64,000 bases of DNA from Ignavibacteriota bacterium (GTDB lineage Bacteria > Bacteroidota > Ignavibacteria > Ignavibacteriales > Melioribacteraceae). Below are positions 1 to 64,000 of the stretch, in pieces. The translations under genes and the position numbers were made by a program. The notes under the pieces were generated by a model, which was not told the origin of the DNA, did not search any database, and worked only from the letters and a program-made list of their open reading frames with translations. The stretch lies in contig JABFGH010000021.1 of NCBI GenBank assembly GCA_013112585.1, positions 1 through 64,000 of the forward strand, written 5' to 3'. The first letter of the stretch is position 1; the number at the start of each line of letters is the position of its first letter.

Positions 1-69
1 CTCCCAGATGAACTCCCCCTCACTGCTCTTATTTTGTCTACGGATTAATACTCTTCTTCTTTGTTCCAT
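1..69 (-). CDS. 5' end of an unidentified gene (partial)
   Basis: The complement reads an ATG at 69 preceded by a strong ribosome binding site (TGAGGAG, 3-4 bases upstream of the start). The frame stays open for 23 codons to the window edge and encodes a basic, arginine-rich start (MEQRRRVLIRR). It lies 52 bases downstream of the T9SS protein gene on the same strand. The product cannot be recognised from this fragment. Confidence 0.5.
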   Translation of the reverse strand, partial: MEQRRRVLIRRQNKSSEGEFIWE

Positions 70-121
70 TTTACTCCTCAGTCTTTTTTCTAAATTTAAT
101 ATTCTGAGGGGTCATTTGGCA

Positions 122-1732
122 CTATTTTACTAATATCATTTTTCTTGTGGCTGAAAAATTATTTTTACCAGAAATACTTTTTGCAACCATTCGATATATA
201 AATACACTGCTACTGAAATTAGACAGATTAACATCCAATTCATATGTCCCTTTCATAACATCAGAATTCAGTAATTCCCTTACTCTTTCGCCAACAACGT
301 TATACAACTCAATCTTAACTTTACTTTCAGCTGGAATTGAGTATTGAATTTTTGTTATTGGATTAAATGGATTTGGATAATTTTGATCTAGTCTATAAAC
401 TTTAGGAAAATTTAAATTGATTTCTAAAGGATTACTAAATTCGAAAGAGCCGTCATTATCAATTATTCTTAATCGGTATAAATAATTCCCCGTCAAGAGC
501 TGTTTGGAATCAATAAATTCATAGGCCTTTGGGGAATTTGAATTACCGGCTGCATTAATTTCACCAATATTAATCCAATCAATTTCAACTATAGAATTTT
601 TCCTTCGTTCTATTATAAATTTATATGTATTTAATTCAGTAGCTGTTTCCCATTGTAAGTGAATATTTTGTTTATCGACAGATGCTGTAAAAGAAACAAG
701 TTCGACGGGTAAGGGAAAAGCTTCAAACCTCTGAATTCTGCTATATTTAATCCCAAATAGTCCAACATATGCGTATTGCCCATTTGGACTGAAGTCAAGC
801 CCTCTTGGGAATTCATCAAAAGGTATAGAATCTGAAGGAGTAAGAGAAAAGCTATCTATGAATGTTTCTTGCATTACGTCATAAGCATACCAAGTTAGGT
901 GAGTATAAGGTCCACTACCCCTCGAATCATGAGATACCCAGAGATTTCCAGTAGTTGGATGCCATGCCGATGATTCTATAGACATTCCTTCAAGTAATGA
1001 ATTAACTAAGGTGAAAGCTGAATTTTTATTTAATCTTTGATATAAGTATAGTTTTCTAAGCGATGTCGGGAAAAATGACATCCAATATATTGAATTGCCA
1101 TCATCACTAACTTCAAGAGTCCTTGAAAATCCAGGAGGGCTTAATACTGCATTCCCGATAAAATTAAGATCAGTATCATACATACATAGCGCAGTAGATC
1201 CCCCTCCAATTACCGGTCCGACAAATATTGTCCCATCAAGTGCAACAGAGGGGGAGGTAGGTGACCCTCCAATTTCGGACAGCTCTTTGCGAGCTATACC
1301 TTGCCTTGTGATATAATTTATTTTGAAAATCTGTGATGGAGCAGCTCTTACATAAATGATGTTTCCGTTTTCGTCAACTTCCAGACCTCTGCAACCCGAA
1401 ACAGATCCTCCTTTGCCAAGGGTATCATAAATCGCACTTGTCCCGGTTCCGGTTTGAATTATTCCAATCGTATCAATGGGTGCACCGTCTGAAGAAAAAA
1501 CAAAAATAGGTGAGCACTTGATCACATCACCATGTGGCGAAATCCAATCAGATTGAAAATAACTAGAAGTCCAAATTTTTCCATTAGGATCTACAGCTAT
1601 TCCATGTGTTCCTCCTTTATAAAAGTCATTTGGAAAAGATCCGGTATATGTCCATTGGGCGTATATTTTAGAAATGTTGACAGTAACTAATATAAGTGTT
1701 ACAACCAATAATTTATTAATCCTAAATTTCAT
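122..1732 (-). CDS. Secreted beta-propeller protein with T9SS sorting domain
   Basis: A 536-residue secreted protein. It starts with a signal peptide of about 25 residues ending IYAQ. Residues 40-340 carry repeated NHL/SMP-30-like blades (for example IAVDPNGKIW, LEVDENGNIIYV, LDFSPNGQYAYVG). A fibronectin-like domain common in Bacteroidota follows (from LPVELVSFTA, about 342-440). The last 85 residues are a Por secretion tail with QNYPNPFNP near residue 452. By family knowledge such proteins cross the outer membrane through the type IX system and are anchored or released at the cell surface. The ligand or substrate is unknown. It is transcribed away from the hybrid kinase gene at 2016, which lies upstream on the same strand. 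Confidence 0.9.
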   Translation of the reverse strand: MKFRINKLLVVTLILVTVNISKIYAQWTYTGSFPNDFYKGGTHGIAVDPNGKIWTSSYFQSDWISPHGDVIKCSPIFVFSSDGAPIDTIGIIQTGTGTSAIYDTLGKGGSVSGCRGLEVDENGNIIYVRAAPSQIFKINYITRQGIARKELSEIGGSPTSPSVALDGTIFVGPVIGGGSTALCMYDTDLNFIGNAVLSPPGFSRTLEVSDDGNSIYWMSFFPTSLRKLYLYQRLNKNSAFTLVNSLLEGMSIESSAWHPTTGNLWVSHDSRGSGPYTHLTWYAYDVMQETFIDSFSLTPSDSIPFDEFPRGLDFSPNGQYAYVGLFGIKYSRIQRFEAFPLPVELVSFTASVDKQNIHLQWETATELNTYKFIIERRKNSIVEIDWINIGEINAAGNSNSPKAYEFIDSKQLLTGNYLYRLRIIDNDGSFEFSNPLEINLNFPKVYRLDQNYPNPFNPITKIQYSIPAESKVKIELYNVVGERVRELLNSDVMKGTYELDVNLSNFSSSVFIYRMVAKSISGKNNFSATRKMILVK

Positions 1733-2015
1733 AACTCCTCCTAAAAATCATTCATATTATTAAATTTATTATTATTTTTTAATTCTGATAATAAGCTTGA
1801 AGTAAAGTGCAAGTAGTGGGATGTATCAATCTTCTATCAAATTTTTAATAGATTATCTAATCATCAATAATGATAAATAATAAGTAAATTGCTCACAGAA
1901 CTGTCTCCAAATTTATTACTATTGTCTCATTTAGGATGATTTCAAATCGGTGAAAGCAATTACTCTATGTTGTTCCAAAAGTAAACTACTAGCTTATGTT
2001 GGTTCTTCTCAGCTT

Positions 2016-4280
2016 TCAAAATTCAGAAGGGTTGGTGCCGAATTCTCGCTTAAAACATTTTGTGAAATAAGAAAGATTATTAAAGCCAACCTGGTATGCT
2101 GTTTCTGTTACTGTTGCGGATTTTCGTGAGAGAATTTGGTAAGCAGTTTTTAATTTAATAGATCTGATAAATTCTCCGGGTGTGAGATTTGTTAACCCCT
2201 TTATTTTCCTATTCAGATGTGCGCGGCTAATAAGCAAACTTTCTGCAAATTTTTTTGTGTCAAAATCAAATCTATCAATATTATCATTAACAACTTTAAT
2301 TGCTCTGGCAAGAAATTCTTCATCCATAGAAGTGGTTGTTAAATTCGAAGGTTCAATCAAAACATCTTTACGAAAATGCTCCCATAATTTTTTTCGTTTT
2401 TCAAATATATTATTTATTCGAATTTTTAATTCATCTGCATTAAATGGTTTGGTTAAGTAGCTGTCCGCTCCGGTTCTTAATCCCCTAAGTTTACTTTCCT
2501 CGGACGCTTTTGCAGTTAACATAATAATGGGCAGGTGACAAGTTTGAATATCATTTTTAAGTTTATTGCAAAATTCTATTCCATCCATTACAGGCATCAT
2601 AACATCACTTATTATTAAATCGGGCATTTGCTCGCGTACTTTTTTATATCCGTCTTTTCCGTTTGAAGCAAAAATTAATTTGTAGTCTGCCCTTAAAATT
2701 GAATTTAGAAATGTTTGAACATCAAGATTATCTTCTGTTATCAATATAAGTGGCTGATCTTTAAAATGAATTTTCTGTTTTTCAGGAGATAATTGCTCAG
2801 GAACTAAATTTAATTTCTCACTTTGATACCCACTATATTCATCCAATTCAACAGCATTAATAAGCTTTGATTTATCCATGGGTAACGATATCCTAAATAT
2901 GCTGCCTTTACTCGGTTCACTTTCTACAGTAATTGAACCACAATGAAGGTCAACCAATTCTTTTACCAGAGCAAGACCAATTCCACTTCCGCCAAATTTT
3001 CTTGATGAACCGCTATCTGCTTGATAAAATCTATCAAATATATTTAATAATTGTTTTGCGTTTATACCTACACCGGAATCTTTTACGATTATATTCAAAT
3101 TTGTATGGCTTTTATTTATTTGTAAAGAAATACTTCCGCCATTGTCTGTAAATTTAAAACCGTTATTTAATAAGTTAAAAATTATTTTGTCAAATTTGTC
3201 TCTATCAACCCATACTAATTGTTCCTCTATATTTGAGTTTACATTGAAACTGATATTTTTCGTTTTTGCAATTGATTCAAAAGAGGAGCAGAGCAGCTTT
3301 GTATGACTTATTATTTCAGTTTCACTAATTTGTAAATTTAATTTTCCAGCTTCCAGTTTTGATAAATCTAATAATTGATTTATTAATTGCTTCAATCGAA
3401 TGGCATTTCTTTGAATGAGATTTAATTCACTATTAAATTGAGGCGCTGTTTCTAAAAGTGTAGTTACTGGTCCTAAAATTAGTGTTAGTGGCGTTCTAAA
3501 CTCGTGTGAAATGTTAGCAAAGAATCTTGATTTTAGTTCATTTACTTCTTTCAATCTTTTTGATTCAGCTTGGATTGCGGAGGATCGAATTACATTTTTT
3601 GCCAGATTGAATGACATTATTACTATGAATATTGTATAACTGAATTCACTGGCTGTAAGTATAGGACCCTTACCAAAAAAGAATAAGATGTCAAAATATG
3701 TTGAAATGAACATAATTGTATAAGCTAACAGCAAAAATTTTGCTGTTTTGTTCTTCTTTCTCCATGATTTTACACAGAGGTAAACCGAGTAAGAGTATGC
3801 ACTATACAAGAGGATATTGTAAAATACCAATGTCCACCGGACATTCTTCTGTTCAATAAATGTATAAAATGTTTCTCCCCAAATATTTTTAAATGTAGTA
3901 AGTTGATCATAGGTATGAAGTGTAATTCCATTTTCCAAATAGATATTTAGAAATAGTGGGACTGTAAAATAAATTAAAAAGAATTTTTCTATTTTTTTAT
4001 TTTTTTCATTAAGAAATGATTGAGTGAATAAAACGAAGAAAATAGTCGCAATACCATAAGTAGTGTACAGCAACTTATAATAAGCAAGACTTAATTTGAC
4101 TTCCGGTGTTTTAACCATCATCATCATCCCAAATGCGGATAAGCCAATACAAAATGAAAGCAGAGCAAAATATATATGAACACTATCTTTCTTTTTAATA
4201 CCTATAAATAAATGTTGAAAAGTTACAAACAGGTTTATTCCAAGTAGTACTGACCAAAGAACTATTGCAGGAGTTACCAT
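2016..4280 (-). CDS. Hybrid histidine kinase / response regulator with AraC output
   Basis: A 754-residue one-protein two-component system. About seven membrane segments fill residues 1-225. Then come a HisKA domain with phospho-acceptor His259 in NISHEFRTP and an HATPase domain with N box (NLLNNGFKF) and G boxes (DSGVGI, GSGIGLALV). A receiver domain begins near 505, with its Asp in LIISDVMMPVMDG near 558. The AraC-type helix-turn-helix occupies about 640-754. In Bacteroidota, hybrids of this layout usually sense an extracellular or membrane signal and control a nearby operon. Here the sensor is a membrane bundle rather than the large periplasmic propeller of Sus-type regulators. The neighbouring T9SS gene on the same strand is a possible target, which is inference. 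Confidence 0.93.
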   Translation of the reverse strand: MVTPAIVLWSVLLGINLFVTFQHLFIGIKKKDSVHIYFALLSFCIGLSAFGMMMMVKTPEVKLSLAYYKLLYTTYGIATIFFVLFTQSFLNEKNKKIEKFFLIYFTVPLFLNIYLENGITLHTYDQLTTFKNIWGETFYTFIEQKNVRWTLVFYNILLYSAYSYSVYLCVKSWRKKNKTAKFLLLAYTIMFISTYFDILFFFGKGPILTASEFSYTIFIVIMSFNLAKNVIRSSAIQAESKRLKEVNELKSRFFANISHEFRTPLTLILGPVTTLLETAPQFNSELNLIQRNAIRLKQLINQLLDLSKLEAGKLNLQISETEIISHTKLLCSSFESIAKTKNISFNVNSNIEEQLVWVDRDKFDKIIFNLLNNGFKFTDNGGSISLQINKSHTNLNIIVKDSGVGINAKQLLNIFDRFYQADSGSSRKFGGSGIGLALVKELVDLHCGSITVESEPSKGSIFRISLPMDKSKLINAVELDEYSGYQSEKLNLVPEQLSPEKQKIHFKDQPLILITEDNLDVQTFLNSILRADYKLIFASNGKDGYKKVREQMPDLIISDVMMPVMDGIEFCNKLKNDIQTCHLPIIMLTAKASEESKLRGLRTGADSYLTKPFNADELKIRINNIFEKRKKLWEHFRKDVLIEPSNLTTTSMDEEFLARAIKVVNDNIDRFDFDTKKFAESLLISRAHLNRKIKGLTNLTPGEFIRSIKLKTAYQILSRKSATVTETAYQVGFNNLSYFTKCFKREFGTNPSEF

Positions 4281-4588
4281 TGCAAACTCAATTAACTTAT
4301 TAATGCCTATTTAATAAAATGAGAGGGAACTGAAAATTCGTAATTAATTTTCTGTTAAGAAGAGATAGTGAATTTTTTATAGAATACTAGAAAAATAATC
4401 GATCTGTAATTCCCGTGCCTGAATGTGGATAAGTGGTCTTAATATAAAATATTTATGTAAATATTCAAATTAAAACTTTTAATAAATTGCTTGAATGATA
4501 GATCGGATTATGGAAAAGCTACATGGTTGCAAGATTGTCGGAAGACTGAATATTAATATTTTCAATTACCGCCTGCCGATAAGCATGA
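4281..4588. other. Intergenic region between lspA and the hybrid kinase gene
   Basis: A gap of about 308 bases lies upstream of the hybrid kinase gene and downstream of lspA. Its left 200 bases are AT-rich and probably contain the kinase promoter, though no clear -7 box was picked out. Its right part from about 4508 is a degenerate copy of a repeat found near the Fic gene. Confidence 0.5.
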
Positions 4589-4600
4589 TTACAAGCTGCC
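4508..4600 (+). repeat. Degenerate copy of the composite intergenic repeat
   Basis: The stretch containing GCTACATGG, then TATTTTCAATTACCGCCTGCC, then ATGATTACAAG aligns by eye with 16026-16100 (GCTATATGG, then ATTTTCAATTCCCGCCTGCC, then ATGACAAG). The copy at 14514-14580 is similar. The 3' edge overlaps the last codons and stop of lspA, so the lspA stop codon lies in repeat-derived sequence. Confidence 0.5.
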
Positions 4601-5182
4601 GTTTTTCGACTCTACATTTTCAATCTCTCCATGCTCTTCTTTCTCAGCTTCTTTACGTTTTAACATCTCAACGTTTTTCCGCTCTGAATATTTTTCCATA
4701 ATTGCAGCGACCAAAATCAAACCCACTCCGGTAGTCACATACATATCGGCTACATTAAAAATACCGGTATGAATTCCGCCTGCCTGAAGCAGAATAAAAT
4801 CAATTACTTTACCGTCATTAAAAAATCTATCAATTAAATTACCGAACCCGCCGCCGAGAAAAAGTAGAAATGCAGAGGTTTGAATTTTTGTTAAATCATC
4901 TTTATAAACAATATACCCAAGTAAAAATAAAAGCAGACCAAAAACAAAAAATTGAAAAATTAGAACTTTAAAAAATTCCGGAATAGAACTGCCGAAACTT
5001 AGCATACCGCCTGTGTTTTCAGCATAAACTAATTTTATAAATCCGCCGAGGTAAGTAACGGAGGGTTTAAATTGTAGATTAGCCTGTGCAATTTCTTTTG
5101 TAACTAAATCAATAATTATTAAAACTATTATTATCGGTAAAACGAATCCAAGTTTCTTTAATATGTTACTATAATTTTTCAT
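4589..5182 (-). CDS. lspA: Lipoprotein signal peptidase (signal peptidase II)
   Basis: A 197-residue inner-membrane aspartyl protease that removes the signal peptide from prolipoproteins after lipidation. Four hydrophobic segments are visible. The two catalytic aspartates sit in the conserved GNLIDRF and FNVADMYV motifs, and the ENTGGMLSFG motif is also present. The C-terminal 30 residues are highly charged (EMLKRKEAEKEEHGE) and exceed the usual family length of about 160. The very end appears to be encoded by a degenerate intergenic repeat. Several lipoproteins in this window (22496, 34534, 50776, 57171) would be substrates of this pathway. Confidence 0.95.
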   Translation of the reverse strand: MKNYSNILKKLGFVLPIIIVLIIIDLVTKEIAQANLQFKPSVTYLGGFIKLVYAENTGGMLSFGSSIPEFFKVLIFQFFVFGLLLFLLGYIVYKDDLTKIQTSAFLLFLGGGFGNLIDRFFNDGKVIDFILLQAGGIHTGIFNVADMYVTTGVGLILVAAIMEKYSERKNVEMLKRKEAEKEEHGEIENVESKNGSL

Positions 5183-5498
5183 TCAAATCGCTTTCATTAA
5201 TTCTGTTGCACTAAAAAATAAAAACTCGGTATGAATTTATTAAATGCAGAAGTTTTAACAAACTTATTAATTTGCAAACAACTATATATACTAAAGATGA
5301 TATGGATTTCGGAAAATAAAAATTAACGTCATTGCGAGGAATCCTTCAGCTGACGGATGACGAAGCAATCTGATGAAAAGAAAGTTAAATTAACAGATTG
5401 CTTCAAAAAAAACTCTCGCAATGACCGCATTGTTTTGAACATATTAACGAAAACCACTTTAGTAATTTAACATCAATCGTGTAGTTTATTCAATAATA
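5183..5498. other. Intergenic region between the ABC transporter gene and lspA
   Basis: This 316-base gap contains a palindromic repeat at 5328-5425 and otherwise AT-rich sequence. No convincing gene was seen. Confidence 0.5.
5328..5425. repeat. Double-palindrome interspersed repeat, copy 1
   Basis: Outer arms GTCATTGCGAG (5328-5338) and CTCGCAATGAC (5415-5425) are perfect reverse complements. Inner arms GAAGCAATCTG (5362-5372) and CAGATTGCTTC (5394-5404) also pair. A second copy with the same arms lies at 19048-19130. The GTCATTGCGAG...GAAGCAATCT motif is a recurrent non-coding repeat in many bacterial genomes. Confidence 0.85.
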
Positions 5499-7262
5499 TT
5501 AAATCCTAGCTTGATATGTGTAAAGCTGATAATATCGTCCTTCTGCTTTAATTAATTCATCATGCGTGCCTTGCTCTGCAATTCTTCCATTTTCAATTAC
5601 AAGAATTTGGTCAGCCTGCCTGATTGTACTTAATCTATGTGCAATTACAAATGTTGTTCTGCCTTTAATCAGTTCCGCCAAACTTTTTTGAATGTACATT
5701 TCACTTTCTGTATCAAGGTTGGATGTTGCTTCATCTAAAATTAATATTTTAGGATTTGCCAATACTGCACGTGCGATAGCAACTCTCTGCCGCTGCCCGC
5801 CGGAAAGTTTAACTCCGCGTTCTCCGATCAATGTATCGAGTCCCTCTTCCAGTTTATCGGTGAATTCTTTTACATGTGCGGCATTAATTGCTCTTTGAAT
5901 TTCCGCCTCGCTGGCTTCCGGTTTTGGGAATAAAATATTTTCTCGAATTGTTCCTTCGTACAAAAAATCATCCTGCAGCACGACTCCTAAATTTGATCGG
6001 TAATCGTTAAGCTTGATTGTCGAGAGATCAATGCCGTCAACTGTAATTTTGCCGGAAGTGGGATTGAGAAATGAAGCCGCTAATCCCGCAATTGTTGTTT
6101 TACCCGAACCGGAAGTACCGACCAGAGCAGTAACCGATCCCGCCTCTGCGGTCAAATTAATATCATGCAGAACTTGCTTACCTTTTTCATAAGAAAAATT
6201 CACATTCTCAAATTTTATATTTCCTTTAAGATCAGTAAGCCGGTTAACTCTTTCAGGTTCATCACCTTCAATTGCGGAATTCAATATTTCTTCTGTTCTA
6301 TCAAGTCCGGCAAATGCCTCTGTAATTTGACTGCCGATATTACTCATCTGCACGATCGGGGCGATTAAAAATCCAAGGTAAAGAGTGAATGCAAAAAAAT
6401 CACCGATAGTCATTTCTCCGTTGATGATCAATGTTGCGCCGATGCCCATAATTGCAACGCTGGCGAATCCGAGCAATAGGGTAGCTGAGGATGTAACAAG
6501 ACTAGTTGAAGTGAGTGACTTTTTAACATTCTGAAAAATTCTATCAACACCTTTTTCAAATTCGGCTATCTCGTAAGTTTCGGCGTTGAACCCTTTAATT
6601 ACTCTTATTCCGTTTAATGATTCAGTAAGCCTGCCTTGAACATCTGCATTTATCTTTCCGCGCTCTCTAAAAATTGGTCTAATGAATGCAAATGCTTTTA
6701 GAGAAATTAATCCAAAAATAATTAGGGGAACCATTACATAAATTGTCATGGTCGGGTTTATTCTAATAAGGAGTACGAATGCTACAATAGCCGTAAGCAC
6801 TCCGCCGAATAGCTGAACAAGCCCTGTCCCGACTAAATTCCTTACACCTTCAACATCACGCATAATTCTCGAAACAAGCTCGCCCGATTTTGTGTTATCG
6901 AAATATTTAATGGGGAGATAAATTATATGCTTCTGCACAGTGGCGCGTAGAATTGAGATCAGGTGCTGGGCTTCAACACTAAGCAGACGGGTAAGGGAAT
7001 AAGAAGTAACCGACTGCACCAAAACTGCGCCTGCAACAACTGCCAGCAGGGTGTAAAGCATTTCAAGGTTAGATTTATTTATCACTTCATCAATTAAATA
7101 TTTACTTGCACCGGGCAGTACTAAACCCGACAATCTATTTAGTATAATTAAAACCAAACCGAGCAGAAGAATATAGCGGCGCGGGAAAATTATATTTTTA
7201 AAAATATAGCCGACACTCGAAAGCTTTATCTTTTTCTTTTTTTTACTCTCTTTATCACTCAC
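5499..7262 (-). CDS. ABC exporter half-transporter (MsbA/MDR type)
   Basis: A 587-residue fused permease-ATPase expected to act as a homodimer in the inner membrane, exporting lipid or drug-like substrates. Residues about 25-320 hold six membrane helices. The ATPase domain has Walker A GTSGSGKTT near residue 385, the signature LSGGQRQR, Walker B ILILDEATS and the H-loop AHRLST. The N-terminus is very lysine-rich. Eighteen bases separate the upstream TetR gene's stop from this start, so the two form an operon and the TetR protein probably controls the exporter. The substrate cannot be told from sequence. Confidence 0.93.
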   Translation of the reverse strand: MSDKESKKKKKIKLSSVGYIFKNIIFPRRYILLLGLVLIILNRLSGLVLPGASKYLIDEVINKSNLEMLYTLLAVVAGAVLVQSVTSYSLTRLLSVEAQHLISILRATVQKHIIYLPIKYFDNTKSGELVSRIMRDVEGVRNLVGTGLVQLFGGVLTAIVAFVLLIRINPTMTIYVMVPLIIFGLISLKAFAFIRPIFRERGKINADVQGRLTESLNGIRVIKGFNAETYEIAEFEKGVDRIFQNVKKSLTSTSLVTSSATLLLGFASVAIMGIGATLIINGEMTIGDFFAFTLYLGFLIAPIVQMSNIGSQITEAFAGLDRTEEILNSAIEGDEPERVNRLTDLKGNIKFENVNFSYEKGKQVLHDINLTAEAGSVTALVGTSGSGKTTIAGLAASFLNPTSGKITVDGIDLSTIKLNDYRSNLGVVLQDDFLYEGTIRENILFPKPEASEAEIQRAINAAHVKEFTDKLEEGLDTLIGERGVKLSGGQRQRVAIARAVLANPKILILDEATSNLDTESEMYIQKSLAELIKGRTTFVIAHRLSTIRQADQILVIENGRIAEQGTHDELIKAEGRYYQLYTYQARI

Positions 7263-7280
7263 TGATGTTCTCGTTTCTAA

Positions 7281-7871
7281 TCAAAAATTTAAAATTAATT
7301 TTAACTGTTCATCCAAATGTTTATTAAACTCTTCGTACGATTGCGGGTAACGCTGATTGATATAAAATAATAACAACCCCGTTATTGTTAGTCGTAATTG
7401 ATCCTTTAATTGTTCAGCCTGCCTTTTCGTTATCACTTTTTTGCTGATGAGATGATTCCAATCATCCTCACACAGCCGGTCAATAAAAGTTCTAATTAGT
7501 TCAACCGTAGGCTGCTTCGAAGCAAGGTCACTGATTTTCTCTAAGAAGAAAAGCTCGAAGATGCCTGTGTACTGAACAAAATATTTTACGTATGATTTAC
7601 AGATCAGCTTCAATCGTTTTTTACCCGGTGAAACATTTGCCGTATCAATCTTAACACTTTCCCCGCATTCATCCTGAAAATCCTTCACACATTCGTAGAT
7701 CAGTTCCTTACTGTCGCCGAAATAATTGTAAAGAGTAGCATAGGAATAACCTGCACGCTCTGCAATATTCCTGACGCTGATGCATCGTAAACCTTCACCC
7801 TTAAGAATTTCCTTTGTGGCTTCAATAAAATAGCCGCGCATTCTCTCTTCTTGAATTTCTTTGTTTTTCAT
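7281..7871 (-). CDS. TetR-family transcriptional regulator
   Basis: The N-terminal helix-turn-helix is clear (ISVRNIAERAGYSYATLYNYF), with an all-alpha ligand-binding region after it. The ATG at 7871 (196 residues) is preferred over a GTG three codons upstream at 7880 because the segment TAGGTG sits just upstream and translation from MKNKEIQEERMRG is typical. It is cotranscribed with the ABC exporter. A 15-bp perfect palindrome upstream is a likely autoregulatory operator. By analogy with such pairs it represses the exporter until an effector binds. Confidence 0.88.
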   Translation of the reverse strand: MKNKEIQEERMRGYFIEATKEILKGEGLRCISVRNIAERAGYSYATLYNYFGDSKELIYECVKDFQDECGESVKIDTANVSPGKKRLKLICKSYVKYFVQYTGIFELFFLEKISDLASKQPTVELIRTFIDRLCEDDWNHLISKKVITKRQAEQLKDQLRLTITGLLLFYINQRYPQSYEEFNKHLDEQLKLILNF

Positions 7872-7880
7872 TATTAACAC

Positions 7881-8213
7881 CTATTTGAAAAAATAATGGT
7901 GCTAATATAATTAACACTGTTAATAAAATCAAATAAATTTAGTCAGTTTTTTTTGTGTCACATCTGAACCCTGAAACTTAGAAAAAGGCAAACCCGTGTT
8001 TCTCAATCAGTCTTATTGCTTCGATACAACCGCTTAGCGATATTACCTGCATATCCAAAAGGGATGCTCTTGGCACCGGTAGTCAGCAATAAAAAAAATC
8101 AATTACCGTTTCACGATTATTCGATTACCGATTTCCCGTCTCTACTTTCTCTACGTTGGTATTTAAATTTTAAAAGGGTGTCACGGTTGTACCGTGAAAC
8201 CTGGTATTTAAAC
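7881..8213. other. Intergenic region upstream of the TetR gene
   Basis: A 333-base gap. The left 60 bases hold the TetR promoter region and a palindrome at 7910-7924. Positions 8070-8140 resemble the end of the composite repeat at 16097-16150 (GCAGCCATAAAAAGAAATT, CACGATTATTCGATTA). Positions 8173-8200 contain GGGTGTCACGG, shared with the hairpin at 13888. No gene was supported. Confidence 0.5.
7910..7924. promoter_or_regulatory. Putative TetR operator
   Basis: A perfect 15-bp palindrome, ATTAACAcTGTTAAT, lies about 39 bases upstream of the TetR start. A half-site ATTAACACC overlaps the start region at 7872-7882. Size, symmetry and position fit TetR autoregulation, but binding is inferred. 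Confidence 0.55.
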
Positions 8214-8567
8214 TTATAATTGGTAGGATTCCTTAATGTAACCTTCAACTTTCTTTTTTATTACTTCCTCTTCATTATGAATTTTCAAATGTCTGCGGAA
8301 TTTGCCGGAGCCTTCCAGCAATTTATCTTTATCCTCCAAAAGATATCCAAGATCGAACTCAACTGAGATATGATTTTTGTGCAAGAATAAACCGCAGAAC
8401 ATACGTCCCGGAGTGGAATAAATAATTCCGCCGTACATTTTCTTTTCTTCAGCATCAGGCGCTAATTTGAAGACCATTTTTCTTAGAGAAATTATGATGG
8501 GTGCGAGGAGGGGATTAACCAGTTCGTTGTCTTGAAGGAGTTTTTTAATTTCTGGATTGTTTTTCAT
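8214..8567 (-). CDS. DUF1801 domain protein (YdhG-like)
   Basis: A 117-residue cytoplasmic protein with the DUF1801 layout: an N-terminal helix, the MYGGIIYSTPGRMFCGLFLHKNHISV core, and the characteristic ending GSGKFRRHLKI followed by a helical tail. The family adopts a frataxin-like fold and has been linked loosely to iron handling. A precise function is not established. It stands alone between intergenic repeats and the large TPR protein gene. Confidence 0.8.
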   Translation of the reverse strand: MKNNPEIKKLLQDNELVNPLLAPIIISLRKMVFKLAPDAEEKKMYGGIIYSTPGRMFCGLFLHKNHISVEFDLGYLLEDKDKLLEGSGKFRRHLKIHNEEEVIKKKVEGYIKESYQL

Positions 8568-8693
8568 TTAATACAGCAATAATTTTATTGTTACAAAAGC
8601 AAATTTGTTAAAATGGAAAAATGAGCATTATAATTAAACATGTCAAATGTTAAAAAAGCTTTCTTCTTAAGACAATGTTTGTATGTACTTTTA

Positions 8694-11600
8694 TCATAGA
8701 CTTCTGAAAATCTTAGAAAAATAACCTACTTTCTCTGGGTCATCTCCAACAATCAATAACAAATAATCTTGAAATATTCTTTCATCAACATTATATAAAG
8801 AAACGAACAAAGAAACCGTCCTAAGCAGTTGCTCAATTAAGTAATCCGCATTGGGTGTAAATCTATGCGTGTAAAGGAAGTTAAAGATTGATAACAATAA
8901 ATTCATCTGTTCATTAAAAGTAACTGGAACAGTTAATGAGTTGTGAATTATGTTTATTGCCTTGTCATAAAAACTTGATGATCCAACTATTCTATAATCC
9001 CTTAGTAGCCCAGAAATAATATTAAGGATGATGTTTAGATTGAAGGAGTAGGTATATTTACTTTTGCTAAGTTTCTCAATTAAATCAATAAGAGTCACCA
9101 AATCATCTTTAAATAAAGAATATATTACGCTTATCGAATTGGTAGATCGTATGTTTTTACCTATAAAGCCCCTTAACTTTCTTACAACTAGATCATCACT
9201 TACATGAACACTATTTAATGAATTGCATTGTTTCAGTGTATCATAGTCAGGTTTAGAGGCAAGAGTGATTAACATTCGATTATCATCTAATTCTTCTGCT
9301 GTTGATTCAACATTTACTCTATTTAACTTACTTAATGTGTTAACTAAATCAACAAAAAATTTACGTCTATTTTTTTGCGAAAAATCATCAATGCTGTTTA
9401 CATTCACATTGCCTTCATCAATGCCTATTGACATATTCGATCTTTTTTCAAATTCATCAAATTGGGTAATTATATCTTTAAAATAATCATAGGTGCTTTG
9501 AGTTATAGAACAATTTTTATGATGATTTGTAACATCATCTATTAGTTCTAACAACGATAAAATTACAATTGATGAGGGTGCAAGTATAAAATCAGAATGC
9601 TCTAAATCGTAATTATTAATTTCACCAGCAAAAAATGGTTGGTTTGGTAAATTAAGAAGATAAATAATAACATCTAGTATATTCCTCCCTTTGCCTCTAG
9701 CAAGCAGATTTAGTGATAAGCCTATTTGATTACTGAGGTTATACATTGACAGCATATTCTTTTCATGTAATTCTAACTCAACTAACATAGGCTTCATCGA
9801 TTCTAACGGGTCATCCATGTTAACACTAACTTTCTTCATGAAGCCCATTTCGTTGGCTGGATTATCAAAGTAATTTAATATGAATCGGATTGCCCGTGTA
9901 TTTATTGCCCATATTTCTTTGATAATATATTTTTCCCCTTGATATAGGACTTCATCGTTTTTTTTTGCTCCGTTAAGTTGAATTATTTTTTCATTTCTTT
10001 TAGAATAAAACAATGTATCAACAAAAATAAAATTGTTTCTTTCAATTAGAATATCGTTATTGGATGTAATTCCAATCCAGAACTCTTCATTAACCGAAGA
10101 TAATAAAATGGTACAATCTGAATTAACTTCATCAAATTCTACTTTCTTATCTTCATCTGGGTTGCGAAATAAGTGTAGTTGAATAAACTGAGCATACAAA
10201 TTATTATTATCAAATGAACCGGTTTTTGCTAAGGCAATTAGACTTAAAAATTCACACTTTGTCTGATTACCAATGACATTATAACAAGTTGCCGCTATCA
10301 TTAAATAGTCTTCATTTTCTGACGATTCAAGTATTCTGAGTTCCTCACCATATTCTTTTGAATTTATCATTAATTTTAAATAAGCATATCTATATGCATT
10401 ATCTTCAGTTTTATTGTCATGAAATAACTTTTCTATAAATTTTAATGCAGTATAAAATCTATTCCTATTGTACTCCATGTCAGCTTTCGCTGAATACCAA
10501 AAATTATAGTCATAATTTGATTTAAGTTCCTCATCAATAATTTCTGCTGATATATTTATATCTTCTTCATCGCCATATCTAATTGCCTTTGAAACAAATA
10601 GTTTTTTAGCACTATAATCATCATTTATCATAGGACGTAAACAGTTAAAAGCGATTGAATAAAATTTCTTTTCAAATAGGTCACGAGCAAAAAGTATACG
10701 AGGAGGATAGTCTGGTATTGATATTGTATTTATGCAGAGTGTGTAATATTTTTTAGAAAATTCTATCTTGTTTTGTTGATAATAATATTCACCTAAAAAT
10801 TTATAAATATATATTGGCTCAGTAAGTGATTTGCAAAACTCATCAGCTTTATGAATGAGATTGTCAGAATTGGTTATCTCCTTAAGTGCGTCAAGGTATA
10901 GAGAAGCTAATATGCCTTCGCTGTCATAATCTTCTTCGCTTAAACCCTCAAAGAATGTTTTTGCTTCATCGAAACTTTTTAGAATAATGAAAGAGCCCAA
11001 TATTTTCGATAATAAGTTTTTATCATTTTCTACTTTATAAATGTCCAGCAAAATTGATTTGGCTTTTTCGTGTTCGCCATTAAAAAACAATATATCTGCT
11101 TCTATTTGTTGAATACTTCTTAAATTTTTAATTGAACTATCTATCTTAAGTAGTTCATCCAACGCTTCCTTTGAGTTTATGTGCAAAAGAATTGATAATC
11201 TTTGTCCCCAATATTCTTCTGCTAATTGTGGTATTTTTAAAAACCTTTTATCTCGATACTCAGAATTAGATAATTCATCATATAGTGTTCTTAGTTTAGC
11301 ACGATCTTCATCGGAAAGTGTGTGTACTGCAAATTTTTTGTCAATTAAATGGAATGCTCTTGCTAAAATATGATGAAATTTTGCTACTAAAGTATTCTTT
11401 TTGCTAATTGCAATTTTTAGATAGTTCTCTGCAGAAATATATTCTTTTTCGTAAAATTTAATCATCCCAAGTAAATAATAGGAATCATCTGATTCAATGA
11501 GTTCATTTTTGATAAGAATCTTGCCATCTTTTTCATATGCAAGTATCGTTTGTGCTTTTCTATAATTCTTACTAATGAAATAGAAATTTGCTTCCTTCAG

Positions 11601-12380
11601 CAATATTTTTTCATGTTTAACTTCAAGTTTTCTGAACTCATTTAGAATGTTATCTTTTAATTTCTCGTCTTTTTTGATTGTCGCATAATTAACCAAGAAA
11701 TTACATATTCTTTCATTGTATATATTCTCGTGCAGCAGTATTTTTACAATTTCTTCAGCTTTCTCAAATCTATATTTTTTTATGTAAATGGTTCCTTCAA
11801 GTGATTTAATGCTCAGAATAATATCCTTATTAATTTTTGAATAACCAGATAAACTCTGAATGTCATTTATTTCTTGAAGGGATTCTTCTAAATAAAAGTC
11901 ATTGATTCTATTTGTGAAATGCTTAAGTTGCTTTTCAATAAGACCGTTAAATACTTCGGAGTTCTCAATCCGTTCACTTAATATTTTTTTTATTTCTTGT
12001 GTTGATTCTTTGATCTCTTCGGTTGTTTTATCAACTTTATCGATTTTTGCTTTACTTGAAAGAATTATATTAAAAATCTGATCAAATTTATTTTCATTTA
12101 TAAATTCACGTTGTCTTAAAAAAAGGATATAATCTTTTATTAGAGAGTCTTTCTTATCGCCCAACTCTTCAATTTTATTTATAATTTCTTTTTCACTCTT
12201 CAATTGAGAAATTGATATTTCGGTTAATCTTTCTTCAAAAAAATTAAAACTATCTTCAACCATTTGATCTGCTCTGGCATCTTTCAAAGCAAAAATCATA
12301 TCTCCAATTCCATCCAGTTGTAATAACTTTAGAAAACCGCGAATAAAGTTTACTGTTGCATTAACTTTAATATCTTCCAT
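8694..12380 (-). CDS. Giant TPR protein with GreA/B-C-like and PIN-like regions
   Basis: A 1228-residue soluble protein. Residues 1-150 are helical, with coiled-coil character. About 150-720 read as many degenerate tetratricopeptide repeats (for example YLLGMIKFYEKEYISAENYL). About 755-830 is beta-rich and ends IIQLNGAKKNDEVLYQGEKYIIKEI, resembling the GreA/GreB C-terminal domain. About 925-1165 looks like a PIN nuclease fold: strand FILAPSSIVILSLLELI, then VHVSDDLVVRKLRG with the acidic pair D1062-D1063, then a helical tail. The usual first PIN aspartate is replaced by Ala934, so activity is uncertain. I recall comparative-genomic proposals that TPR/GreAB-C/PIN proteins are RNA-targeting conflict effectors. 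The domain calls are by eye. It has no operon partner. Confidence 0.75.
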   Translation of the reverse strand: MEDIKVNATVNFIRGFLKLLQLDGIGDMIFALKDARADQMVEDSFNFFEERLTEISISQLKSEKEIINKIEELGDKKDSLIKDYILFLRQREFINENKFDQIFNIILSSKAKIDKVDKTTEEIKESTQEIKKILSERIENSEVFNGLIEKQLKHFTNRINDFYLEESLQEINDIQSLSGYSKINKDIILSIKSLEGTIYIKKYRFEKAEEIVKILLHENIYNERICNFLVNYATIKKDEKLKDNILNEFRKLEVKHEKILLKEANFYFISKNYRKAQTILAYEKDGKILIKNELIESDDSYYLLGMIKFYEKEYISAENYLKIAISKKNTLVAKFHHILARAFHLIDKKFAVHTLSDEDRAKLRTLYDELSNSEYRDKRFLKIPQLAEEYWGQRLSILLHINSKEALDELLKIDSSIKNLRSIQQIEADILFFNGEHEKAKSILLDIYKVENDKNLLSKILGSFIILKSFDEAKTFFEGLSEEDYDSEGILASLYLDALKEITNSDNLIHKADEFCKSLTEPIYIYKFLGEYYYQQNKIEFSKKYYTLCINTISIPDYPPRILFARDLFEKKFYSIAFNCLRPMINDDYSAKKLFVSKAIRYGDEEDINISAEIIDEELKSNYDYNFWYSAKADMEYNRNRFYTALKFIEKLFHDNKTEDNAYRYAYLKLMINSKEYGEELRILESSENEDYLMIAATCYNVIGNQTKCEFLSLIALAKTGSFDNNNLYAQFIQLHLFRNPDEDKKVEFDEVNSDCTILLSSVNEEFWIGITSNNDILIERNNFIFVDTLFYSKRNEKIIQLNGAKKNDEVLYQGEKYIIKEIWAINTRAIRFILNYFDNPANEMGFMKKVSVNMDDPLESMKPMLVELELHEKNMLSMYNLSNQIGLSLNLLARGKGRNILDVIIYLLNLPNQPFFAGEINNYDLEHSDFILAPSSIVILSLLELIDDVTNHHKNCSITQSTYDYFKDIITQFDEFEKRSNMSIGIDEGNVNVNSIDDFSQKNRRKFFVDLVNTLSKLNRVNVESTAEELDDNRMLITLASKPDYDTLKQCNSLNSVHVSDDLVVRKLRGFIGKNIRSTNSISVIYSLFKDDLVTLIDLIEKLSKSKYTYSFNLNIILNIISGLLRDYRIVGSSSFYDKAINIIHNSLTVPVTFNEQMNLLLSIFNFLYTHRFTPNADYLIEQLLRTVSLFVSLYNVDERIFQDYLLLIVGDDPEKVGYFSKIFRSL

Positions 12381-13019
12381 CTTTTCTCAATACTTTATTC
12401 TTAACTTAAGAGTACTTAAAAAATTATTTTAACGTTATAAAATCGCTTTATTTTCACTTTAACATAACTTGATGCTGCAAAATTTATTTTTTAAGTACTT
12501 GTTAAATTCCAATGCAAAATATCATACGCAGAAAACTGCCCGTCTTTTATAAAAGTATAACATTATCGCTTTCAATATAAAAAATTTCCTTCTAACAAAA
12601 ATCAGTAATCCTACTGATTTTTTGTTTTGGTTATTAATTTTATTGCCCGGGTTAAATTGCTTTTTGGTTAATAATTTAAATTTTTCGGCAGCTTGTTGTC
12701 CAATGAGAAAGGTACTGAATTTTGGGGCACTTCGATACGGCTTCGCCTACTCAGTATGACACACTATTTTCTGTCATTCTGCCATTGGCAGACAGGTCTG
12801 GCGAAACCGTATTTTGGTGAAGTCCAGAATCAATCAACAATGCACTTGCCTGACCTGCCTGCGGTAGGCAGGTTCCAGAAAAGTTGGAATGACACCCAAT
12901 GGTTCTGTGCTTCTATACTGCTTCAATTGTATCTGCCGGTAGATAGGGGGGGAAATCAATAAATTATTCGATTAATATCAACATAATTAAGTTTCATATT
13001 AATATAATTAACAAAATAC
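12381..13019. other. Repeat-rich intergenic region
   Basis: About 640 bases without a supported gene. Positions 12700-12900 hold repeat-like sequence, including GTCATTCTG, GAATGACAC and an imperfect palindrome CCTGCCTGCGGTAGGCAGG near 12853 that matches the CCTGCC/GGCAGG hairpins of the 14-16 kb repeats. A frame of 89 codons at 12693-12962 runs through these repeats and is not believed. The right end is AT-rich and leads into the DUF2089 promoter. Confidence 0.6.
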
Positions 13020-13048
13020 TTGACATAAGTTAATTAATACCATATATT
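13020..13048 (+). promoter_or_regulatory. Promoter of the DUF2089 operon
   Basis: TTGACA at 13020-13025 and TATATT at 13043-13048 are separated by exactly 17 bases, and the start codon lies 31 bases further on. Several TTAATAT repeats in the surrounding 80 bases could bind the DUF2089 helix-turn-helix, which is inference. Confidence 0.55.
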
Positions 13049-13079
13049 TATTAATATAAATAACAAAAAGGTTGAAAAT

Positions 13080-13442
13080 ATGCATGAACTAACTAACTGT
13101 CCTTATTGCGGCGGAGATTTTGTGATAAAAGAGGTTGAATGCCAGGGGTGTAAAACTCAGATCAAAGGTAATTTTAAGGTTAACCGTTTTCATATGTTCA
13201 AACCGGAGGAGCTCTATTTTATTGAGGTTTTTCTAAAGAACGAGGGGAACATAAAACTTATGGAAAAAGATTTGGGTGTTTCATATCCAACGGTTAAAAG
13301 CCGGCTTAAAAATATTATTAAAACTCTTGGCTATAAGGCAAGGAGCGGTGATTCGGAAGACCGGGTAAAAATACTAAGCGCACTTTCCGAAGGCAAAATT
13401 GATGTAAAAGAAGCAATTAAAAATCTGGGGGAAAATGAATGA
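13080..13442 (+). CDS. DUF2089 family zinc-ribbon HTH protein
   Basis: A 120-residue probable regulator. It opens with a zinc ribbon (CPYCGG...ECQGCKT, two CxxC knuckles at residues 8-11 and 23-26). A helix-turn-helix with NIKLMEKDLGVSYPTVKSRLKNI follows, as in the DUF2089 family. The C-terminal 30 residues (ILSALSEGKIDVKEAIKNL) resemble the SHOCT-like helix pair of the next gene. The stop overlaps the possible upstream ATG of that gene by four bases, indicating translational coupling. In related genomes this family is often beside membrane or envelope-stress genes. No target is visible here. Confidence 0.85.
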   Translation: MHELTNCPYCGGDFVIKEVECQGCKTQIKGNFKVNRFHMFKPEELYFIEVFLKNEGNIKLMEKDLGVSYPTVKSRLKNIIKTLGYKARSGDSEDRVKILSALSEGKIDVKEAIKNLGENE

Positions 13443-13492
13443 TGTTTTTCAAAAAAGAAAGAACAGAAATAACAAATAAAAAGGATAAAAAA

Positions 13493-13873
13493 ATGAGTGA
13501 AGAAAAAAAAATGATATTGGAAATGCTGAAAGAAGGCAAGATCACAGTCGAGGAAGCTGAGCAGCTGCTGGAAAAAGCAAATCCCGGTGAATCCATTAAG
13601 GATGCACCTCAAATTAAAAAACCGAACAGCAAAAAGTTTCTCCGTGTGCGCGTCACTGAGGAGGACAAGGTGAAAGCAAATGTTAACATACCAATTGCTT
13701 TAGCTGAGGTTGGGCTTAATCTTATTCCAAAGTCTAAACTTAAAGTTGACGGCAAGCAGATCAACATGGATGATATATTAAAATTGATAGAAGAAGGAAC
13801 AGAAGGGGAACTCGTTAACATTGATGCTGAAGATGAAGGCAAAAATTATAAGGTTAATATTTTTATTGATTGA
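13493..13873 (+). CDS. SHOCT-like / YvlB-N domain protein
   Basis: Begins with MSEEKKMILEMLKEGKITVEEAEQLLEK, a SHOCT-like bihelical domain found at the N-terminus of YvlB/LiaX-type proteins. A beta-rich region follows (KFLRVRVTEEDKVKANVNIPIALAEVGL, residues 40-125). The start at 13493 has AAGGA eight bases upstream. An earlier in-frame ATG at 13439 overlaps the DUF2089 stop and would add 18 lysine-rich residues. The pair probably forms a regulator plus partner module. The role is unknown. Confidence 0.75.
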   Translation: MSEEKKMILEMLKEGKITVEEAEQLLEKANPGESIKDAPQIKKPNSKKFLRVRVTEEDKVKANVNIPIALAEVGLNLIPKSKLKVDGKQINMDDILKLIEEGTEGELVNIDAEDEGKNYKVNIFID

Positions 13874-13887
13874 TCATCTAATCCAAA

Positions 13888-13911
13888 GGGTGTCACGCAA
13901 CCGTGACACCC
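13888..13911 (+). terminator. Perfect hairpin downstream of the DUF2089 operon
   Basis: GGGTGTCACG (13888-13897), a four-base loop and CGTGACACCC (13902-13911) form a perfect 10-bp stem 15 bases after the stop codon. A run of seven T follows after a seven-base gap, so termination is plausible but not textbook. A related sequence lies at 8175-8198, so the hairpin may be a repeat that was co-opted. Confidence 0.5.
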
Positions 13912-13929
13912 GTGAACGTTTTTTTGAGA

Positions 13930-14033
13930 TAGCGGCAAGATCATATCTTCGCCCTTTGAAGATAGGATCTTTGAAAAGCAAAAGAAAAAAAGATTTATGA
14001 CTGCATGGATGAATAAATAATTGAAAGATTCTA
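13930..14033 (+). repeat. Composite intergenic repeat, copy A (short)
   Basis: Contains block a (AAGATCATATCTTCGCCC at 13937 through GATAGGATCTTTG), a single minisatellite unit ATGACTGCATGGATGA at about 13998, and block d (ATAAATAATTGAAAGATT). The same blocks recur at 14317-14700 and 15640-16150. Confidence 0.7.
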
Positions 14034-14813
14034 AAAAACGCCTAATCTTTTAACTCCGATAGGAGTGGAATTATTATAGAAGATAAAACACCAGCAAATA
14101 TAAAAACTCCGTAGGAGTGGCATATTCATTTTATTCAAATTGTTAAAAATTATTCATAAATAGTTTTTACTCTTAACCTCTCTGTATTGCGCCGTGCCAT
14201 GCTTTTTACTTTTCAAACAAAGCTGCAAAAAGCAATGTCACTCCTATGGAGTTTTGTGGGACTGTACAATTATGTTTCTATAAAAATATCATCCCTCCGG
14301 GATTATAGGCAAAAAATAATTAACGATTTTAGCCCGCCTGCCGTAAAGGCAGGATTGAAGATTTTTGATTTGAGATATATGACTGCATGAATGACTGCAT
14401 GATTGAATGGATGAATCTTTGCATGGATGAATGAGTGCATGGCTGCATGACCGGATGAATAAATAATTGAAAGATTGTCCGTCTGACTCCTTTGGAAATA
14501 ATTAAAGGACTGCGAGGCTAAATGGTTTACATCATTTATATTTTCGATTCCCGTATGACTGCCGGTTAGGCAGGATTATTCGATTATCGATTTTACGTCT
14601 CAACTTCTAATATGTTTCCCCGGAGATATCATCTCCGCAGCTACAAGATCAATCTTCGACTTTGAAGGTAGGATCTCTTTGAAAAGCATAAATAAATAAT
14701 GATTTTAGCAAATGTATTCTCTACGATAAGCTGTATCAATTGCATCAGTTTTAATTTCTTAATTTAAAATCATTGTTAATTTCAGTATATTAAAATCATA
14801 AAAAGAGAAAGAA
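14034..14813. other. Repeat-dominated intergenic region upstream of the Fic module
   Basis: About 780 bases. The first part holds three related short segments (AACTCCGATAGGAGTGG near 14052, AAACTCCGTAGGAGTGG near 14103 and GTCACTCCTATGGAGTTTTG near 14238). These are palindromic CTCC...GGAG motifs. Positions 14317-14700 are a copy of the composite repeat. The last 60 bases should contain the antitoxin promoter. No protein gene was supported. Confidence 0.5.
14317..14700 (+). repeat. Composite intergenic repeat, copy B
   Basis: Order seen: a CCTGCCgtaaaGGCAGG hairpin at 14337, GATTTTTGATTTGAGATAT, about five degenerate minisatellite units at 14377-14465, block d with ATAAATAATTGAAAGATTGTC, block e (CTAAATGGTTTACATC), a decayed CCGGTTAGGCAGG arm and a rearranged block a at 14646. 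It matches 15640-16150 over its length by eye. Confidence 0.75.
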
Positions 14814-14945
14814 ATGAAAAAGCCAAAGTACTCAATAGAGAAAGCAAAAAAAGCGGTTGAAGTATCTTCAAAAATTGAGGGGCATATAATTCCAAACAAG
14901 AAATCAGGCAGTGTCAAGAGAGGAAAAGCAAAAGTGAAAAACTAA
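14814..14945 (+). CDS. Small Fic antitoxin (VbhA-like inhibitory motif)
   Basis: A 43-residue basic protein, missed by length cut-offs, that begins MKKPKYSIEKAKKAVEV. It then reads SSKIEG: Ser18-xxx-Glu22-Gly23 matches the [S/T]xxxE[G/N] inhibitory motif that class I Fic antitoxins insert into the Fic active site. Its stop codon shares one base with the Fic start (TAATG), so the two are translationally coupled. The tail is lysine-rich. GAGAAAGAA just upstream may serve as a ribosome binding site. The motif and the context together make the call strong despite the small size. Confidence 0.8.
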   Translation: MKKPKYSIEKAKKAVEVSSKIEGHIIPNKKSGSVKRGKAKVKN

Positions 14946-15577
14946 TGTCAAAGTATACGCAAGACAAAAACTATATCTACTACCCAAATACAAACATTCC
15001 AATAAACAAACTCAATATTCGTGATCTTAAAACTCTTGAAGAGGAAGAAAGAAAACTTCTTTTGAAGGGTTATGAATATTTCCACATAAACCTATCAGAG
15101 CAAACGGTTTTTGACGAAAATTATTTTGTAGAATTACATCAAAAAACTTTTAGCAAACTTTATTCTTTTGCAGGAAAATTTAGAACGGTAAACATCTCGA
15201 AAGGATACTCAACATTTTGTCAAGTTAAATTTCTTGAACAATCATCTAAGAAAATATTTACCAAGCTTGCCGCTGATAATTATTTAAAGGATTATGCTGA
15301 TAAACCAAATGAAAAATTTGCTCAAAAATTATCTTATTATATGTGTGAGTTGATCGCTCTTCATCCTTTCTTTGAGTTAAATGGTAGAATAACCAGACTT
15401 TATTTTGATATGATTGCTACATACAATGGTTACGAGTACATTGATTATAAAGATGCACTAATAATTGAAGAGGGCTATAATAAATTTATTAGAGCATCAA
15501 TAGAATGTTTGAATGGCAGCGGTAATAAAATGTATCAAATTCTATTAAATGGATTGAATAAAGTTCAACAACTTTAA
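14945..15577 (+). CDS. Fic/DOC family toxin (probable AMP transferase)
   Basis: A 210-residue single-domain Fic protein. The motif at 140-151 is HPFFELNGRITR, against canonical HPFREGNGRxxR. Catalytic His140, Glu144, Asn146 and both arginines (148 and 151) are kept, but the anion-hole glycine is Leu145. The region before it (FAGKFRTVNISKG, the Fic flap) is well preserved. By family knowledge such toxins transfer AMP or another phosphate-containing group to target proteins and are held inactive by a small partner, here the 43-residue protein just upstream. The Gly to Leu change may alter nucleotide choice. The module is flanked by repeats. Confidence 0.9.
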   Translation: MSKYTQDKNYIYYPNTNIPINKLNIRDLKTLEEEERKLLLKGYEYFHINLSEQTVFDENYFVELHQKTFSKLYSFAGKFRTVNISKGYSTFCQVKFLEQSSKKIFTKLAADNYLKDYADKPNEKFAQKLSYYMCELIALHPFFELNGRITRLYFDMIATYNGYEYIDYKDALIIEEGYNKFIRASIECLNGSGNKMYQILLNGLNKVQQL

Positions 15578-15639
15578 TGCATTTTCATTACTTCTAAAAA
15601 TTATGATTTCCAAGAAGTTACCTCTTTCACAGATACCCT

Positions 15640-16150
15640 CATATAGCTGCAAGATCATATCTTCGCCTTTTGAAGATAGGATCTTTGGAAGGCAAAAATT
15701 AAATAACGATTATTGCCAGCCTGCCGTAAAGGCAGGATTAAAGATTTTTGATTTGAGACATATGACTGCATGGATGAATGACTGCATGGATGAATGACTG
15801 CATGATTGAATGACTGCATGGATGAATGAGTGCATGATTGAATGACTGCATGGTTGAATGACTGCATGATTGAATGGATGAATGAGTGCATGGCTGCATG
15901 ATTGAATGACTGCATGATTGAATGACTGCATTGTTGAATGACTGCATGGATGAATGATTGAATGGATGAATAAATAATTGAAAGATTGTCGAAGGATTCC
16001 CTTGGAGAATAATTAGAGGAGTTGGAAGCTATATGGTTTACCGCATTTATATTTTCAATTCCCGCCTGCCTACCGGTAGGCAGGATGACAAGTTTTGGTT
16101 GGCAGCCATAAAAAGAAATTTACGATTCACGATTATTCGATTATCAACTA
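15640..16150 (+). repeat. Composite intergenic repeat, copy C (longest)
   Basis: Order: block a (GCAAGATCATATCTTCGCC at 15650 to GATAGGATCTTTGG), the CCTGCCgtaaaGGCAGG hairpin at 15720, GATTTTTGATTTGAGACAT, an expanded minisatellite, block d, block e, a perfect palindrome CCTGCCTACCGGTAGGCAGG at about 16065-16084, and an AT-rich end with CACGATTATTCGATTATC. It is the most complete copy in the window. Confidence 0.8.
15762..15970 (+). repeat. 16-bp minisatellite
   Basis: About 13 tandem units of ATGACTGCATGGATGA and variants (GATTGA, GGTTGA, GAGTGC). Each unit is two related 8-bp halves, and some units have lost one half. The array has one unit in copy A and about five in copy B, so it expands and contracts. 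Confidence 0.9.
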
Positions 16151-16179
16151 TTCTTCTAAACTCCTAACCTTCTACACTC

Positions 16180-17217
16180 CTAAACTTCTGCTTCTTTCAT
16201 TGAATGCCCTTTTGAGCCGGAAGGAGCAAGATCAAGTTCATCGAATAATTGATAGAGTGAATCAAGTTTAATCTGCGGGGCTTCACTTCCACCCGGTTTG
16301 TTATTGTAGATCAAATAATTGAAGCGGTATTCATTCGGTGTGTAGGTGGGCATTATAACATTTGCCCCGGCTCGCAATCCGCGCTTTCTTCCATCGGGAC
16401 TAAGTGTTGATAGGGCAGTCGTGGCGGGAATGTGCACATTCTTTAAATAGATTCTTGCAACTGCGCTTGTCTTTAATGCCAAATCTAGCTTGCAGTTTTC
16501 AACATAGCTGAGTGGTGTATTTTCCGCACAGATGAATGGACTGAATGAAGCCATGTCAACATTTAACTCTCCGCAGAGTAAAATATCATCCGCAATATCG
16601 GAGAGCGTTTGGTTCGGCAGCCCGATTATATTTCCGCTCCCTACCTGAAAGCCGATAGACTTTAAGTATTTTAAATGACTTATCCGTTCTGCTAATTTTT
16701 GGTGCGGGTGAATTTCAGAATACAATTTTTCGTTTGCTGTTTCATGTTTCAGCAAATATCTATCCGCACCGGCTTTCTTAAATTCATCATACTCTTCAAA
16801 AGTTCTTTCGCCCAGACTAAGAGTAATCGCTACATCAAATTTTTCTTTTATCGTTCTAATTATATTTGCAATGTCTGTACCCTTATAAAAAGTATCCTCT
16901 CCCGATTGCAGAACAATGGTTTTAATACCGGCATTGAAGATCATTTCTGCTGATGCTAAAATTTCATCAATGCTCATGCGGTATCTGTTCACATCATCAT
17001 TTTCATTTCTTATGCCGCAGTAATGGCAGTCCTGCCTGCAGTAATTGGAAAACTCAATTATCCCGCGCAGGTGAATTAAGCTGCCGCAGTATTTATTTTT
17101 CACTTCATCAGCTTTTTGAAAAAGTAAATTCATATCGCTTTCTTTTTCTAAGCTGAGTAAAGTTATTAGATCGTTCTTTGTAAAAATTTTTTTATTTAAC
17201 AAGTCTGTTAAATTCAT
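16180..17217 (-). CDS. hydE: [FeFe]-hydrogenase maturase HydE (radical SAM)
   Basis: A 345-residue radical SAM enzyme required, with HydG and HydF, to build the diiron subcluster of [FeFe]-hydrogenase. It is thought to act on the HydG iron-cysteine product to help make the dithiomethylamine bridge. The SAM cluster motif is Cys60-RQD-Cys64-HY-Cys67. The region after it (GIKTIVLQSGED, SLGERTFEEYDEFKKAGADRYLLKHETA) is typical of HydE. The C-terminal part lacks the cysteines of the optional second cluster seen in some HydE proteins. The start ATG is preceded by CGGAG. It lies downstream of hydG on the same strand. Confidence 0.95.
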   Translation of the reverse strand: MNLTDLLNKKIFTKNDLITLLSLEKESDMNLLFQKADEVKNKYCGSLIHLRGIIEFSNYCRQDCHYCGIRNENDDVNRYRMSIDEILASAEMIFNAGIKTIVLQSGEDTFYKGTDIANIIRTIKEKFDVAITLSLGERTFEEYDEFKKAGADRYLLKHETANEKLYSEIHPHQKLAERISHLKYLKSIGFQVGSGNIIGLPNQTLSDIADDILLCGELNVDMASFSPFICAENTPLSYVENCKLDLALKTSAVARIYLKNVHIPATTALSTLSPDGRKRGLRAGANVIMPTYTPNEYRFNYLIYNNKPGGSEAPQIKLDSLYQLFDELDLAPSGSKGHSMKEAEV

Positions 17218-17300
17218 TTAGTCTCCGTAAAACCTTAATCAACATTTTTATTTGATTTAATTACTAATCGATAATCATTTTGGAAATAGCACAGTAATTT

Positions 17301-17420
17301 AGAGGCTGTGTGAAGATTCAATTATTAAATTAACCCACGATTTCAATCGTGGGAATAGAGCAAAAAACAAATAATCTACGTAACCGTTTCAACGGTTTTA
17401 GTAGTTTTCACACAGCCTCT
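17301..17420. mobile_element. MITE-like element with 14-bp perfect terminal inverted repeats
   Basis: AGAGGCTGTGTGAA at 17301-17314 is the exact reverse complement of TTCACACAGCCTCT at 17407-17420. Inside are two further hairpins, CCCACGATTTCAATCGTGGG (17334-17353) and AACCGTTtcAACGGTT (17382-17397). It has no coding capacity. Internal hairpins of the same sequence recur at 19492-19594. Confidence 0.75.
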
Positions 17421-17449
17421 TTATGGCGGTGAATAAAAATAAAAAAAGT

Positions 17450-17570
17450 TAAAAGGGCTTTAGCCCAACTTTCTGAAAAGCAGAAAACAAAACTTTTGGG
17501 TTAAAACCAGGGAAACTGGCATTCCGAATATTCACGGCACTAAAGCGCCGTGCAATTATTTCTGTCCATT
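17450..17570. repeat. REP-like palindromic sequence
   Basis: Contains GGGCTTTAGCCC near 17456, CTTTTGGGTTAAAACC near 17492 and CACGGCactaaagcGCCGTG near 17533. These short hairpins in this order resemble REP elements that surround IS200-related transposases in other Bacteroidota. No such transposase is in the window. Confidence 0.6.
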
Positions 17571-17578
17571 AATAACTA

Positions 17579-18964
17579 TTAAAAATAAACATCCCGCTCA
17601 CCCTTTTTAAGGTCTTCAATCATTTTTTTAGTTCGCTTTTTTTCATACTCCGGTAAGTCTTCAACTTGTTTAGCCAGAGCATTCTCACCCGATTCAATCG
17701 TTTCATCCGATGCAAAATCTAACAAGTATTCCTTAAAAGTTGCCAGTGCATTGGGGCTGCAAATTTTGCCAATGTTACCGCTCTTTGCAAGTTCCATAAA
17801 TCTATCGCCGGTTCTGCCGGAACGGTAGCAGGAGGTACAGAAACTGGGCAGATAACCGAGTTCACAAACATCACTTACAACTTCATCCAATCCGCGGTGG
17901 TCGCCAAGTTGAAACTGTTCAAGTTCTTTTTTCTTTTCATGTTCTTCATCGTAGCTGCCGGGTGATGTTTTACTGCCGGCACTTATCTGCGAAACACCGA
18001 CGTTGAACAAGTCTCTCCGCAATTCCGGTTTTTCACGTGTTGATAAAATTATTCCCGTGTAAGGAACTGCTAGCCTCAAAATTGCTATCAGCTTTTTAAA
18101 TGAAACATCATCAACCGCGTAAGGCGGCTGAACTGCTGTCGGTGCGTTCATTGCCGGTTCAAGTCGGGGAATTGAAATTGTATGCGGACCAACTCCAAGT
18201 TCCCTATCCATATAATCTGCATGCATTAACATGGCGAGAGTTTCAAATTTATAATCTGTCAATCCGAACAGCGCGCCGATACCGAGATCATCAATGCCTG
18301 CTTCAAATGCCCGTTCGGGTGCACGCAGTCTCCATGCGTAATCTTTTTTTGGTCCCGATGGATGCATCTGCTTGTAAGTATCGTAATGATATGTTTCCTG
18401 AAAAATTTGATAAGTGCCGATCTCAAAACTGTGAAGTTTTTTGAAGTCCTCCAAACTTAAAGGCGCAATGTTCACATTTACTCTGCGAATATTATTTCCT
18501 TTATAATCAATGCTGTAAATTCTTTCGATAGCCTTGCCCACAAAATCTAAGTTGGATTCTTTAGGATGCTCGCCGCAGACAAGAAGCAGTCTTTTATGAC
18601 CCTGCTTTATTAATGCTTCTGCTTCGAAGCCCACTTCATCAACGGTTAAAGTTTTGCGCGCGAGTTCTTTATTGTCTCTTCTAAAAGCACAATATAAACA
18701 GTTGTTTACGCATGCGTTTGAAAGGTACATCGGTGCGAACATTACAAGTCTGTTGCCGTAAATTGCCTGCTTAATTTCTCCAGCAGCCTTGAAGAGTTCA
18801 TTCATTATTTCTTTATCGGTAATGTTTAATAACGCAGCTGATTCTTCAAGAGTAATTCCTTTTCGCTCTTTTGCTTTTGCAATTATTTCTTTTTGCAGAT
18901 CAACATTTTTTAATGAATCATCCTGCAAGTAGGAGTTGATTAATTTTTCATTTATAAATTCCAT
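17579..18964 (-). CDS. hydG: [FeFe]-hydrogenase maturase HydG (radical SAM tyrosine lyase)
   Basis: A 461-residue enzyme that cleaves tyrosine to p-cresol, CO and cyanide and assembles an iron-carbonyl-cyanide synthon for the H cluster. The SAM cluster motif is Cys85-VNN-Cys89-LY-Cys92. The C-terminal auxiliary cluster motif is complete as CTSC, then 22 residues, then Cys (CX2CX22C), which distinguishes HydG from the related ThiH. Length fits the family. AGAGG lies just upstream of the ATG. hydE follows on the same strand and hydF is divergent. Confidence 0.97.
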   Translation of the reverse strand: MEFINEKLINSYLQDDSLKNVDLQKEIIAKAKERKGITLEESAALLNITDKEIMNELFKAAGEIKQAIYGNRLVMFAPMYLSNACVNNCLYCAFRRDNKELARKTLTVDEVGFEAEALIKQGHKRLLLVCGEHPKESNLDFVGKAIERIYSIDYKGNNIRRVNVNIAPLSLEDFKKLHSFEIGTYQIFQETYHYDTYKQMHPSGPKKDYAWRLRAPERAFEAGIDDLGIGALFGLTDYKFETLAMLMHADYMDRELGVGPHTISIPRLEPAMNAPTAVQPPYAVDDVSFKKLIAILRLAVPYTGIILSTREKPELRRDLFNVGVSQISAGSKTSPGSYDEEHEKKKELEQFQLGDHRGLDEVVSDVCELGYLPSFCTSCYRSGRTGDRFMELAKSGNIGKICSPNALATFKEYLLDFASDETIESGENALAKQVEDLPEYEKKRTKKMIEDLKKGERDVYF

Positions 18965-19047
18965 CGGTGCCTCTGTTAAATTTTTCCTGGAGTGTGAGTT
19001 TGTGTTTTATTAGAAAACTTTGAATGTCTATTTTAGTAAACAATGAC

Positions 19048-19130
19048 TTGTCATTGCGAGGGGTTTTTTCCCGACGCAATCTCTGAGATTGCTTCACTCC
19101 GATAAAGAGCATCGGAATTCGCAATGACAA
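19048..19130. repeat. Double-palindrome interspersed repeat, copy 2
   Basis: Outer arms TTGTCATTGCGA and TCGCAATGACAA pair, and the inner GCAATCTCTGAGATTGC is a hairpin. These are the same arm sequences as at 5328-5425, with a shorter centre. Confidence 0.85.
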
Positions 19131-19491
19131 TAGAAAGGAGCCGGTAAGTTTTAGCATCTTACTAAATAAAGATGGGGATATTATTGAAGCGCTGAATTCA
19201 AATCCGGGGCGGCAAATCAAATAAATATTTTTACAAATCGTGCTCAAAAAAAATCCCCAATCTTTAATTTGAGAGAGGGGATAGCTGCTAAACTTTTCAT
19301 TCTGTCCCTTCCCTCGATGTTAGAATTATCCTTCATCTAAGGATTTTGAAACTTTATTTTATATCCTCTGCCTTGGTTTTACCTCAGCTTTGGAAATCGG
19401 TAATTCATTTTTCTAACAACATCCAAAAAACATTCCAACTTGTTGCTGTTTCGTTAATGTAAAATCATTGATCTAAGGTAGGGAGAATGTA

Positions 19492-19594
19492 AACGGTTGA
19501 AACCGTTAATAATAATTTTGCTTGTTCAATTAACCCACGACTTAAGTTGTGGGTTAACAAGTATTTAATATAATTATTAACCGTTTTAACGGTT
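19492..19594. repeat. Symmetric three-hairpin repeat
   Basis: AACGGTTgaAACCGTT (19492-19507), a central hairpin with arms TTAACCCAC/GTGGGTTAA (19530-19557) and AACCGTTttAACGGTT (19579-19594) are arranged symmetrically. The central and right hairpins match those inside the element at 17301-17420, which suggests a shared family. Confidence 0.8.
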
Positions 19595-19902
19595 TCTATC
19601 GCTTTCATTAATTATTTAACTCGAGTTTCTAATCAGACTTATACATTTTTATTTAATCCAACTTTCAATAGAAATATTTTTTTGATGATTACAAAGACAT
19701 TCACTCCTAATTTCTTTTTCTTTGATTTAGGAATTTTGAAACCGGATTTTAAGAAAAGCTGCATATTTTCAGCTGCCAATAAAATCGAATGTTGCTGTTT
19801 CAATCGAAATACAATAGGAATATTTTTTTGTATGATGGAATAAAATTTGAAATTTGATATTAATGAGTTATCGAAAAGAATAAAATGAAATAGGTAATTA
19901 TT

Positions 19903-21138
19903 GTGAATACTGTTCCTAAATCGGAAAGAAAACATATAGTTTTTATCGGCAGAAGAAATGCAGGTAAATCATCATTAGTCAATGCTTTTTCAAATCAGGA
20001 ATTAAGCATTGTAAGCAATACGCCCGGGACCACGACAGACCCCGTAAAAAAGGCAATGGAGCTTTTACCATTTGGACCGGTCGTTTTAGTTGATACGGCA
20101 GGTGTGGATGATGCAGGCGATCTGGGTGAAAAGAGAATTAACAAAACTGTAAAGGCAATTTCATCGGCTGATTTTGTAATTTTTGTTTTTGATGCCCTGC
20201 ATCATTTAACTGAAGTTGAAAGAGATTACTTAAAGTATCTTGATAAAATTCAAACTCCCTTTATATGTGTACTGAATAAAACAGAAATTGGAGTGAACCG
20301 CGAGTTGATTGATGAACTGATGGCGCAGAATAGAAAAATCTTTAAAGTTTCATGTTTCGATCAAAGCGGAATTACCGCACTGAAGGATGCCGTTGCAAAT
20401 CTAATTCCCATCGAGAAAGAATTACCATTAGTTAGCGACCTTGTTAAGCCGGGCGACATTGTTGTTTTAGTTGTACCTATTGATTTGGGAGCACCGAAGG
20501 GCAGACTTATCTTGCCGCAAGTTCAAACTATTAGAGAAGTGCTTGATGAAGATGCAATTGTTATTGTAACCAAGGATAAAGAATTAGCCTCAACTTTGCA
20601 GCGGCTTAATGAAAAACCAAAACTTGTTATTACTGATAGTCAAGCTGTGATGAGTGTTGCGGATATTGTACCTGAGGATATCAAACTAACAACATTCTCG
20701 ATCTTAATGGCACGCTATAAAGGAGATCTTCAAGAATTTGTAATGGGAATTAAACAGATAGATAAACTTGAACACGGGGATAAAATATTAATTTCCGAAG
20801 CATGCACTCATCATGTTCAAGAGGATGATATAGGCAGAACTAAGATTCCCGGATGGATAAAACAATACACGCAAAAGGATCTAAATATTGATATTAAAAG
20901 CGGTAGAGATTTTCCGGCAGATTTAAGCGATTACAAATTGATTGTACATTGCGGCGGATGCATGCTTACCAAAAAAGAAATGCAGACAAGAATTAAACAA
21001 GCAGAATTTGCAGCCGCTCCGATTGTAAACTACGGACTTATAATTTCCTATATACACGGGGCAATACCGAGAGCATTAGAACCATTTACCGAAGCGATAG
21101 AGTATTGGAATGAAAATGAAGATAAAATACCGGTTTAA
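19903..21138 (+). CDS. hydF: [FeFe]-hydrogenase maturase HydF (GTPase scaffold)
   Basis: A 411-residue GTPase that carries the assembled diiron precursor and hands it to the hydrogenase. Walker A is GRRNAGKSS (residues 16-24), the switch region is NTPGTTTDP and G3 is DTAG. The C-terminal cluster-binding motif is Cys-Thr-His, then 45 residues, then HCGGC, close to the family pattern CxH...HCxxC. The start is GTG at 19903 with a weak AGG upstream. It is divergent from hydG/hydE, and its last four bases overlap the convergent histidine kinase gene. Confidence 0.96.
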   Translation: MNTVPKSERKHIVFIGRRNAGKSSLVNAFSNQELSIVSNTPGTTTDPVKKAMELLPFGPVVLVDTAGVDDAGDLGEKRINKTVKAISSADFVIFVFDALHHLTEVERDYLKYLDKIQTPFICVLNKTEIGVNRELIDELMAQNRKIFKVSCFDQSGITALKDAVANLIPIEKELPLVSDLVKPGDIVVLVVPIDLGAPKGRLILPQVQTIREVLDEDAIVIVTKDKELASTLQRLNEKPKLVITDSQAVMSVADIVPEDIKLTTFSILMARYKGDLQEFVMGIKQIDKLEHGDKILISEACTHHVQEDDIGRTKIPGWIKQYTQKDLNIDIKSGRDFPADLSDYKLIVHCGGCMLTKKEMQTRIKQAEFAAAPIVNYGLIISYIHGAIPRALEPFTEAIEYWNENEDKIPV

Positions 21139-22256
21139 TTTTTTGCAGCTTTTATCGGAAGTCTGAAACCAAACGTAGTACCGACATTCAATTTGCTGTC
21201 AACCCAAACTTCTCCGTAATGTTCATCAATAATTTTTTTTACAATCCATAGTCCAAGCCCGGTACTTTCTTCATCACCTGTTGGTTTGGCTGTCAAAATT
21301 CCTCCCTTCGTAAATGCTTTATTTAAGTCTTCAGGCGCAATGCCTACTCCATTGTCAGTGACTTCTAACGAAACATTATTTTCGGTAAAGTATGATTTAA
21401 TAAAAACTTTTGTTTCGGGCGGCGAAAATTTAATTGCGTTATTGATTAAATTAAATATCACTTCATCAATTTTTGATTTAAGTGCTTCAATATTCGGTGT
21501 GTCTTGAGTAGTTTTATTAATTAACTCTACTTTCTTTTTATTTGCATAGCCGATGTTCTGCGAAACAATAGACTTAACAATTTTATGAAGTGAAACCGAT
21601 TCCTTATCCTCTTTTTCGTTCACTTCCTTTTCTTCACCCAGTACCGCCCTATTTATACTTTGTGCTAATTGCATAATTTGTTCTGTTGAATCTATCAAGT
21701 ACTTTACTATTTCCTGCTGCTCAATTGCATTTAAGTCATACCCTTCTAAAAGTTCAACATAGCTTTTAATTGCCGCAGCAGGATTTTTAATATCATGAAT
21801 TGCAATTGAGAAAAGTTCCTCTTTCTTTTTCTGTAACTCTAATAAACGATTTTCATTATTTACCAGTTTTTCCTTTTGTTTTATCAATTCACAATTTGCG
21901 GTTTCTAAATCGCTTATATTATTTGAGAGGAAACTGATTGTCTTGTTCAAAACCTTATTTTCCTCTTTTATTTTTATCCAAGCCTTTTTAAGATTTGTAT
22001 ATGCATAATTTATTTCATTAAGTGCTTCATCGCCTACGAGTGTTCTAGTTTTTTTCATCCTATTCATTCGGTAAATCAGAAATCCGCAGATAAGACAGAG
22101 TAGAATAATTACATAAATTAATATTGTTTCTGACCCGATAGATCCGCTATCAGCATTTTGAGTTTCAAATTGTGCAGTATCTGCAAATGCTTTTAGTGCG
22201 CTTGCTGAAAGAAACGCAGAAGTAAGTATCGCGGTAAATTGTTTTTTCGTTTTCAT
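21135..22256 (-). CDS. Membrane sensor histidine kinase
   Basis: The preferred start at 22256 gives a signal-peptide-like N-terminus (MKTKKQFTAILTSAFLSASALKAFA); an earlier ATG at 22298 would add 14 residues in front of it. A short periplasmic stretch follows, then a membrane helix (ETILIYVIILLCLICGFLIY) and a coiled coil (about 70-145). The kinase core has H box FSIAIHDIKNPAAAIKSY, N box NLINNAIKF, and G boxes DNGVGIAPED and STGLGLWIVKKI. The periplasmic part is too small for a classical ligand domain. No response regulator gene is adjacent. The lipoprotein/coiled-coil pair at 22496-24285 is divergent from it. Confidence 0.9.
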   Translation of the reverse strand: MKTKKQFTAILTSAFLSASALKAFADTAQFETQNADSGSIGSETILIYVIILLCLICGFLIYRMNRMKKTRTLVGDEALNEINYAYTNLKKAWIKIKEENKVLNKTISFLSNNISDLETANCELIKQKEKLVNNENRLLELQKKKEELFSIAIHDIKNPAAAIKSYVELLEGYDLNAIEQQEIVKYLIDSTEQIMQLAQSINRAVLGEEKEVNEKEDKESVSLHKIVKSIVSQNIGYANKKKVELINKTTQDTPNIEALKSKIDEVIFNLINNAIKFSPPETKVFIKSYFTENNVSLEVTDNGVGIAPEDLNKAFTKGGILTAKPTGDEESTGLGLWIVKKIIDEHYGEVWVDSKLNVGTTFGFRLPIKAAKN

Positions 22257-22467
22257 TATTTTTCTATCAATTAATAGTAATGCCTCTTTTAAGAACATAG
22301 TTTGATTATATAATCGGAAACAAAATCAAAAAGTTAACTGATATTAAGCCGTAATTTATTTAATGTTAAATTTTTTTAGTATTAAACTCAGCCTAAATAG
22401 TTTAATTTTGAAAAAAAACTTGGAATTCTTAAAAAATCTATTTCTTTTATATTTTATTAAGTTTTAA

Positions 22468-22475
22468 TACCTTTG
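22468..22475 (+). promoter_or_regulatory. -7 box upstream of the lipoprotein/coiled-coil operon
   Basis: TACCTTTG matches the Bacteroidota -7 consensus TAnnTTTG exactly and lies 20 bases upstream of the ATG at 22496. No clear TTTG -33 element is present at the expected distance. Confidence 0.4.
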
Positions 22476-22495
22476 AGCAATAATTTAGGAAACCA

Positions 22496-22957
22496 ATGAA
22501 ACTATTAAAATATTTTCCAATTCTTCTTGTTTTAATAATTGCAGCAAACTGCACTGTTTTTAATGTTACCCCGGTTAACTTTGCATGGCCCATAGAAAGT
22601 GTTTATGAAGTTGACTCAACCGGTATTATTCAAGAACCTCGTTACGCTTTTGAATTTAATGCACTTCCATTGTTTATTGAAGAAGACAGCCTCTCAATGA
22701 CAGAATCAAGAAATTTGAGAATAATTAGAGATGAGAAGGGGTACTACTTTATAACCGCGGAAAGGTTTAACCATGTGTTTGTCTTTTCATCCGGCGAAAG
22801 CAGTTTTATTTTAGAGAACAAAATTTTGATTGACGAAAACGGAATTAACTCACCCGCCTTTAATCAAAGGGCGCCTTTAATTGAATTGATCTATAATGAA
22901 AACCAGTCACTATTTTTAAGCAACAACGGTATTGTTGAAAACAAGGAAGAAGAGTGA
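22496..22957 (+). CDS. Putative lipoprotein of unknown function
   Basis: A 153-residue protein with a lipoprotein signal peptide (MKLLKYFPILLVLIIAANC, lipobox IAANC with Cys19). The mature part is short and beta-rich with many aromatic residues (YEVDSTGIIQEPRYAFEF, GYYFITAERFNHVFVF). I do not recognise a family. Its last four bases overlap the GTG start of the next gene, so the two are coupled and probably form one envelope complex. Confidence 0.8.
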   Translation: MKLLKYFPILLVLIIAANCTVFNVTPVNFAWPIESVYEVDSTGIIQEPRYAFEFNALPLFIEEDSLSMTESRNLRIIRDEKGYYFITAERFNHVFVFSSGESSFILENKILIDENGINSPAFNQRAPLIELIYNENQSLFLSNNGIVENKEEE

Positions 22958-24285
22958 AATCAAAAATTAGAATAGCCGCTTTATTTTCAGCACTATTTTT
23001 CTTTGCTGCTAATAATTTAACTGCACAATCCGATTATGAATTAACACAAAAATTTAAAGCCGGTTTCGATAGCTTATCTGCAATAGCCGATACTTTAGAA
23101 AATTTGGAGCAGATACTTTTAATGGAGGAATCGGTAAATAATTTTAAACAGGAATACCTGCCGCATAAAGAACTTATCAATAATGCCTATTACCCAAATA
23201 CATTTAGTGAAATGTTTGCTGAGTTAGAAAAAAAACTTAAAGCATCACTGCTTGCGGCACAAAAAGTTAGAAGTTTAAGTACAGAAGTAGTAACCCTAAC
23301 GCAGGAAAAAGAAATTTTAAGCAAAAGAGTTGAACTGCTTTTAGAAGAGATTGACAAACAAAATGATTATTTAAATAATTTGATTCAGAGGAACAGCAGG
23401 TTAGCGGCAGAACTAAAGGAACTAAAAGGCAACCCGCCCGAAGATAAGCGCGCACGCGATAGCCTTGAGACTGTTGTTGGCAGGCTTAAAGAAAATTTAA
23501 TTGAAAGAGATAAACTTGTAAAATCAATGCTGGATAGTTTATTTCTTTCAAAGCATCATCAAGTTTCATCATTAAGTGAAGTAGAGAAAAAAAGTTTAGC
23601 AAAAAAAATAAAAGAGATTAACGTAATCGAAAATGTTAAAAGAATTATTCTGGATAACATTGAATTTTTAGAAACACTAACCTTAGAACAAGCCGATATT
23701 AACGAATTGAAAAGTGAGTATGTTGAGTTTAGAACAACATGGAAAAAAATTGGGAATGATGTTTCATTAGTTTATACCGGAAAGAAAAAATACAAAGATG
23801 AACTCGCAGAAATAAACATTTTACTCTATGAGTGGGGCGCAACAATCGATTTAGTAATTTGGAAAGAAGTTGTAAATCTATTCCATTCAAAAAAAATAAA
23901 TATTGATGCATTTGCAACTGCCGAAGATTTTAAGAACAGCCTAATAAATTATGTTGATAGTCAAATCCGTTTGATTGAAAACGATTCCGAAATTCTCCAT
24001 TACAATAGCTACAGATATTTTGCCGATATTTGGTACGATGAATTTATACCGAATTGGTACCCGTTTTTGGTAGAGAAAAAACTATTAACAGCCGCCGATA
24101 AAGATATTGTTGAAAATAAAATTGAAAATTGGGAAACTATTGTTGAGGAATCTACCCCTTGGTGGATATATGCGATTATTATTATCGTTATATTAATTAT
24201 TGTAGCTGCAGTCTGGAACTTTTTAACTAAACTGAGCAAGTTTAAAAAGGCGGATGAAGAATCAGAAAGCAATGAAACTCAATAG
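22954..24285 (+). CDS. Exported coiled-coil protein with C-terminal membrane anchor
   Basis: A 443-residue protein starting at GTG (GTGA overlap with the preceding stop). It has a signal peptide ending LTAQS, a coiled coil at about 85-170 (VVTLTQEKEILSKRVELLLEEIDKQ), a helical middle region, and a membrane helix near the C-terminus (WWIYAIIIIVILIIVAAVWNFL) followed by a short charged tail. It is therefore likely to be periplasmic and anchored in the inner membrane, next to the lipoprotein. No family is recognised. A structural or signalling role across the periplasm with the lipoprotein is inference. Confidence 0.85.
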   Translation: MKSKIRIAALFSALFFFAANNLTAQSDYELTQKFKAGFDSLSAIADTLENLEQILLMEESVNNFKQEYLPHKELINNAYYPNTFSEMFAELEKKLKASLLAAQKVRSLSTEVVTLTQEKEILSKRVELLLEEIDKQNDYLNNLIQRNSRLAAELKELKGNPPEDKRARDSLETVVGRLKENLIERDKLVKSMLDSLFLSKHHQVSSLSEVEKKSLAKKIKEINVIENVKRIILDNIEFLETLTLEQADINELKSEYVEFRTTWKKIGNDVSLVYTGKKKYKDELAEINILLYEWGATIDLVIWKEVVNLFHSKKINIDAFATAEDFKNSLINYVDSQIRLIENDSEILHYNSYRYFADIWYDEFIPNWYPFLVEKKLLTAADKDIVENKIENWETIVEESTPWWIYAIIIIVILIIVAAVWNFLTKLSKFKKADEESESNETQ

Positions 24286-24429
24286 TTCTTATTTAAAAGC
24301 ATATTTATCTTTTGTTTACTTATTTTTGCCCCTTTATATTTTTCTTTAATATTAAAAATTTATTAAATTTATTTTCAAGATAAGATGTAAAATTTTAACT
24401 AAATCAATGAAATATTATAGGAGTACTGT

Positions 24430-26307
24430 ATGAAGAAAATAATAACATTATTAGTTTTTTTATTAGGGCTTTCAGTGAGCCAGGGTCAGTGGAAAAGTAT
24501 TGCACATTATGATAGGATGGCATCTTCGGAGGACCCTGCAACCATGCCTTGGAATATAACTACCAAAGCAACTTACGCCGGAATTAGATCTGTTCTTGTC
24601 ACAGATGATTTAGATGGAGACGGAAAACTTGAGATAATTGCTACTGATTACTCTAACGGCGGTCGTGTTCATGTTTTTGAATATGTTGGCGATGGAAATT
24701 TAGAATTAGTTTGGAGTGCCCCGGATAATCTTGTCACTCCTCATACGGAAAGTAGTCCAAGATGGGTTCAAACTGGTGATCTTGATGGTGATGGAGACAT
24801 GGAGATAATTTTTCCGGTTGGACCAAGATATGAACTTGGGAAACTGGTAGTTTTTGAGTACAAGGGTAGTGATAACGACTATGGTACTGCACCTGCGCTA
24901 ATTATGGAGGCAGATCAGTTTGTGGCTACGGATGGTTTAGGAATTTTTAGGTCTGATAGGGAAAGAGGTACAGTCTTTGACTTTGATAGTGATGGAAAAG
25001 ATGAATTAATTTTTTCAAATGAGGATAAAAATGTATATATTTTTGGTGTAACTGGAAATATTGGTGGATTCGCGTCATGGAATATTGAAGGTGGAGACCC
25101 AATCATTAATCCGATAAATGGTTTATCGGCAGGCAGTCATATGCAATCAATTCCGGTTGATTATGACGGTGATGGCGTTAAAGAAATTGTTAACCATCAC
25201 TGGGCGTATTATGGATTCTGGTCAATCGAACCATCAGGGACTAATCAATACGATTATCCATCCGCACCAAATCCATCAGGAGTATTGGGGCCAACATATT
25301 ATGAATTTTATAAAACTAGAAATAAAGATGCTACCGCATTCATGGGGTTAGCAGTTGCTGATGTTGATGGTGATGGTAAAGAAGAAATTGCGGGTCTGGC
25401 ACATTCTACTTTGGATGTAACTTTGATTAGCCAGCCTTTTGGTGCTGTTGGTGTTGATGTTTGGGATGACTCGGCAAAGTGTTCAGTCATTGGATCAAGA
25501 AGTGATTATGGACTATCATCGTCCTCTTCGTTTTGGGGCTTGTATGCAGCTGATCTTAATAATAATGGAAAGGATGAAATATTAGTTGGCGGATTTTATG
25601 GCGAAAATGTTCTGTCCTTTGAATATTCTGGTGCTGGGGATATATTGGATTCAACAAGTTATAATGTATCTACTGTTTACACAGGAGAACCAGAAGATCA
25701 GTGGGAATGGTTGGAGGTTACAATTCGTGATTCAGCAGGTTTATTTGATACAAGTTACTCTAAAGGTGCATGGGGAAATCCTGGTGTTATGAAAATGTCG
25801 CATGGCGATATTACAGGAAGCGGTAATTATGAACTCGTTTTAGCTCTTCAGCAGGACCCTCCATATGATTCTACTGCTTACACATACCAGTCTTGGGATG
25901 GAAGTGCATTTGTTGAAGATTCGGTGATCAACAGACTTAGACCACGAAGTGTAAATTTAAGAATTATTAGTAAGGACGGACTAACTGGTGTTTATGAAAA
26001 TTTGGATTTGTCACTTGTTACCCCTGATGATTATGTTCTAGAACAAAATTATCCAAACCCATTTAACCCTACTACAACAATTAATTTCTCACTTCCATTA
26101 GATAAACAAATTTCTTTAACAGTTTATGATGTACTTGGAAAAGAAGTTAAAACATTGCTTGATAATGAAGACCTGAAAAAAGGTACATACCAGGTAACTT
26201 GGGATGGAACAAATAATTTCAACCAAAAGGTTGCAAGCGGAAATTACATATATACACTTAGGTTTGGTAATTTCTCAAAATCTGCTAAAATGACTTTACT
26301 AAAATAA
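24430..26307 (+). CDS. FG-GAP/VCBS repeat protein with T9SS sorting domain
   Basis: A 625-residue secreted protein with a signal peptide of about 19 residues. At least six FG-GAP type calcium-binding repeats are visible (DDLDGDGKLEIIA, GDLDGDGDMEIIF, FDFDSDGKDELIF, VDYDGDGVKEIV, ADVDGDGKEEIAG, ADLNNNGKDEILVGG), forming an integrin-like propeller. The T9SS tail begins at EQNYPNPFNPTTTINFSLP. AGGAG lies upstream of the ATG. The gene is followed by a strong terminator, so it is a single-gene unit. Surface adhesion or carbohydrate binding is typical of such propellers, but the ligand is unknown. Confidence 0.92.
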   Translation: MKKIITLLVFLLGLSVSQGQWKSIAHYDRMASSEDPATMPWNITTKATYAGIRSVLVTDDLDGDGKLEIIATDYSNGGRVHVFEYVGDGNLELVWSAPDNLVTPHTESSPRWVQTGDLDGDGDMEIIFPVGPRYELGKLVVFEYKGSDNDYGTAPALIMEADQFVATDGLGIFRSDRERGTVFDFDSDGKDELIFSNEDKNVYIFGVTGNIGGFASWNIEGGDPIINPINGLSAGSHMQSIPVDYDGDGVKEIVNHHWAYYGFWSIEPSGTNQYDYPSAPNPSGVLGPTYYEFYKTRNKDATAFMGLAVADVDGDGKEEIAGLAHSTLDVTLISQPFGAVGVDVWDDSAKCSVIGSRSDYGLSSSSSFWGLYAADLNNNGKDEILVGGFYGENVLSFEYSGAGDILDSTSYNVSTVYTGEPEDQWEWLEVTIRDSAGLFDTSYSKGAWGNPGVMKMSHGDITGSGNYELVLALQQDPPYDSTAYTYQSWDGSAFVEDSVINRLRPRSVNLRIISKDGLTGVYENLDLSLVTPDDYVLEQNYPNPFNPTTTINFSLPLDKQISLTVYDVLGKEVKTLLDNEDLKKGTYQVTWDGTNNFNQKVASGNYIYTLRFGNFSKSAKMTLLK

Positions 26308-26332
26308 TTTGATGCAGAAACCATTTTCAAGA

Positions 26333-26363
26333 AGCCGTGAATTTTTTTCACGGCTTTTTTTTT
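26333..26363 (+). terminator. Rho-independent terminator of the FG-GAP gene
   Basis: AGCCGTGA (26333-26340) pairs with TCACGGCT (26348-26355), followed by a T run to 26363. The stem begins 25 bases after the stop codon. Confidence 0.9.
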
Positions 26364-26942
26364 ACAGTGTCCCGCCGAGCCGCTTCAGATTTAATTTTAA
26401 CATTATCTATTATTTTTTTTGATTCTCTTTCATCTAATTAAAGCTTGGGTTTTTAGTAAAGTATGTAATGTTGTAGAACAAAGAGAAATCAATCGTTACT
26501 GCGGTTAATCAGATGTTAAAAAAACCGGAAGGGGGTAGCACTCTTATACTATGTGCTTTGGGTATCTCTACTTAGCGGTCTTCGTGTTAAAGGCTTTTGA
26601 ACGCAGAGTTCGCAGAGATAAAAATATGCAAAGAACGCAGAGAGAAGATTGTAGTAACCTAAACATAACCGGCACACCGTTTTCTAATTTACCCTTATTC
26701 TCATCGAGGCACCGACTTAAAAATTAACTTTTCGTATTCAGAGTATGATGAAAACCGGACAGATTTTTTTACTGTTCAAAAATTTTAACATTAAATATTC
26801 AAATAAGTTTTGTAAGTCTTGTATTATTTTTATTTAATTTATATTTTCATGGCAGCATAATTAATTTCAATTGACAAGATGCAGAACTGCTTACCGCAAA
26901 ACACATACGTCAAAGCTTTTTCTTCTAACAACGGAGGAGCGA
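26364..26942. other. Intergenic region before the TonB receptor
   Basis: About 580 bases. Positions 26590-26655 contain CGCAGAGTTCGCAGAG followed by AACGCAGAG, an interspersed repeat type seen in many genomes. The rest is AT-rich. The 3' end carries the ribosome binding site GGAGGAG for the receptor gene. No gene was supported. Confidence 0.5.
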
Positions 26943-29720
26943 ATGAATAAAAGATTTACTTACCTAATCTTCATTTATTCACTATTTATTTTTAACATAT
27001 CATTACTTGCCGGAACTACCGGAAAAATTGTAGGAACCGTAATCGATGCCGAAAACGGCGAACCATTGCCGGGTATTAATATTATTATTGAAAATACTAC
27101 AATGGGTGATGCAAGTAATATCGACGGAAACTATCTTATCAATAATGTTCCGCCCGGCAGTTATACTGTTACAGCTTCCGGAGTCGGGTTTGGAAAAATC
27201 TCTTATACAGGTGTTAAAGTTAATGTAGACTTTACAACGAAGCTCGACTTTGAAATGACCACAGATGTAATTTCTGTTGAAACAGTTGTGGTCGAAGCAA
27301 AGACTCCGCTTATAAGGGAAGACTTAACTTCCTCCTACACTCAAATTGATGCCGAACAAATTGAATCATTACCGGTTGAAAGCATTAACCAAATTTTAAC
27401 ACTGCAGGCAGGCGTTACCCAGGGTGTAGGCGGTGAACTGCACATACGCGGCGGGCGTTCAAACGAAATCGCTTACTCGGTTAACGGTGTTTCAATTTCA
27501 AACCCCTACAACAATTCCAGAACAGTATCAGTGGCAACTAATGCAATTCAAGAACTTTCTGTTGTAAGCGGTACGTTTAATGCCGAATATGGAAACGCTC
27601 TCAGTGGTATTGTAAATACCGTAACTAAAGAGGGGGGGAATGATTATAATGGAAGTCTTTCATTTTACACCGGCGATTACTTAAGCGGCAACGATGATAT
27701 TTTTTATAAAATTGATGACTTTGATTTATTGAATGATGCCGTTACCGAAATGACTTTAAGCGGACCGGTTCCGTTATTAGAAAATAAAATTTCCTTTTTT
27801 GTTTCAGGAAGAATGGTAAACGATAAAGGCTATCTAAACGGAATAAGGCAGCATGTAATTACCGATTCGGTAAAAAGAGATTCATTCAATCCGAGCAACG
27901 TGCAGATAGCTGCTAACGGAGATAATGAAATTGTTGCAATGAATTCGGGAGATTCATACAGTACAACAGGTAAACTTACTTTCAAACCGTTATCAACATT
28001 AAAAATTAATTTCGATGCCCTGTACTCTAACTCAAAATATCAAACATACAATCACGATTTGAAGTACAACCCTGATGCAAACAACACTACACGCAGCTGG
28101 GGATTGTTGAATATTTTGGAAGTGCGGCATGCAGTAAGCAACTCTACTTTTTATACATTGCGGGGTTCCTATAATATTGATGACACAAAGCGATATCTTT
28201 TTCCATTAATGTATAGCGACGGTTCAGAAGCAAGTTTTTATGCAGGTAAATCTTTAGATGGTTTAATGCCCGATCCAAGATATCAGCCGGATTATAAATC
28301 AACCACCCGCGGAGCTCCTTTATCATTCAGCTCGGGCGGCACGTTTGAAGGAGGTTCACAATCGCATTTCTACCAGCGTACAAAAATTCTCGGTGCTAAA
28401 TTCGATTTGACAAGTCAGCTAAGTATGCAGCACGAAGTTAAATTCGGCGGTCAGTTAAGAATGTACAATATTGCATCTCACTATTTTGAAATATTGAGAG
28501 ATACTACAAACTTTCTGCAGCCCGTAATACCAAACAGTAATACAACACGTAATAACTTCTACGAGAAAAAACCTTTTGAGTTTTCAGTTTATCTGCAGGA
28601 TAAAATGGAATTTAAAAGTTTTATTATAAACGTTGGCTTACGTTATGATTACTTCAAAGCGAAATCCCAATACTCAACAAATATATTTTACCCAACACCG
28701 GATCAAACCGGAATACCATCCACAATCGATAAATCATCATTGCTTGCTAATGCAGAAGCTAAGCAGCATTTAAGTCCAAGGTTCGGTGTCTCATTTCCTA
28801 TAACTGATAAGGGAATTATCCATTTCAGTTACGGTCATTTTTATCAGCTTCCTCCGCTCACTTACTTGTTTGCGAATTCTGAATACGAGTATAGTTTGGG
28901 AACACCGACTTACGGTAATGCCAATTTAAATCCTGAACGAACTGTTTCATACGAAATTGGATTACAGCAGCAGTTGTTTGAATCACTTGCGTTCAATGTT
29001 ACCGGATATTATAAGGATGTAAGAGATTTGCTGGCTGCTCAGCAAATAAGAATTAGCGGTGATCAAACCTACTTTACTTATGTGAACAAAGACTATGCAA
29101 ACATCAAAGGTATTGTGTTCTCACTTGTTAAAAGAAGACTGCCGAATGACCTATTTGGTTTTACCCTAGACTATACATTCCAAACTGCTGAAGGTAATGA
29201 TGTCAACTCAGATGCTTTCTTCTTAGACCTATCATCAGGAAGACAAAGTGAAAAAATTCCTGTATTCCTTGGCTGGGATAAAACACATCAGCTTAATGCT
29301 ACTATATCTATTGGTGAACCTAAAAATTGGAATGTTACACTCGTCGGTAAAATTGGTACCGGTCTCCCTTACACACCGCAGGTATTTGATAAACAAGTAT
29401 TTCTAAAACCAAATTCAGATAGACGTCCTGCAATTTCAACGGTTGATCTATTAGCAGAAAAGAGTTTTGATATTTACGGATTTGAGCTGACAGCATTTAT
29501 GAAAGTATTCAACCTACTTGATATATTAAATGAGAATATAGTTTACTCAAGCACCGGAAGGTCTTCGTACACATTAGATGAAACACGCGGACCTGCTTTA
29601 GAAACAAACAGATTAGCTGAAATTATTCCCGAGTTAAAAACAGCCCAAGAGGTTTATACAAACCCGGCATATTACTTACCGCCAAGGCAGGTAAGATTAG
29701 GTTTATCCATATCATTTTGA
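26943..29720 (+). CDS. TonB-dependent outer-membrane receptor
   Basis: 925 residues from the ATG at 26943, which has a strong site (GGAGGAG) six bases upstream and begins a signal peptide (MNKRFTYLIFIYSLFIF...LLAG). A carboxypeptidase-regulatory-like beta sandwich follows (GTVIDAENGEPLPGINIIIE, about 27-105). A plug domain comes next (QINQILTLQAGVTQ..., LHIRGGRSNEIAYSVNGV, about 130-240), then a 22-strand-type barrel ending in LGLSISF with the terminal Phe of outer-membrane proteins. It imports a ligand using TonB energy. The following two genes form a unit with it. No SusD homologue is present, so the substrate class is not indicated. Confidence 0.93.
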   Translation: MNKRFTYLIFIYSLFIFNISLLAGTTGKIVGTVIDAENGEPLPGINIIIENTTMGDASNIDGNYLINNVPPGSYTVTASGVGFGKISYTGVKVNVDFTTKLDFEMTTDVISVETVVVEAKTPLIREDLTSSYTQIDAEQIESLPVESINQILTLQAGVTQGVGGELHIRGGRSNEIAYSVNGVSISNPYNNSRTVSVATNAIQELSVVSGTFNAEYGNALSGIVNTVTKEGGNDYNGSLSFYTGDYLSGNDDIFYKIDDFDLLNDAVTEMTLSGPVPLLENKISFFVSGRMVNDKGYLNGIRQHVITDSVKRDSFNPSNVQIAANGDNEIVAMNSGDSYSTTGKLTFKPLSTLKINFDALYSNSKYQTYNHDLKYNPDANNTTRSWGLLNILEVRHAVSNSTFYTLRGSYNIDDTKRYLFPLMYSDGSEASFYAGKSLDGLMPDPRYQPDYKSTTRGAPLSFSSGGTFEGGSQSHFYQRTKILGAKFDLTSQLSMQHEVKFGGQLRMYNIASHYFEILRDTTNFLQPVIPNSNTTRNNFYEKKPFEFSVYLQDKMEFKSFIINVGLRYDYFKAKSQYSTNIFYPTPDQTGIPSTIDKSSLLANAEAKQHLSPRFGVSFPITDKGIIHFSYGHFYQLPPLTYLFANSEYEYSLGTPTYGNANLNPERTVSYEIGLQQQLFESLAFNVTGYYKDVRDLLAAQQIRISGDQTYFTYVNKDYANIKGIVFSLVKRRLPNDLFGFTLDYTFQTAEGNDVNSDAFFLDLSSGRQSEKIPVFLGWDKTHQLNATISIGEPKNWNVTLVGKIGTGLPYTPQVFDKQVFLKPNSDRRPAISTVDLLAEKSFDIYGFELTAFMKVFNLLDILNENIVYSSTGRSSYTLDETRGPALETNRLAEIIPELKTAQEVYTNPAYYLPPRQVRLGLSISF

Positions 29721-29746
29721 TGATAATCTTTACTGGAGATTTTAAT

Positions 29747-32700
29747 ATGAACAAAAAAATTATATCGTGCGTCATTCTTCTTTTAATAGTTTCAATGACG
29801 GTTATTAATGCTCAAGTTGATACAAGAAAAGAGAAAACTGAACGTGAGCATATTGCAGTTAAAGAAGCAATGCGGCAGATAATGTCTCAATACCCTGTTA
29901 ACAAAAATGAAGATGGCAATGAGACAGAAAAAATTGACGAATCAATAATTTTCGGAACATCATACCACAAAACAAGCGGTGCCGAGGATAGAAAAAATTA
30001 TTTGATGAACGGTAATAGAATTACTGTTGAACTTTATAACTACGGCGGCATTGGTCCTGGTTATGGATTATTAAGAAATGTTAACAATTTTGTTTGGAGA
30101 GATCTTGGCTATCTTTTTCAGTTCGGACCAATTGTTGGGGCATTAGTTCAAGAGGAAGGTAAAGAGGGGAAAACTGCAATTATTTCCGATGGCTTGAATG
30201 ATTACACAAGCCCGCTGCTGCAGGAGGTTAACCCGGCAGATTTTACTGAAAGATGGCAATGGCAGCCGCTGCCAGGTTATGCAGATCCGGATCAGCCGCA
30301 CATGGCAAGTAACCCCGCGGAAGATACTGACGGTGACGGCAAACCCGATAGCTGGCCCCGTGATTGGTACAATGAAACATTAGGTCAATATGTGTGGCCC
30401 GGTTTCTTATCACAAAATGTAACAAATGCCGATCAGGAAGTATATTGGGCAATGGATGATAGAGACAATATTGAATTTAATTATTTTCCATTTGAAAACG
30501 ATAGAAGCAGAAAAGGGCTTGGTCTGCAGGTTGACGGCAGAGCTTTTCAGTGGAGTAACGCACTTGCAGAAAACACAATCTTTTTTGTTTATACAATTAC
30601 TAACGTAAGCAGCAAGCCGCTCGATTCAGTTTTCTTCGGCATTTACGGTGACCCGGATGTTGGAGGCGGTTCACCTGAAAATACCGATGATAACGGTTTC
30701 TTCGTGCCGCCTTACTCACTTGATACTGTTGATGTTGAGAACGTACCTGTTTATGCGAGAAGCATGGTTTACTTTTTTGATCCTGATAAAGAAGGACCTT
30801 CTGGATTGCCGCTCGGTTATCTCGGCTGTAAGTTTCTCGAAAGTCCCGGTAATTCCACAGATGGAATTGACAACGACGGTGATGGAATGATTGATGAAAG
30901 TCAGGAAGATAACATTGATAATGACGGCGACTGGAACCCTGCTATTCATGATGTTGGACTTGACGGAATACCTAACACAGGTGACTTTGGTGAGAATGAC
31001 GGCATTCCCACTGCAGGCAACGCACTTCCCGATGGTTCCCCGGATCCGCTTTCACCCGGCGAGCCAAACTTTGAGTTTACCGACCTTGATGAATCTGACC
31101 AGATTGGTTTAACAAGTTTTAACAGTTGGACTTGGAATCAGGATAAAATCTCAGACGACCAATCAATGTGGAATAGATCTATTCCCGGTAACTTTGGTGC
31201 AATTCAGCAAAATACCGACTTAGTTTTTATTTTCGGTTCAGGTTATATTTCATTAGAGCCGGGTGAAACTAAACGAATTAGTATGGCACTTATTTGCGGT
31301 GAAGATTTAGATGATCTTTTAATTTCTGCAGAAGTTGTACAAACAATTTATAACCAGAACTATCAGTTCTTCAAACCGCCTATAACACCAACTGTAAGCG
31401 CTGTTCCGGGTGATAAAAAAGTTACATTATATTGGGATACAGCGGCAGAAGAAAGCATTGACCCTATTACCGGAAAGGATTTTGAAGGGTATGTTATTTA
31501 TAGAAGTACAGATCCAACTTTTGAAGATATTCAAGTTATTACAGATGGAAAAGGCTCAAGCTTTTTGAGCGAACCTCTTAAAGACCTTGACGGCAATGAA
31601 GCGAAATGGGATGTTGATTTTAGACCGGAACCATTTGAAGACCTTAATGGCGACGGAATATATAATCCCGGCGAACCTTTTACCGATTGGGACGGAAACG
31701 GATCTTGGTCGAGTAGGGTTGAAGACCCATGGAAAGGTTATCACCCTGTCGCGTATCAGAGAAGAGGTATTCAATATTATCTTGGTGATAACACCGGGTT
31801 GGTTCATTCATTTGTTGATTCCAATAATGTGGTTAACGGGCAGACTTATTACTATGCTGTTGTTGCTTACGATCATGGTGATTCCAACGGTATCCCTGTT
31901 TCTGAAACGACTAAAAAAATTACGCAAGACCCCATCACTTCAAAATTTACGTTCGGTAATAATACTGTGCAGGTAATTCCCGGTCCCAGAAGCAGCGGCT
32001 ATGTCAATCCTAAAGTTAATGAAGATAATATTGCGCATGTTTCAGGCAGAGGTACAGGAGATGTTGAATTTAAATTGCTGAATGATCTATCAGTAAAGGA
32101 TGATGGTAGTTACCTAATTACATTTGCAGATTCGCTTATTTTAAATAATAATAAAATTAAAAGGAAAAATTATTCTTTACTGAATAACTCATTTATTGAA
32201 CAGGAATTTCCGCTGTACGGTACCAAGTTTACTACACTTGCCAATAGTTATATTTCTGAAGATGAACCTGTGACTGTTAAATCCACGGATGGTACTACTT
32301 ATACCGAGGGAACGGATTATATAATAAACTATAAGCAGGGGTCAATTAAAAGAACAGAAAATAGTCCGATGCAGGATGGCGGACAGTTTAATATCAGTTA
32401 TAAATATTATCCTATTTTTGAAAGCACACTTTTAGATGGTGATGATGCCAATCCTGTTTTTGACGGAATTGCATTAACTATTGTTGATGAAGAAGCACTT
32501 GAAATAGATGATGAAAATACCGGCTGGATTTCAGGAAATACCAATATACTTTCAAATATTAAAGTTTCTTCGATTGGTGGCGGCAGAAAATACCCAGCCG
32601 ACTATGAAATTATTTTTTCATCGCAAAATATTGATTCAGCTGGAACCTTATTAAACGGTCTGGTTACAATACCTGTAAACTATACTGTAAATGAAATTAC

Positions 32701-33328
32701 TACAGGAGTTCCCAAGCGATTAAACACATTTTTAAATCAAAACGACCCTGCTGATAGTTTATGGCAGCCTGGTGAGTCAATAATAATATTTACACCTTAT
32801 GCAACTGGTCTAGACAGTGATAGTCTTACTTGGGAGATAGTACTTTTTGCACCAACTGATACATTAGAAAACGGTGACCCGGTTCCTGTTGTGATGCCGA
32901 CCGATGGCGATGTGTTTCAAATAAAAACATTACGCCCGTTTAATCCCGCTGATAAATTTCAACTAACTACCCAAGGCGGCAAGCTGAGTAACGAAAACGC
33001 AAAATCTGCGCTTGATGATATTTATGTAGTACCTAACCCTTATGTGGGCTACAACGAAATTGAACCACGTGCTACTTTACCGGGACAGGTGAGAGGGGAG
33101 AGAAGAATATATTTTGAAAATCTGCCTTCGGAATGTACGATAAGAATTTATACATTAAGCGGAACGCCTGTTGCTGAAATTGAACACGAATCAGGTGCCG
33201 AACATGGCAGAGCATTTTGGAACCTGCTTAATACTGATGGTTTCGGAGTAGCTTACGGTGTTTACATCGCTCACATTGATGCACCGAACATAGGTGAAAA
33301 AATTCTAAAATTTGCTCTTATTAAATAA
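29747..33328 (+). CDS. Large secreted multidomain protein with T9SS-like C-terminus
   Basis: 1193 residues from the ATG at 29747, chosen because CTGGAGAT precedes it and a signal peptide starts there (MNKKIISCVILLLIVSMTVI). Acidic calcium-binding-like clusters occur at about 375-400 (GIDNDGDGMIDE, NIDNDGDW). Fibronectin III-like regions follow (ITPTVSAVPGDKKVTLYWDTA). The C-terminal 100 residues (YVVPNPYVGYNE ... SGTPVAEIEHES ... GVYIAHIDA) resemble a divergent sorting tail. Such proteins commonly follow a TonB-dependent receptor and precede a PorV/PorQ protein in this lineage. Its function is unknown. Confidence 0.85.
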   Translation: MNKKIISCVILLLIVSMTVINAQVDTRKEKTEREHIAVKEAMRQIMSQYPVNKNEDGNETEKIDESIIFGTSYHKTSGAEDRKNYLMNGNRITVELYNYGGIGPGYGLLRNVNNFVWRDLGYLFQFGPIVGALVQEEGKEGKTAIISDGLNDYTSPLLQEVNPADFTERWQWQPLPGYADPDQPHMASNPAEDTDGDGKPDSWPRDWYNETLGQYVWPGFLSQNVTNADQEVYWAMDDRDNIEFNYFPFENDRSRKGLGLQVDGRAFQWSNALAENTIFFVYTITNVSSKPLDSVFFGIYGDPDVGGGSPENTDDNGFFVPPYSLDTVDVENVPVYARSMVYFFDPDKEGPSGLPLGYLGCKFLESPGNSTDGIDNDGDGMIDESQEDNIDNDGDWNPAIHDVGLDGIPNTGDFGENDGIPTAGNALPDGSPDPLSPGEPNFEFTDLDESDQIGLTSFNSWTWNQDKISDDQSMWNRSIPGNFGAIQQNTDLVFIFGSGYISLEPGETKRISMALICGEDLDDLLISAEVVQTIYNQNYQFFKPPITPTVSAVPGDKKVTLYWDTAAEESIDPITGKDFEGYVIYRSTDPTFEDIQVITDGKGSSFLSEPLKDLDGNEAKWDVDFRPEPFEDLNGDGIYNPGEPFTDWDGNGSWSSRVEDPWKGYHPVAYQRRGIQYYLGDNTGLVHSFVDSNNVVNGQTYYYAVVAYDHGDSNGIPVSETTKKITQDPITSKFTFGNNTVQVIPGPRSSGYVNPKVNEDNIAHVSGRGTGDVEFKLLNDLSVKDDGSYLITFADSLILNNNKIKRKNYSLLNNSFIEQEFPLYGTKFTTLANSYISEDEPVTVKSTDGTTYTEGTDYIINYKQGSIKRTENSPMQDGGQFNISYKYYPIFESTLLDGDDANPVFDGIALTIVDEEALEIDDENTGWISGNTNILSNIKVSSIGGGRKYPADYEIIFSSQNIDSAGTLLNGLVTIPVNYTVNEITTGVPKRLNTFLNQNDPADSLWQPGESIIIFTPYATGLDSDSLTWEIVLFAPTDTLENGDPVPVVMPTDGDVFQIKTLRPFNPADKFQLTTQGGKLSNENAKSALDDIYVVPNPYVGYNEIEPRATLPGQVRGERRIYFENLPSECTIRIYTLSGTPVAEIEHESGAEHGRAFWNLLNTDGFGVAYGVYIAHIDAPNIGEKILKFALIK

Positions 33329-33370
33329 TGATTATTCCTAATAATCATCATAAAAATATTAGGTGAACTA

Positions 33371-34378
33371 ATGAAAAAAATAGCTGTTTTGATATTGATA
33401 ATTTCTTTGGCATTTATAAGCAATGCTTATAGCCAGTCACTTTCAAAAGCGGGAACCAGCGCCGCACAATTTTTGAAAATTGGTATTGGTCCGCGTGCTA
33501 TAGGTATGGGCTCGGCATTTACGGCAACGGAAAGTGACTTATCATCAATTTATTGGAATCCGGCGGGACTGGCTGCGGGTAATTCCGTTTCGGCAATGTT
33601 CAGTCGAACTGAATGGATTGCAGATATTGGTGTTGACTTTGCCGCAGTTTCAGCACCTGTTGAAGGGCTCGGAACGATCGGGGCATTTGCCACAATCATG
33701 AATTCAATTGACGGAATGCTGGTGCGGACAGTTGATAATCCCGAAGGGACAGGTGAACTTTTCGATGCCGGTTCAATGGCTATTGGGCTTAGCTTTGCCA
33801 GAAGCCTGACCGATAATTTTGCAATTGGTTTTACGGCAAAATATATACGTGAACAAATTTGGAAAGAATCAGCTGTCGGATTTGCGCTTGATGTCGGTGT
33901 TCTATACAAACTCCAAATTCTTAACGAGTTTAGACTTGCGGCGAGCATTTCCAACTTCGGCACAAAAATGACAATGGACGGAAGAGATATTTTAGAAATA
34001 AAAAGGGTGAATGAAAATCTCATCAATCAAAAAATTGAAATGGAAAGCTGGGAACTGCCTCTAATGTTTAGAGTTGGTGTTGCAGCAGATTTGATTAGCA
34101 CTAATTCATCCAGATTAACTTATGCAATTGATGCGATTCATCCTAATGATCATACAGAGTATGTAAATATGGGTGCTGAGTATAGCTGGAACGAGATAAT
34201 ATTTTTGCGCGCCGGTTATAAATCGTTATTTGAAAAAGATACCGAAGAAGGTGTCAGCTTTGGTGTGGGATTAAACTATAGATTGGTGGATGCATTAAAA
34301 GTTCGTTTCGATTATGCTTATCAAGATTTCGGCAGATTAGAAAACATACACTATTTCAGCTTCGGTTTAAATTTTTAA
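33371..34378 (+). CDS. PorV/PorQ family outer-membrane protein
   Basis: 335 residues with a signal peptide and the family opening KAGTSAAQFLKIGIGPRAIGMGSAFTA, then SSIYWNPAGLA. It is a FadL-like barrel predicted from the alternating beta pattern and the final Phe (HYFSFGLNF). PorV shuttles T9SS cargo from the translocon to the attachment complex, and this paralogue probably serves the neighbouring secreted proteins. It is the last gene of the receptor unit, closed by a terminator. Confidence 0.9.
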   Translation: MKKIAVLILIISLAFISNAYSQSLSKAGTSAAQFLKIGIGPRAIGMGSAFTATESDLSSIYWNPAGLAAGNSVSAMFSRTEWIADIGVDFAAVSAPVEGLGTIGAFATIMNSIDGMLVRTVDNPEGTGELFDAGSMAIGLSFARSLTDNFAIGFTAKYIREQIWKESAVGFALDVGVLYKLQILNEFRLAASISNFGTKMTMDGRDILEIKRVNENLINQKIEMESWELPLMFRVGVAADLISTNSSRLTYAIDAIHPNDHTEYVNMGAEYSWNEIIFLRAGYKSLFEKDTEEGVSFGVGLNYRLVDALKVRFDYAYQDFGRLENIHYFSFGLNF

Positions 34379-34392
34379 GATTATTAATAATT

Positions 34393-34430
34393 GGGTAAAG
34401 CAGAAAATATTTTTTGCTTTACCCTTTATT
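34393..34430 (+). terminator. Terminator after the PorV/PorQ gene
   Basis: GGGTAAAGCA (34393-34402) pairs with TGCTTTACCC (34415-34424), followed by TTTATT. The stem lies 14 bases after the stop. Confidence 0.85.
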
Positions 34431-34533
34431 CTCTCAATCCAAACCTCTTCAATCTTTTAAGTCTTTCTGTTTTTAATCGCTTTCTTTCATAAATTTCAAT
34501 GAATAATAATTCAAAAATAAAATATTGTATAAC

Positions 34534-37500
34534 ATGAAAATCATTAAACCTTTACTCGTATTACTCGGTGCAGTAATTATTGCAAGCTGTTCTTCTTCGG
34601 TTGAAACCGTCGATCAAGGAGTATCAATTGAACAATCAAAAAAATATATACTAGAATTATTTGGCGAAAATAAATTTAGTTTAGAAATACCGCGCGGCAC
34701 AAGAGTAGATGAAATAAAGATTGATTCATTAAACAAATCAATTGAAATAATAGCGAACAAGCATTTATCCCACATGCCGTTTCGCACAGAGTCTGTCAAT
34801 CAAATTTATAACGAGATTACTCAAGTGCTTCCTAAGGATTTTTTAAGTTATGATATAAAAGTAACTTCACTTGGTTACCCGATAGAAGAGCTAATACCAA
34901 ATTACTTTAGAAAAGATTCAACCGAATATGATTTTGACAGAATGCCGTTCACTGAATTTTTGCGGGACAATCCGTTAGTTTTTAATCTTACTCAAAATAG
35001 AGTGAATGGTGAATCGTTACTGCCGGTAGATGGTTTGTTCAATAAGAATATTGCTTTGTGGCATAGCCATGGCTGGTATTATGATATCAAAACAGATAGA
35101 TGGCTTTGGCAGCGTCCGCGTTTATTTCAAACTGTGGAAGATGTTATCCCGATGTCCGTTACGCTTCCTTATCTGGTTCCGATGCTCGAAAATGCGGGCG
35201 CAAATGTTTTTATTCCCCGTGAGCGAGATTTTCAATTAAACGAAATTATTGTTGATAATGATAACAGTGAAGATAACTACGTAGAGTATGCATTATCAGA
35301 ATTAAACCGATGGCGCACCGGTGTTGGTGCAGGCTTCAGTTTGGATGATCCGCCTTATGAAGTGAATCATAATCCATTTAGGCAGGGCACACATAAAATT
35401 ATTACATCGGACTTAACTGAAACAGCCTGGGTAAAATGGACTCCAAAATTTGAAGCGGCAGGAAGGTATGCTGTGTATGTTTCTTATTCAGCATCAAGTG
35501 AGAATGTTAATGATGCTATTTATATTGTAAACCACGCTGCCGGTGCCGATACCATTTTTGTTAATCAGACAATCGGCGGAAATACGTGGGTTTATTTAGG
35601 CAAGTTTAATTTTATTAAAACACCCCAGGACACTTCAGAATTCTGGCAGGGTGTACAGCTTACAAATAAGAGTTCGAGAAAAGGAAAAATCATTTCGGCT
35701 GACGGAGTTAGGTTCGGCGGAGGATACGGTGTTGTTAAACGCGGCGGCAAAACAAGCGGCAGACCAAAATTTTTAGAAGCAGCAAAATATTATCTTCAAT
35801 ATGCCGGTATGCCTGATACTTTAGTTTACAACTTGAATGAAAATAAAAATGACTACAATGATGACTATCAATCGAGAGCTGAATATGTAAATTATTTAAG
35901 GGGCGCGCCTTTTGGTCCTAATAAAGACCGCTATGCGTCCGGCTTAGGCATCCCGGTTGACCTATCGCTTGCATTCCATACCGATGCGGGCATAACACGC
36001 AATGATACTACAATTGGAACATTATTGATTTACAGTGTTGAAGATGCTGATTCCAACTTTGTTTTCCCTGATGGTATGTCGCGAATGGCAAATAGAGATT
36101 TAGGTGATATCGTTCAATCGCAAATAGTTAATGATATAAGGGCGAAGTATGATTCTGCCTGGAGCCGAAGAGCCTTACGTGAAGCGCAGTACAGCGAAGC
36201 GTTTAGACCAAATGTACCGGGAATTTTACTTGAGCTTCTCTCACACCAAAATTTTCTTGATATGAAATTTATGCTTGATCCAAGATTTAAGTTTGATGTG
36301 GCACGTTCAATTTATAAAGGCATGCTTAGGTTTCTCGCATTTCAATACGATTATGATTATGTGGTTCAGCCCTTAAAACCAACTCATCTTACAACAAAAA
36401 TTTTAGATGATGGGAATATTAAACTCTCATGGAAACCGCAAATAGATCCGCTTGAACCGACTGCCGCCCCTTCAAAGTATAAAGTTTATATTGGTGAAAC
36501 AGAAAAAGGATTTAAACCAATAGCCATTGTGAATGATACATTTTATGTTTATCAAATAGATGAGATAGGTGAGCAAGTCAACTTCAAAGTTTCTGCAATG
36601 AATGAAGGAGGAGAGAGTTTTACATCCGAAGTTGTTTCGGCATGTAATAAAAATTCTGCTAAGAAAGTTTTAATAATAAATGGGTTTGATAGAATTAGTG
36701 CCCCTGCATCAATAGAGTCGGATAAGTTCACCGGATTTCTAAATTTTATAGATGCCGGTGTTCCTGATAAATATGACCTTGGTTACACAGGTGAACAAAT
36801 TGATTTTAATCCCGCTTCAAAATTTTTAACAAACGATTATCCGGGTCACGGAAACAGTCATGCAGATTTTGAAACACAAATAATTGCCGGCAATACTTTC
36901 GATTATTCTATTGTCCATGGTGAGGCAATTAAAAATGCAGGCTACTCATTTGTTACCGCAAGTGATGAAGCCGTTAACGATAGTTTAGTAGATTTGACAA
37001 AATTTGATATAGTTGATTTAATTCTTGGCGAAGAAAAAGAAACACCTTACCCAAAGCCCCTAAGTGATAGTACAGAACAATTTGAGTTTAAGGCATTTCC
37101 GAAGGTGATGCAAAATAGAATTAAAAACTATCTTGATGCCGGGGGAAATTTATTTGTTTCCGGTGCGTACGTTGGGACAGATCTTTTTAATGTAACCCGA
37201 ATTGATACAAACGATGCAAAGTTTGCCGTTGATGTTTTAAAGTTTGTCTGGGCTAGCAGTCACGGTTCAAAAACAGGTGAAGTTTTTTCTGTTGATTCAT
37301 CATTTGGGAATAAAGATTTCAATTTAGTATTTAATACTAAACTGAACGATAAAATATATGCAGTTGAGGCACCCGATGCGATCAACCCGGTTAAGGGCAG
37401 CAGTAGTATCTTCCGCTACTATGAAAATAGTTTTGGAGCCGGCACAGCCTATAGAGATAAATATGGAGTAATAGCACTCGGCTTTCCTTTTGAAACTGTT

Positions 37501-37557
37501 TTAGGCGAGTTGAAAAGAAATGAGTTAATGCGGATGATATTGGAATATTTTGAATAG
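34534..37557 (+). CDS. Lipoprotein amidase_3 / xanthan-lyase-like protein with nested golvesin domain
   Basis: 1007 residues from the ATG at 34534, which begins a lipoprotein signal (MKIIKPLLVLLGAVIIASC). A zinc-amidase-like fold is split. The first zinc-ligand region is IALWHSHGWYYD. A golvesin C-terminal-like beta domain (AGRYAVYVSYSA ... NQTIGGNTWVYLGKF) is inserted. The fold resumes with LSLAFHTDAG and GILLELLSHQN. After that come a fibronectin III domain (about 620-710) and a C-terminal class I glutaminase-amidotransferase-like region (KKVLIINGFDR). Similar proteins are labelled xanthan lyase or N-acetylmuramoyl-L-alanine amidase. Cleavage of murein stem peptides or another surface polymer is inferred. 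Confidence 0.8.
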   Translation: MKIIKPLLVLLGAVIIASCSSSVETVDQGVSIEQSKKYILELFGENKFSLEIPRGTRVDEIKIDSLNKSIEIIANKHLSHMPFRTESVNQIYNEITQVLPKDFLSYDIKVTSLGYPIEELIPNYFRKDSTEYDFDRMPFTEFLRDNPLVFNLTQNRVNGESLLPVDGLFNKNIALWHSHGWYYDIKTDRWLWQRPRLFQTVEDVIPMSVTLPYLVPMLENAGANVFIPRERDFQLNEIIVDNDNSEDNYVEYALSELNRWRTGVGAGFSLDDPPYEVNHNPFRQGTHKIITSDLTETAWVKWTPKFEAAGRYAVYVSYSASSENVNDAIYIVNHAAGADTIFVNQTIGGNTWVYLGKFNFIKTPQDTSEFWQGVQLTNKSSRKGKIISADGVRFGGGYGVVKRGGKTSGRPKFLEAAKYYLQYAGMPDTLVYNLNENKNDYNDDYQSRAEYVNYLRGAPFGPNKDRYASGLGIPVDLSLAFHTDAGITRNDTTIGTLLIYSVEDADSNFVFPDGMSRMANRDLGDIVQSQIVNDIRAKYDSAWSRRALREAQYSEAFRPNVPGILLELLSHQNFLDMKFMLDPRFKFDVARSIYKGMLRFLAFQYDYDYVVQPLKPTHLTTKILDDGNIKLSWKPQIDPLEPTAAPSKYKVYIGETEKGFKPIAIVNDTFYVYQIDEIGEQVNFKVSAMNEGGESFTSEVVSACNKNSAKKVLIINGFDRISAPASIESDKFTGFLNFIDAGVPDKYDLGYTGEQIDFNPASKFLTNDYPGHGNSHADFETQIIAGNTFDYSIVHGEAIKNAGYSFVTASDEAVNDSLVDLTKFDIVDLILGEEKETPYPKPLSDSTEQFEFKAFPKVMQNRIKNYLDAGGNLFVSGAYVGTDLFNVTRIDTNDAKFAVDVLKFVWASSHGSKTGEVFSVDSSFGNKDFNLVFNTKLNDKIYAVEAPDAINPVKGSSSIFRYYENSFGAGTAYRDKYGVIALGFPFETVLGELKRNELMRMILEYFE

Positions 37558-37688
37558 AGAAATTACCGTGCAAAATTTTCGTAGTCAGTGCAAATTATTC
37601 GTATTCTTCAAATAGTTATTGTGACAAATTATTGTTTTAATTGCTAAATTAAACAAGCAGTAAAAATTATTACATGGCATTGGAATTG

Positions 37689-37708
37689 CCCTATTTATTT
37701 AAATAGGG
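37689..37708. other. Short hairpin upstream of the 37730 gene
   Basis: CCCTATTT (37689-37696) and AAATAGGG (37701-37708) are perfect arms around a four-base loop, 21 bases before the ATG. It lacks a T tract on the plus strand. A leader structure or an intergenic repeat are both possible. Confidence 0.4.
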
Positions 37709-37729
37709 TTCTAAAAATTTAGGTGAGGT

Positions 37730-40264
37730 ATGAAAACATTATACACCTTCTTTTTCTGCTTGATTCTCTTTTCAGTAAACGTCTATTCACAATTACTACC
37801 AAACGATTTACTCGTCAATATCGAAAACGAGCCTTCAACATTCGTTCAGAAAAATCCGGTAATATTTCCAAATGGAACTAACGGCTATATTTCTGTTTGG
37901 GAGGATTATAGAACAGGCGAGCGAAGTTATTTTGCTCAAGCATTTGATTCAAATTCTTTAAGATTAGGTAATAATTTTCCAGTTCTTTCTAATTTTGAAC
38001 TGACTTTTAGCAATAGTGGCAGTTTTCTTAACCTTGGCGAAAGGTCTATTTCTCATCCAATATTTGAGATGACCTATGTTCTAGAAGGTAGTTTTTATAA
38101 TGAGCAGCGTTCATTTATTGAAATGAAATTACTCTATTCCGAAACGTATCCCTGGTGCGGAACCGGTTGGTATGGAATACAAAATAATTTATTGAGCTAT
38201 AATAATAATTATTTTCTTTTTCATAAGTATGGCGAATTGTTGACCGTACGAAAATATGATGTAGTTGGAAATAATATCGGCGGGGATTACCCCGTAGAAA
38301 TATTTGACAGAAATACTGTGCAGATTTCGAGTGCAATAAATCGGAATGGTAAAATATTTTTGGCTTGGATGAATCTTGATTTATACTTTCCGGATACTCT
38401 AAAAACCTATGCAGTTATTCTAGATAGCTCATTTAACTTTGTTTCTGATACAATACTTATTAAGACCCACACTGAGGGAAATTATAATCCACAGCCGCAA
38501 AATAATTGGAAGACTATCGTTGTCTCTGATTCATTATTTGAGTTTTTTAGACTCGATAAAGACTCACTAAAGTTAGAGTATTCAATATTCGATGAATTCG
38601 GGAATATGGTATTAGAGGAACAGCACATAAACTTAGCTCCCGACTTTCTTTCCGGACCAATTGAAGATATCAATTTACAATCTTTTACACATACTCCAAT
38701 CGTAAATGATGGCTTCGAAATAATTATTTCATTAAGAAAGTTTATTGACTTTAGTGTGCCGTTTAAATTCTATAATCTGAAATACAGTTTCAATGCGGAA
38801 GGTATCTATCTAAATGAAGAAATCATTGATAGTTCATTCCTTCCTAGATTGGGCAACTCTGTTTTCAAAACTAGTGAAGATGAATATTATTTCCCATATG
38901 AAAAACATAATGATGTTTACTCAGTGTTTCACAATAATTTTCTTCCGCAAGATTCTATAAAACTAAATGATGATGAAATCGGGAGTAATGAAATATATCC
39001 AAGTGTCTATTATTCTGGGTCAGTTGAGAACATGGAATCTTATTTTTTCTGCTGGAGAGATGAAATAGGTACATGGGGCAGAAGATATAAAGGTAATCAA
39101 CTGAGCGAAGAGTATAATTTAAAGAGTGCTGACTTACAATTTTTTAGTGATGGTACCTCCATTAATTTTTGGTCGAGTGAACAAAATAATGGAAAGTTCA
39201 ATATTGGCATTACAAAATTGGATGAAAACTTAAATGAATTACAAAGCATTATTATTGATTCTAATAATTTGTATAAAGCACGCTATGCCAAATTATCAAT
39301 TGATGACAGCACAATTATAATTGGTTTCATTAATTCCTCTAATATATTTATTGAAAAATTTGATTCTGATTGTAAATTGATTAAAAAAGATACTGCCATT
39401 ACAAATGCAGCGATAGGATACTCATTAAAAATATGGGAAGATGAGAATTCCTTTTGGATAAATTGGGCGGATAGAATAATGAAATTTGATAATAATTTAA
39501 ATCCGCTCTCCGAACAATTTCAAATAGAATATAACCCGCTCTTATATTTAGGTGACAGTCTATTTCTTTATAGAAGGAGTCATGATTTTGACTTAAACGT
39601 TTATGGGACAATAAAAAATATTCATGGTGAAACGATAGTTGATGACTTTGTATTAGCACCGCACGTTAATGAAGTTAAGTCTGTTATGTTAAATTATAAT
39701 GAGTTTCTTGTTACGTATCATCATAATAAAAATTACTATTTCAAAGTATTCGACAGACTCGGCAACTTGAAAATTTCTCAAACACAAATAAATGATAACC
39801 TCGATCAATTTACTAAGTATGGAACTTTTACTATCAATGATAATGATGTTGTTTTTGTCTGGTCAGATTCAAGAAATGAACAAAAGGGATATGACATATT
39901 CGCTAAGTCAATTAAAAAAAATATAATTACCGCAATTAATGAAAAGGAAGGTGAAGTTTATCCTTCAAACTTTTCACTTTCTCAAAACTACCCGAACCCT
40001 TTTAACCCAACAACAAAAATTAAATTTTCGACCTCACCCTTTAATCCCTCTCCTTACCAAGGAGAGGGAAATAGGGAGAGGTTGGTAACTCTAAAAGTTT
40101 ATGATATTCTTGGGAATGAAATTGCAACCCTAGTAGATGAGAAAAAACCGCCTGGCAATTACGAAGTTGAATTTGACGCAGGTGGATTAGCAAGCGGAAC
40201 ATACATTTATCAGCTTAAAGCAGGGGAGTTTACTAAAGCCAAAAAATTATTGTTATTAAAATAG
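37730..40264 (+). CDS. Secreted protein with T9SS sorting domain
   Basis: 844 residues with a signal peptide ending VYSQ. The body is beta-rich with WxD/WSD-type repeats (GYISVWEDYRTGERSYFAQAF, NDVVFVWSDSRNEQKGYDIFAK) like a surface propeller. The T9SS tail begins SLSQNYPNPFNPTTKIKFS. Directly after this the tail is interrupted by an in-frame insertion of about 18 residues (SPFNPSPYQGEGNRE) encoded by a palindromic repeat, then resumes with VTLKVYDILGNEIATLVDE. The function is unknown. AGGTGAGG lies upstream of the start. Confidence 0.9.
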   Translation: MKTLYTFFFCLILFSVNVYSQLLPNDLLVNIENEPSTFVQKNPVIFPNGTNGYISVWEDYRTGERSYFAQAFDSNSLRLGNNFPVLSNFELTFSNSGSFLNLGERSISHPIFEMTYVLEGSFYNEQRSFIEMKLLYSETYPWCGTGWYGIQNNLLSYNNNYFLFHKYGELLTVRKYDVVGNNIGGDYPVEIFDRNTVQISSAINRNGKIFLAWMNLDLYFPDTLKTYAVILDSSFNFVSDTILIKTHTEGNYNPQPQNNWKTIVVSDSLFEFFRLDKDSLKLEYSIFDEFGNMVLEEQHINLAPDFLSGPIEDINLQSFTHTPIVNDGFEIIISLRKFIDFSVPFKFYNLKYSFNAEGIYLNEEIIDSSFLPRLGNSVFKTSEDEYYFPYEKHNDVYSVFHNNFLPQDSIKLNDDEIGSNEIYPSVYYSGSVENMESYFFCWRDEIGTWGRRYKGNQLSEEYNLKSADLQFFSDGTSINFWSSEQNNGKFNIGITKLDENLNELQSIIIDSNNLYKARYAKLSIDDSTIIIGFINSSNIFIEKFDSDCKLIKKDTAITNAAIGYSLKIWEDENSFWINWADRIMKFDNNLNPLSEQFQIEYNPLLYLGDSLFLYRRSHDFDLNVYGTIKNIHGETIVDDFVLAPHVNEVKSVMLNYNEFLVTYHHNKNYYFKVFDRLGNLKISQTQINDNLDQFTKYGTFTINDNDVVFVWSDSRNEQKGYDIFAKSIKKNIITAINEKEGEVYPSNFSLSQNYPNPFNPTTKIKFSTSPFNPSPYQGEGNRERLVTLKVYDILGNEIATLVDEKKPPGNYEVEFDAGGLASGTYIYQLKAGEFTKAKKLLLLK
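40031..40082. repeat. Palindromic repeat inserted in-frame in a T9SS sorting domain
   Basis: The core CCCTCTCCTT-ACC-AAGGAGAGGG (40046-40068) is a perfect hairpin. Outer arms ACCTCACCCT (40031-40040) and AGGGAGAGGT (40073-40082) pair with one mismatch. The 52 bases sit in the loop between two conserved strands of the sorting domain and preserve the frame. Confidence 0.8.
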
Positions 40265-40348
40265 TACATTTTATTTACCGGTAGCGGTATTTATATTAAT
40301 TTTATTCATTAAGTTTAATTCACTTTTTTGAATAAAATAATATTTACT

Positions 40349-41830
40349 ATGAAGAAAATAATTTGGCTTACCTTTCTCGTTGCAGCTTTTACAAATATCA
40401 ATTTAACCGGTCAAAACAAAAGCGGCATACAATCAATAATTGATAACGCTCAAAGTACTAAAACGCTAAAACATGCCCAGTGGAGTTTATATGCTAAGTA
40501 TGTTGATGATGATGCAGCGTTACTTGATTACAATTCGCAATTCAGTTTGGCTCCCGCTTCGGGATTAAAATTATTTACGACAGCGGCTGCGTTATATTTC
40601 CTTGGGGAAGATTTTCAATTTGAAACAGAATTGTATTATGATGGCGAAATTGATGAACAGGGAACCCTGAATGGAAATATCATTATAGTCGGCGGCGGGG
40701 ATCCAACTCTCGGTTCAGATCGTGTTGCAGGTTCGGAAAATATGGATGAACTTTTTACCGGCTGGACTGAAAAAATTAAGCAGCTTGGAATTAAAAAGAT
40801 TCACGGAGCCATAATTGCCGATGTATCTCACTTCGACAGAATTCCAATACCCCGATCATGGATTTGGGAGGATATTGGAAATTACTACGGTGCAGCTGCG
40901 AGTGCTCTTTCAATAACAGAAAACACATATCACCTATATTTTAAGCCCGGCAATTCGGTTGGAGATCAAACAACAGTTTTAAGGATTGAACCTGAAATAC
41001 CAAATTTAACATTTGAAAACTACATAACCACCGGTGCAGAAAATTCAGGTGACAATGGATATATATTTAATGCACCGGGTAATTATGATGCAGTGCTGCG
41101 CGGTACAATTCCAACCGGCGTTAGTGAATTCTCAATTAAAGGTTCTATTCCTGAACCGCCGCTATTTGCCGCTTTAAGTTTTACGGATAATCTAAATGCA
41201 AATGGAATAATAGTAAGTCAAAAACCAACCGTTGTTAGTGAAACAATAATTTATGATGATTCAAAAAAAATTGCAGTAACTAAATCACCCATGCTAAAAG
41301 ATATTATTTATCACTTAAATAAGAGAAGTATAAATCTTTATACAGAGCAGATATTAAAAGAGATTGGTGTTAAAGCCTTTGGTGAAGGAAGTACAGCGAA
41401 GGGTATAGAAGGAATAGAAAAATTCTTGAACGAAATTGGGGTAAACACCGAGGGATTTAATTTGTATGACGGATCAGGATTATCCCGTTCAAATATGATA
41501 ACAACAAAAATGATGACTGAAATGCTTGCAAAAATTACAGGGCAGCAATTTTATAATTCATTTTATAAATCATTAGGTGTTGCCGGTGATCCTACTGATT
41601 TAGGCTTTTTTAAAAGCTGGGGCAGGGGTACAAAAATTGCCGGTAATGCCCGCATTAAATCAGGACTTATAAACAGAGTCCGAAGCCATTCGGGATATGT
41701 AAATGATTCAGATGGTAAACTTATTGCTTATTCATTTATCGCTAACAACATAAACGGTTCACATCGAACAATCGATAAACTTCACAGGCAAATTTTAATT
41801 GAACTTGCAAACATCAAGCAGTTAGATTAA
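40349..41830 (+). CDS. dacB: D-alanyl-D-alanine carboxypeptidase/endopeptidase (PBP4 type)
   Basis: 493 residues from the ATG at 40349, which begins a signal peptide. It is a class C penicillin-binding protein (peptidase S13) that trims or cleaves murein cross-links in the periplasm. The three active-site motifs are present: SxxK as Ser71-GL-Lys74 (LAPASGLKLFT), SxN as SIN in KRSINLYTEQ, and KTG in the variant form KSG (ARIKSGLI). The family signatures GNIIIVGGGDPTLG and YDGSGLSRSN are also clear. It starts a run of cell-envelope genes continuing to 46489. Confidence 0.95.
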   Translation: MKKIIWLTFLVAAFTNINLTGQNKSGIQSIIDNAQSTKTLKHAQWSLYAKYVDDDAALLDYNSQFSLAPASGLKLFTTAAALYFLGEDFQFETELYYDGEIDEQGTLNGNIIIVGGGDPTLGSDRVAGSENMDELFTGWTEKIKQLGIKKIHGAIIADVSHFDRIPIPRSWIWEDIGNYYGAAASALSITENTYHLYFKPGNSVGDQTTVLRIEPEIPNLTFENYITTGAENSGDNGYIFNAPGNYDAVLRGTIPTGVSEFSIKGSIPEPPLFAALSFTDNLNANGIIVSQKPTVVSETIIYDDSKKIAVTKSPMLKDIIYHLNKRSINLYTEQILKEIGVKAFGEGSTAKGIEGIEKFLNEIGVNTEGFNLYDGSGLSRSNMITTKMMTEMLAKITGQQFYNSFYKSLGVAGDPTDLGFFKSWGRGTKIAGNARIKSGLINRVRSHSGYVNDSDGKLIAYSFIANNINGSHRTIDKLHRQILIELANIKQLD

Positions 41831-41860
41831 TTTATATCAATTAATTAAAAGAATACAAAT

Positions 41861-44242
41861 ATGAATAAAAATATATTAATACTGCTGACCGTAATCAGCA
41901 CTTCCTTATTTGGTCAATACCAGGAAGAGAATAACGGTTATTTGAAAAATCCCGTAAAATCAAATGCAGGAATTATTGCTGCAAATAATTTCGGTTCTTC
42001 AATATATTTAATTGATAAAGATAAAATTGAAGAGATTGCAAAGTCGCCGGGAGTAGGCATGTATTATACCCTTGCCGGCAGCAAAAGGAAATTAGGTGTA
42101 AAAATAATAACTGATGATGGATTGCAAATACCGGCTATAATAAATTTAGAAGATAGAGCCGAGTATCGTTTATCGAAGCCTGTTAAGCAATGCGGTCAAA
42201 TAAGCTTTGCTGATGATGGAACTGCGGCTTTTACTATAGGTACAAAGTTAATAACTATAAACGGGGAAGTCGAAACTGAGCACGAACTTAATGTTTACTC
42301 TAACATTGCACCAATTTCACCTAATGGCAAATTTGCTGCTTATAATGATCTCTCGGATCAAATCTGGTTATTAGAATTGGAAAATAATTCTCGTGCAAAA
42401 ATATCAAATGATAAACGGGGTTACTTTAATCCAAAATGGAACAGGGATGGCGGATTGTTGATGTTCTCTTCTTTAAGTGATGAGATATATGTTTATTCAC
42501 TTCAAGATCAAACTTTAACCTTTATTGATGAAGGCTCGGAACCGGAGTGGTCAAATGACGGATCATCAATCATCTATTATAAAAAAGAGATTGAAGGGCA
42601 GAGGTTAATTAATTCTGATTTATTTATAGCTTCTTCTAACGGCAAAAGTATTTATCGGTTAACCAATACAAAAAACATTTTTGAAATGGATCCTTCTTTC
42701 GGTAAAACGGATAATGAAATTATCTACCACACATACGGCGCACGAGAAATTGTTCAATCAAAAATAACAGAAACAAAAAAAGTTATAGAACCAAAAGTTA
42801 TTTATAAAGGTGATAAATTAGAGATAAAACCAATTGTATATAGAATTAGTTCAAGTACCGAATCTCTATTAAATATACCTTACGTAAATCAGGTATATGA
42901 TACGCCCGATTGGCATAACGGGCATTGGTCATGTGCACCTACGGCAGCAATAATGGTAATAGCCTATTTCAATGCTCTGCCTCGTTGGGAAACTTGGTGT
43001 TCATATCCATCACCCGGTCATAAAAGTTATTATGGGCGCTATGTAGTTGAGCGATACCGCTACTATCAAAATGATTATCGATCTACCGCCGGTGATCCAG
43101 GCGGATATCCTACTCAGGGCGGTTATGGTTTTATGTGGAGCAGCGGGAGTCCGCATACAAAAATGAGGAGCTATTACGACAAGCATAGAATAGGTGCAGT
43201 ACAAGATGAGAACCCGACTTATAGTGAAATGCTAAATGAAATTAATGCGGGATATCCTTATACAATGTGTGTAATGCTTACAACCGCGGGTCATTTAATT
43301 ATTGCAAACGGGCTTTTTATGGACCATACAATTTCGTTTAATGATCCTTATGGAAATAAAAACACTCCCGGCTACCCAAGTTATGATGGTAAAAATGTTA
43401 GGTATGATTGGCCCGGTTATAATAATGGCTACCAGAATTTAACCGGTGTTGCATGGTGCATTACTAATCATAGAACAGTTGCTGAGCAGGCTGATACTTT
43501 AGTAGATGATTTGCAATTTGAAAAAGGCTTTTACCTTCACAACAGCGGGTTGGCTTCTATGGATATGTGGCTTGACTATAACGGCGGCTACAATGATCAT
43601 TTCTGGTATAAGAAAACCACGTCAAATTATCCGGTGGATACCTGCTTTGCTGCATGGACTCCTTCATTAGATAAATCGGGTTTGTACAGGGTATCAGCCT
43701 ATGTTGCATTCAGTAATGCAGAAGCAGCGCTTTACAAAATTTATCACAACGGCATGGTTGATACAGTAACAATAAATCAAAGTTTGTTTAACGATGAGTG
43801 GCTTACAATTGGTGAATATGAATTTGATGCAGAAACCAATGAGTATGTTCAGCTTGGTGACGCAAGCATTATTCCGAATCAGGAAATTGTTTTTGATGCC
43901 GTAAAGTTTGAGTATATAGATTCTGCTGCAACATCTGTTGATGTTGTTGAACCGCTGATCTCAAAAGAATATCAGCTATATCAGAATTATCCAAATCCAT
44001 TTAATCCATCAACAAACATTAAGTTTTATTTGCCGAAGAAAACTAATGTAAAAATAAATTTGTATGATGCGCTTGGAAATTTATTAACAAATATTTTTAC
44101 AGGTGAAAAATCTGCCGGAACACATTCATTTAATTTTAGTTCAAAAAATATCAATAACAATGAATTGAGCAGCGGTGTTTATTTTTTACAAATGAATGCA
44201 GGTACTGTTTCCAAGAGTATTAAAATGGTTCTTTTAAAATAA
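41861..44242 (+). CDS. T9SS-sorted C39-like peptidase with propeller and golvesin domains
   Basis: 793 residues with a signal peptide (MNKNILILLTVISTSLFGQ). About 40-300 looks like a TolB/PD40 propeller (FNPKWNRDGGLLMFSS, EPEWSNDGSSIIYY). About 340-540 is a peptidase C39-like domain with catalytic Cys358 in HWSCAPTAA, a His in TAGHLIIANG and the FNDPYG motif. About 550-690 is a golvesin C-terminal-like domain related to that of the 34534 protein, and the T9SS tail starts at QNYPNPFNPSTN. It is probably a surface cysteine peptidase. Substrate unknown; peptidoglycan peptides are suggested only by neighbours. Confidence 0.85.
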   Translation: MNKNILILLTVISTSLFGQYQEENNGYLKNPVKSNAGIIAANNFGSSIYLIDKDKIEEIAKSPGVGMYYTLAGSKRKLGVKIITDDGLQIPAIINLEDRAEYRLSKPVKQCGQISFADDGTAAFTIGTKLITINGEVETEHELNVYSNIAPISPNGKFAAYNDLSDQIWLLELENNSRAKISNDKRGYFNPKWNRDGGLLMFSSLSDEIYVYSLQDQTLTFIDEGSEPEWSNDGSSIIYYKKEIEGQRLINSDLFIASSNGKSIYRLTNTKNIFEMDPSFGKTDNEIIYHTYGAREIVQSKITETKKVIEPKVIYKGDKLEIKPIVYRISSSTESLLNIPYVNQVYDTPDWHNGHWSCAPTAAIMVIAYFNALPRWETWCSYPSPGHKSYYGRYVVERYRYYQNDYRSTAGDPGGYPTQGGYGFMWSSGSPHTKMRSYYDKHRIGAVQDENPTYSEMLNEINAGYPYTMCVMLTTAGHLIIANGLFMDHTISFNDPYGNKNTPGYPSYDGKNVRYDWPGYNNGYQNLTGVAWCITNHRTVAEQADTLVDDLQFEKGFYLHNSGLASMDMWLDYNGGYNDHFWYKKTTSNYPVDTCFAAWTPSLDKSGLYRVSAYVAFSNAEAALYKIYHNGMVDTVTINQSLFNDEWLTIGEYEFDAETNEYVQLGDASIIPNQEIVFDAVKFEYIDSAATSVDVVEPLISKEYQLYQNYPNPFNPSTNIKFYLPKKTNVKINLYDALGNLLTNIFTGEKSAGTHSFNFSSKNINNNELSSGVYFLQMNAGTVSKSIKMVLLK

Positions 44243-44253
44243 TTGAGAGCATA

Positions 44254-45147
44254 ATGAAAAAACGAATAACACTACTTCTTTATTTTATTTTAGTTTCATT
44301 TATTTATGCACAAAATGAAAACAAAATATTTGATCTTACTAATTACCAAATCGATTCACTTCTGACTGAAGTGAGTAAAAAAGATTGGACAGTTACTGAA
44401 AAGATGGAATATTTTTCTTCCTTATTTCTCGGCATGCCTTATAATCTTACTTGTTCAGGTGACGGACCTTATGCTTTGTATGAGACCGAACCACTCGTAA
44501 ATTTTCAACAGACGAACTGCATGGTTTATTGCGAGCATGTTTTAGCCTTATCTATTTCCGATAGCTGGGATAATTTTTTTAATAATCTTCAGCAAATTAG
44601 GTATGAAGATGGAATGATAGGAATGCGTACTCGAAATCATTACACAATGGGAGATTGGGTTACGGAAAATGATTGGCTGCTTAATGATGTTACAAAATTA
44701 ATTGGCGGCGAACATGCCAATGCGGTAACTAGAACTATTTCGCATAAAGAATTTTTTAAGGGGAAGGGGATTAGTGATTTAAGGTATGTTAAACCGGATA
44801 GGGAACTTACTATATTTTATATACCTTTTGAAAAACTTGCCGGGATTAAAGAGAATATTAAAAGCGGTGATATTCTTTCCTTAATTTTTGCTGAACTTGA
44901 TAATATTTTTTCTGCCCACATGCTCATGGCATTTTGGAAAGATGGAGACCTCTATTTCAGAGAATCTTCTATGAGCAAAATGACCACATTCGATACAAAG
45001 TTTGAGGACTGGCTTAAAAAGTATAATGGCTCTAAACGTTATGCCGGGCTTTCGTTTATGCGTGTTAATGATTCAATAAATAAACCCGGTAAAATTATTT
45101 TGCCAAGGAATATTGATGAAATAAAAAATTCAGTTTCGGCAAAATAA
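44254..45147 (+). CDS. DUF1460 family N-acetylmuramoyl-L-alanine amidase-like protein
   Basis: 297 residues with a signal peptide ending IYAQ. The DUF1460 fold is NlpC/P60-related. The likely nucleophile is Cys89 in QTNCMVYCEHVLALS, and the histidine region is FSAHMLMAFWKDGDLYFRESS. Known members of this family act on muropeptides. It lies 11 bases after the C39 gene and 10 bases before an amino-acid permease, so the three are very likely one operon. It probably releases stem peptides in the periplasm. Confidence 0.85.
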   Translation: MKKRITLLLYFILVSFIYAQNENKIFDLTNYQIDSLLTEVSKKDWTVTEKMEYFSSLFLGMPYNLTCSGDGPYALYETEPLVNFQQTNCMVYCEHVLALSISDSWDNFFNNLQQIRYEDGMIGMRTRNHYTMGDWVTENDWLLNDVTKLIGGEHANAVTRTISHKEFFKGKGISDLRYVKPDRELTIFYIPFEKLAGIKENIKSGDILSLIFAELDNIFSAHMLMAFWKDGDLYFRESSMSKMTTFDTKFEDWLKKYNGSKRYAGLSFMRVNDSINKPGKIILPRNIDEIKNSVSAK

Positions 45148-45157
45148 AATTACATTT

Positions 45158-46489
45158 ATGAGCATACTAAAACCAAAACGCGAATTAAACTTACTTCAGA
45201 CTTCTGCAATAATTATCGGTCAGGTAATTGGGTCCGGAATTTTCATTAATGTTCCACTCGTTGCCGGAATAGTTGATAACATTTGGATGTCGGTTTTCAT
45301 TTGGTTTTTGGGCGGGCTGTTGTGGATACCTCCTATTTTAATCTTAGCCGAAATGGGAACCGCTTATCCAAATCAGGGCGGACCATATTATTTTATAAAT
45401 AAAGCAGGCTCACCTTTTTTGGCTTTCATGTACACATGGACAGCTTTTTTAACCAGCGATACTCCAACATTAACAATAATAGGATTACTTGCTGCCGATG
45501 CCTTAACATTCTTTTTCCCAGAACTTGGAATTGCAATATATGCAAAGGCATTTGCCGCCTTGCTGATTATTGTCTTCGCATACATTCAATACAGAGGAGT
45601 TAAAAGGGGAGCGAATATTCAAGTGTTTTTAACAATTGCAAAACTGCTTCCTCTGCTTGCGGTAGTGGTTATCGGTTTTTTCTTCTTCTCATCCGGTAAT
45701 CTTCAAGTCGGCTCCCTTGTTAAAACTACGGAAGGAAGTCCAATTTCTATTTCTATGATACTTGCAGGGGTCTCTGCTACGGTTTGGGCTTATGCGGGCT
45801 TCCTTAATATTCTTTATACCTCCGGTGAAGTTAAAAACCCAAACAAGGTTTTACCTATATCATTAATTGGTTCAGTATTATTTGTAATGGGAGCCTATAT
45901 TTTAATCAGCATTTGTACCGGAGCAATTGTACCCTTTGAAATTTTAACAAATATTGAAGAAGGTAAGTTTGTAAATCCATTTGCTTACCTGGATGCATTT
46001 TCAAATTATGCCGGCGGTATTTTTGCAGTCGCAGTTTTTGTTTCAATGCTTGGTGTAATGAATTCATCGGTATTAACGCAGCCGAGATTAGAATATGCTA
46101 TGGCAAAAGATGGTTTGTTTTTTAAGTCATTCGGGCGGCTGCATCCTAAATACTTAACACCGGATTTTTCAATTATAATTCAAAGTATCTTTGCAATATT
46201 TTTACTTTTTTTAGGCAACATTGGTGATTTGCTGGGGTATTTCACTTTATCATATTTGCTGCAAAATACTTTAGTATTTGGTTCAATATTCTTTTTAAGA
46301 AAAAAGGAAGATTATAAACCGCACTTTAAAGCACCCGCTTGGTTTTTGATGGCGGTTTTATCTATGATAATCCAAGTATTTGTTATTTACGGTACTTTTT
46401 CCGCCTTTCCGCTTTGGGGAGTTGTATCTTGCTTAGTTTTAATTCTTACCGGTCTGCCGCTTTATTTGTTTTTTAAAAAAACCAAATAA
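45158..46489 (+). CDS. APC-superfamily amino acid permease
   Basis: 443 residues with twelve predicted membrane helices. The first helix carries the APC substrate motif GQVIGSGIF, and KNPNKVLPISLIG is typical of LAT-type exchangers. It imports or exchanges amino acids across the inner membrane. Its tight linkage to the DUF1460 amidase suggests uptake of cell-wall-derived amino acids, which is inference. It ends about 130 bases before rplU, which has its own promoter region. Confidence 0.9.
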   Translation: MSILKPKRELNLLQTSAIIIGQVIGSGIFINVPLVAGIVDNIWMSVFIWFLGGLLWIPPILILAEMGTAYPNQGGPYYFINKAGSPFLAFMYTWTAFLTSDTPTLTIIGLLAADALTFFFPELGIAIYAKAFAALLIIVFAYIQYRGVKRGANIQVFLTIAKLLPLLAVVVIGFFFFSSGNLQVGSLVKTTEGSPISISMILAGVSATVWAYAGFLNILYTSGEVKNPNKVLPISLIGSVLFVMGAYILISICTGAIVPFEILTNIEEGKFVNPFAYLDAFSNYAGGIFAVAVFVSMLGVMNSSVLTQPRLEYAMAKDGLFFKSFGRLHPKYLTPDFSIIIQSIFAIFLLFLGNIGDLLGYFTLSYLLQNTLVFGSIFFLRKKEDYKPHFKAPAWFLMAVLSMIIQVFVIYGTFSAFPLWGVVSCLVLILTGLPLYLFFKKTK

Positions 46490-46617
46490 TCTCAATTTGA
46501 TTGAAATGCCGGTATTATTATCCCAAAAAATTTATAGTAAATATTTAACATTTGTTTGACTTAAATATTTGTTTTACATAACTTTATAATTCTAAATTAG
46601 AATATTCGGAGGATTCG

Positions 46618-46926
46618 ATGTACGCTGTAGTTGATATAGCAGGACAACAATTTAAGGTTGAAGAAAATACAAAGTACTATGTGCCAAGATTGGATGCAGA
46701 ATTAGAATCAGATGTATCATTTGATTCTGTTCTTTTATTATCTGATGATAAAGAAACTAAAATTGGTACACCCACTGTAGATGGCGCTAAGGTCTCTGCT
46801 AAAGTTTTAGAACATCTAAAAGATGATAAAGTAGTTGTGTTCAAAAAGAAGCGTAGAAAATCATACAAAGTAAAGCGCGGACACAGGCAGCATTTAACAA
46901 GAATTGAAATAACAAAGATAGGATAG
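46618..46926 (+). CDS. rplU: 50S ribosomal protein L21
   Basis: 102 residues with the L21 opening [16 protein letters not shown] and the basic signature [16 protein letters not shown] near the C-terminus. It binds 23S rRNA in the large subunit. GGAGG precedes the ATG. rpmA follows after 11 bases, the universal rplU-rpmA arrangement. Confidence 0.98.
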
Positions 46927-46937
46927 CGGAGGATAAA

Positions 46938-47195
46938 ATGGCTCATAAAAAAGGTCAAGGTTCATCTAGGAACGGACGCGATAGTAATCCACAATATTTA
47001 GGCGTTAAAAGATTCGGCGGAGAAAAAATTCCCGCAGGTTCTATTATTGTACGTCAGCGCGGAACAAAAATTCATCCCGGTGCAAATGTTAAAAAAGGCG
47101 GCGATGATACTTTGTTTGCTACTATTGACGGTGTTATTAAATTTGAAACTAAAAAAGGCAACAGAAAATTCGTTAGTGTTTACGAAGCCTCTTAA
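46938..47195 (+). CDS. rpmA: 50S ribosomal protein L27
   Basis: 85 residues with [29 protein letters not shown], the L27 signature. The N-terminal arm starts directly with MAHKKG, without the cleavable extension seen in Firmicutes. It lies near the peptidyl-transferase centre. GGAGG lies upstream. The operon ends at a shared hairpin. Confidence 0.98.
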
Positions 47196-47212
47196 ATAGA
47201 AAATTGCTCAAT

Positions 47213-47246
47213 AAAAAACCCCATCACTTTTGTGATGGGGTTTTTT
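47213..47246. terminator. Bidirectional terminator between rpmA and mdh
   Basis: CCCCATCAC (47219-47227), loop TTTT and GTGATGGGG (47232-47240) are flanked by six A on the left and six T on the right. The hairpin can therefore end both the rplU-rpmA transcript and the convergent mdh transcript. Confidence 0.93.
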
Positions 47247-47275
47247 GTTTTAAATTTATGCGGAATAGTAACTGA

Positions 47276-48241
47276 TCAAAATCCTAATCTTTCCATATCC
47301 GCTACCAAAGTTTTGACCGCATTTATTGATTTATCAAATGCAGCTTGTTCTTCTTCATCAAGCGTAAGTTCAACAATTCGCACAACACCTTTTTCGCCAA
47401 GTACAGCGGGAACACCAACATAGTAGCCATCAACCCCGAATTCACCATTTAAGTAAACACATGTTGGCAGCAATCTATTTTCATCATAAATTATTGCTTC
47501 AGCCATTGCTATTGCAGATGCAGCAGGGGAATAGAATGCTGAACCGGTCTTCAAAAGTTTAACAACTTCACCGCCCGCCATTTTTGTTCTGCTAACCATT
47601 GCTTCCATAACTTCTTTAGCTTTAGCAGCATCTTTATATTTTCTTTCCAGCATTTCCATTACCGGTACGCCGTTTACATTTGCGTAACGTACTAATGGCA
47701 CCATAGTATCTCCGTGTCCGCCTAATACCATTGCGTTGATATCTCTTACAGAAACATCCAGTTCCCAAGCAATGAAAGTGGAGAAACGTGAGGAATCAAG
47801 TACACCGGCTTGTCCAATAACACGATGAGTAGGGAAGCCGGATACTTTTTGAAATAATGTAACCATGGCATCAAGCGGGTTGGAAATAATAATTACAATT
47901 GAATTAGGAGCATGTTCTTTTACTCCTTCAGCAACTTGTTTCATTATCTTTGCATTTGTTGTCAGCAAATCATCTCTGCTCATTCCGGGCTTACGCGGCA
48001 AGCCTGCAGTAATAATTACTATGTCTGATCCGGTAATATCAGCATAAGTATTTGTTCCTTTCAGTACTACATCGGTTCCGTCAACTCTCGATGCTTCAGC
48101 TATATCCAATGTTTTACCTTGCGGAAAATCTTCTACGATATCAAATAAAACAACATCCCCAAGTTTTTTCTGAGCAATTAACTGTGCTAATACTCCGCCT
48201 ATCTGTCCTCCGCCAATTAGTGCAATTTTTTTTCGTGCCAT
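47276..48241 (-). CDS. mdh: Malate dehydrogenase
   Basis: 321 residues of the LDH-like malate dehydrogenase type, which interconverts malate and oxaloacetate with NAD in the cytoplasm (TCA cycle). The NAD-binding motif GGGQIGG is at 10-16. The substrate-loop arginines are in [13 protein letters not shown], and the catalytic histidine is in [18 protein letters not shown] precedes the start. It is monocistronic and faces the terminator shared with rpmA. Confidence 0.97.
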
Positions 48242-48379
48242 AATATCTCCTTAAAATTTTGGGTTAAAAATTCTTTTTAATAATCAATTAAACAATATCT
48301 AAAGATGAAAAAATTTATAAGTTAAAAATTTTGAAATTGCATATGGAAGTTTGCATCAGCAAATAGAGATTTATAAAAC

Positions 48380-48796
48380 TTACTTATCTAATTTTATTTC
48401 TAAAATTGCTTCTGTACCCTCCGGGGTAAAATTATAGGTCAAAGAGGAAAGGTAAGATTTCATGATATGAATACCTCTTCCGTTTTCTTTCAATATATTC
48501 TCCGGTGTAGTCGGGTCGGGAACAGATTTAGGCTCAAAGCCTTTGCCTTCATCTTTAAATATAATCCTCATAACTTTATCGGTAACAACAACCTTTATTT
48601 CAACTTTTTTTGTCGGGTCATTTTTATTCCCGTGCAATATGCTGTTCGATGCTGCCTCGGCAGTTGATAATGCTATACAGTTAAACTTTTCTTCATCGAC
48701 GTTATTTTGTTCAGCAATTTCTAATATAAAACTTTCAATTTCCGGCAAGTATTCAGGATCGCTTGGAAAAACTTTTATATATTCATTAGACGGCAA
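48380..48796 (-). CDS. RsbW-like anti-sigma factor / serine kinase
   Basis: A 138-residue HATPase_c_2 protein. The N box is TAEAASNSILHGNKND and the G boxes are FKDEGKGFEP and NGRGIHIMKSY. Such proteins phosphorylate an anti-sigma-factor antagonist or hold a sigma factor in partner-switching networks. No antagonist or sigma gene is adjacent, so its partner is elsewhere. Confidence 0.88.
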   Translation of the reverse strand: MPSNEYIKVFPSDPEYLPEIESFILEIAEQNNVDEEKFNCIALSTAEAASNSILHGNKNDPTKKVEIKVVVTDKVMRIIFKDEGKGFEPKSVPDPTTPENILKENGRGIHIMKSYLSSLTYNFTPEGTEAILEIKLDK

Positions 48797-48878
48797 ATTA
48801 AAACTCCATTTGTATAATTAGGCTTACTTTATAAGAGTAATATATAAAAATATGTAGAGAATTTTGTGAAATAATTAA

Positions 48879-50786
48879 CTAAATATTCCAAGTTAATCTT
48901 ACATTCATATTAACTAATTCCCGTTTGGAATTTTGTTCGGTATTTATGAATTCGTACCAGCCCCTTACAAATAAATTAAGCCTGTTGAAAATTAGTATTC
49001 TTAAATTTGAAGAGGGTCCCATGCTTGTATATTCAGAACTAAGCTGTTTCTCAACTTCTTCATTATAGTTGTAGGTTAAAAGCGAAAAGTAACGGAAGCC
49101 TAATCCAATCGAAAAAATATCATACGAGTAAACTATTCGCGGTTCAATAAAAAATTCATTTAAAAACCTTGCAGGCTTACCGGAAAAATTAAACCATTGA
49201 AAATCACCTTGCTCAGAAAGTTTTACATAACTGTAAAAATTAAAATTCATTCTTTTCGTCAGCTTCACCGAAGTGGAATCATAAAAAACAAATTGACGAA
49301 ATGAGAAACTATTAAAATTAGGATTCAAATCTTCGAAGTCATAAACAGTATAATTGGCAGATACTTCAGCCACATTAGTTGAGCGGATATTTTTTCCGAT
49401 GTATGAGCTGCCGGAATTTAATTTTATTACACGTCTTACATTATTATTTGAACTACGCTCAGATAAAATGTAAACAATGTGGTTGAAGCTTCCTTCGAGA
49501 TTTAAATACATTGAAAAAAGCGGGCTGAATTTATGCAAATACCCGGCGCGCATAGTTGTAAGTAATTCATCCCTATCATCAAAATTGTTTTCATTTGGTG
49601 TGTCATAAATAAGTTTCCGATGGAACATGCTCAGTGATACTTCATCCATTGAACCGAGTTTGTATGTTCCGGATGCTGAGAGCGTTGCATATTGTGTTTT
49701 ATTGTTTTTCAGACTTTCGGCATCCTCTTTATCCTGAAGCAGAGATTCGGGAATCCCCTCGCGTGATTTAGCAATATGCCTTTCTTCTTTTTCTGAAAAG
49801 GATATTCTAAAATTAGCATTAAAATTTTTTGAATTTATTCTTCCCGATGATGCAAATTCTAATTTGAACTCTTCAATCTTTGTATCGATGCCCGAAGCAC
49901 TGATATTTTCAGTAAGAACATACCGGGTGTCTCTATCAATTTTACGCCAGCCGACAATTCCTTCAAAATCAAATGCTAGCAGCCGGTTTTTTGAAATGTA
50001 TAAAAACTTATCACGCAGTGAATAATTTGATTCAGTTCTGCTTTGAATATTTTTAATAATATTGAAATTTGATAAGGTCAGGGAATCAGCATCGAGATAA
50101 AAATCCATACGCTGCTCAACATATTTGGCAGATATTAAATTCTGAAATGAGTTATCGATAAAACTTTGAAGACCAATGTTAGCATATCTAAAAATATTTT
50201 TACGGGGAGAAATATCTTCATTAAAAAATTTAATTGTTGATGATAAATAAAAATCACTAAGCTTATAATTATTTACGATTGCCTCGCTTCCGTAAAGCAA
50301 TCCTTTATCCTCAATTCCAATTTGCTTATTTGTTACCACACCTAAAAACGGAACCAAATTTATTTCTTTTGAAGGCTGAACTCTGGCAAAGATTGATGAA
50401 TTTATATTAGATGCAGAATTTAAATCTAACTTTCTATCATCATCGTATAAGTAAACATTTGTTAAACTGCCTATCATAAAAAGGGGCGTAATTTTATATT
50501 CCCCAATTAAAGAAAAATGCTGCTCATCTTTTATGTTTTTTGTAGTGGAATTAATAACTGTAGAATTGAACCGTTCATTTATTCCGATAAATAAATCATC
50601 AAAGTTCCGGCTGTAAATAAAAGCGGTGTTAAGATTAAAAGTTGAAAGCTGCTTATTAAAATATGTCTGAAGTCCTCTTTTTTTATAGGGATCTTTTAAA
50701 AAACTTAAGCTATCGGGGCGCGATTGAGCAATTAGATTACAAAAAGTGATGAGAGAAAAAAGCAGTATGAAAAATTTATTCTTCAA
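48879..50786 (-). CDS. Putative outer-membrane beta-barrel protein
   Basis: 635 residues with a signal peptide ending LIAQS and then long alternating beta segments typical of large outer-membrane barrels (DLFIGINERFNSTVINSTT, NFNANFRISFSEKEERH). The protein ends in MNVRLTWNI. I do not recognise a family. Its start overlaps the end of the fibronectin lipoprotein gene by 11 bases, so they are cotranscribed and the lipoprotein may be its partner. No plug domain or TonB features are seen. Confidence 0.85.
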   Translation of the reverse strand: MKNKFFILLFSLITFCNLIAQSRPDSLSFLKDPYKKRGLQTYFNKQLSTFNLNTAFIYSRNFDDLFIGINERFNSTVINSTTKNIKDEQHFSLIGEYKITPLFMIGSLTNVYLYDDDRKLDLNSASNINSSIFARVQPSKEINLVPFLGVVTNKQIGIEDKGLLYGSEAIVNNYKLSDFYLSSTIKFFNEDISPRKNIFRYANIGLQSFIDNSFQNLISAKYVEQRMDFYLDADSLTLSNFNIIKNIQSRTESNYSLRDKFLYISKNRLLAFDFEGIVGWRKIDRDTRYVLTENISASGIDTKIEEFKLEFASSGRINSKNFNANFRISFSEKEERHIAKSREGIPESLLQDKEDAESLKNNKTQYATLSASGTYKLGSMDEVSLSMFHRKLIYDTPNENNFDDRDELLTTMRAGYLHKFSPLFSMYLNLEGSFNHIVYILSERSSNNNVRRVIKLNSGSSYIGKNIRSTNVAEVSANYTVYDFEDLNPNFNSFSFRQFVFYDSTSVKLTKRMNFNFYSYVKLSEQGDFQWFNFSGKPARFLNEFFIEPRIVYSYDIFSIGLGFRYFSLLTYNYNEEVEKQLSSEYTSMGPSSNLRILIFNRLNLFVRGWYEFINTEQNSKRELVNMNVRLTWNI

Positions 50787-51777
50787 TATTTTGAGGCACT
50801 ATTTTAAAGTTATTGATATCAGTAAAACTGTTAGGTTCTGAAGAAGAATTAGAGTATGTAATTACTCTCCAATAATAATACCGGTATGATTCCAATACAA
50901 TATTTGAAATAGGTATAGTTCTATTTACATCAACTTCATCGGTAGAAAAATTTATCTCTCTAATAATATCAAAAAATTCATTCTTTTGTATTACTATTTT
51001 ATAATCAGCCGGTTCTGAAATTAGCTCTATCTCAAGGGCGCTAAGAAAAGAAATCTCGGCATTATTTTCCGGAAAAATAATTTTTGGTTTGTTAAAAATA
51101 ATATCAGTCAGTTCACGTGTTGGTTCACTTTGTAAATTCCCCTTATCAACAGCAGTAACTTTGTAGTAATATTTTATTAATAATTGAATATTACTTGTAT
51201 CGGAATAGTTTATCTGATATGTGGAATCGTGAAGTTTCTCCGCCGCAATTTCAAAATTTGGTATTGTATCCCGATAAATATTGTACTGTTTAATATCGGT
51301 ATCGCCTGTAGGAACCCAGCTTAGATAAATATAAATTGAATCATTCCAATTTCTGGCATTTATTCTGCTATCAAAAGGGGTAATTGGCTTAAAGTAGTTT
51401 TCAGGTTTTGCAAATACGGTAGGTGAAAATTTCCCTTCATTGTCAAAAATATCAATTGAGGTTAATTTATAATAGTAGGTAGAGTCATATTCCAAGCCGG
51501 TGTCGAGAAAAAAATCATCATTGGTATAAGCGAGCAACATAAATTTAATTGTATCATTTATGCTTCTGTAAATATTGTAGCCCTTTGTACCTGCTTCGGT
51601 ATTTCTAAACCATTCAATCCCAACTTGCCCATCACGTGCGCGCCATACGTTCAAACCACTTGGCGGATTGGGCGGAACACCATCATCTTTTAATGGAGTA
51701 TTTATACTATCTCTATCGCAGCCGATCATAATTGAAATCAGCAATAGAATTAGTATCTGTTTAAATTTTAAATTCAT
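50776..51777 (-). CDS. Fibronectin type III lipoprotein
   Basis: 333 residues from the ATG at 51777, which starts a lipoprotein signal (MNLKFKQILILLLISIMIGC, lipobox IMIGC). Two fibronectin III domains follow (PPSGLNVWRARDGQVGIEWFRN... and NARNWNDSIYIYLSWVPTG...), then a third sandwich. An upstream in-frame ATG at 51861 would put 28 charged residues before the signal and is rejected. The start overlaps the metallo-hydrolase stop by 17 bases. The role is unknown, probably surface or periplasmic. Confidence 0.87.
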   Translation of the reverse strand: MNLKFKQILILLLISIMIGCDRDSINTPLKDDGVPPNPPSGLNVWRARDGQVGIEWFRNTEAGTKGYNIYRSINDTIKFMLLAYTNDDFFLDTGLEYDSTYYYKLTSIDIFDNEGKFSPTVFAKPENYFKPITPFDSRINARNWNDSIYIYLSWVPTGDTDIKQYNIYRDTIPNFEIAAEKLHDSTYQINYSDTSNIQLLIKYYYKVTAVDKGNLQSEPTRELTDIIFNKPKIIFPENNAEISFLSALEIELISEPADYKIVIQKNEFFDIIREINFSTDEVDVNRTIPISNIVLESYRYYYWRVITYSNSSSEPNSFTDINNFKIVPQNIEE

Positions 51778-53158
51778 CACCGCGTTTTGGAATTGTAACA
51801 TTTCTAAAGCCGGCTTTCTGTAATTCGTTAGAAAAAATATTTTGCTGGTCTTCTTCACCATGTACTAAAAATATATTCTGCATTCTGCTTTTATCAAAAT
51901 GATTAACATATTCAAGCAGTTCATCAGCATCAGCATGAGCGCTGAATGAGTCCATCACAATTACTTCTGCATTTAAGTTATATTCATCACCAAATATTTT
52001 AACGATCTCTTCTTTCTCGGTAATTCTTCGTCCAAGAGTGTGCTGTGCAGAGTAACCGACAATTAGCACAATATTATTTGGATTTTCAATGTTATTAGCC
52101 AGGTGGTGCAAAATTCTGCCTGCCTCGCACATACCGGAACTGGAAATAATAATTAAAGGTCCCGCTTCATCATTAAGTCTTTTTGAATCTTCTACATCAC
52201 GAATGTAAGTAAGTTTATCAAACCCGAATGGGTCTTTTCGTTTAATGAGAAATTCTGATATTTCGTTATCGAAACATTCCGGGTGAATGCGAAAAACCTC
52301 TGTGGCATTAACCGATAGGGGACTATCAACAAAAACTTTTATCTCCGGTGCTCTTCCGCTTTCAATAATTCTATGAATTGCATAAACCAACTCTTGAGTT
52401 CTACCGACACTAAAAGCCGGAATAATAATTTTTGCTTTTTGGGCATGAGCCTTATTAATAACAGCAGCTAACTTATCTTCGGCATTCAAGGGGTTATCGT
52501 GGGTCCTTCCGCCGTAAGTGCTTTCACATATAAAATGATCTACATCGGGTATATATTCGGGGTCTTTTAATATCGGTAAATTCGGTCTGCCGAGATCACC
52601 CGAAAAACCGAGAGTAGTTATTTTACCATCTTCGTTTAAGGTTAAAAAAACTATTGCCGAACCAAGAATATGCCCTGCATCGAAAAATGTTAGTTTAATT
52701 CCTTTAGCAAGTTCAACTTCATTATGATAGTTTATTCCAACAAATTGTTTTAAAGTTTGAGGAATATCATCTTGAGTGTATAACGGTTCAAAAAGATTTT
52801 TACCCTGCTTTTCACGTTTTTTATTTACATATCTAACATCCATTTCCTGAATATGGGCACTATCGCGAAGCATAATAGTTGCAAGGTCTTTTGTAGCAAA
52901 GGTACAATAAATATTTCCTTTAAATCCTTTTTTAACTAAAGTGGGCAGGTTGCCCGAGTGATCAATATGAGCGTGTGAAAGAATAACGAAATCTATTTCA
53001 GCAGGATCAAATTGATCAAAATTTCTGTTCAATTCAAACGCAATTTTTCTCTTTCCTTGATATAGTCCGCAATCTAAAAGAAAGGTAAAGCCATTTACTT
53101 CAATAAGGTGCATGGAACCGGTAACGGTTTGTGCTGCGCCAATAAATTTAATTTTCAT
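51761..53158 (-). CDS. Beta-CASP metallo-beta-lactamase-fold hydrolase
   Basis: 465 residues of the CPSF73/YSH1-like family. The metal motif is LSHAHIDHSGN (HxHxDH), with motif 3 region GHILGSA, motif 4 GFSGDLGRP and the beta-CASP motifs including SSSGMCEAGRILHHL and DSFSAHAD. By family knowledge such bacterial enzymes are RNA endo- or exonucleases acting in the cytoplasm. It is first in a three-gene overlapping unit with the lipoprotein and outer-membrane genes, an odd pairing of RNA metabolism and envelope proteins. Confidence 0.92.
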   Translation of the reverse strand: MKIKFIGAAQTVTGSMHLIEVNGFTFLLDCGLYQGKRKIAFELNRNFDQFDPAEIDFVILSHAHIDHSGNLPTLVKKGFKGNIYCTFATKDLATIMLRDSAHIQEMDVRYVNKKREKQGKNLFEPLYTQDDIPQTLKQFVGINYHNEVELAKGIKLTFFDAGHILGSAIVFLTLNEDGKITTLGFSGDLGRPNLPILKDPEYIPDVDHFICESTYGGRTHDNPLNAEDKLAAVINKAHAQKAKIIIPAFSVGRTQELVYAIHRIIESGRAPEIKVFVDSPLSVNATEVFRIHPECFDNEISEFLIKRKDPFGFDKLTYIRDVEDSKRLNDEAGPLIIISSSGMCEAGRILHHLANNIENPNNIVLIVGYSAQHTLGRRITEKEEIVKIFGDEYNLNAEVIVMDSFSAHADADELLEYVNHFDKSRMQNIFLVHGEEDQQNIFSNELQKAGFRNVTIPKRGDEFKI

Positions 53159-53202
53159 ATTATGCCGTCTTTATTTAAATAATTAATTTATTACGGTAAA
53201 AT

Positions 53203-53688
53203 CTATCCTACTGCTCTCCACAATCGTTTATCAAATATAAACTCTTTTGGTTTGGAAAATTTCAGTTTCTTAAATTCTTTATGTAATGGATTTATAAGAT
53301 AATTATCTCCCGAAGGCACAACTAAAGCAGGCACTTTAAGAAGAAGACTTCTACATTCACGCGCCCAATCAGAGCCGATGTTTTTTGTTTCATCGGCAGC
53401 CGGCATTTCCATCCACGCTTCAGGTATAGTATCATATTTTACTTCCTCATTACTTACGCTAAGCGGAACTCTAATTTCTATTGAAAATAATTTAATTGAT
53501 TTTAAAGGTCTAAATTTATCGGGTCTTTGTACATGAATAAAAAGTTCCATTGCCGCCAAAGCCAAGCTATTCGAGCAATATACAACAGTTGTACCTTCAT
53601 GATTCCACCGACCGCCGAATGCTTTTGCTCCTTCACCTGAAAAAGCATTTTCCAAATTACTCTCTTTAATTATCCGCCAAAGTTTCAT
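53203..53688 (-). CDS. RES-domain toxin
   Basis: 161 residues with the RES fold: the arginine in MKLWRII, SGEGAKAFGGRWNHEG, then YCSNSLALAAMELFIH with the conserved Ser and Glu. RES toxins degrade or modify NAD by a mechanism related to ADP-ribosylation. The start codon shares a base with the antitoxin stop (TAATG), so translation is coupled. Confidence 0.93.
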   Translation of the reverse strand: MKLWRIIKESNLENAFSGEGAKAFGGRWNHEGTTVVYCSNSLALAAMELFIHVQRPDKFRPLKSIKLFSIEIRVPLSVSNEEVKYDTIPEAWMEMPAADETKNIGSDWARECRSLLLKVPALVVPSGDNYLINPLHKEFKKLKFSKPKEFIFDKRLWRAVG

Positions 53689-54128
53689 TAGGAATAAACA
53701 CCATGTTCAATTCTTCCCAATAGGCTTTCTACTTCTTTAGCTCCCGCTTCTGTTTTTAGAAGTTCTAAGGGAATCTCATTTCCCAATCCGTATTGCGGTG
53801 ACTTAAGCCAAATTTTTGCTTCATCAGTTTCTTCAAGCACAGCAACAGTTTTATAGAATATATTTAATACGCGGTAAAGCCGGTCACTGGTTATTTCATT
53901 TAATTTTTTTGAAGATGAATTAACTCTTATTCTTTCCAGAGTTTTACCGCTTATACCAAGCAGTTCTGCAATTTGCGAATTTGTTATATGGAGAATCTTT
54001 TTTAAGTGGTTTATCCATATTGAAGGAAGACCGGTTTCAACTTTTTTAGCAAGTCTTATATTGTTGGGGGATTTTTTTGTTACTTCAAAAAAATTATCAA
54101 TCTGTTTATTTATTATCACAGCGCTCAT
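53688..54128 (-). CDS. Xre/MbcA/ParS-family antitoxin
   Basis: 146 residues from the ATG at 54128. The N-terminal half has an Xre-like helix-turn-helix (ITNSQIAELLGISGKTLERIR), and the C-terminus is the DUF2384 toxin-binding region (IPLELLKTEAGAKEVESLLGRIEHG). It neutralises the RES toxin and probably represses its own promoter. The longer reading from 54203 would begin upstream of a well-placed promoter and is rejected. Confidence 0.92.
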   Translation of the reverse strand: MSAVIINKQIDNFFEVTKKSPNNIRLAKKVETGLPSIWINHLKKILHITNSQIAELLGISGKTLERIRVNSSSKKLNEITSDRLYRVLNIFYKTVAVLEETDEAKIWLKSPQYGLGNEIPLELLKTEAGAKEVESLLGRIEHGVYS

Positions 54129-54154
54129 TTTTATGCTCCGACTTATGACTAGTA

Positions 54155-54186
54155 CAAATTTAGACAAATGACGTGTGTAAAGCAAA
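54155..54186 (-). promoter_or_regulatory. Promoter of the Xre-RES module
   Basis: On the complement, TTTG (54186-54183) and TAAATTTG (54162-54155) are separated by 20 bases, matching the Bacteroidota -33/-7 consensus TTTG-N19-21-TAnnTTTG. The predicted transcript start lies about 20 bases before the ATG at 54128, which supports that start. Confidence 0.65.
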
Positions 54187-54246
54187 TTGGTAGAGGAGTT
54201 CAATAATAATAAACTTTATTCAATAACTATTTTATTTGAAATTGAA

Positions 54247-55290
54247 TTAAGCTGAATAGGGCGGGCTGAAATACTTTTTACGAAGCTTTAATGCAATATT
54301 CACCAAAAATATTAATACCGGCACCTCAACAAGAGGTCCAATTACAGCGGCAAATGCTTGTCCGGAATTTATACCAAACACAGCAATAGAAACAGCTATT
54401 GCAAGCTCAAAATTATTACTAGCCGCGGTAAATGAAAGTGTAGTTGTCTTTGGGTAATCGGCACCTAATTTCTTACTCAAATAAAAACTTATAAAAAACA
54501 TTATTACGAAGTATAAAACCAGGGGTAAGGCAATTCTTAAAACATCGAATGGAATCTTAACAATTAATTCACCTTTTAGTGAAAACATAACAAAAATTGT
54601 AAATAGTAAAGCTATTAGTGTTATGGGACTAATTTTAGGAATGAACTTACTTGAATACCAATCTTTACTCTTTATCCTAATTAATAAAAATCGAGTTGCC
54701 ATTCCCGCAATGAATGGGATACCGAGATAGATTAAAACACTTTCAGCAATTTCTCCTATTGATATATCAACAGCAAAACTTGTAAGCCCTAACCAATTTG
54801 GCAGAATGCTTAGGAATACGTAAGCGTAAACTGAGAATAATATGATTTGAAAAATTGAATTAAATGCAACCAATCCGGCAGCGTACTCATTATCTCCACA
54901 TGCGAGATCATTCCAAACAAGAACCATTGCAATACAGCGCGCCAGTCCTATAAGTATTAAGCCCGCCATATATTCAGGATAATCCTGCAAAAATATTACC
55001 GCAAGGATAAACATTAGCAGTGGTCCAATCAGCCAGTTTTGAACGATGGAGAGAGAAAGAATTTTTATGTCTTTAAAGGCATCGCCAAGTTCTTCATATT
55101 TTACTTTTGCCAGCGGGGGATACATCATCAGGATCAATCCAATTGCAATTGGAATGTTTGTAGTGCCGGATTGAAAGTTGTTCCAGAAATCTGCGACAGA
55201 GGGGAACCAGTATCCTGTAAACACTCCTGCAAACATTGATAGAAAAATCCATAATGTTAAATATTTATCTAGAAATGATAAATTTTTCAT
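54247..55290 (-). CDS. acr3: Arsenite efflux transporter, ACR3 family
   Basis: 347 residues with ten predicted membrane helices. The conserved region [33 protein letters not shown] carries the essential cysteine of ACR3 pumps. It exports As(III), or the As(III)-thiol species made by ArsC, across the inner membrane. It is the last gene of the arsR-arsM-arsC-acr3 operon, eight bases after arsC. Confidence 0.95.
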
Positions 55291-55298
55291 AATAGTGT

Positions 55299-55718
55299 TC
55301 AGTTAATTTTTAGAGATTTATAAAATGCAAGAAAGTCAGTTTTTATTTCATCTCTTATTTTTCTAAAAACAGCAAGAATCTCTTCTTCTGTTCCAACTGC
55401 ATCGGCAGGGTCATCAAAACCTATGTGAAGAGTTTTACCGACTTTACCCAAAAAAGTTGGACAAGTTTCTTTGGCATTATCGCATACAGTAATAACATAA
55501 TCAAATTCCTCTGATAAATATTCTGCAACATCCTCGGGCTTGCCATCACTAATATCTATTCCTACTTCTTTCATCACCTCAATTGCTTTAGCACTAACTG
55601 AACTTGCCGGGTTTGTTCCTGCCGAAAAAACTTGAAGCGATGAATCAAATGATTTTAAAAATCCCTCCGCCATTTGGCTGCGGCATGAATTACCTGTGCA
55701 GAGAATTAGTATTTTCAT
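55299..55718 (-). CDS. arsC: Thioredoxin-coupled arsenate reductase
   Basis: 139 residues of the low-molecular-weight phosphatase type. The P-loop cysteine is in [14 protein letters not shown], and the two redox cysteines are in [12 protein letters not shown] (CX6C), the pattern of the Staphylococcus pI258 enzyme. It reduces As(V) to As(III) using thioredoxin. It lies between arsM and acr3 in one operon. Confidence 0.95.
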
Positions 55719-55733
55719 TATTGTACCTATTTT

Positions 55734-56549
55734 TTATTTAACTGCAACAACTGTTATGCTGTAAATTCCTGTGGCTGATTCTCTAAACTTAGCAGTTTCT
55801 TCCTTACTCAGATGCTCTAAAAGCATTTCATCAGTCAATTCTATTTGTCGGGATTTTTTCACCTCAATATTATTGAAACCCACTGATTTAATAATATTCA
55901 AATAATCATTCTCTTGCTCCGCTCCCGAAACACATCCTGCATACATTGCAGCAGCATTTCTTATATTTTCAGGCAGTTCACCTCTCAGAACAATATCAGA
56001 GACACAAAAATGTGCTCCCGGTTTAAGTATTCTATATATTTCCTCAAAGGCTTTCTTTTTATCAGGCACTAAATTAAGTACGCAATTACTTATAACAACA
56101 TCAGCAAGATCATCATTTAGTAGTATATTTTCTATCTCGCTTAACTTGAACTCGATATTCCTAAACCCAAGTTTTACAAGGTTTTGATTAGCTTTAGTTA
56201 CCATATCTTCGGTCATATCAATTCCAATTACTTTACCTTTATCGCCAACTATGGTTCTGGCAATAAACACATCATTTCCTGCACCGGAACCAAGATCAAC
56301 TACCGTATCTCCTTCATTTATTAATGCATGCTCCGTCGGCAGTCCGCAGCCTAAGCCTAAGTCGGCATCTTTAACATAGCCCTTCAATTCCGTATAATCA
56401 TCATTGAATACAGTATAGTCAACTTCCTTGGAATTGTTACAGCAGCTTGTTTCTGTTTTGGGAGCACAGCAGTCCGATTGTAGGGAGGCAGATGCAATTT
56501 TAGAATATTTATCTTTTACTATTTTTTTAATTTCGTCTGAGGTATTCAT
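55734..56549 (-). CDS. arsM: Arsenite S-adenosylmethionine methyltransferase
   Basis: 271 residues from the ATG at 56549, which has GGAGAA five bases upstream. The SAM-binding motif is VVDLGSGAGNDVF. The three arsenic-binding cysteines lie in GLGCGLPT, ISNCVLNLV and YAGCVSGAE. The N-terminus also carries two CC pairs (SDCCAPKTETSCCN) that may bind metal. It methylates As(III) to volatile or less retained species. Ribosome site and reading position reject the longer start at 56570. Confidence 0.94.
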   Translation of the reverse strand: MNTSDEIKKIVKDKYSKIASASLQSDCCAPKTETSCCNNSKEVDYTVFNDDYTELKGYVKDADLGLGCGLPTEHALINEGDTVVDLGSGAGNDVFIARTIVGDKGKVIGIDMTEDMVTKANQNLVKLGFRNIEFKLSEIENILLNDDLADVVISNCVLNLVPDKKKAFEEIYRILKPGAHFCVSDIVLRGELPENIRNAAAMYAGCVSGAEQENDYLNIIKSVGFNNIEVKKSRQIELTDEMLLEHLSKEETAKFRESATGIYSITVVAVK

Positions 56550-56563
56550 AAAATTCTCCAATT

Positions 56564-56881
56564 TTAACATTTACAAACATTTAATAATAATTTATCAAAT
56601 AATTTTTTTGCTTTATTAATTGCCTTACTATCAATACAATAACAAACTTTTGGTCCTTCAATTTGTCCTTTTATCAATCCCGCTTTTTTTAATTCCTTCA
56701 AATGCTGTGAGACGGTTGACTGGGAAAGCGGAAGTAATTCAACAATATCTCCGCACATGCAGACATTCATATCGACTAGAATATTTAATATTTTTACTCT
56801 TGCCGGATGGGATAAAGCTTTAGCAATTTTCCCAATTTCAATTTCTTCTTTCGAAAATAATTCTTTTTTTGAATAAGCCAT
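56564..56881 (-). CDS. arsR: ArsR-family arsenic-responsive repressor
   Basis: 105 residues from the ATG at 56881. The winged helix has recognition helix LPLSQSTVSQHLKELKKAGL. The metalloid site is a CxC in NVCMCGDIVELL, which matches the classical CVCDL site. It represses the operon in the absence of As(III). AGGAAAG precedes the start. An earlier in-frame ATG at 56932 would lie inside the operator and is rejected. Confidence 0.94.
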   Translation of the reverse strand: MAYSKKELFSKEEIEIGKIAKALSHPARVKILNILVDMNVCMCGDIVELLPLSQSTVSQHLKELKKAGLIKGQIEGPKVCYCIDSKAINKAKKLFDKLLLNVCKC

Positions 56882-56898
56882 AATCTTTCCTATTGTAT

Positions 56899-56933
56899 AT
56901 CGTAAATATACGATGTAGAATTTATTTGTCAAA
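56899..56933 (-). promoter_or_regulatory. ars promoter with overlapping ArsR operator
   Basis: On the complement, TTTG (56933-56930) and TATATTTA (56910-56903) are 19 bases apart, close to TTTG-N19-TAnnTTTG. A 16-bp palindrome ATCGTA-TATT-TACGAT at 56914-56899 covers the -7 box, so repressor binding would block RNA polymerase. Confidence 0.7.
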
Positions 56934-57170
56934 CAAAAAATAAAAAAAATAATTACGACATGTGCTTTGCTTTCAAATTCGGTTTAATATTATAGAGTTG
57001 ATTTAAAAATTCGAGTAGATATTACAAATAACAATGATTGGATCGAGTTATTAAAAATTTTAATAACTATTATTATCTATTCTAAAAAGTCGTTAAGTAG
57101 TATCTGAAATTTGAATAATAACTCTCAACGGTTTATCTTAAAATTAAACAATTTACTATTTGGAATATTT

Positions 57171-58703
57171 ATGAAATCAAACATCAAACTATCGCGAACT
57201 TTACCTGCCATTATTATTCTTGCATTTATTTTCTTTAATGCATGCACAACAGAAGAGCAGCCGAAACAAAAAATTACAGATGTTATACTAAGTGATAAAG
57301 ACAGTTATTTTTATGTTGATACATCCGCTTATCCCAAAGAGAGGAGGAGGTTACCGATTGGAGTATTCGATTCAGGCACAGGCGGACTTACAGTGCTTGA
57401 TGCTATTGCAAATTTTGATAATTACAATAATTTAACTAAGTCTTTATCTTCAAGTAGTGATAATGTACGAGACTTTCAAGAAGAGTATTTCATTTATTTA
57501 GGCGATCAGGCAAATATGCCCTATGGGAATTACTCAAAAGAGAATAAAGTTGATCTGCTTAAAGAACATATTATTAAAGATGTTCAATTTTTGCTCGATA
57601 AAAAGTATTACGATTCCCAAGCGGCTGCAAGTTTTGAGAGTGACAAGGAGCCCGTTAAAGCAATTGTAGTTGCCTGCAACACTGCTACTGCTTACGGATT
57701 AGAAGAGATTAGGGAGTTTATGTCAAACTCTGGGTTAAACTTGCCCGTGATAGGTGTAATTGATGCCGGAGTAAAAGGAGCGTTGAGTACAATAGGGAAA
57801 GATGAGAATGCGACTGTCGGCATTATGGCTACTGCAGGAACAGTTTCATCCAAAGGCTATGTAAAAGCATTAAATTATTGGAAAGAAAAATATGGTTATG
57901 AAGCTGATATAACTGCATTTCAGCAAGCGGGTATTGGACTTGCCGGTGCAATTGACGGCGCCGCTAATTACATTAATAAAAATGCCGAATTGTTACGAGA
58001 AGATTATAAAGGTCCGGCAGTAAATAATTCTGAAGCACAAATTGATATTACTATTTTAGACCGATATGATTTTAACCGGAATGGAAATGAATTACTTACT
58101 AAGGGTGATAAATCTGATATGGAGGATATTCAAATTAATTCCGTTCAAAATTATATTAAATACCATGTAGTTTCACTGCTGGAAAAAATCAGAAAATCTG
58201 AAACTAATAATAAACTTACTTCAATTATTTTGGGCTGTACTCACTATCCGTATTATATTAATGACTTTAAAGCTGAGTTTAATAGGTTATATAATTATAA
58301 AGAAAATGGAAAGAATGTTTATCGCAATTTTATGAATGAAGATATTGATTTTATTGATCCTGCAGTCAATACATCAAAAGAACTATTTGAATATTTGGCA
58401 GAGGAAGAATTGTTCAACAATAGTGATATAAGTAAAAGTGAATTTTATATTAGTGCAGCGAATAAGCATAATAAAAATAATATTCTTGATTCAGCCGGCT
58501 TGTTCCCTTATGAATATAAATATGGACGAAATGCCGGATTCATTCAGGAATACGTGAGACGGCTGCCATTCAGCAAGCAATCGATCGATGATGAAATCGC
58601 AAAACGATTAGAAGAATCTATTCCATTCACGTTTAGTTTGATTAGAGAATTTAACCGCAGCAATAAAAAAATGAACTTCTTGAAAGAGAATGAAAAATTG
58701 TAA
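57171..58703 (+). CDS. Lipoprotein glutamate/aspartate racemase homologue
   Basis: 510 residues from the ATG at 57171. The N-terminus is a lipoprotein signal (RTLPAIIILAFIFFNAC, Cys25). The mature part carries every glutamate racemase motif: IGVFDSGTGGLTVL (67-72 DSGTGG), first catalytic cysteine Cys169 in VVACNTATA and second Cys356 in LGCTHYPYY. The protein is nearly twice the usual 265 residues because of insertions, including about 75 extra residues between the two cysteines. Ordinary MurI is cytoplasmic and supplies D-Glu for murein. An exported form would interconvert glutamate or aspartate outside the inner membrane. The substrate is inferred. The DUF389 gene follows by 28 bases. Confidence 0.88.
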   Translation: MKSNIKLSRTLPAIIILAFIFFNACTTEEQPKQKITDVILSDKDSYFYVDTSAYPKERRRLPIGVFDSGTGGLTVLDAIANFDNYNNLTKSLSSSSDNVRDFQEEYFIYLGDQANMPYGNYSKENKVDLLKEHIIKDVQFLLDKKYYDSQAAASFESDKEPVKAIVVACNTATAYGLEEIREFMSNSGLNLPVIGVIDAGVKGALSTIGKDENATVGIMATAGTVSSKGYVKALNYWKEKYGYEADITAFQQAGIGLAGAIDGAANYINKNAELLREDYKGPAVNNSEAQIDITILDRYDFNRNGNELLTKGDKSDMEDIQINSVQNYIKYHVVSLLEKIRKSETNNKLTSIILGCTHYPYYINDFKAEFNRLYNYKENGKNVYRNFMNEDIDFIDPAVNTSKELFEYLAEEELFNNSDISKSEFYISAANKHNKNNILDSAGLFPYEYKYGRNAGFIQEYVRRLPFSKQSIDDEIAKRLEESIPFTFSLIREFNRSNKKMNFLKENEKL

Positions 58704-58731
58704 GTAATCTCGAACACCTATAAAAGGTAAT

Positions 58732-59757
58732 ATGGCATTAAGAATAATTGAAGTTAAAATTCCGGAAGAAGAAAAAGAAAAGATCACAGAGTTGTTAGAA
58801 GATGATGCGATCATTGAATCATGGACGGACCAGGTAATGGATAAATATATTTTGGTTCGAATACTTTTACAAGCCGAAGACACAGAAAGCTTACTTGATA
58901 AACTCGAAAAGAAATTTAGTTTTACTGAAAAATTTAGAGCAATACTTTTTCCGGTTGAAGCTACAATACCAAAAATTGTACTTGCAAAACCTGAAGAAGC
59001 AGAAGTTGTTGAGATAGAGGAAAAAACTGAAGCAAAACAAACTCCGCTTAGAATAAGCAGGCAGGAACTTTACTCGCAGATATCTGACGGTACAAAACTT
59101 ACAAATATTTTCATTGCAATGGTTGTTCTTTCATCAATTGTTGCAGCAATTGGTTTAGTTAAGGATAATGTTGCAGTGGTAATTGGAGCAATGGTTATTG
59201 CACCATTGCTTGGTCCTAATGTGGCTTTGGCATTAGCAACAACACTTGGTGATTTTGACTTAGGGAAACGTGCATTAAAAGCAAATATAACAGGAGTTGC
59301 TATTGCATTGCTCTCTGCAGTTGTACTTGGAATATTGCTTCAGGTAGATTTAACATCAGGTGAATTAAAATCCCGAACATTTGTTGGTCTCTCTGATATT
59401 GCATTGGCAATTGCATCAGGCGCGGCAGGGGCTTTAGCTTTTTCAAGCGGTGTATCGGCTTCTTTAATTGGTGTGATGGTGGCTGTGGCATTGCTGCCGC
59501 CGCTTATGGCTTTCGGATTGCTTCTCGGTTCAGGGTACTATTCTGAAAGTTTCGGTGCGTTTCTGCTTCTGGTTACAAACTTAATTTGCATTAACCTTGC
59601 CGGTGTTGTTACCTTTATTGTGCAGGGAATTAGACCAAGAAGATGGTGGGAAGCCAAAAAGGCAAAAAAGGCTTCCCGGTATGCAATTATTATATGGACG
59701 ATTCTACTTATACTTTTAGCGGCAGTTATCATTGTTTCACAAGAAAATTTATTTTAA
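58732..59757 (+). CDS. TIGR00341/DUF389 membrane protein
   Basis: 341 residues. A cytoplasmic N-terminal domain (residues 1-100) is followed by about six membrane helices with the family signature VVIGAMVIAPLLGPNVALALATTLGD and SGVSASLIGVMVAVALLPPLMAFG. The function is unknown. A transport or osmolyte role has been suggested for some relatives. It is likely cotranscribed with the racemase. The final four bases overlap the convergent HEAT gene. Confidence 0.9.
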   Translation: MALRIIEVKIPEEEKEKITELLEDDAIIESWTDQVMDKYILVRILLQAEDTESLLDKLEKKFSFTEKFRAILFPVEATIPKIVLAKPEEAEVVEIEEKTEAKQTPLRISRQELYSQISDGTKLTNIFIAMVVLSSIVAAIGLVKDNVAVVIGAMVIAPLLGPNVALALATTLGDFDLGKRALKANITGVAIALLSAVVLGILLQVDLTSGELKSRTFVGLSDIALAIASGAAGALAFSSGVSASLIGVMVAVALLPPLMAFGLLLGSGYYSESFGAFLLLVTNLICINLAGVVTFIVQGIRPRRWWEAKKAKKASRYAIIIWTILLILLAAVIIVSQENLF

Positions 59758-60230
59758 TTAAACATATTTGGAAGTGCTGTATTCTGCACATATTCTTCTA
59801 AACTATTTTCGTTCAGTTCTTCTTCGTAACCCATTTCTTTTAGGAGATAACTGTAATAAAACTTTTCACTAAGGTTTGCTAATCTTTGATTGTCTTCAAA
59901 TTTAGACATAGTTTTTAATCTGTAAATTCCTCTTCCATCACCTATTTTATATAGTGCAAGCGCTGCGGTTATTCTTGTTCTAATATCTTCATCATCATTA
60001 CGTAATATTTTTAATAATGGAATAACTGACTCGGATGATTTTAATTCCCCCAGGTAATAAACAGAACTTGTTTTTAATCCAAAATTGTTCGACTCAATTC
60101 CGGCTAAGTAATTATCAACAATTAAATCGTATTTTTCTTCAGCAACCTTTGATGAATTATTACCTGCAAAAATCGAATTAAACATAAAGAAAGAAAAAAC
60201 TATAAATGCGGTTATTGTAAACTTTTTCAT
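59754..60230 (-). CDS. Exported HEAT-repeat protein
   Basis: 158 residues from the ATG at 60230, chosen because GGAG precedes it and a signal peptide starts there (MKKFTITAFIVFSFFMFNSIFAG). Two HEAT repeats are clear (NFGLKTSSVYYLGELKSSESVIPLLKIL and DIRTRITAALALYKIGDGRGIYRLKTM). It is probably a periplasmic binding or scaffold protein. An in-frame start at 60284 would place a charged stretch before the signal. Confidence 0.82.
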   Translation of the reverse strand: MKKFTITAFIVFSFFMFNSIFAGNNSSKVAEEKYDLIVDNYLAGIESNNFGLKTSSVYYLGELKSSESVIPLLKILRNDDEDIRTRITAALALYKIGDGRGIYRLKTMSKFEDNQRLANLSEKFYYSYLLKEMGYEEELNENSLEEYVQNTALPNMFN

Positions 60231-60609
60231 TTTATATACTCCATCTTTTGTTTGATTATTATTTCTTATTTCTTTCGGTTTCAATAAATCAGACGGAGTG
60301 TCAAGTTTCTTGTTCCATACTAAAACTTTTTAGTTTGTCGTGCGTCTTACAGCGTTCTATAATTTTAGGATGATCATTTAGATAGAGAAAAACTATTGGA
60401 TCAGCATGATTGCATTGACATATTTTTTGGAACAGAATGATGAACCGACCACAGCAAGCCTTTCGATAAAAGTTTTTCTTTTAATTCTGTTTATAGTTTT
60501 AGATTCATTACTCTACTTTACAAAAATCAATTGGTTCACTTTACCAACGGAATAAACCGCAAAGGAATTTGAAGAGAAGAAGTATAAAGGTATTGAGGGA
60601 TGCCGGGGA
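60231..60609. other. Intergenic region between HEAT and AI-2E genes
   Basis: A 379-base gap. The left part is upstream of the HEAT gene. It contains a possible small gene or gene remnant on the plus strand (60406-60555). Nothing else was recognised. Confidence 0.5.
60406..60555 (+). pseudogene. Possible small membrane protein gene or 3' remnant
   Basis: A 49-codon reading frame whose product has a 17-residue hydrophobic helix (VFLLILFIVLDSLLYF). The frame continues open upstream to a stop codon at 60379, giving more residues with no start. This looks more like the end of a decayed membrane-protein gene than a complete small protein. No family is recognised and no ribosome site is evident. 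Confidence 0.3.
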
Positions 60610-61668
60610 TTAAATTCTTGATATCTTGTATTGCTTAAAGCCCAAATAGATCTCCCGCGATGCGGTTTTAATAACGGTAGCCAGCGGAACAGCTAACAGC
60701 ATACCAACCACACCGAGTAATTGGCTTCCGATAAGAATTAATATAATTATGGTAAGCGGGTGAAGATCGGTACTTTTTGAAAAAACATTGGGCTGAAGAT
60801 AACCGTTATCAAAAGTATAAATAATGGCAAACATAATGGTAATGCTCGGCAGCATCGAAAAATCGCCGAATTGAATTAGCGAAATTATAATCGCAGGCAG
60901 CCCGCCGATAAGGGGACCGAAGTATGGAATCAGATGACCCAAACCTGCAACAAATCCAATAGTAATCGAATTTTTAATACCAAGAATTGTTAATCCGATT
61001 GCCGCCATTACGCCAACTAAAAAAGCATCTAAAATCCAGCCGCGTACAAATCTACCAAGCTGATTATTTATACTTGTTACAACCGAATAAGACATTTCAA
61101 AATATTTGTTCGGCATAATATTTATCATGCCCTTAATTAGTTTACTATGATCTTTCAAGAGAAAGAATGTCATAAACGGAATGATGACTGATATTGCCAA
61201 TATTGAAACTATACTTGAAATAATTGTACTAAAATTATCTATTGAGGTGAAAAACAGCGATGATAAATAATCACTAAGCTGATCAGCGAAATTTTCAGTT
61301 AAGGTTAACGGGATGTAATCTTTAATCGAATCTTCAATTTGTTGAATAAAATTATTGAAATTTTCCTTGCTTAAGGTAAGTGCAATGGTGTTCATTTGAC
61401 CGGCTATTTTAGGTATGAGTACAGAGAGGAGGAGAAAAACCAGCACACTGCCTACAACAAAAACTAACAGCACAGATATAATTCTTTTAACTCCGTTGCG
61501 TTCAAGAAATGTTACTACAGGATTAAAAATTAGTGAGAGAAGAAGGGAAATTAAGAACATAATAATTATGTTGAGAAATTGATAACCGATTAACAGCATT
61601 ATCGATGCAGTTAATATCAGTGCAACTAATTTTGAAAATTTTTTTAATGATAAATCAGAAAATAGCAT
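60610..61668 (-). CDS. AI-2E family transporter (PerM-like)
   Basis: 352 residues with about eight membrane helices and the family core PYFGPLIGGLPAIIISLIQFGD and LDAFLVGVMAAIGLTILGIKNS. Members of this large family are often annotated as autoinducer or small-molecule exporters or as Na+/H+ transport proteins. The substrate cannot be told here. It is divergent from pta. Confidence 0.92.
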   Translation of the reverse strand: MLFSDLSLKKFSKLVALILTASIMLLIGYQFLNIIIMFLISLLLSLIFNPVVTFLERNGVKRIISVLLVFVVGSVLVFLLLSVLIPKIAGQMNTIALTLSKENFNNFIQQIEDSIKDYIPLTLTENFADQLSDYLSSLFFTSIDNFSTIISSIVSILAISVIIPFMTFFLLKDHSKLIKGMINIMPNKYFEMSYSVVTSINNQLGRFVRGWILDAFLVGVMAAIGLTILGIKNSITIGFVAGLGHLIPYFGPLIGGLPAIIISLIQFGDFSMLPSITIMFAIIYTFDNGYLQPNVFSKSTDLHPLTIIILILIGSQLLGVVGMLLAVPLATVIKTASREIYLGFKQYKISRI

Positions 61669-61776
61669 TTGCTTCTCAGTAAGTGAATCCTTAAAAATAT
61701 AAGCAGTATTATATTAAGATTAAGTTAGTTGGTTTGAATAACCTAAAATTATGATAAAAGTATCTTGAATTTTTCC

Positions 61777-61784
61777 TATATTTG
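61777..61784 (+). promoter_or_regulatory. -7 box of pta
   Basis: TATATTTG is an exact match to TAnnTTTG and lies 33 bases before the ATG of pta. No good -33 element is seen. Confidence 0.45.
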
Positions 61785-61817
61785 CAACTAAAATTTTTAA
61801 TAAGAAACGGATAAAAA

Positions 61818-62801
61818 ATGAAGGAAATTAAACTATTAAATGATATCAAAGCTAAAGCGGCAGCAAGAAAAAAAACAATTGTTTTACCCGAATCGCATGA
61901 CGAAAGAGTATTAAGAGCCGCTGAAAAACTAACAGCAGAAAGTGTTGCTAATGTAGTAATTTTAGGCGATGAAAATAAAGTTTATGAAGACGCAAAAGCA
62001 AAGGATATTAATTTATCCGGCGTGCGGGTTTTAGATCATGTAAAGTCAGAAAAACTAAGTGACTTTGCAAATGTGTTTTTCAATCTGCGAAAACATAAAG
62101 GTATGACAATTGAAAAAGCAAAAGAAGTGATGACAAGCGACCTCTTTTTTGGCGCAATGATGGTGCGTGAAGGAATGGCTGACGGATTTGTTGCCGGTTC
62201 AGTTGCAGCAACGGGAGATGTTTTGCGTGCTGCTTTTCAATGTGTCGGAATGCCGGAAGGTATTTCTATTGTATCAAGTTTATTCTTAATGATTTTACCC
62301 GATAGAAATTTAAGCTTTGCCGACTGTGCAGTTGTTCCCGATCCTGATGCAACTCAGTTGGCTGACATTGCAATCACAACTGCAGATAATCACAAAAAAT
62401 TAACCGGCGAAGAACCTTATGTTGCCATGCTCTCATTTTCAACAAAAGGAAGTGCGGAACATGAGCTATTAGACAAAGTTAAATCGGCAACGAAGATTGC
62501 GCAGGAAAAAAGACCCGATTTATTTATTGATGGTGAAATGCAGTTTGATACTGCTATCATTGATTCGATTGGTAAAAAGAAAGCCCCTGATAGCAAAGTA
62601 GCCGGCAGAGCAAATGTTTTAGTTTTCCCTGATCTTAATGCGGGAAATATTGGTTACAAAATTGCCCAGCGTTTAGGCGGTGCCGAAGCTGTTGGTCCTG
62701 TTGTTCAAGGCTTAAAAAAGCCCTTGTTTGATTTAAGCCGCGGATGCAGCGTGGATGATATTGTTAATACTTCCGCAATCTCTGCTTTAATGGCTGACTA
62801 A
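61818..62801 (+). CDS. pta: Phosphate acetyltransferase
   Basis: 327 residues, the short (single-domain) Pta type. It converts acetyl-CoA and phosphate to acetyl phosphate in the cytoplasm, linking central metabolism to acetate production. The conserved segments include VLPESHDERVLRAAEKL, MVREGMADGFVAGSVAATGDVLRAAFQ, VVPDPDATQLADIAI and NVLVFPDLNAGNIGYKIAQR. No acetate kinase gene is in the window. With the hydrogenase maturases it fits a fermentative capacity. Confidence 0.96.
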   Translation: MKEIKLLNDIKAKAAARKKTIVLPESHDERVLRAAEKLTAESVANVVILGDENKVYEDAKAKDINLSGVRVLDHVKSEKLSDFANVFFNLRKHKGMTIEKAKEVMTSDLFFGAMMVREGMADGFVAGSVAATGDVLRAAFQCVGMPEGISIVSSLFLMILPDRNLSFADCAVVPDPDATQLADIAITTADNHKKLTGEEPYVAMLSFSTKGSAEHELLDKVKSATKIAQEKRPDLFIDGEMQFDTAIIDSIGKKKAPDSKVAGRANVLVFPDLNAGNIGYKIAQRLGGAEAVGPVVQGLKKPLFDLSRGCSVDDIVNTSAISALMAD

Positions 62802-62810
62802 AAATTTTTG

Positions 62811-62836
62811 GCGGGATTTATTTGAGTCCCGTCTTT
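62811..62836 (+). terminator. Weak terminator after pta
   Basis: CGGGA (62812-62816) can pair with TCCCG (62827-62831), followed by TCTTTAC. The stem is short and the T run broken, so confidence is moderate. Confidence 0.45.
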
Positions 62837-62847
62837 ACTTTCCAATA

Positions 62848-63948
62848 TCACCTTAATACTTTCCCGAGAAATCTATCAACTTTATAATGCTTTAATGAAA
62901 GAATAAGAAATAGAGCGGAGTAAAGGAAAATAGAAGTTGTATGACTATCAGCAATTGAAGCATCAAAAAAGTTATATGCAGCATTGCAGAGAAGGAACAT
63001 TCCAAGAGTAAAATAAAATTCTTGAAGATCACTAATCATCCATCCTGCAAACAGTGCAAATACTATAAGTATTGAAACAAGTAAAATTGAAATATTTAAA
63101 TAATCAAATTGCAGAAATATAGGATTGTATTCTAAAAAAATTTCCCAATGCCAAATAGCAAAAGGCAGCAGTGTAAGGATGAAAACAAAAATTGAAATGC
63201 TGAAAACCTTTAACATGATTTTAAAGTCATCCCTAAGAAAATAGAACAAATAAAAAATAATAATTGCAGATGAAATAAGATGGACAGAAAGAAATAGCCC
63301 GGTAACCATAGCAAGAACTGCAATTGAATAATTTGTTAAAATACTTAAGTATTCATTTTCTATAAGGTAAATCAGCAATAGGGGAAAGGCGGTTATAAAA
63401 AATGGATTTAGATTGATATTAAGGATTAAGCATAGGAAAATTAATATTGATATAAAAAATAGACGCACAAAAAATTCATTATTAAATTTTGAACTTTTAT
63501 AAATGATAAATAAAATTGCTCCAACACCGAATGCTGAAATTAAAATAGTCTGCCCGGTTAAATAAAAAGGCAATCCCGAAAAATATAAAAAGGGCAAACC
63601 GGTAAAACCTTTCACCGGTTGATATGGATAGGAACCGCGGAAAAAATCTGAGAGCCAATTGCTTAAAGCATTTAAGAAGAGTTCACTTTGATTTTGCGGA
63701 ACGATATACAATAAAATAGTTGTTATAAAAAAAAGACTAACGATTAAAATAATTTTAAGTTTTGAATTAACGCTTCGTGGTTTGTTGAAAATAAATTTAT
63801 CTAGAAATAATAGAAAACTGAAAGCAGCTGCAAGAAATATCAAACTAAAAAAAAATGATATATTGCTGTTAGAATTTAATAACAGCAGACAAGCGCACAG
63901 TATTGCGAGCAGAGATGTTACATTTATAAAATGATTTTTAGAAAACAT
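62848..63948 (-). CDS. Polytopic membrane protein of unknown function
   Basis: 366 residues with about 11 membrane helices and few charged loops. One loop (DFFRGSYPYQPVKGFTGLPFLY, residues about 90-110) is aromatic and glycine-rich, as in membrane-embedded glycosyltransferases. The resemblance is weak. Start is the ATG at 63948. It is convergent with pta. Confidence 0.8.
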   Translation of the reverse strand: MFSKNHFINVTSLLAILCACLLLLNSNSNISFFFSLIFLAAAFSFLLFLDKFIFNKPRSVNSKLKIILIVSLFFITTILLYIVPQNQSELFLNALSNWLSDFFRGSYPYQPVKGFTGLPFLYFSGLPFYLTGQTILISAFGVGAILFIIYKSSKFNNEFFVRLFFISILIFLCLILNINLNPFFITAFPLLLIYLIENEYLSILTNYSIAVLAMVTGLFLSVHLISSAIIIFYLFYFLRDDFKIMLKVFSISIFVFILTLLPFAIWHWEIFLEYNPIFLQFDYLNISILLVSILIVFALFAGWMISDLQEFYFTLGMFLLCNAAYNFFDASIADSHTTSIFLYSALFLILSLKHYKVDRFLGKVLR

Positions 63949-63992
63949 TATTCAATACATTAAATTTTAATAAAATTAATTTGGAGAAAAGA

Positions 63993-64000
63993 ATGTCAAA
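63993..64000 (+). CDS. 5' end of a gene (partial)
   Basis: An ATG at 63993 (Met-Ser) is preceded by GGAGAA at 63983-63988 with good spacing and runs off the window. The product is unknown. Confidence 0.45.

Follow-up and report, generated by a model that had tools for sequence, protein, structure and literature searches.

Glutamate racemase is a cytoplasmic, often essential enzyme of cell wall synthesis and a drug target. Two broad-spectrum racemases that work outside the cytoplasm are of another kind: BsrV and the Alr of Pseudomonas putida are periplasmic, PLP-dependent enzymes of the alanine-racemase fold and are not relatives of MurI. In the accessible text of the papers on these enzymes (PMC7890096, PMC6034422), the part on P. 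putida mentions cell fractionation and describes the Alr as preferring Lys and Arg. Publications on an exported, periplasmic, secreted or lipoprotein glutamate racemase were not found in the PMC literature searched, most subscription papers being beyond reach. The closest described relatives of the protein reported here are the MurI/RacE enzymes (TIGR00067; RacE1, 2dwu, and RacE, 1zuw), with which it shares the fold, both catalytic cysteines and the DSGxGG, PYG, CNT, TxxT and GCTHYP motifs. It differs from them in being about twice as long, in having a putative N-terminal signal and four insertions, in carrying an Asp at the position of the helper Glu, in forming a separate clade and in scoring below the equivalog cut-off. 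Because of the signal, we refer to it as the exported form.

Two further systems are relevant because of what they do or encode rather than because of homology. The Tat-type L-Ala-D/L-Glu epimerase would also turn murein D-Glu into L-Glu outside the cytoplasm, but its fold is unrelated (enolase type) and, according to the family name, it acts on a dipeptide. RmNag3 is an N-acetylglucosaminidase that combines a GH3 and a beta-lactamase domain; in the accessible text of the paper that describes it, it has a signal peptide, its authors deduce that it participates in periplasmic peptidoglycan turnover and R. marinus is given as being without AmpG (PMC6987092). Turnover as proposed around RmNag3 would leave stem peptides outside. 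The architecture of RmNag3 is that of the hydrolase encoded between AmpG and the racemase in three of the loci described below (L026, L030 and L032); RmNag3 matches a partner of the racemase and not the racemase itself.

Results

The window, i.e., the whole stretch of 64,000 nucleotides that was analysed, comes from a genome that is 99.97% complete (G000) and encodes, at positions 57,171-58,703 of the plus strand, a glutamate-racemase homologue of 510 residues (P0001) that starts with an ATG at 57,171, has Pfam and NCBIfam matches and was modelled with AlphaFold. A sequence-only reading of this DNA had proposed an exported and intact glutamate racemase, and the open reading frame, its length, Cys25, the DSGTGG loop, Cys169 and Cys356 were all found as it had described them. 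Membership of the Asp/Glu racemase superfamily follows from the match to Pfam Asp_Glu_race (PF01177; 42.4 bits, the cut-off being 31) and from the presence of both cysteines in the CNT and GCT motifs. However, the match to the NCBIfam model TIGR00067 (glut_race) reached 104.2 bits, which is below the equivalog cut-off of 146.65, and two further exported members scored lower still (90.4 and 83.8 bits), so that the specificity of these proteins could have shifted. The solved relatives of P0001 that were found by sequence comprise 23 distinct sequences, every one of which is named glutamate racemase.

The MurI active-site residues examined are conserved across the full-length rows aligned. The DSGTGG loop (residues 67-72; 57,369-57,386, plus strand) and the two catalytic cysteines, Cys169 in the ACNTATA motif (57,675-57,677, plus strand) and Cys356 in the GCTHYP motif (58,236-58,238, plus strand), contribute to a set of residues, D67, S68, P117, Y118, G119, C169, N170, T171, T221, T224, C356, T357 and H358, that was unchanged in all 16 full-length rows of the exported form. 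In the alignment, each of the 16 rows carries an Asp where MurI has its conserved helper Glu; in P0001 this is Asp262, which falls within a stretch of the model with a pLDDT under 50 (residues 258-263, the other such stretch being residues 149-151). The AlphaFold model, which was built on 11 homologues, has a mean pLDDT of 82.5 and a pTM of 0.84, and its predicted fold is that of MurI: the best structural match was RacE1 (2dwu_B; Foldseek E 7.1e-16; VIA Z 26.6, rmsd 2.5), and the VIA alignment covered 259 residues against a target of 266. P0001 is longer than the genome's own MurI by roughly 53 residues at the N-terminus and by four insertions, of about 19, 16, 63 and 18 residues, which follow positions 77, 141, 262 and 366 and agree with the large insertions that had been claimed. 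The longest of them (residues about 263-325; 57,957-58,145, plus strand), which was placed by alignment to MurI, is family-specific and rich in invariant residues, including G281 and P282, R298 and Y299, and N323 and S324. The word "fusion", which had also been applied to this protein, proved to be inappropriate, as no extra domain was found, just the N-terminal signal and insertions inside the MurI fold.

Residues 1-24 (57,171-57,242, plus strand) have the features of a signal peptide: they include three Lys or Arg and no Asp or Glu, their best 12-residue mean Kyte-Doolittle hydropathy is 3.0, and residues 2-24 form a single helix in the model. The hydrophobic core ends at Cys25 (57,243-57,245, plus strand), the putative lipidated cysteine, which is invariant in the 11-row family alignment. 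The lipobox of P0001 had been called clear; this held for the hydrophobic stretch and for Cys25, but not for the FFNAC motif as a whole, whose Asn at position -2 fails the strict PS00013-type pattern. This pattern was passed by 11 of the 17 exported-family rows compared to none of the 29 other racemase rows. Moreover, a Cys at position 17-29 behind a hydrophobic stretch was present in all 16 full-length exported rows, the stretch being weak in G498 (best 12-residue mean of 1.71) and reaching 2.0-3.3 in the remaining rows, and none of the 11 canonical MurI rows had a Cys at positions 13-45. A start downstream of the signal had been named as an observation that would speak against export. Scanning codons 2-70 in frame revealed no ATG, GTG, TTG or CTG, ATT alone being present, and therefore no ordinary downstream start that would yield a cytoplasmic protein keeps the catalytic Asp67. 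The signal-like N-terminus and the conserved active site agree with the initial proposal, and the sequence strongly supports the view that a MurI-type enzyme is exported in intact form. A lipid anchor on Cys25 is probable, with a lipobox that is imperfect at -2.

Among the 97 genomes around, and including, the window's genome, the exported form was found in 11, ten of which have a full-length gene and one of which (G010) has a fragment at a contig end; the nine other full-length members are 50-54% identical to P0001. In three further draws of genomes, which overlap, it was found in seven of 395 genomes drawn evenly over the phylum, in 12 of 391 drawn evenly over the class, fragments included, and in six of 98 around G343, one of them as a split gene. 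A member from a KSB1 genome (L024) is 56% identical to P0001; the other members of the exported clade belong to the window's family and order and to two other families. The architecture, which it had been proposed to seek in other genomes, therefore recurs: in a 46-row tree, which carries a long-branch warning, the 17 exported rows form one clade (support 100/98) separate from the 22 canonical MurI rows and six rows of a "third" paralogue. The full-length rows exclude the contig-end fragments of G010 and G756 as well as the split gene of G491, and the divergent G743 entered only the tree and the lipobox pattern test. The alignment of the 16 rows with MurI lacks the canonical MurI of G500 and G503, both of which are present in the tree, from which one "third" paralogue, L077, was left out. 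The dN/dS ratio was 0.08, 0.10 and 0.12 in three of four close pairs, the fourth being saturated and giving no value; with values near 0.1, the exported family is under purifying selection. Its patchy spread suggests loss or transfer. The G743 member (L092:3229-4584) has a hydrophobic N-terminus, fails the strict lipobox and carries LLACTHYP in place of LGCTHYP at the second cysteine.

Three other racemase-like proteins are encoded by the window's genome. An ordinary MurI of 278 residues is present on contig C9 (L001/L060), which settles the question of whether there is a second, cytoplasmic murI, and an aspartate-racemase-like protein is encoded on C17 (L002). The third MurI-like protein, of 305 residues and with no signal-like N-terminus, is encoded on C43 (L076; G000:C43:19024-19710, L076:1291-2208, minus strand) and has ITDSGLGGLSV and CCTHY motifs; similar matches of about 300 residues were seen in L072-L075, L077 and L079, and six such rows form their own clade.

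In the window itself, no murein genes were found beside the racemase gene. To its left, on the other strand, is an arsenic operon (54,247-56,932, minus strand) that encodes an ArsR regulator, the arsenite methyltransferase ArsM, an ArsC-like (arsenate-reductase-like) LMW phosphatase and the ACR3 efflux protein. Downstream by 28 bases and on the same strand is a gene for a DUF389/TIGR00341 membrane protein (58,732-59,757, plus strand), whose co-transcription with the racemase gene is possible; a DUF389 gene beside the racemase was not seen in the other loci listed. Because these neighbours are unrelated to murein, the functional reading of the window copy rests on orthology. Elsewhere in G000, a cluster of kinase, AmpG and beta-lactamase-fold genes is located on a separate contig (C11; L090), the kinase being recognised by its sequence start, and a D-aminoacylase-like gene (30% identical) is located on C4.

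In the window's family and order, an AmpG-type permease gene was found upstream of the racemase gene, on the same strand and within 10 kb, in six of the ten full-length loci, which represent three genera (G031, G053, G017, G041, G046 and G014), and was absent nearby in the remaining four. A BadF/NagK-type kinase gene precedes AmpG in five of these six loci, with Pfam support in all five, although the NagK model match for the kinase of L026 is below the cut-off; in G014, the contig ends where the kinase gene would be. In three of the six, the protein with GH3 and beta-lactamase domains is encoded between AmpG and the racemase. AmpG-like genes are present in 89 of the 97 genomes and their presence is therefore uninformative; it is their linkage to the racemase that is informative. 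Three racemase-negative loci (L106, L108 and L109) likewise have a GH3 or beta-lactamase-fold gene after AmpG. The neighbours in these relatives point to a tie between the exported racemase and peptidoglycan salvage. The idea that murein-derived D-Glu is converted into L-Glu fits such murein-fragment neighbours; the direction is one that we infer.

A different arrangement was found in family f37, where four of the five full-length loci (G343, G454, G500 and G498) have the order SusC, SusD, beta-lactamase-fold hydrolase, racemase and amidohydrolase, with a small lipoprotein gene between SusD and the hydrolase in three loci; the fifth, G503, has different neighbours. In three loci the racemase and amidohydrolase genes overlap or adjoin each other, in G498 about 150 bases separate them, and the N-terminus of the amidohydrolase appears, by eye, to be signal- or lipoprotein-like. 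Among solved structures, the G343 amidohydrolase matched a D-aminoacylase best (243 bits), followed by an amidohydrolase (208 bits), an N-acyl-D-glutamate deacylase (205 bits) and the carbohydrate deacetylase PpOngB (190 bits). From these similarities, specificity for D-Glu would be plausible, but since the family also holds carbohydrate deacetylases, the link to D-Glu is not fixed. In G010, which belongs to the window's own family, a relative of this amidohydrolase shares a 4.35-kb contig with the racemase fragment, and the solved structures nearest to it, itself a fragment, are PpOngB (80.9 bits) and the N-acyl-D-glutamate deacylase (80.2 bits). The amidohydrolase gene was present in seven of the 11 racemase genomes compared to 10 of the 86 others (Fisher p 0.0003, with relatedness uncontrolled).

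The kinase-AmpG neighbourhood is shared by six racemase-negative loci (L100-L105), which were chosen because an enolase-family gene adjoins AmpG; in these, the cluster includes an NlpC/P60 protein and an enzyme of the L-Ala-D/L-Glu epimerase type. Pfam or NCBIfam support was obtained for the epimerase of L100 and L102 and for the NlpC/P60 protein of L100, L102, L103 and L105. The L100 epimerase matched the twin-arginine (TAT) model, and the solved structure nearest to this type of enzyme is 3iji (530 bits). In the ORF lists of four other racemase-negative loci (L106-L109), an epimerase beside AmpG was absent. Since relatives can carry a Tat-signal epimerase and an NlpC/P60 protein beside AmpG, a way of dealing with D-Glu outside the cytoplasm would be in keeping with these bacteria. 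Given the six loci, mutual exclusion with the racemase would be expected. Replacement of the exported dipeptide epimerase by the racemase was, however, rejected at the genome level, because an epimerase match was found in 10 of the 11 racemase genomes, compared to 65 of the 86 others (four of the 65 being weak, about 31-34% identical). We therefore regard the racemase as an enzyme added for free D-Glu rather than as a substitute for the epimerase. Epimerase matches that cover the N-terminal signal region were found in nine of the 11 racemase genomes and in 45 of the 86 others (Fisher p 0.10). Overall, an epimerase match was found in 75 of the 97 genomes and extends over the signal region in 54 of these, so that many members of this order may epimerise D-Glu outside the cytoplasm.

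Discussion

In this study, we consider it rather probable that P0001 belongs to a distinct family of exported, probably lipid-anchored MurI-type racemases that convert free D-Glu from murein into L-Glu outside the cytoplasm. For this family, we infer export in vivo, lipidation, the substrate and the net D to L direction. Exported hydrolases of the amidase-like, D-peptidase-like and D-aminoacylase-like types would degrade the stem peptides of murein, and free D-glutamate would be released outside the inner membrane. The exported racemase, using cofactor-free two-cysteine chemistry, would equilibrate it with L-glutamate, which could then be taken up and used by the cell. We give roughly even chances to the broader proposal of a patchily shared and undescribed branch of murein salvage: exported hydrolases would release D-Glu, the lipid-anchored racemase would turn it into L-Glu outside the cytoplasm and, in a few MurI-less genomes, the exported form would be the sole glutamate racemase. 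Nothing was found in support of two other roles that the sequence-only reading had raised, i.e., the remodelling of stem peptides, here those of the intact wall, and the production of D-amino acids as signals.

The main rival to a role in D-Glu recovery is that the exported racemase has retained the fold and acts on another substrate, such as D/L-Asp, an N-acyl or gamma-linked glutamyl residue or a dipeptide, its pocket being reshaped by the insertion of about 63 residues. We regard this as unlikely, even though members score below the MurI equivalog cut-off, this insertion holds family-specific invariant residues, and the adjoining D-aminoacylase-like enzymes come from a family that acts on N-acyl compounds. 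The examined MurI active-site residues are intact in 16 of 16 rows, and in the VIA ranking the glutamate racemases (Z 19.0-26.6) are placed above the aspartate racemases (Z up to 16.4); the lower scores of the other racemase folds would nonetheless be compatible with another substrate for P0001. Markedly less probable is that the N-terminus is merely a membrane anchor with the catalytic part in the cytoplasm, or that the protein is an inactive relic. The non-canonical -2 position in the lipobox of the window copy would agree with this, but the Cys behind a hydrophobic stretch is kept in all 16 rows, dN/dS is about 0.1 in three pairs, and the proteins encoded by partner genes in the operons of relatives start with signal-like sequences (judged by eye, and by the TAT model for L100).

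The reverse direction, L to D, with D-Glu made outside the inner membrane to serve in signalling, in a D-Glu polymer or as a re-imported wall precursor, also in genomes without MurI, seems to us the least probable of all, if only slightly so. Racemases are reversible, and the distribution of MurI could be read in this way: of the 17 carriers of the exported form, 13, including the window's genome, have a MurI over the cut-off, and the four carriers without one (G343, G454, G498 and G491) all belong to f37, where they make up four of the six carriers. However, MurI over the cut-off is also missing in 14 of the 54 non-carriers of f37 (Fisher p 0.06), one of which has a partial match, and the neighbours of the racemase look degradative. 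The exported copy as the cell's source of D-Glu was accordingly kept only as this low-probability rival, in view of the same 14 MurI-less non-carriers. D-amino-acid-aminotransferase-like matches of at least 130 bits were found in three of the four MurI-less carriers, in 11 of the 13 MurI-less non-carriers searched and in five of 11 genomes with MurI; as they occur widely whether or not MurI is present, and as none of the 28 genomes has one over the family cut-off, they are weak evidence on the source of D-Glu. Most of the MurI-less genomes of f37, carriers and non-carriers, are near complete.

That an exported family is conserved and keeps its active site implies that racemase chemistry probably has a use outside the membrane as well, in all likelihood in the recovery of D-Glu from murein. 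The salvage route suggested here consists of a NagK-like kinase, AmpG, a GH3 or amidase-like hydrolase, a D-aminoacylase-like enzyme and the racemase, and can be tested gene by gene. It is worth mentioning that the annotation "glutamate racemase" need not imply wall synthesis, as four of the 17 carriers are without a MurI over the cut-off.

Additional Observations

Two other parts of the window deserve mention. Three intervals (24,430-26,307, 26,871-33,328 and 41,861-44,242) hold a TonB-dependent receptor, followed by a protein of 1203 residues for which Pfam gave no match at E 0.001; type IX-like C-terminal sorting domains are present in two proteins of these intervals. At 54,203 to 53,203, on the minus strand, a RES-domain protein and an adjacent Xre/MbcA/ParS-type antitoxin are encoded, which are likely to form a toxin-antitoxin pair.
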